Part shown: in pieces, positions 1 through 15,253 of the stretch | Layout: every line of letters begins with the position of its first letter | Position numbering within the stretch: position 1 is the first letter of the stretch | Assembly: GCA_934574095.1 (NCBI GenBank) | Contig: CAKTMW010000046.1 | Span: forward strand, 1-15,253 | Length of the DNA: 15,253 bases | Source of the DNA: an uncultured Oscillospiraceae bacterium | Lineage (GTDB): Bacteria > Bacillota > Clostridia > Oscillospirales > Oscillospiraceae | Direction: 5' to 3' | Program-made: the position numbers and the translations under genes | Notes under the pieces: model-generated | Told to the model about the DNA's origin: nothing | What the model saw: the letters and a program-made list of their open reading frames with translations, nothing else | Database searches by the model: none

Positions 1-123
1 GCCGTCAATAAGAACGAGACCGCTCCCATCTTCGAGGTTGCCGATTACGGCATCACCGGCGACCTGTTCAAGGTCGTTCCCGAGCTGATCGAGTCCATCA
101 AGGCCGCCAAGGCTGCGAAATAA
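1..123 (+). CDS. etfA: Electron transfer flavoprotein alpha subunit, C-terminal 40 residues (partial, 5' end outside window)
   Basis: The open frame runs from base 1 to a TAA at 121-123 and ends in the stretch [20 protein letters not shown] followed by an Ala/Lys-rich helix. The 'PIF..ADYGI.GDLF.VVP.L' pattern is the usual end of EtfA, the FAD-binding subunit that with EtfB carries electrons from acyl-CoA dehydrogenases (or bifurcating partners) in the cytoplasm. Only the end of the FAD domain is visible, so the class (bifurcating or not) cannot be judged. A strong terminator follows 14 bases after the stop, so this is the last gene of its operon. Family identification rests on about 40 residues, which are however very characteristic. 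Confidence 0.82.
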
Positions 124-137
124 GAGGTTCCTCCCTC

Positions 138-174
138 AAAAAACAGGCTGTCCGGTTTGAACAGCCTGTTTTTT
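138..174 (+). terminator. Intrinsic terminator of the etfA operon
   Basis: AACAGGCTGT (142-151) pairs with ACAGCCTGTT (161-170) around a 9-base loop. The stem extends into an A-run on the left and a six-base T-run (169-174) on the right, so it could act in both directions. Confidence 0.9.
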
Positions 175-179
175 ACCCC

Positions 180-266
180 CATAAAGGCGGTTTTATGGGT
201 ACATAAACCGCCTTTATGGTACCGTTTTTCCCCCTTTAAGGGCCGTTATTGCCCCCATAAATCGCC
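180..266. promoter_or_regulatory. Cluster of CATAAA-N5-TTTATG dyads upstream of the GntR promoter (candidate operators)
   Basis: A near-perfect inverted repeat spans 180-197 and 202-218. Each arm is itself a dyad: CATAAA-GGCGG-T-TTTATG and CATAAA-CCGCC-TTTATG. A third half site, CATAAATCGCC, lies at 256-266, nine bases before the -35 box. Repeated half sites upstream of an autoregulated repressor gene are typical operator architecture, so the GntR protein encoded just downstream is the likely ligand. An alternative is that 180-218 is simply a second hairpin of the etfA terminator region. Confidence 0.5.
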
Positions 267-274
267 CCGTTTCC

Positions 275-303
275 TTGACCTGCGGGGCCGATTTTGGTAT
301 ACT
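275..303 (+). promoter_or_regulatory. Promoter of the gntR-lysR operon
   Basis: TTGACC (275-280), a 17-base spacer, and TATACT (298-303). The start site would be near 310, giving a short leader before the AAAGGAGG ribosome site at 321-328. Confidence 0.8.
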
Positions 304-335
304 GCTACAATATGAAACGGAAAGGAGGCGGCACA

Positions 336-1058
336 ATGGACGCCCAGGAACTGCATATCCAGCTGGACCCCGCCCGCCGGGCCAGCGACGACATCTATGA
401 GCAGCTACGCTCTCTTATCACCTCCGGCGCATTGAAGCCCGGCGACCGCCTGCCCTCGGAGCGGGCCATGATGGCGGAGCTGCAGCGCAGCCGCCCCACC
501 ATCCGGGAAGCCCTGAAGCGGCTGGAGCAGGGTGGATACGTCACCTCCACCCAGGGTGCCTCCGGCGCGGTGGTGCAGGAGCTGAGCCTTCACGCCGCTG
601 AGGAGCCGCTGAAGGACATGATACAGCTGAGCCAGGTGTCGCTTTCTGAGCTGAACGAGTACCGCCAGAACAACGACTCCACCATCGCCGCGTGGGCCGC
701 CAAGCGCCGCACGGAGCAGGACCTGACGGACCTGCGGCAGTGCGTAGCTCAGGCAGAGGAGGCGCTGGCGGACTACGAGTCCTTTATTGAGCTGGACGTC
801 CGCTTCCACAGCCTGCTGGCCCGCGCCAGCGCCAATCAGGTGGCCATTATCGTCACAGAGGTGCTGGGCAATGTGGAGAAGGAAACGCTGCGCAAGAAGA
901 TGCTGACATTGTCTCCGGAGGACCGTGTGGCCCTGGGCCGCCGCATTCTGGATACCCACAGCATTATTCTGGCCGCCATTGAGCAGCAGGACAGCCGGGC
1001 CGCCCGCAGCGCCATGCAGACCCACACCAAGGCGGCAGGCCGGGACCTGCAAATTTAA
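336..1058 (+). CDS. GntR-family transcriptional regulator, FadR/FCD subfamily
   Basis: A 240-residue regulator. A winged helix-turn-helix occupies residues about 15-80: an IYEQLRSLI helix, the GALKPGDRLPSERAM motif typical of GntR proteins, then RPTIREALKRLEQGGYV. An all-helical FCD effector domain follows at about 95-235. The residues that usually hold a metal ion in FCD domains are present: D154 and H158 (LDVRFH), H208 (DTHSI) and H230 (QTHT). FCD regulators usually sense small carboxylates, but the ligand cannot be read here. The ATG at 336 is chosen because AAAGGAGG lies just upstream; an in-frame TTG at 294 falls inside the promoter. The lysR gene starts 14 bases after the stop, so the two are co-transcribed. 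Confidence 0.93.
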   Translation: MDAQELHIQLDPARRASDDIYEQLRSLITSGALKPGDRLPSERAMMAELQRSRPTIREALKRLEQGGYVTSTQGASGAVVQELSLHAAEEPLKDMIQLSQVSLSELNEYRQNNDSTIAAWAAKRRTEQDLTDLRQCVAQAEEALADYESFIELDVRFHSLLARASANQVAIIVTEVLGNVEKETLRKKMLTLSPEDRVALGRRILDTHSIILAAIEQQDSRAARSAMQTHTKAAGRDLQI

Positions 1059-1072
1059 GGGAGGACGCAGAC

Positions 1073-1987
1073 ATGACCTTGCAGCAATTGAAATACGTGT
1101 CCATGGTGGAGCGGTGCGGCTCCTTCAGCAAGGCGGCGCAGAAGCTGTACGTCTCCCAGCCCAGCATCAGTAATCTGGTGAACGCGCTGGAGGAGGAGCT
1201 GGGCATCACCATCTTCACCCGATCCTCCACCGGCATCGCCATCACCAACGAGGGGCGGGAGCTGCTGAAACTCAGCAACCGGCTGCTGCGGGATGCCGAC
1301 TACATCGGCGAGTATTTCCACAGCGACGCGGAGCGGGAGAAGCCCTCCTTCTTCGTCAGCAGCCAGCACTATGACTTTGTAGTCAGCGCCTTTGAGGAAT
1401 TTGTGGGGACGCTGGATGCCGACCGGTACACCCTGGGACTGAACCAGACCCAGACCGCCGCCGTCATTGAGGATGTGCGCAAGCAGTACAGCGACCTGGG
1501 GGTCATCTTCCTGTCGGACGTGAACCGCCGCCATATGCTGAAGGTGCTGGAGGACAACAACCTGGAATTTCATGCTGTGACCCAGGCAGCGCCTCACGCC
1601 TTCCTCTCGGTGGACCACCCGCTGGCAAGCCGGGAGAACGTGACGCCGGAGGAGCTGATGGACTATCCCTGCATCGTATACGAGCAGAACGCCGACTCCC
1701 CCGGCTTTTTCTCAGAGGAGATGATGCTGCCCAACTTCTATCCCCGGAAGGTGGTGTACATCAGCGACCTGTACGTCAGCACAGCGCTGATGCGCAGCTG
1801 CAACGCCTACGACATCGGCACGGGGGTCATCTCCCCCCGGCTGGCACAGGAGGTAGCCTGCGTACCCATCGTCACCGGCGACCGGGTGGACATCGGCTGG
1901 GTCGGTATCCGCGGCAAGGCCCTGCGGCCCATCGAGTGCTCTTTCCTGGACTGCATGGCCCGGCAGCTGGACACGGCGAGGGGCTAA
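1073..1987 (+). CDS. LysR-family transcriptional regulator
   Basis: This 304-residue protein is of full family length. Residues 1-60 form the LysR winged helix-turn-helix (LQQLKYVSMVERCGSFSKAA, then QPSISNLVNALEEELG). Residues about 90-300 form the periplasmic-binding-protein-like effector domain. A GGGAGG ribosome site precedes the ATG, and the gene is second in an operon with a GntR regulator. It lies immediately upstream of, and in the same direction as, a PLP-dependent sulfur-amino-acid lyase gene, so control of that gene is plausible but not shown. The effector is not recognisable from sequence. Confidence 0.93.
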   Translation: MTLQQLKYVSMVERCGSFSKAAQKLYVSQPSISNLVNALEEELGITIFTRSSTGIAITNEGRELLKLSNRLLRDADYIGEYFHSDAEREKPSFFVSSQHYDFVVSAFEEFVGTLDADRYTLGLNQTQTAAVIEDVRKQYSDLGVIFLSDVNRRHMLKVLEDNNLEFHAVTQAAPHAFLSVDHPLASRENVTPEELMDYPCIVYEQNADSPGFFSEEMMLPNFYPRKVVYISDLYVSTALMRSCNAYDIGTGVISPRLAQEVACVPIVTGDRVDIGWVGIRGKALRPIECSFLDCMARQLDTARG

Positions 1988-1997
1988 AGCTTTTTCC

Positions 1998-2023
1998 TAT
2001 GGAGCGCCATAACTACCCGGTAT
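1998..2023. promoter_or_regulatory. Possible LysR-type binding site (T-N11-A dyads)
   Basis: Two small dyads lie between lysR and the lyase gene: TATGG-AGCG-CCATA (1998-2011) and TACC-C-GGTA (2014-2022). The overlapping ATA...TAT at 2009-2023 fits the loose T-N11-A rule of LysR boxes. The match is weak and the call is tentative. Confidence 0.25.
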
Positions 2024-2045
2024 TTCCCTCTTGACGAAAAATATG

Positions 2046-2092
2046 ATATGCTGACAGGCAAGAAAGCAAAGCTGCCTGTCAGCATATTTTTT
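2046..2092 (+). terminator. Terminator-like hairpin abutting the lyase ribosome site (lysR terminator or attenuator)
   Basis: ATATGCTGACAGGCA (2046-2060) pairs perfectly over 15 bp with 2073-2087 around a 12-base loop, and T-residues run to 2092. The ribosome site (ATGGAGGTG) of the next gene starts at the very next base, leaving no room for a promoter after the hairpin. No -35/-10 pair with normal spacing is evident before it: TTGACG at 2031 is only 10 bases from TATGCT. Lyase transcripts must therefore contain at least part of this structure. Confidence 0.8.
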
Positions 2093-2106
2093 ATGGAGGT
2101 GCCGCT

Positions 2107-3318
2107 ATGAGCCAGCTCATCATGAAGCATCCGGATTTTCAGCCGGAGCAGGTAAAATTCGATACTGTGGAAGTCCACGCCGGGGAGCCCCGCGACCCCT
2201 ACGGCTCTCTGATCCCGCCCATTTATCAGACCTCTACCTTCTATTTTGATTCCACCGACGACGCTGTGGAGGCTTGCAGCGACTACGCCGAGAGCTTCGC
2301 TTACAGCCGTATCACCAACCCGTCTCTGGACTATATGGAGCAGAAACTGGCGGCGCTGGAGCACGGCAAGGGCGCGGTGTCCTACGCCTCCGGCATGGGC
2401 GCGGTGGCCGGTGCGTTGTTCGCGGCACTGAAATGCGGCGACCACGTGATTTTCACCAAGGCCAAATACTCCGGCACCGAGGACATCACCAGCGACTGGC
2501 TGCCCCGGTTCGGCATTGAGCATAACTCCTTCCGGGCCGACCATCTGGAGGAGCTGGAGCCCCTCATCAAGCCCAACACCAAGGTGGTCTATGTGGAGAC
2601 CCCGGCCAACCCCACCATGGTGATGGTGGACCTGGCGGAGGTGGCGAAGATCGCCCACCGCCACGGGGCCAAGGTCTTTGTGGACAACACCTTTGCCAGC
2701 CCCTACAACACCAATCCCCTGGACCTGGGGGTGGACGTGGTGATCCACAGCCTGACCAAGTACATCGGCGGCCACGGCGACCTGCTGGGCGGCGCGGTGG
2801 TCTCCAACGACACGGAGTTCCTGCGCCAGTGCCGTCTGGGTACGCTGATGCACTTCGGCGCGGTGATGGCCCCCTTCACCGCCTTCCTGGTGTGCCGGGG
2901 TATGAAGACCCTGGGTGTCCGGATGCGGCAGCACAACGAAAACGCCCTGAAGATCGCCCAGTGGCTGGAAAAGGACCCCCGCATCGAGACGGTGCGCTAT
3001 CCCTTCCTGGAGTCCAACCCCCAGTACGATATCGCCAAGAAGCAGATGCGGGGCGGCGGCGGCATGATCTCCTTCGACGTGAAGGGCGGTCTGGAGGTCG
3101 GCAAGAAGTTTATCAACAGCCTGAAGCTGTGTACGCTGGCGGTGTCGCTGGGCGACACGGAGACGCTGGTGGAGCAGGCGGCGGCCATGACCCACACCAT
3201 GATCCCCAAGGAGGTGCGGGAGGCGGCCGGTATCACCGACGGCATGATCCGTATGTCGGTAGGTCTGGAGGACGCCGACGACATCATCGCCGATCTGGAC
3301 CAGGCCCTGGGCCGCTGA
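2107..3318 (+). CDS. PLP-dependent trans-sulfuration family enzyme (methionine gamma-lyase / cystathionine gamma-lyase type)
   Basis: A 403-residue cytoplasmic enzyme of the Cys/Met-metabolism PLP family (fold type I), of normal length. Visible landmarks are Y66-x-R68 (phosphate-binding loop in YSRITNP), SGMGA (95-99, over the cofactor), D193 (VDNTFASP, pyridine nitrogen), K218 in SLTKYIGGH (the Schiff-base lysine), and R382 in the C-terminal IRMSVGLED motif (substrate carboxylate). Such enzymes cleave methionine, cystathionine, homocysteine or cysteine, releasing a thiol, ammonia and a keto acid. The usual Y-G-(G/C)-T loop reads YSGT (121-124), so the cysteine diagnostic of classical methionine gamma-lyase is glycine here and exact substrate specificity is open. 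Its ribosome site is GGAGG with the ATG at 2107. It is followed 32 bases later by a B3/B4-domain gene, probably in one operon. Confidence 0.9.
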   Translation: MSQLIMKHPDFQPEQVKFDTVEVHAGEPRDPYGSLIPPIYQTSTFYFDSTDDAVEACSDYAESFAYSRITNPSLDYMEQKLAALEHGKGAVSYASGMGAVAGALFAALKCGDHVIFTKAKYSGTEDITSDWLPRFGIEHNSFRADHLEELEPLIKPNTKVVYVETPANPTMVMVDLAEVAKIAHRHGAKVFVDNTFASPYNTNPLDLGVDVVIHSLTKYIGGHGDLLGGAVVSNDTEFLRQCRLGTLMHFGAVMAPFTAFLVCRGMKTLGVRMRQHNENALKIAQWLEKDPRIETVRYPFLESNPQYDIAKKQMRGGGGMISFDVKGGLEVGKKFINSLKLCTLAVSLGDTETLVEQAAAMTHTMIPKEVREAAGITDGMIRMSVGLEDADDIIADLDQALGR

Positions 3319-3350
3319 GACCCCGAACCATCAAGTAAGGAGGCGTTACC

Positions 3351-4034
3351 ATGGAATTTTTCGTACAACAGGCGGTGCTGGACGCCGGTGTGAAGATTAT
3401 CTTCCCGGTGATCCGCGGCATGGACAATACGGTGGAATCCGACGAATGGAAGGCATACCGCACCCAGAAGCTCCATGAGCTATATACCCAATACGCAGAC
3501 CTGGACGTTCACGCCGACCCGGTGCTGGAGGGCTTCAATATCCTCCATGACGAGACGGGCGTAAAGCGCCGCAAGAACATTCCCGCCAGCGAGAACCTGA
3601 TCAAGCTGCTGAAGAAGGGACAGGGCGAGCTGTTCTACATCAACACGGCGGTGGACATCTACAACCTGCTGTCACTGGAGAGCAAGCTGGCACTGGGCGC
3701 TCACAACATCGACAAGGTGGACGGCAATGTGACGCTGCGGTTTACCGACGGCACCGAGCGGTTCGTGCCCCTGGGGCAGACGGAGCCGGTTCCGGTGGCG
3801 CCCCACGAGTACTGCTACTGCGACGACAGCAATGAGGTGCTGTGCCGCCTGGAAATACGGCAGGTGAACAAGACGGCGGTGGACGAGGGGGCGAAGAACG
3901 TCTTCTACATCGTGCAGGGCAACAAAGCCACGCCCGACGAGCTGCTGTGGGACACCGCCCGCAAGCTGATCGCCGACACGGAGAAATACTGCGGCGGCAG
4001 CGGTGAGATCGTTGTGCCTAAAGTTTTACCATAA
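3351..4034 (+). CDS. Free-standing B3/B4 tRNA-binding-domain protein
   Basis: This 227-residue protein has the pattern of stand-alone B3/B4 proteins, homologous to the editing domain of phenylalanyl-tRNA synthetase beta. Key stretches are the central 'NLLSLESKLALGAHNIDKVDG' region (about residues 105-125, shown in part), the beta-rich VTLRFTDGTERFVPLG, and the C-terminal AKNVFYIVQGN followed by an amphipathic helix. In PheRS this fold hydrolyses Tyr-tRNA(Phe); stand-alone versions have no settled function, and trans-editing of mischarged tRNA is a reasonable guess. There is no signal peptide or membrane segment. The ATG at 3351 follows AAGGAGG. The gene lies 32 bases after the lyase and is followed by a terminator, giving a two-gene operon. 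Confidence 0.8.
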   Translation: MEFFVQQAVLDAGVKIIFPVIRGMDNTVESDEWKAYRTQKLHELYTQYADLDVHADPVLEGFNILHDETGVKRRKNIPASENLIKLLKKGQGELFYINTAVDIYNLLSLESKLALGAHNIDKVDGNVTLRFTDGTERFVPLGQTEPVPVAPHEYCYCDDSNEVLCRLEIRQVNKTAVDEGAKNVFYIVQGNKATPDELLWDTARKLIADTEKYCGGSGEIVVPKVLP

Positions 4035-4052
4035 ATACAGACATGCGGAATG

Positions 4053-4074
4053 AGGGGGCGAAAGCCCCCTTTTT
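4053..4074 (+). terminator. Intrinsic terminator of the lyase-B3/B4 operon
   Basis: AGGGGGC (4053-4059), GAAA tetraloop, GCCCCCT (4064-4070), then a T-run to 4074. It begins 18 bases after the B3/B4 stop codon. Confidence 0.92.
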
Positions 4075-4118
4075 CCATGGTAAAATGGCGAGAAAACTGT
4101 CAGGAAAACAATGGTCTA

Positions 4119-4147
4119 TTGACGAAATCGGCTTTTTGCACTATAAT
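4119..4147 (+). promoter_or_regulatory. Strong promoter of the lipoprotein gene
   Basis: TTGACG (4119-4124), a 17-base spacer and a perfect TATAAT (4142-4147). It lies 60 bases before the GTG start. Confidence 0.9.
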
Positions 4148-4207
4148 TCTCCATATGTGCTGCGCATTGTTCCCTTTGGAACAGGGCGCAAAAAAGGAGG
4201 AACCCCC

Positions 4208-4840
4208 GTGAAACGAATCATGATCCCCGCCCTGCTGCTGGTGCTGGCACTGAGTGTGACGGCCTGCGGCGCAGGGCAGAAGACCTTTCAGCGCGGCAGC
4301 GTGGAGGGACAGACATACAGCAGCGAATTTCTGGGCCTGACCTGTACGGCTCCGGAGGAATTCCGCTATCTCAGCGACCAGGAGATCGCCCAGCTGAACG
4401 ATATCGCCCTGGACAGCATCACCGACAGCGGCCTGGCCAAGGAGATGCGCCAGCGGCTGGAGGAGGGCAGCCAGGTGCAGGATATGTACCTGATGACCGA
4501 GGACGGACGCCACTGGATCAGCATCACCGTGGACCAGGTGACGGACGGCAAGAGCGAGGTGGACATGGACGCCTTCGTGGCCAACGGCGTGACCCAGGCG
4601 GAGGAGGCCTACGGCGCCATCGACGGCATGGAGGATGTGGTCTCTGCCGCCCAGACCGCCACTTTTCTGGGCAAGGAATATGACAGCATCCTGACCACCG
4701 CCACCTACAACGGCTTCCCCGCCCAGTCGTTACAGGTGTGCATTCCGGTGGGGCGGTACATCTGCGTGGTGACCTTCACCAGCTATGTGGAGGAACAGAC
4801 GGCGGAGATGATGGACTTTTTCAGCGCCATTGAGAAGTAA
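4208..4840 (+). CDS. Secreted lipoprotein of unknown function
   Basis: A 210-residue protein with a lipoprotein signal peptide: VKR, a hydrophobic run (PALLLVLALSV), then the lipobox V-T-A-C with the lipidated cysteine at position 20. The mature part begins with a polar linker. It contains alternating strands and helices (EFLGLTCTAPEEFRYLS; WISITVDQVTD; ICVVTFTSY), reminiscent of the small PsbP/DcrB-like alpha-beta folds of many Firmicute lipoproteins, though I cannot assign a family. The start is the GTG at 4208, seven bases after AGGAGG (4195-4200). The in-frame ATG at 4043 lies inside the preceding terminator and before the promoter, so it is not used. The gene is a single transcription unit with its own promoter and terminator. 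Confidence 0.85.
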   Translation: MKRIMIPALLLVLALSVTACGAGQKTFQRGSVEGQTYSSEFLGLTCTAPEEFRYLSDQEIAQLNDIALDSITDSGLAKEMRQRLEEGSQVQDMYLMTEDGRHWISITVDQVTDGKSEVDMDAFVANGVTQAEEAYGAIDGMEDVVSAAQTATFLGKEYDSILTTATYNGFPAQSLQVCIPVGRYICVVTFTSYVEEQTAEMMDFFSAIEK

Positions 4841-4849
4841 TATACCGTG

Positions 4850-4883
4850 AAAAGGACGTGTCCCGCGGGACGCGTCTTTTTTT
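4850..4883 (+). terminator. Intrinsic terminator of the lipoprotein gene
   Basis: AAGGACGTGTCCC pairs (with G-T wobbles) with GGGACGCGTCTT around a GC turn, followed by a seven-base T-run (4877-4883). Confidence 0.88.
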
Positions 4884-4894
4884 GCCGCAAACGG

Positions 4895-4923
4895 TTGACC
4901 GGCGCGTACTTTTACGGTACACT
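4895..4923 (+). promoter_or_regulatory. Promoter of the DUF3592-type gene
   Basis: TTGACC (4895-4900), 17-base spacer, TACACT (4918-4923). Confidence 0.75.
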
Positions 4924-4967
4924 GAACTTACAGGATTTCCTAATTTTATTGTTCAGGAGGAGAGACG

Positions 4968-5435
4968 ATGGGAAATTTACTCCCCGCAGTGGTCGTGGCG
5001 CTGGTGGGGGCGCTGATGGTATGGTTGGGGCTCCGCAGCCGGAAGAGCGCGATCCAGGGCTACGAGGATGACAAGCAGCGCTACACCGCCACTGCCACCA
5101 TGACCGTGACCGATATCAGAAAAGAGGATGTGGAGCGCTGGGAGGATCAGGAGGACGGCAGCAGCCGCCTGATGCGGTACGTGGTCTATCTGCCCACCTA
5201 TGAGTACACGGTGGACGGCAAGACCTACACCTATTCCAGCCAGCAGGACTGGGGCAGCCCCAAGGGCGTGGGACGACAGAAAACGGGGTGGTATGACCCC
5301 AAAAATCCCGACCTGATCCGGGAGGACAAACCCAGAAAGCCGATACTGGGCGGCGGTATTTTCTTCCTGTTCGCGGCCTTCTGCCTGCTGGCGGAGATAC
5401 TGCTGATCCGGGATATGCTGATCTGGGGACTTTAA
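4968..5435 (+). CDS. Small membrane protein with a DUF3592-like domain
   Basis: A 155-residue protein with two transmembrane segments (about residues 4-22 and 127-146) flanking a beta-rich soluble domain. The pattern YVVYLPTYEYTVDGKTYTY, followed by a GWYDPKNPDLIRE stretch, is the signature of DUF3592 proteins, whose role is unknown. Those proteins also usually have a helix at each end of a small beta domain. The ATG at 4968 follows CAGGAGGAGAG. The gene stands alone between its own promoter and a bidirectional terminator. Nothing nearby suggests a partner. Confidence 0.75.
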   Translation: MGNLLPAVVVALVGALMVWLGLRSRKSAIQGYEDDKQRYTATATMTVTDIRKEDVERWEDQEDGSSRLMRYVVYLPTYEYTVDGKTYTYSSQQDWGSPKGVGRQKTGWYDPKNPDLIREDKPRKPILGGGIFFLFAAFCLLAEILLIRDMLIWGL

Positions 5436-5443
5436 TCTAGTTC

Positions 5444-5478
5444 AAAGAGCGCCGTGGATATTATCCACGGCGCTCTTT
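5444..5478. terminator. Bidirectional terminator between convergent genes
   Basis: AAAGAGCGCCGTGGATA (5444-5460) and its exact complement (5462-5478) flank a single T. The A-run on the left and T-run on the right let it stop both the plus-strand DUF3592 gene and the minus-strand racemase-like gene, whose stop codon (5478-5480) overlaps the stem edge. Confidence 0.9.
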
Positions 5479-6461
5479 TACGCCTCCGTATACCGGCGGG
5501 GGACGCGCTCCGCCGTCAGCACCAGGTCGTGGGGGATGACGGCCACGTCGCCGGGATGGCAGTCCAGGCCCGTCACGTCCACCATGGTGTGGGTCAGGCC
5601 CGGCGGGGCGATGATGGGGGCTTCCCGCCCGCCGATGAGGACGTGGCGCTTGCGTTGGTTCCAGCAGGCACGGAGACCCCGGTAGCGGTAGGTAAACGCG
5701 CCGTCGGCGGTGCCCACGGCCAGGACAGCCACCTCGGTATCCCGGCGGAGAAGGGTGTCGCCATAGCCTACGCGCTCACCCTTTTGCAGGCGGCGGACGG
5801 TGCAGACCTCCGCTTGCAATTGGGCGGCGGGAACGCCGCCGCAGCAGCCGGTAAGGCCGCCGCCGATGCGCACCGCGTCCAGGCGGTACTGGGGCACGCC
5901 GGCGGTGTGGGTGGCGGCGATGTGGCGCAGGCCAACGGGATAGCCGTCCAACTCCAGCAGGACGCGGCTGAAACGGGTGAACTGCTCCGGCGCGGCGGCC
6001 GCGCCCCGGAAGTGGGAAAAGATGCCCTGGACCTTCAAATTGGGCAGGGCGAAGACCTGCTTCATCTCCTCCGTCTGCTGGGGCAGGAAGCCGAAGCGGC
6101 CAAAGCCGGTGTCCACCGCCAGGTGGACGCGGACGTCCATACGGAGGGCATCGATGGCCTGGGCCTGGGCAAGGCTCTCCACCGCCAGGATGACCCGGCG
6201 CTGGGCCAGGGAGCGCAGCAGGGCCAGGTCGTGGACGCAGCACATCAGCAGCAGGTCCGTCTCCGGCCGCGCCAAGGACAGGGCCTCCTCCGGCGTGGCG
6301 CAGGCGAAGAGGGCGGCGCCCTCCTTTGCCAGCAGGTCCCGCAGCTGCGGCGCGCCCAGACCGTAGCCGTTGCCCTTGAGAACGGGGATGACCTGCCCGG
6401 ACGCGGCATAGCGCCGGTAGTTTTGCAGGACGGCCCCGGTATTGACGATCAATTCTGCCAT
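5478..6461 (-). CDS. Alanine racemase-like PLP enzyme, shortened and with substituted active-site residues
   Basis: A 327-residue protein from the ATG at 6461, with GAGGA upstream; an in-frame GTG at 6533 would add 24 atypical residues. An N-terminal PLP barrel carries K29 in VLKGNGYGLG (canonical VVKANAYGHG), the cofactor lysine. R122 in DTGFGRFG is kept. Y233 in RVGYGDT matches the catalytic tyrosine of the partner subunit, and VRIGGGLTG holds the arginine facing the pyridine nitrogen. Oddities: the lysine before 'VDTG', carbamylated in Bacillus-type racemases, is A115. The MDQ triplet before 'TMVDVT' is L289-T290-H291. The C-terminal beta domain is short: GDVAVI runs almost straight into the terminal RVPRRY, where true racemases have about 25 more residues. 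Alanine or another amino-acid racemase, or a non-catalytic homologue, are all possible. It is a single gene. Confidence 0.8.
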   Translation of the reverse strand: MAELIVNTGAVLQNYRRYAASGQVIPVLKGNGYGLGAPQLRDLLAKEGAALFACATPEEALSLARPETDLLLMCCVHDLALLRSLAQRRVILAVESLAQAQAIDALRMDVRVHLAVDTGFGRFGFLPQQTEEMKQVFALPNLKVQGIFSHFRGAAAAPEQFTRFSRVLLELDGYPVGLRHIAATHTAGVPQYRLDAVRIGGGLTGCCGGVPAAQLQAEVCTVRRLQKGERVGYGDTLLRRDTEVAVLAVGTADGAFTYRYRGLRACWNQRKRHVLIGGREAPIIAPPGLTHTMVDVTGLDCHPGDVAVIPHDLVLTAERVPRRYTEA

Positions 6462-6629
6462 AGTAAAATTCCTCGTGCGGTAAGGTGGTTTGCGTACATA
6501 GGGTAAACGCATCAAGCGGGGAAAATGTTTCACCGCCGCTGCTCTCAGTATGGCCCGGCGGGGAAGAAATATGCTTTGCCGTTTCGCGGCGCTGGCGGCA
6601 AAGGGCCAATTTCCGGGCGTATTTTAGCC

Positions 6630-6658
6630 GGGCGGACAGAGTCGTCCGCCCCTACAAA
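6630..6658. repeat. REP-like palindrome
   Basis: GGGCGGAC (6630-6637), a six-base loop, then GTCCGCCC (6644-6651) followed by CTACAAA. GTAGGGGCGGAC-type palindromes are, to my knowledge, dispersed intergenic repeats in this group of Clostridia. Only one copy lies in the window, so repetition itself is not shown. Confidence 0.45.
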
Positions 6659-6702
6659 CTATCTACTTGCCGTTTTGCGGGATCGGTGGCAGAAAGCGGG
6701 GC

Positions 6703-6745
6703 AAAAACGGCAGGAGCGGAGGCGCGACGCGCCTCCGCTCCTGCC
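6703..6745 (-). terminator. Terminator of the large surface-protein gene
   Basis: A perfect 18-bp stem (6709-6726 with 6728-6745) around a single base. On the minus strand it is followed by G and a five-base T-run (6707-6703). It lies 29 bases after the stop codon. Confidence 0.88.
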
Positions 6746-6774
6746 ATATAGAGAAAAATCACGGGAAGGTTCTG

Positions 6775-9700
6775 TCAGTTCTCCTTGCGCTTGCGGGTGA
6801 CGAGCATCGCGCCAGCCAGGACGGCCACCAGGCCCATACCCACATAGAGGGTCACGCCCGCGTCGCCGGTGTTGCCGGACTTCACGTCCTTGGTGTCGGT
6901 CTTGGTGTCCGCCTTGTCGTCCTTCTGGTAGGGATTCGTGGCGGATCTGTTGTTGCCGGGCTTGACGGGGTTGGGCTCATACTTGCTGTCGTTGGTCAGC
7001 CTGGCGTAGGCCGCCTCGGCGTCGATCAGCGCTTGCAGCACATCGGCGGGCACCAGGGCCTTCTGTTCCTTGGTCAGCTTGTCATAAGCCGCACGGGCAG
7101 CCTTGAGGGCGCTGCCGCTGTCCTTGCTGACCGTGCCGATGGCGTTGATGAGGTCAGTCACCTTGTCGGCGGGCTCCTGCAAGTCCTTATAGCCCGTCAT
7201 CTTCAAAGTGACCTGGGGCAGACGGGCCAGATTTCCGCTGGCGGTAGGCGCGTCCATCACAGGCGCACGTCCCGTACCATAGGCAATTTCTCTGTGGGTA
7301 GCGTGGCCCGCAAAACCACCCTTGGACAGGGCTCCGGTAAGCTGGTAGGTGGTGCCGTTCCAATCCTCCGGAATGGTGATGGTAATACGCTGAAGCTCCG
7401 GGCTGCTGCTGAAATTGTACACACCAACGTCACTGCCGGCGTCAGAATCAAAATAGGTATCGTCCGCACCCTTGAAATGCAGCTTGAAGTTGAAGTTATA
7501 GGCCGTGGCCAGCTTCTCCTGAGGATTCAGCAAACCCCAGAACTGCAAAGTGACCTGGTCGCCGGGCTTGAACTCGGTATCCGCCGACACCTCCTTGCCG
7601 TCCTTGTCCAGCAGCTTCAGGGTGACCTGACGGGTGGTGACGACCTGATAGTTGGCCACGCCGTTCTTCTCCACCCGGATGATGTGGCGGCCTGTGGTAA
7701 GGCCGCTGACGGTGACGGTGCCGTCCGCCGCCACAGAAATACCGTCAGATGTAAAGCCGTTAAAGGTCATCTTGTCGCTGACGGTGGAGCGGGCCACGGT
7801 GACGGTGCAGCCGCTCTCCGGCTTGAAGCTGTACTCCGCACCTGCGCTGTCCAGATAGAAGAGGATATCATGCTCGGCGTCGATATTCTTGTCGGATTCC
7901 GCGGTGAGCTGGCTGTCCATGCGGTCGATGGTCATGTTGGTCTGGATGCCGGTACCGTCGGCGTCCACCGTCACCACGAACACGCCGGTGCACTCCGGCC
8001 AGATGGCGGTAAATTCACCTCTGGTTCCGCTCGTGCCGGACCCCTCAGGATGGAACATGGAATCATAGGTAATCAGCACAATGGCGGTTCCCGCCTTATT
8101 AGCGGTCATGGTGGCGGCGGAGCTGTTGTTGGCGTCGGGGGTAATGCTGACCACGTCACTGGGCTGGCCGTTGACGTCCACCACCTGATAGTGCATATCT
8201 GGCAGCGCGATATAGGCGTTCGCAAAGCTCTCAATGGCCTGCCAGTTGCGGAACACATTCAGGTTGTAGGTCTCGCCTACGTTCATACTCTTATAGCCCT
8301 TGGCGTTGATATTCAGGTAAATATCACCGCGGTCAACCCCATTCTTTTCAAAACGATAGATAGTGCTCTTATTAAAAGCGGTGTCTCCAATCGCCAAGTC
8401 CTCCGCTGTAATGATGACTTCGCCATCCTCGTTCATCTTTCCGCACAGGCCATCGCCAACTTTCTTGTCATTGCGTATGTCAGCGAAGTTCCAATAAGTC
8501 ACTCCATCGGGGTGCTGTACGCGAACGAATACAGGCTTATCCTCCGGCAAACCAACAAAGGTAGCAACGACCTCTGTTTCCGTCGTAACTACGGTGGGCT
8601 TTGCAAAATAATAATGGTAAGAACCGGTAAGATAACCCGCACTTACTGTTGAGCCAAGAGGAGCACGAACGACAAGCTCCTGCCCCATGGGAAGCGCCCG
8701 AATATTCAGGCTTAAGCTCACCATCGCATTAGACTTTTCGTATATAAGGGAAACGTAACCGTTATATGCTTGCTTTTCAGTGGGCGTAATAGTCACAGAG
8801 ATACTGCCCTTTTGCAGCATGAGACAACTTTTTGTGGCGCTGCTGCCGCTATATTGATTGATACCCGTTTTTATGATACATTCCGTACCAGACGCATCTT
8901 TGACTACAACATCGACCGTATAGTCCGTGCCTTCCACCCAGCCAGGGTTGCCCGGTCTAATTTGAATGACTGAGCAAATCCTGAACTCTGCTTTTTCCGC
9001 TGGCTGGACAGTTACTTTAATTCCGCCGCTGTAATTGCCCTTGTTGTCATACCCTTCGACCCAGTAATCACCTGCGGGCAGGTCGACCGTATAGGCATTA
9101 CTGGAAAGTTGTACGTTAGAAAGCAGATCATCTGTGCCGATCTGTCCATTCTGATAGGTATAAACTTTGAAAGAGTCTATTCTTTTTGGCCCCTGTATGG
9201 TAAATTTTACCGCTACCGTGTCGATCACCGTCAGGGTGACAGTATAGGTATCAGTGCTGTCGGCGTGGCCGTCGTTGGCCTTGAATACCAATCTGGTGGT
9301 CCCCGCCGCCGTGGGGGTATAGGTGTAGTTGGCGTCGGCGGTTTCAAACGCGCCGTCATTGACGCTGACCAGATAGGTCAGAGGGTCGCCGTTGACGTCG
9401 GTGAAAATCTTGCTGAGGTCGACGGTATAGGGCTGGTCGACCGACACATTGGCGGCCGCCGTAGCGGCCACGCCGTCACTGAGGGCAGGGGGCGTCTGGG
9501 GGACGTTCTGGACAACGGTAACGGTGTAGACCGTGGCGGTGCTGCCGGTATTCATGCTGGGCCAGCTGGGGTCGCCGCAGGTGACCAGAAGCTTCCGGCC
9601 ATTGACCACGGGGATGGCCTGGGTACGCATATACTCCGTGCCGTCCACCACAGTGCGGACCTGGAAGTTCTTGTTGGCAGCGGTGGGGATGGCCTTTACG

Positions 9701-10275
9701 GTGCGGACACCGGCATCCAGCGTCAGGGTGTAGTCACGCACGTCCCGGCTGAACGCGGGGGCCAGCGTACCGGCGGAGAAAGACAGGGCCGTCAGGGTGG
9801 TGTCGCCGCCGCCGCTGCTCCAGCTGCCGCCCAGGTCGGAGCCGCCGTTCTTGGTGTACATAAAGCGAATCTCATCACCGGCGGAGACGGTAAAGCTGGC
9901 CATGCCCTGGTTGACGAACCAGTCGTTCAGGGCGCCCATCCAGCCGGAGGAGGAGCCGCCGTCACGCTCGCTCAAGGATTCCTCCCCTTTGGTGACCTTG
10001 CCGATGTAGTTGGGCTGGGTCTCGACCGCCGTGAAGCCCGCGGAGGCCAGGGCGTTTTTTACGCAGTCCATCATGGTGGTGACGCCGGGCTGGATGGCGA
10101 CGTCGGTCGCCACCAGCGTACCGGTAAAGGCGGGCTCCTTGCCCTTCACCGCCTCGGTAAAGGTGGTGTTCTCCACGATGACGTGGGCCGTGGCGTTGTC
10201 GGCAAACGCCGCGGCGGGGATGAGGCTCAGGGCCATCACCAGCGCCAGCAGTAATGCCGCGATTCGTTTCTTCAT
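6775..10275 (-). CDS. Large cell-surface protein with DUF4430 (transcobalamin-C-like) domain, Ig/cadherin-like repeats and a C-terminal anchor
   Basis: A 1166-residue secreted protein. Residues 1-25 are a signal peptide (KKR, hydrophobic run, AAAFA cut site). Residues about 60-147 match DUF4430, with 'SGWMGALNDWF' and SAGDEIRFMYTKNGGSDLG. This fold is the C-terminal beta-domain of intrinsic factor and transcobalamin. Then come a cadherin-like beta-sandwich (160-255, LTALSFSAGTLAPAFS), a second Ig/cadherin-type domain (264-352, DVNGDPLTY), a PEGA-like unit (356-425, LPAGDYWVEGYD), further beta domains including a bacterial Ig-like one (about 660-770), a helical bundle (1036-1093), a charged linker, and a hydrophobic helix with RKRKEN tail after SGNTGDAG. 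No LPXTG is present. The start follows AAAGGAAG. The leader holds a cobalamin riboswitch, suggesting B12-repressed surface corrinoid binding. Residues about 350-650 are coded by lower-GC DNA. Confidence 0.88.
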   Translation of the reverse strand: MKKRIAALLLALVMALSLIPAAAFADNATAHVIVENTTFTEAVKGKEPAFTGTLVATDVAIQPGVTTMMDCVKNALASAGFTAVETQPNYIGKVTKGEESLSERDGGSSSGWMGALNDWFVNQGMASFTVSAGDEIRFMYTKNGGSDLGGSWSSGGGDTTLTALSFSAGTLAPAFSRDVRDYTLTLDAGVRTVKAIPTAANKNFQVRTVVDGTEYMRTQAIPVVNGRKLLVTCGDPSWPSMNTGSTATVYTVTVVQNVPQTPPALSDGVAATAAANVSVDQPYTVDLSKIFTDVNGDPLTYLVSVNDGAFETADANYTYTPTAAGTTRLVFKANDGHADSTDTYTVTLTVIDTVAVKFTIQGPKRIDSFKVYTYQNGQIGTDDLLSNVQLSSNAYTVDLPAGDYWVEGYDNKGNYSGGIKVTVQPAEKAEFRICSVIQIRPGNPGWVEGTDYTVDVVVKDASGTECIIKTGINQYSGSSATKSCLMLQKGSISVTITPTEKQAYNGYVSLIYEKSNAMVSLSLNIRALPMGQELVVRAPLGSTVSAGYLTGSYHYYFAKPTVVTTETEVVATFVGLPEDKPVFVRVQHPDGVTYWNFADIRNDKKVGDGLCGKMNEDGEVIITAEDLAIGDTAFNKSTIYRFEKNGVDRGDIYLNINAKGYKSMNVGETYNLNVFRNWQAIESFANAYIALPDMHYQVVDVNGQPSDVVSITPDANNSSAATMTANKAGTAIVLITYDSMFHPEGSGTSGTRGEFTAIWPECTGVFVVTVDADGTGIQTNMTIDRMDSQLTAESDKNIDAEHDILFYLDSAGAEYSFKPESGCTVTVARSTVSDKMTFNGFTSDGISVAADGTVTVSGLTTGRHIIRVEKNGVANYQVVTTRQVTLKLLDKDGKEVSADTEFKPGDQVTLQFWGLLNPQEKLATAYNFNFKLHFKGADDTYFDSDAGSDVGVYNFSSSPELQRITITIPEDWNGTTYQLTGALSKGGFAGHATHREIAYGTGRAPVMDAPTASGNLARLPQVTLKMTGYKDLQEPADKVTDLINAIGTVSKDSGSALKAARAAYDKLTKEQKALVPADVLQALIDAEAAYARLTNDSKYEPNPVKPGNNRSATNPYQKDDKADTKTDTKDVKSGNTGDAGVTLYVGMGLVAVLAGAMLVTRKRKEN

Positions 10276-10344
10276 GTGTGATCTTCCTTTCTCTTGTTTG
10301 GTTTTCTACGGTAAAGGCCGGGGCCTGAACAGACGAGACAGCAT

Positions 10345-10382
10345 GCTTTGTACCTGTACAAAGCGCAAAGGACTAGTCCTTT
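10345..10382 (-). promoter_or_regulatory. Two adjacent perfect dyads after the riboswitch terminator
   Basis: AAAGGACTAGTCCTTT (10382-10367) is a perfect 16-base palindrome. GCTTTGTAC-AG-GTACAAAGC (10364-10345) is a perfect 9-bp inverted repeat two bases further on. They lie between the riboswitch terminator and the start codon. They could be protein operators or RNA hairpins stabilising the 5' end of the readthrough mRNA. Confidence 0.5.
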
Positions 10383-10401
10383 GCCGCCAATTCCCGGCGC
10401 G

Positions 10402-10431
10402 AAAAAACGCACGGCCAAAAATGACCGTGCG
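10402..10431 (-). terminator. Expression-platform terminator of the cobalamin riboswitch
   Basis: CGCACGGTC (10431-10423) pairs with GGCCGTGCG (10416-10408, one wobble) around a six-base loop, followed by six T (10407-10402). GCCGTGC at 10480-10474, part of the aptamer closing stem, duplicates the 3' arm and could pair with GCACGGT (10430-10424) as an antiterminator. Confidence 0.88.
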
Positions 10432-10470
10432 CTGCACTTCTCACTTCGGCTTCGGGAATGGCAAAACCAA

Positions 10471-10590
10471 GCGGCACGGCGCATAGCGTATCTGACTTAG
10501 CCTGCCGCAGCAGGCATCACAGTGACCTTCTCGCGGGGACTCACACCCCATTCCGCCGCCGGTTCGGTGAAAACCGGCGCGCCGTCCGTG
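10471..10590 (-). ncRNA. Cobalamin riboswitch aptamer (compact form)
   Basis: Minus-strand segments match the conserved B12-aptamer core in order: GGAATGGGGTGTGAGTCCCC (10554-10535; consensus GGGAA..GGTG.AA.TCC), GTCACTGTGATG (10526-10515; consensus GC.ACTGTGA), a hairpin GCCTGC-TGCG-GCAGGC (10515-10500), then AAGTCAGATAC (10498-10488; consensus AAG.CAG.A.ACC). ACGGCGC (10585-10579) pairs with GCGCCGT (10482-10476) to close the aptamer. A hairpin, GCCGGTT/AACCGGC, fills the 5' side. The closing stem overlaps the antiterminator strand, so ligand binding would free the terminator: an OFF switch. The large peripheral P7-P11 arm of long B12 riboswitches is absent, consistent with the compact class. 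Identification is by motif order and pairing, without a covariance search. Confidence 0.83.
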
Positions 10591-10609
10591 TCTTTTGTTG
10601 TCGTAATGC

Positions 10610-10638
10610 AGTGTATCACATCGAAACGGGAATTGCAA
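10610..10638 (-). promoter_or_regulatory. Promoter of the riboswitch-surface protein transcript
   Basis: On the minus strand TTGCAA (10638-10633), a 17-base spacer, TACACT (10615-10610). Transcription would start near 10603, just before the aptamer. Confidence 0.75.
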
Positions 10639-10645
10639 GAGGAAG

Positions 10646-10678
10646 GCGAAAAAAGCCGCCCGGAGGTCGGCTTTTCGC
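10646..10678 (-). terminator. Terminator of the cysK-cysE operon
   Basis: AAAAGCCG (10675-10668) pairs with CGGCTTTT (10658-10651) around a nine-base loop. T-residues run 10654-10649, directly after the cysE stop codon. Confidence 0.85.
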
Positions 10679-11539
10679 TTACAGATTGTGGATGATGGTC
10701 TCCGGGGGACGGATGACCACGCGGGCGTTGTCCGCCACGGATTCGGTGAGGAAGGCGTTGCCGCCCACTACGGCGTTTTCGCCGATGACCGTTTCGCCGC
10801 CGAAGATGGATGCGCCGGAGTAGATGGTGGCGCCGTCGCCTACGGTGGGGTGGCGTTTGCCGCTGCTGTGAGCGCGGCCGCCGCGGGGACTGAGTGCGCC
10901 CAGGGTCACGCCCTGATAGAGCTTCACGTGGTCGCCGATGACGGTGGTCTCGCCCACCACGATGCCGGTGCCGTGGTCGATGAAGAAGTAGCTGCCGATC
11001 TGCGCACCGGGATGGATGTCGATACCGGTGCGGCTGTGGGCGTACTCGCTCATCATCCGGGGAATGGTGGGCACGTGGCGCAGGTACAGCTCGTGGCTGA
11101 CACGATAGGCGAAGATGGCGAACAGACCGGGATAGGCCAGGACGATCTCCTCGCGGTTCTGGGCGGCGGGGTCGCCGTCAAAGATGGCGTCAATGTCCGT
11201 CAGCAGCAGCTGCTGGATGCGGGGCAGCTGGTCCACCACCTCGCGGGCGATGCGGGGGGCGTCGGCCTCCCGCTCCTCCGGCAGGGCCAGGGCGATCTGG
11301 CGGACCAGACCCGTCTCGATGCGCTCCAGCAGCAGCGCGGCATAGTCCGCCGCCGCCAGGGTCATGATGGCGGGGTCGCCGAAATAGGCGGGGAACAGCA
11401 GCTGGCGCATCTCCTTCAGCAGGGCGATGATGGCCTTGCGGTCCGGCAGACGCAGGCGGCTGCCGTACATGGGGATGTGGGCGTTTTTCATGGTTTCGGC
11501 CATTACGCTGGCCGCGGCGCGAATATGATCCTCGTACAC
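10679..11539 (-). CDS. cysE: Serine O-acetyltransferase
   Basis: A 286-residue enzyme that acetylates L-serine with acetyl-CoA to O-acetylserine, the substrate of CysK. Residues about 20-160 form the helical SATase N-domain, of the long EpsC-like kind. The left-handed hexapeptide beta-helix follows, with the three residues known from E. coli CysE: D174 (GIDIHPGA), H189 (FIDHGTG) and H230 (GKRHPTVGDG). The tail ends IIHNL, not in the terminal isoleucine that classically docks into CysK, so complex formation is uncertain. The start is the GTG at 11539, two bases after the cysK stop, with GGAGGA inside the cysK end; this indicates translational coupling. A longer frame to 11656 overlaps cysK and is not used. 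Regulation is through the cysK leader attenuator. Confidence 0.94.
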   Translation of the reverse strand: MYEDHIRAAASVMAETMKNAHIPMYGSRLRLPDRKAIIALLKEMRQLLFPAYFGDPAIMTLAAADYAALLLERIETGLVRQIALALPEEREADAPRIAREVVDQLPRIQQLLLTDIDAIFDGDPAAQNREEIVLAYPGLFAIFAYRVSHELYLRHVPTIPRMMSEYAHSRTGIDIHPGAQIGSYFFIDHGTGIVVGETTVIGDHVKLYQGVTLGALSPRGGRAHSSGKRHPTVGDGATIYSGASIFGGETVIGENAVVGGNAFLTESVADNARVVIRPPETIIHNL

Positions 11540-11541
11540 GG

Positions 11542-12471
11542 TTATTCCTCCGACCAAAGGGGTGTGGACAGGTAACGGTTGCCATCGTCCGGCAGCAGGG
11601 CCACGATGGTCTTGCCCTTGTTTTCGGGGCGGCGGGCCAGCTCGTCGGCGGCCCACAGGGCGGCGCCGGAGGTGATACCGGCCATAACGCCCTCGGTACG
11701 GGCCAGCAGACTGCCGGTGCGGTAGGCGTCCTCGTCGGTGACGGTGACGATCTCATCCACCACAGAGCTGTCATAGTTGCCGGGGACGAAGTTGGCCCCG
11801 ATGCCCTGCAAGCCGTGAGGGCCTGCGTGGCCCTGACTCAGCAGGGGCGAGGAGGCGGGCTCCACCGCCACAACGCGGACGCTGGGGTTCTGCTCCTTCA
11901 GGTAGCGGCCCACGCCGCTGATGGTGCCACCGGTGCCGACACCGGCCACGAAAATGTCCACGTGACCCTCGGCGTCCCTCCATATCTCAGGACCGGTGGT
12001 CTTGTAGTGGGCGGCGGGATTGGCGGGGTTGTCGAACTGGCTGGGGATGAAGCTGCCGGGGATGGACGCGGCCAGCTCCTCCGCCTTTGCCACGGCACCG
12101 GCCATGCCGCCGGTCTCCACCAGCACCAGCTCCGCGCCGTAGGCCTTCAGCATGGCCCGGCGTTCGGCGCTCATGCTGGCGGGCATGGTGAGGATGACGC
12201 GGTAGCCCCGCGCCACGGCCATGGCTGCCAGACCGATGCCGGTATTGCCGGAGGTGGGCTCGATGACGGTACCGCCGGGCTGCAAAGCGCCGGAGGCCTC
12301 CGCCTGATCCAGCATTTCCAGCGCGATACGGTCCTTGGCGCTGCCCGCAGGGTTGAAGCGCTCCAGCTTCGCCAGAATGGTGGCGGGCAGCTGACGCTGA
12401 CGGACATAGTTGTCTACGCTCAGCAGCGGGGTATTGCCCACAAGCTGCGATACAGAATGATAGATCGCCAT
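11542..12471 (-). CDS. cysK: Cysteine synthase (O-acetylserine sulfhydrylase)
   Basis: A 309-residue PLP enzyme making L-cysteine from O-acetylserine and sulfide in the cytoplasm. K46 in NPAGSAKDR is the Schiff-base lysine. TSGNTG (73-78) binds the substrate carboxylate. GVGTGGTISG is the phosphate-binding loop, and TSGAAL near the C-terminus contacts the pyridine nitrogen. Length and motif spacing are normal for type-A CysK. The ATG at 12471 is preceded by AAAGGAA; an in-frame ATG at 12507 has no ribosome site and adds residues outside the family. It is first in an operon with cysE. The 250-base leader carries a Cys-rich reading frame and terminator, implying control by cysteinyl-tRNA supply. 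Confidence 0.96.
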   Translation of the reverse strand: MAIYHSVSQLVGNTPLLSVDNYVRQRQLPATILAKLERFNPAGSAKDRIALEMLDQAEASGALQPGGTVIEPTSGNTGIGLAAMAVARGYRVILTMPASMSAERRAMLKAYGAELVLVETGGMAGAVAKAEELAASIPGSFIPSQFDNPANPAAHYKTTGPEIWRDAEGHVDIFVAGVGTGGTISGVGRYLKEQNPSVRVVAVEPASSPLLSQGHAGPHGLQGIGANFVPGNYDSSVVDEIVTVTDEDAYRTGSLLARTEGVMAGITSGAALWAADELARRPENKGKTIVALLPDDGNRYLSTPLWSEE

Positions 12472-12521
12472 AATATCGTTCCTTTCTATTTCTCGAATCT
12501 TGTTCAATGTATGATATGAGG

Positions 12522-12561
12522 AAAAAAGCAGAGGGTGTATGAAAGCTCATACACCCTCTGC
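12522..12561 (-). terminator. Attenuator terminator in the cysK-cysE leader
   Basis: GCAGAGGGTGTATGA (12561-12547) pairs perfectly over 15 bp with 12542-12528 around a GCTT loop, followed by six T (12527-12522). It lies 51 bases before the cysK start and 24 bases after the stop of the leader peptide. Confidence 0.93.
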
Positions 12562-12612
12562 GTGAATCAACACACCTTCCGCGCCTATTTGACGCGGCGG
12601 GAAAACGTATGA
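12547..12612 (-). promoter_or_regulatory. Candidate antiterminator helix of the cysK leader
   Basis: TCATACGTTTTC (12612-12601) can pair continuously with GAGGGTGTATGA (12558-12547): twelve pairs, four of them G-T wobbles, consuming the terminator's 5' arm. The intervening bases hold a hairpin CCGCGTC-AAATA-GGCGCGG (12597-12579) whose loop and 3' arm contain the leader-peptide stop codon. The upstream strand lies in the leader reading frame after its last Cys codon. Confidence 0.65.
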
Positions 12613-12686
12613 CCTTCCAGCGCACAGCGAAGCGTGCCCATGCAACACATGGACAGACAGCTATCACAACAGGCGCGAAGCATCAT
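12585..12686 (-). CDS. Cysteine-rich leader peptide of the cysK-cysE operon
   Basis: A 33-residue reading frame beginning MMLRACCDSCLSMCC, with cysteines at positions 6, 7, 10, 14, 15 and 21. It ends with a basic SRRVK and TAG. AAGGAG (12702-12697) lies ten bases before the first ATG, and the frame begins about 27 bases after the predicted transcription start. No secretion signal or known family is recognisable, and it is followed by an attenuator terminator. The likely role is cis-acting: ribosomes stalling at Cys codons when charged tRNA(Cys) is scarce would allow the antiterminator to form. A genuine small metal- or redox-binding protein is a less likely alternative. Confidence 0.78.
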   Translation of the reverse strand: MMLRACCDSCLSMCCMGTLRCALEGHTFSRRVK

Positions 12687-12719
12687 ACGGTGTTTTCTCC
12701 TTTTCAAAAGTCTACTGTT

Positions 12720-12749
12720 ATTATAGGCTTATCCCCAACACTGTGTCTA
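12720..12749 (-). promoter_or_regulatory. Promoter of the cysK-cysE operon
   Basis: On the minus strand TAGACA (12749-12744), an 18-base spacer, and a perfect TATAAT (12725-12720). The dyad TGTGTC-N9-GACACA (12762-12742) overlaps the -35 box and could be an operator. Confidence 0.75.
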
Positions 12750-12792
12750 TGGACAGGACACACAAAGTCCACAGGGAAAGAACGAAAAATAT

Positions 12793-13674
12793 TCAGCAAA
12801 TAGCCGAAGGCCACGGCTCCTTCGCCACATAGAACAGAGCCAGGGCGCCGGGACCTACGTGGCTGCCGGTGACAGGCTCATAGTCCACGATGATGATACG
12901 GGCTTTGGGGTCGGACTCCTTCAGCATGGCGGCCAGGGCCAGCGCCTCGTCCCGGCATCCGGCATGGGCGATGCCGATGGGCCAGCGTCCCAGCAGCTCG
13001 GCGTTGGCGGCGAAGTTGTCCGCCAGGGCGCGGACAGACCGCTTACGGCCCTGGACCTTGCCGAACACCACGATGCGGCCCGCCTCGTCGCCTTTCAGCA
13101 GCGGCTTGATGCGCAGGGCCGTGCCTACAGCGGCGGCGATGCCGGACACCCGGCCACCCCGGCGCAGGTGCATCAGGTCGTCCACGGTGAACACCTGGCG
13201 GACGCGGGGGCGCAGCTCCGTCAGCTCACGGACGGTTTCGTCCAGGGTATAGCCCGCCTCGCGGCAGGTGGCGGCGTGAAGCACCTGAATGCCCTCGCCC
13301 AGCGAGGCGGCGCGGGTATCGAACACCACCAGCCGCCGCTGGGGGTACTCCTCGCGCAGCTCACGGGCGGCCATCACCGCCGACTGGTATGCGCCGCTGA
13401 TGCCGGAGGACATGCCCACGTGGAGAATGTCGTGGCCCTCCTCCAGCAGCGGCTCCCACAGCTGGCGGTACTGATCCATGGAGATCATGGAGGTGCTGGC
13501 GGGGGTATGGCGCAGCAGCTCGTAGTAGGCGTCGCCGTCAAAGGCCGTCAGGTCCAGGCACTGATGCTCCACATCGTTGACGATATAGGAAAACGGCAGC
13601 AGGTACAGCTGATGCCATTGCAGCTCCGCGGTGGGCAGATTGGCAGATGTATCGGTAGAAATGGCAAACGACAT
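12793..13674 (-). CDS. DegV family fatty-acid-binding protein
   Basis: A 293-residue cytoplasmic protein with DegV signatures: FAISTDTSANLP at the N-terminus, a 'TPASTSMISMDQY' segment where a Thr-Ser pair contacts the lipid carboxylate, and the conserved SSGISGAYQSA loop (about residues 89-99). A C-terminal domain contains VDDLMHLRRGGRVS. DegV proteins bind long-chain fatty acids; in some Firmicutes (FakB) they present the fatty acid to the kinase FakA, but no kinase gene is visible here. The ATG at 13674 follows GAGGT. It has its own promoter (13710-13737), divergent from a DUF1836 gene. No terminator is evident after it, so transcripts may run into the cysK leader. Confidence 0.93.
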   Translation of the reverse strand: MSFAISTDTSANLPTAELQWHQLYLLPFSYIVNDVEHQCLDLTAFDGDAYYELLRHTPASTSMISMDQYRQLWEPLLEEGHDILHVGMSSGISGAYQSAVMAARELREEYPQRRLVVFDTRAASLGEGIQVLHAATCREAGYTLDETVRELTELRPRVRQVFTVDDLMHLRRGGRVSGIAAAVGTALRIKPLLKGDEAGRIVVFGKVQGRKRSVRALADNFAANAELLGRWPIGIAHAGCRDEALALAAMLKESDPKARIIIVDYEPVTGSHVGPGALALFYVAKEPWPSAIC

Positions 13675-13709
13675 GATAAATACCTCATTTATATCTAATG
13701 ATGCATATT

Positions 13710-13737
13710 ATTATATAGAATTTTCCGACTATGTCAA
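13710..13737 (-). promoter_or_regulatory. Promoter of degV
   Basis: On the minus strand a perfect TTGACA (13737-13732), a 16-base spacer and TATAAT (13715-13710). Its -35 lies 19 bases from that of the divergent DUF1836 promoter. Confidence 0.85.
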
Positions 13738-13756
13738 TAGTGGACAGCGGTTTGAC

Positions 13757-13785
13757 TTGTCATTTTCAGCAGTATATGTTATAAT
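13757..13785 (+). promoter_or_regulatory. Promoter of the DUF1836 gene
   Basis: TTGTCA (13757-13762), a 17-base spacer and a perfect TATAAT (13780-13785). An overlapping TTGACT at 13752 pairs only with a poorer TATGTT. Confidence 0.8.
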
Positions 13786-13816
13786 CTGCACAAATATATA
13801 CGAAGAGAGGAAATTC

Positions 13817-14425
13817 ATGCAGGATATCTATGATCCCCGGCTGGTGGCCGGAAAGCTGCGGCGGTGGAGCCACTATTTACAGCATTACCGCCTGCCCACA
13901 TGGGAGCAGATTCCCACGCTGGGCCTGTATATGGACCAGGTGCTGACGCTGCTGAGCCGTTATCTGCCCTTTCTGCCCAAAAAGGAGAAGGAGGAGCAGA
14001 TCATCACCACCAGCGCCATCAACAACTACGTGCGGATGAAGCTGATACCCGCGCCGGAGAAGAAGAAATACAACCGCATTCACATTGCGTATCTCATTAT
14101 GATCTGTGCGCTGAAGCAAAGCCTGACCATGTCGGAGATACAAAAAATCCTGCCCAACGGGCTGACAGAGGCCGAGGTCAAGCAGACCTACGAGGCTTTT
14201 GTGGACCAATACACCGATTCGGCCCGCATTTTCGTGTCCATGGTGGAGGGCATGGCCGCCCAGCTACTGGCGGCGGAGGCGGCGGACGCCGCCGTGGTGA
14301 ACAGCTTCGTGCTGTCCACGGCGGTAATGACCAACTTCTCCCGGCTGCTGACCACCAAGCTGCTGGATCTGCAGAACACGCCGTTTACCGAGGAGGCTGT
14401 GGCCCTGCGGGACCCGGAGGAATAA
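13817..14425 (+). CDS. DUF1836 domain protein, probable DNA-binding regulator
   Basis: A 202-residue cytoplasmic protein. Residues about 25-130 carry the DUF1836 pattern: LPTWEQIPTLGLYMDQVLTL, then TTSAINNYVRMKLIPAPEKK followed by KYNRIHIAYLIMICALKQSL. The 'INNYV' helix and the K-rich wing resemble a MerR-like helix-turn-helix, so a transcriptional role is likely but unproven in the family. The C-terminal half is helical and alanine-rich. The ATG at 13817 follows GAGAGG; the in-frame upstream ATG at 13631 lies inside the antisense degV gene and before the promoter. Divergence from degV with -35 boxes only 19 bases apart makes mutual control possible. Confidence 0.85.
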   Translation: MQDIYDPRLVAGKLRRWSHYLQHYRLPTWEQIPTLGLYMDQVLTLLSRYLPFLPKKEKEEQIITTSAINNYVRMKLIPAPEKKKYNRIHIAYLIMICALKQSLTMSEIQKILPNGLTEAEVKQTYEAFVDQYTDSARIFVSMVEGMAAQLLAAEAADAAVVNSFVLSTAVMTNFSRLLTTKLLDLQNTPFTEEAVALRDPEE

Positions 14426-14427
14426 GC

Positions 14428-14461
14428 AAAAAAAGAACCGCCTTTCGGCGGTTCTTTTTTT
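14428..14461. terminator. Bidirectional terminator after the DUF1836 gene
   Basis: AGAACCGCC (14434-14442), TTTC loop, GGCGGTTCT (14447-14455), with an A-run before and a T-run after. It can also end the convergent minus-strand surface-protein transcript. Confidence 0.92.
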
Positions 14462-14488
14462 GAGCATAAGGGGGGTCAAACCTTACAC

Positions 14489-15253
14489 TCAATATTCTTC
14501 GCGCCGCTTATAGATGGCCGCAGCGCTGCCGGTAAGGGACAAAATGCCCAAACCTACGTAGAGAGAAATGCCGGCATCGAAGGTATTGCCGGACTCCACC
14601 TTCTTGCCGTCAGTCTTCGTGGTGTTGTCCTTGATATAGGGATTCTTGGCATCGGGGTTGGTACCGGTACGCTTGACGTCCCACTTGGCGTACAGGGTCA
14701 TGTTGCCGGTGATCTTGGTATCAAAGCTGAACTCATTACCCTTGGTGCACTTATTATCCGTGTACCAGCCGCCGAAGGTATAGCCGGACTTGGTGGGATC
14801 GGTGGGTTTGGCAACCGTACCGTCATATTTGACCGTGGCGGTTGTAGCCGCTTCACCGTTATTAGGCTGGAACGTCACAGTGTAGCTGTTGCGGGTGTAG
14901 TACAGCTTCAGAACCAGGCTGCCGTTGCCAGCGATAGTGCCGGATTTAACCGTACCCTTTACCGTCTCATCATAGGTAAAGCCGGTGTAGCTCTTTGCCA
15001 CAGCGGTGACGGTGGTATCGGTGGTGCCGGCCAGGTTTTCGGTCTTAACCAGCTTATACGTGCCGTCCAGCTGCTCCTGATAGTGCTCCACCACGTAGGG
15101 GGTATTGGCGTTGGGGGTCAGCTTGCCGTAAAGCTTCCACTCCGCCTTACTGTTCGCAGCCGTAAAACTGGTCACTTTTTTGCTATCCGCGCCGAAATCC
15201 TTGGTGGACTTATACCAGCCATCGAAGGTGTAACCAGCCTTGTCGATGGCGGC
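14489..15253 (-). CDS. Surface protein with Listeria-Bacteroides (InlB B-type) repeats and a C-terminal anchor (partial, N-terminus outside window)
   Basis: The frame is open to the window edge, giving 254 residues of the C-terminal part. It begins inside one repeat of the InlB B-repeat/Flg_new type (AGYTFDGWYKSTKDFG). A MucBP-like unit follows (YVVEHYQEQLDGTYKLVKTE ... LKLYYTRN), then a complete second B-repeat (YTVTFQPNNGEA ... SGYTFGGWYTDNKCTKG ... MTLYAKW). The end holds an NPYIKDN linker, VESGNTFDAG, a hydrophobic helix and a YKRREEY tail. Such repeats make extended stalks on secreted Gram-positive proteins. The C-terminal module matches that of the large surface protein at 6775. A GTG at 15175 is not the start because the frame and the repeat continue upstream. 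Its N-terminal function cannot be known from this window. Confidence 0.87.
   Translation of the reverse strand, partial: AAIDKAGYTFDGWYKSTKDFGADSKKVTSFTAANSKAEWKLYGKLTPNANTPYVVEHYQEQLDGTYKLVKTENLAGTTDTTVTAVAKSYTGFTYDETVKGTVKSGTIAGNGSLVLKLYYTRNSYTVTFQPNNGEAATTATVKYDGTVAKPTDPTKSGYTFGGWYTDNKCTKGNEFSFDTKITGNMTLYAKWDVKRTGTNPDAKNPYIKDNTTKTDGKKVESGNTFDAGISLYVGLGILSLTGSAAAIYKRREEY

Follow-up and report, generated by a model that had tools for sequence, protein, structure and literature searches.

A compact cobalamin-family riboswitch ahead of a candidate corrinoid-capture surface protein in an uncultured Oscillospiraceae bacterium

The stretch of DNA analyzed here (the window, 15,253 nucleotides of an uncultured Oscillospiraceae bacterium, most probably a clostridium of the gut) probably encodes a surface protein that scavenges corrinoids and is repressed by B12. 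The leader of its gene is, as we read the sequence, a compact cobalamin-family riboswitch in which the P6 accessory region has shrunk to one short hairpin. There is competition among gut bacteria for B12 and its analogues, and the familiar surface B12-capture proteins are those of Bacteroides; the window protein is likely their Gram-positive counterpart, with an expression test built in. Of the clamp of the human B12 carriers, to which it is related, it has the beta half only, and therefore it offers a direct test of whether that half holds a corrinoid alone or needs a partner. The idea of a surface scavenger dates from 2007; the switch type invisible to Rfam, its regulon and the toroid-less clade are new. 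A compact type is thereby added to the cobalamin switches, and annotation based on Rfam mostly misses such sites.

The compact aptamer and its expression platform

All window features described below lie on the minus strand. The aptamer core (P3, P4, a short P5 and P6) spans 71 nt at 10486..10556 and is supported by a covariance model, R1, and by covariation. R1 drew on 19 relatives and excluded the window; it scored the window leader at 90.3 bits (E 2.3e-29), which was the sole match in the window, and no non-standard pairs were marked in the resulting alignment. Compensatory pair changes are present in the aptamer alignment. In a pair test with 23 sequences, double changes occurred at 8 pairs, and the covariation score was 0.347 (reached by 0 of 500 shuffles) versus an average of 0.083 for the shuffles, with all six slid-alignment controls at 0.061-0.102. 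The ordered B12-aptamer core motifs noticed in a sequence-only reading of the DNA are indeed there, and the leader has the conserved core, the topology and the supporting covariation of the cobalamin riboswitch family (clan CL00101). With RF00174 and RF01482 of that clan it shares the P1-P3-P4-P5-P6 topology, the CUG/CAG pairing, the AGUCAG strand, a hairpin in the place of P13 and relatives upstream of B12 genes; it differs in the 71-nt core and in the reduction of the P6 accessory region to a single short hairpin. In the titles and abstract openings on variant and compact cobalamin switches, which covered few subscription journals, the compact type was undescribed.

The covariance check with Rfam that the sequence-only reading had proposed was negative. 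Rfam 15 gave no match in the window at the gathering threshold, and no cobalamin family matched at E ≤ 5 on 10200-10750 or at E ≤ 10 on 10440-10600; the leader stays below the gathering score for CL00101, and a sister site, L090, lies above it. WLE3 (E 1.2) and M23 (E 4.3), the sole Rfam matches from relaxed searches of the window, were taken as chance. That reading had agreed to fall without a significant cobalamin covariance hit, and such a hit came only from R1, not from the Rfam models. We take the Rfam negative to mean that its models do not cover this type. That the leader resembles a riboswitch only by chance, or is a decayed one, would explain the missing Rfam match, but it is extremely improbable given the leave-out score, the alignment free of marked non-standard pairs and a terminator hairpin of −19.6 kcal/mol.

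This intrinsic terminator (10402..10432) follows the aptamer and was not listed by a consensus terminator scan of the minus strand. In the unconstrained minimum free energy (MFE) fold, the 5′ strand of P1 (ACGGCGC, 10579..10585) pairs with its 3′ strand (GCGCCGU, 10476..10482), which overlaps an antiterminator strand, CCGUGC (10474-10479); the latter is able to pair with the 5′ arm of the terminator, GCACGG (10425-10430). The unconstrained fold combines the aptamer topology with the terminator at −86.5 kcal/mol, compared to −76.7 kcal/mol with the antiterminator enforced. The antiterminator duplex amounts to −15.1 kcal/mol, a value that 4 of 200 shuffles reach. Since the fold of the leader combines an aptamer and a terminator with an antiterminator that competes with them, its layout apparently reads as an OFF switch, as would suit the earlier proposal that the gene is shut off by B12. 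A corrinoid bound inside the cell would close P1, the terminator would form and the gene would be off; when corrinoids are scarce, the 3′ strand of P1 would pair with the terminator arm and the gene would be read. Conservation of the antiterminator across relatives was not supported. With a crude terminator finder, 20 sites including the window gave a terminator and L088 gave none; among the 20, only the window, L090 (11 of 200 shuffles) and L085 (14 of 200) rank high, and the other 17 did not beat their shuffles (ranks 49-184 of 200). A hairpin 3′ of P1 at the P13/L13 position (10446..10470) folds at −6.9 kcal/mol; L5-L13 kissing complementarity among 11 distinct pairs was not above permutation (p 0.16).

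The leader is flanked by a ribosome-binding site, AAAGGAAG (10283..10290), and by a possible promoter seen by eye at 10610..10638 (TTGCAA and TACACT, 17 nt apart, the second hexamer preceded by TG). The promoter has 8 of 12 matches, and a consensus scan of the minus strand with a threshold of 9/12 listed nothing. Downstream of the upstream cysE-like gene, a terminator-like hairpin stretch (10640..10690; −18.6 kcal/mol and a T run), absent from the output of the consensus terminator scan, suggests that the surface-protein gene is its own transcription unit.

Relatives of the compact switch and the genes behind them

The relatives were gathered with a search pattern derived from the window and locus L008. 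It occurred 20 times, in 17 of 400 genomes, and its reversed control had 0 matches in the 400 genomes; together with the leave-out match of R1, this places the leader motifs far above chance. Nineteen of the 20 pattern sites are below the Rfam thresholds. L090 reached 44.7 bits with RF00174 (cut-off 31.5), RF01482 scored 23-25 at four other sites (cut-off 50), and RF00174 scored 18.1 at one further site. Of 394 genomes sampled across a relative's order, 23 contain the compact type by R1 at 40 bits or more, a count that leaves out the matches below 40 bits, where compact and ordinary switches are mixed. In the other direction, from R1 to Rfam, among 79 homologue loci 7 of the 10 R1 matches of at least 25 bits overlap Rfam cobalamin matches. 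Eight loci were chosen for a scan: in seven of them RF00174 itself lies 189-435 bases upstream of a DUF4430 homologue, and the remaining one, L008, carries the compact type. No relative was confirmed in the viral contigs scanned.

Members of CL00101 are expected to control genes of B12 synthesis or uptake. Of 38 distinct compact sites, 21 are followed by one or more B12-linked genes (DUF4430, alpha toroid, CbiK, CbiL or CbiQ-like) and 17 by no recognized B12 gene. The 38 sites are loci L080-L122 with duplicates merged, 33 of them found by script and five (L113, L116, L119, L120 and L121) without the script's motif and added separately; six strong sites of the scan at 40 bits or more (three later in L182-L184) and the sites of a later scan are outside this number. 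The B12-linked set comprises L085-L089, L093-L096, L098, L099, L107, L110-L113, L115, L118, L119, L121 and L122. Of these, L085 was counted by the likeness of its translation to L089, and L087 and L088 via alignment with Pfam-positive relatives; the DUF4430 match was confirmed within the same open frame in L093 and L094, and the toroid match of L121 sits in a second frame. The compact RNA type thus precedes DUF4430 proteins, alpha-toroid proteins and corrin biosynthesis genes in other loci. CbiK behind the switch scored 268.8 bits by Pfam and is under the strict NCBIfam cut-off (232 versus 400), CbiL scored 193.3 against an NCBIfam cut-off of 163.25, and both CbiQ matches (24 and 20) are below the Pfam cut-off of 25.

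Near the compact switches of L172 and L173 are frames for an ECF ATPase and an S-component. They may be likened to the vitamin B12 transporter ECF-CbrT (PMC5997447); the window has no ECF frames. Furthermore, the nine window ORFs scanned with Pfam and NCBIfam held no B12 gene. Those of the small membrane proteins beside DUF4430 lipoproteins (L107, L122 and L175) that were scanned matched nothing in Pfam or NCBIfam.

The surface protein and its domains

For the protein of the 1166-aa open reading frame (6775..10275) there are four close homologues, 1163-1168 aa long, which share 93-95% identity with it in residues 1-360. Behind a signal-peptide-like start recognized by inspection only (residues 1-25, 10201..10275), the first domain recognized is DUF4430, the transcobalamin-type beta domain (residues 81-142 by Pfam, 9850..10035). 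PF14478 scored 26.2 bits against a curated gathering cut-off of 23.8, which bears out the earlier statement that the first folded domain fits DUF4430. A custom HMM, built from 18 homologues with the window protein among them, covers residues 29-154, and alignments show that the invariant positions of the family are retained. The N-terminal region matched no solved structure in the PDB by sequence, and a profile of long homologues gave weak squalene-cyclase matches only (best E 0.058). The window protein is linked to a structure through profile comparison only: its DUF4430 profile aligns with that of the lipoprotein DUF4430 family found behind the same compact switch (hhalign probability 94.7%), which in turn matches RUMGNA_00854 (PDB 3u7z), a DUF4430 protein with a short 101-residue chain, at E 1.7e-25.

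The beta domain is followed by a cadherin-like beta sandwich (PF12733, residues 161-255, 9511..9795; 25.4 bits, cut-off 24.2) and an Ig-like domain (residues ~269-349, 9229..9471). The latter is assigned from PF17963 in the 95% identical P0002 (27.1 bits, cut-off 23.6), the window protein itself having a sub-threshold PKD_4 match only. A helical stretch (residues ~1033-1098, 6982..7179) has similar stretches in other genomes and is called FIVAR-like by resemblance, without a Pfam match in the window protein; it lies near the point where toroid-bearing homologues continue into the alpha toroid. The tail (SGNTGDAG, a hydrophobic span and RKRKEN; residues 1135-1166, 6778..6873) exceeds the cut-off of the NCBIfam LPXTG model TIGR01167 (22.2 versus 15.9 bits) but is below that of the Pfam anchor PF00746 (17.1 versus 20), and its motif letters are SGNTG, not LPXTG. 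The claim of a secreted, anchored protein is backed by its start and by TIGR01167, but not by PF00746 or by the letters of the motif.

Proposed corrinoid capture and its alternatives

The known B12 clamp is an alpha toroid and a beta domain together. An HMM search detected no alpha toroid in the window protein, and none was found elsewhere in the window in six frames. Of the best 120 of 1832 homologues, 112 have DUF4430 by the custom HMM and 8 do not; the toroid is present in 100 of the 112 and is missing from all five listed members of the window's clade, P0001-P0005. The corrinoid-capture protein proposed earlier thus has the beta domain of a transcobalamin/intrinsic factor-type carrier (beta-grasp SLBB plus alpha toroid) and lacks the toroid; its clade also differs from these carriers in standing under a compact cobalamin switch. 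As a whole, the sequence-only reading is supported in part: RNA and protein signals agree across relatives, and the missing toroid counts against its full form.

The surface lipoproteins BtuG and BtuH of Bacteroides would work alike, capturing corrinoids before membrane uptake under B12 control; they belong to a Gram-negative outer membrane and are likened by mode of action only. A 2007 paper by Burroughs et al. (PMC1796856) already predicted Gram-positive surface scavengers of B12 of such a kind. The bacterial members that it describes share with the window protein a DUF4430-type beta domain, accessories of the Ig-fold, FIVAR and Gram-positive anchor kinds and a proposed role in B12 scavenging. 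The word "riboswitch" does not occur in the main text of that paper, and the literature on DUF4430, judged from its listing, held no paper on bacterial B12 capture. The displayed beta domain may grip extracellular corrinoids, alone or with a separate toroid protein, and may pass them on to a membrane transporter. The beta domain has been suggested as the primary corrinoid site (PMC3360681), and the intrinsic factor fragments IF30 and IF20 together still bind cobalamin tightly (PMC6257451).

It is imaginable that the riboswitch is real and that the clade, having lost the toroid, no longer binds corrinoids, the protein being an adhesin or wall structure with inherited B12 control. The missing toroid in P0001-P0005 fits this, as do the Pfam DUF4430 scores of the clade (26.2 and 26.7), the lowest of seven proteins compared (29.4-35.0 for the five others), and the presence of the compact switch ahead of large surface proteins without recognized DUF4430 (L173 and L182). 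However, the domain retains the invariant positions of its family and B12-type control is kept, and we regard such a loss of binding as unlikely. Distinctly less probable is a DUF4430 domain that binds a non-corrinoid ligand, its display being coupled by the switch to B12 status: a range of ligands is predicted for the beta-grasp SLBB superfamily in PMC1796856, and 3u7z is labelled a putative metal binding protein, but DUF4430 is recurrently accompanied by alpha toroid, ECF transport, CobU-like and CbiQ-like genes.

A B12-repressed corrinoid scavenger is the reading that we prefer, and a more tentative version of it, which we consider rather doubtful, can be drawn from two loci with separate toroid and DUF4430 proteins. 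The compact switch would then form an aptamer subclass in its own right within gut clostridia, with a corrinoid preference of its own. It would run a split transcobalamin, in which beta-bearing and alpha-toroid proteins, each displayed separately, would jointly close around a corrinoid at the surface. Locus L172 has a canonical RF00174 switch lying back to back with a compact switch; the former precedes a fused toroid and DUF4430 protein, and the latter precedes a toroid-SLH protein and a separate DUF4430 frame, with the ECF frames further on. In L196, a DUF4430 protein whose toroid match is only weak (18 bits) comes after the compact site, and a separate toroid protein (156 bits) overlaps the end of this DUF4430 protein.

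Identification of a compact cobalamin-type leader

In seven of eight homologue loci scanned with Rfam, which were picked as close matches or for showing the motifs and are not a random set, an RF00174 cobalamin riboswitch precedes the DUF4430 homologue by 189-435 bases, apparently with a small reading frame between the two in L002 and L049 (by eye). In the eighth, L008 from an Oscillibacter MAG, the core is almost the same as that of the window leader (about 10400-10600, minus strand). Of 400 genomes searched with a motif derived from the window and L008, 17 gave matches, at 20 sites in all; the reversed control motif matched nowhere. The sequence-only reading had seen B12-aptamer core motifs in the leader and named the Rfam cobalamin models as a check; the Rfam search gave no match of cobalamin kind there. 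The aptamer itself is supported by R1, a covariance model that we built from 19 of the 20 motif sites with the window excluded, which scores the window leader at 90.3 bits. None of 500 shuffles reached the covariation score of the leader alignment, and double changes are seen in P4 and P6. P3 and the CUG/CAG helix are nearly invariant across the aligned sites and give little information; the outermost P6 pair is broken in 11 of 23 rows (pair counts). Folded without constraints, the window leader also takes the aptamer topology as its minimum-energy structure.

Downstream of the aptamer is a hairpin with a U tail (−19.6 kcal/mol), whose 5′ arm can pair with the 3′ strand of P1. This strand would be free for the terminator arm only when P1 is open, and from such competition in this one sequence we infer that the leader may act as an OFF switch. 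The leader terminator was absent from the output of a consensus terminator scan, and when 19 terminator-bearing relatives were tested for an antiterminator, the outcome was mostly negative. Between this terminator and the ribosome-binding site, at 10345-10384 (minus strand), lie the adjacent inverted repeats GCAAAGGACTAGTCCTTTGC and GCTTTGTACAGGTACAAAGC.

Relation to Rfam families and regulon

Only one of the 20 motif sites (L090) is over the RF00174 threshold; four match RF01482 and one RF00174 below threshold, and 14 have no listed cobalamin match by Rfam at the site. Nor did Rfam report any of the R1 sites of 84-94 bits in five longer stretches. In 79 homologue loci, R1 gave 10 matches of at least 25 bits, of which 7 overlap Rfam cobalamin matches; the others are in L008 and L033, both at most 0.5 kb ahead of a DUF4430 gene, and at L065:6982. 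At L090:240-2520, a compact site is flanked by two canonical cobalamin switches, beside a serine-recombinase-like frame (named by eye).

At ≥40 bits, R1 found 30 sites in a sample from the order of L008 (23 of 394 genomes) and 7 in a sample from its phylum (6 of 299 genomes), both samples including the two compact sites of L008's own genome. In that genome, no RF00174 match was seen at E ≤ 0.001 (68 of 120 first-look candidates scored). We examined 38 distinct compact sites: 18 are followed by DUF4430 or toroid genes, and 3 others by a gene for CbiK, CbiL or a CbiQ-like protein (the last, in L119, being below the Pfam cut-off, 20 versus 25). No recognised B12 gene was found behind 17 of the 38; the genes there include a dipeptide-type permease, YitT, SLH proteins, a recombinase-like frame and a cysteine-rich small protein with LysR. 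In L106, L114 and L121, the surface proteins encoded after the compact switch have in common a stretch around AGELV..N, without Pfam match, that is possibly another ligand-binding domain.

At L173:2054-14290, a DUF4430 gene, an ECF ATPase, an ECF S-component and two CobU-like genes directly precede the compact site; the S-component and both CobU-like proteins are over Pfam cut-offs and the ATPase over the NCBIfam cut-off. The switch after this gene group precedes a 2206-aa SLH/Ig protein with 35% similarity to window residues 298-963 and no DUF4430 match. At L182:2047-5800, a compact switch (79.2 bits) precedes a 1220-aa protein without Pfam match at E ≤ 0.01; its C-terminal part shares 50% identity with window residues 1022-1166, and its N-terminal region resembles another beta-grasp (by eye).

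The surface protein and its toroid-less clade

The main gene (6775-10275, minus strand) encodes 1166 residues, with a signal-peptide-like start, the DUF4430 domain anticipated from the sequence alone (26.2 bits; Pfam cut-off, 23.8), a cadherin-like domain (25.4 bits; cut-off, 24.2), an Ig-like domain (scored over cut-off in P0002, which is 95% identical), a long region common to homologues, a helical FIVAR-like stretch and an anchor-like tail. None of the nine ORFs scanned in the window is a recognised B12 gene; the neighbours are cysE-, cysK-, alanine-racemase- and DegV-like. Judged from its relatives, which are Clostridia and in many cases from gut samples, the host is probably of this kind. 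A profile comparison ties the DUF4430 domain to the lipoprotein family of the solved 3u7z, and its predicted transcobalamin type rests on this comparison, on Pfam, on PMC1796856 and on PMC4350170, a passage of which names DUF4430 in the C-terminus of transcobalamins.

Our own HMM finds DUF4430 in 112 of the 120 best of 1832 homologues, and 100 of these proteins also carry a toroid. The toroid is missing from the remaining 12: P0001-P0005, which form the window's clade, three proteins that end early (728-870 aa) and four more. In transcobalamin, the toroid makes up the opposite side of the clamp; the window's clade is without that half and has therefore lost it or never had it. Its absence is compatible with putative corrinoid binding by the clade, since the cleaved halves of intrinsic factor can together still bind cobalamin (PMC6257451) and the beta domain has been proposed to be the first site (PMC3360681). 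In a search of 400 family genomes, L176 matched the window protein best (55% identity, residues 1-1049); the toroid is retained there (Pfam Prenyltrans, 26.4 versus a cut-off of 26.5), and a compact site lies 530 bases upstream. In L172 and L196, one compact switch is followed by toroid and DUF4430 in frames of their own; the two frames of L196 overlap (G251:C4:17500-20600). At L172:6004-6542, a canonical RF00174 and a compact switch are placed back to back, one per strand, and transcobalamin-like genes follow each of them.

The prediction of transcobalamin-like scavengers at the cell surface, equipped with toroids, Ig and FIVAR domains and anchors, dates from 2007 (PMC1796856). What the present analysis adds is a compact switch that Rfam mostly fails to see, together with its regulon, as well as the toroid-less clade and the separate-frame loci; in the parts available to us of the literature on variant cobalamin switches, DUF4430 and bacterial transcobalamin-like proteins, no account of these was found. 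A 5′-cut surface protein with Listeria-Bacteroides repeats (14489-15253, minus strand) has the tail pattern NPYxKD...SGNTxDAG in common with the main protein, and a 58-residue tail query gave matches in 3 of 200 family genomes.
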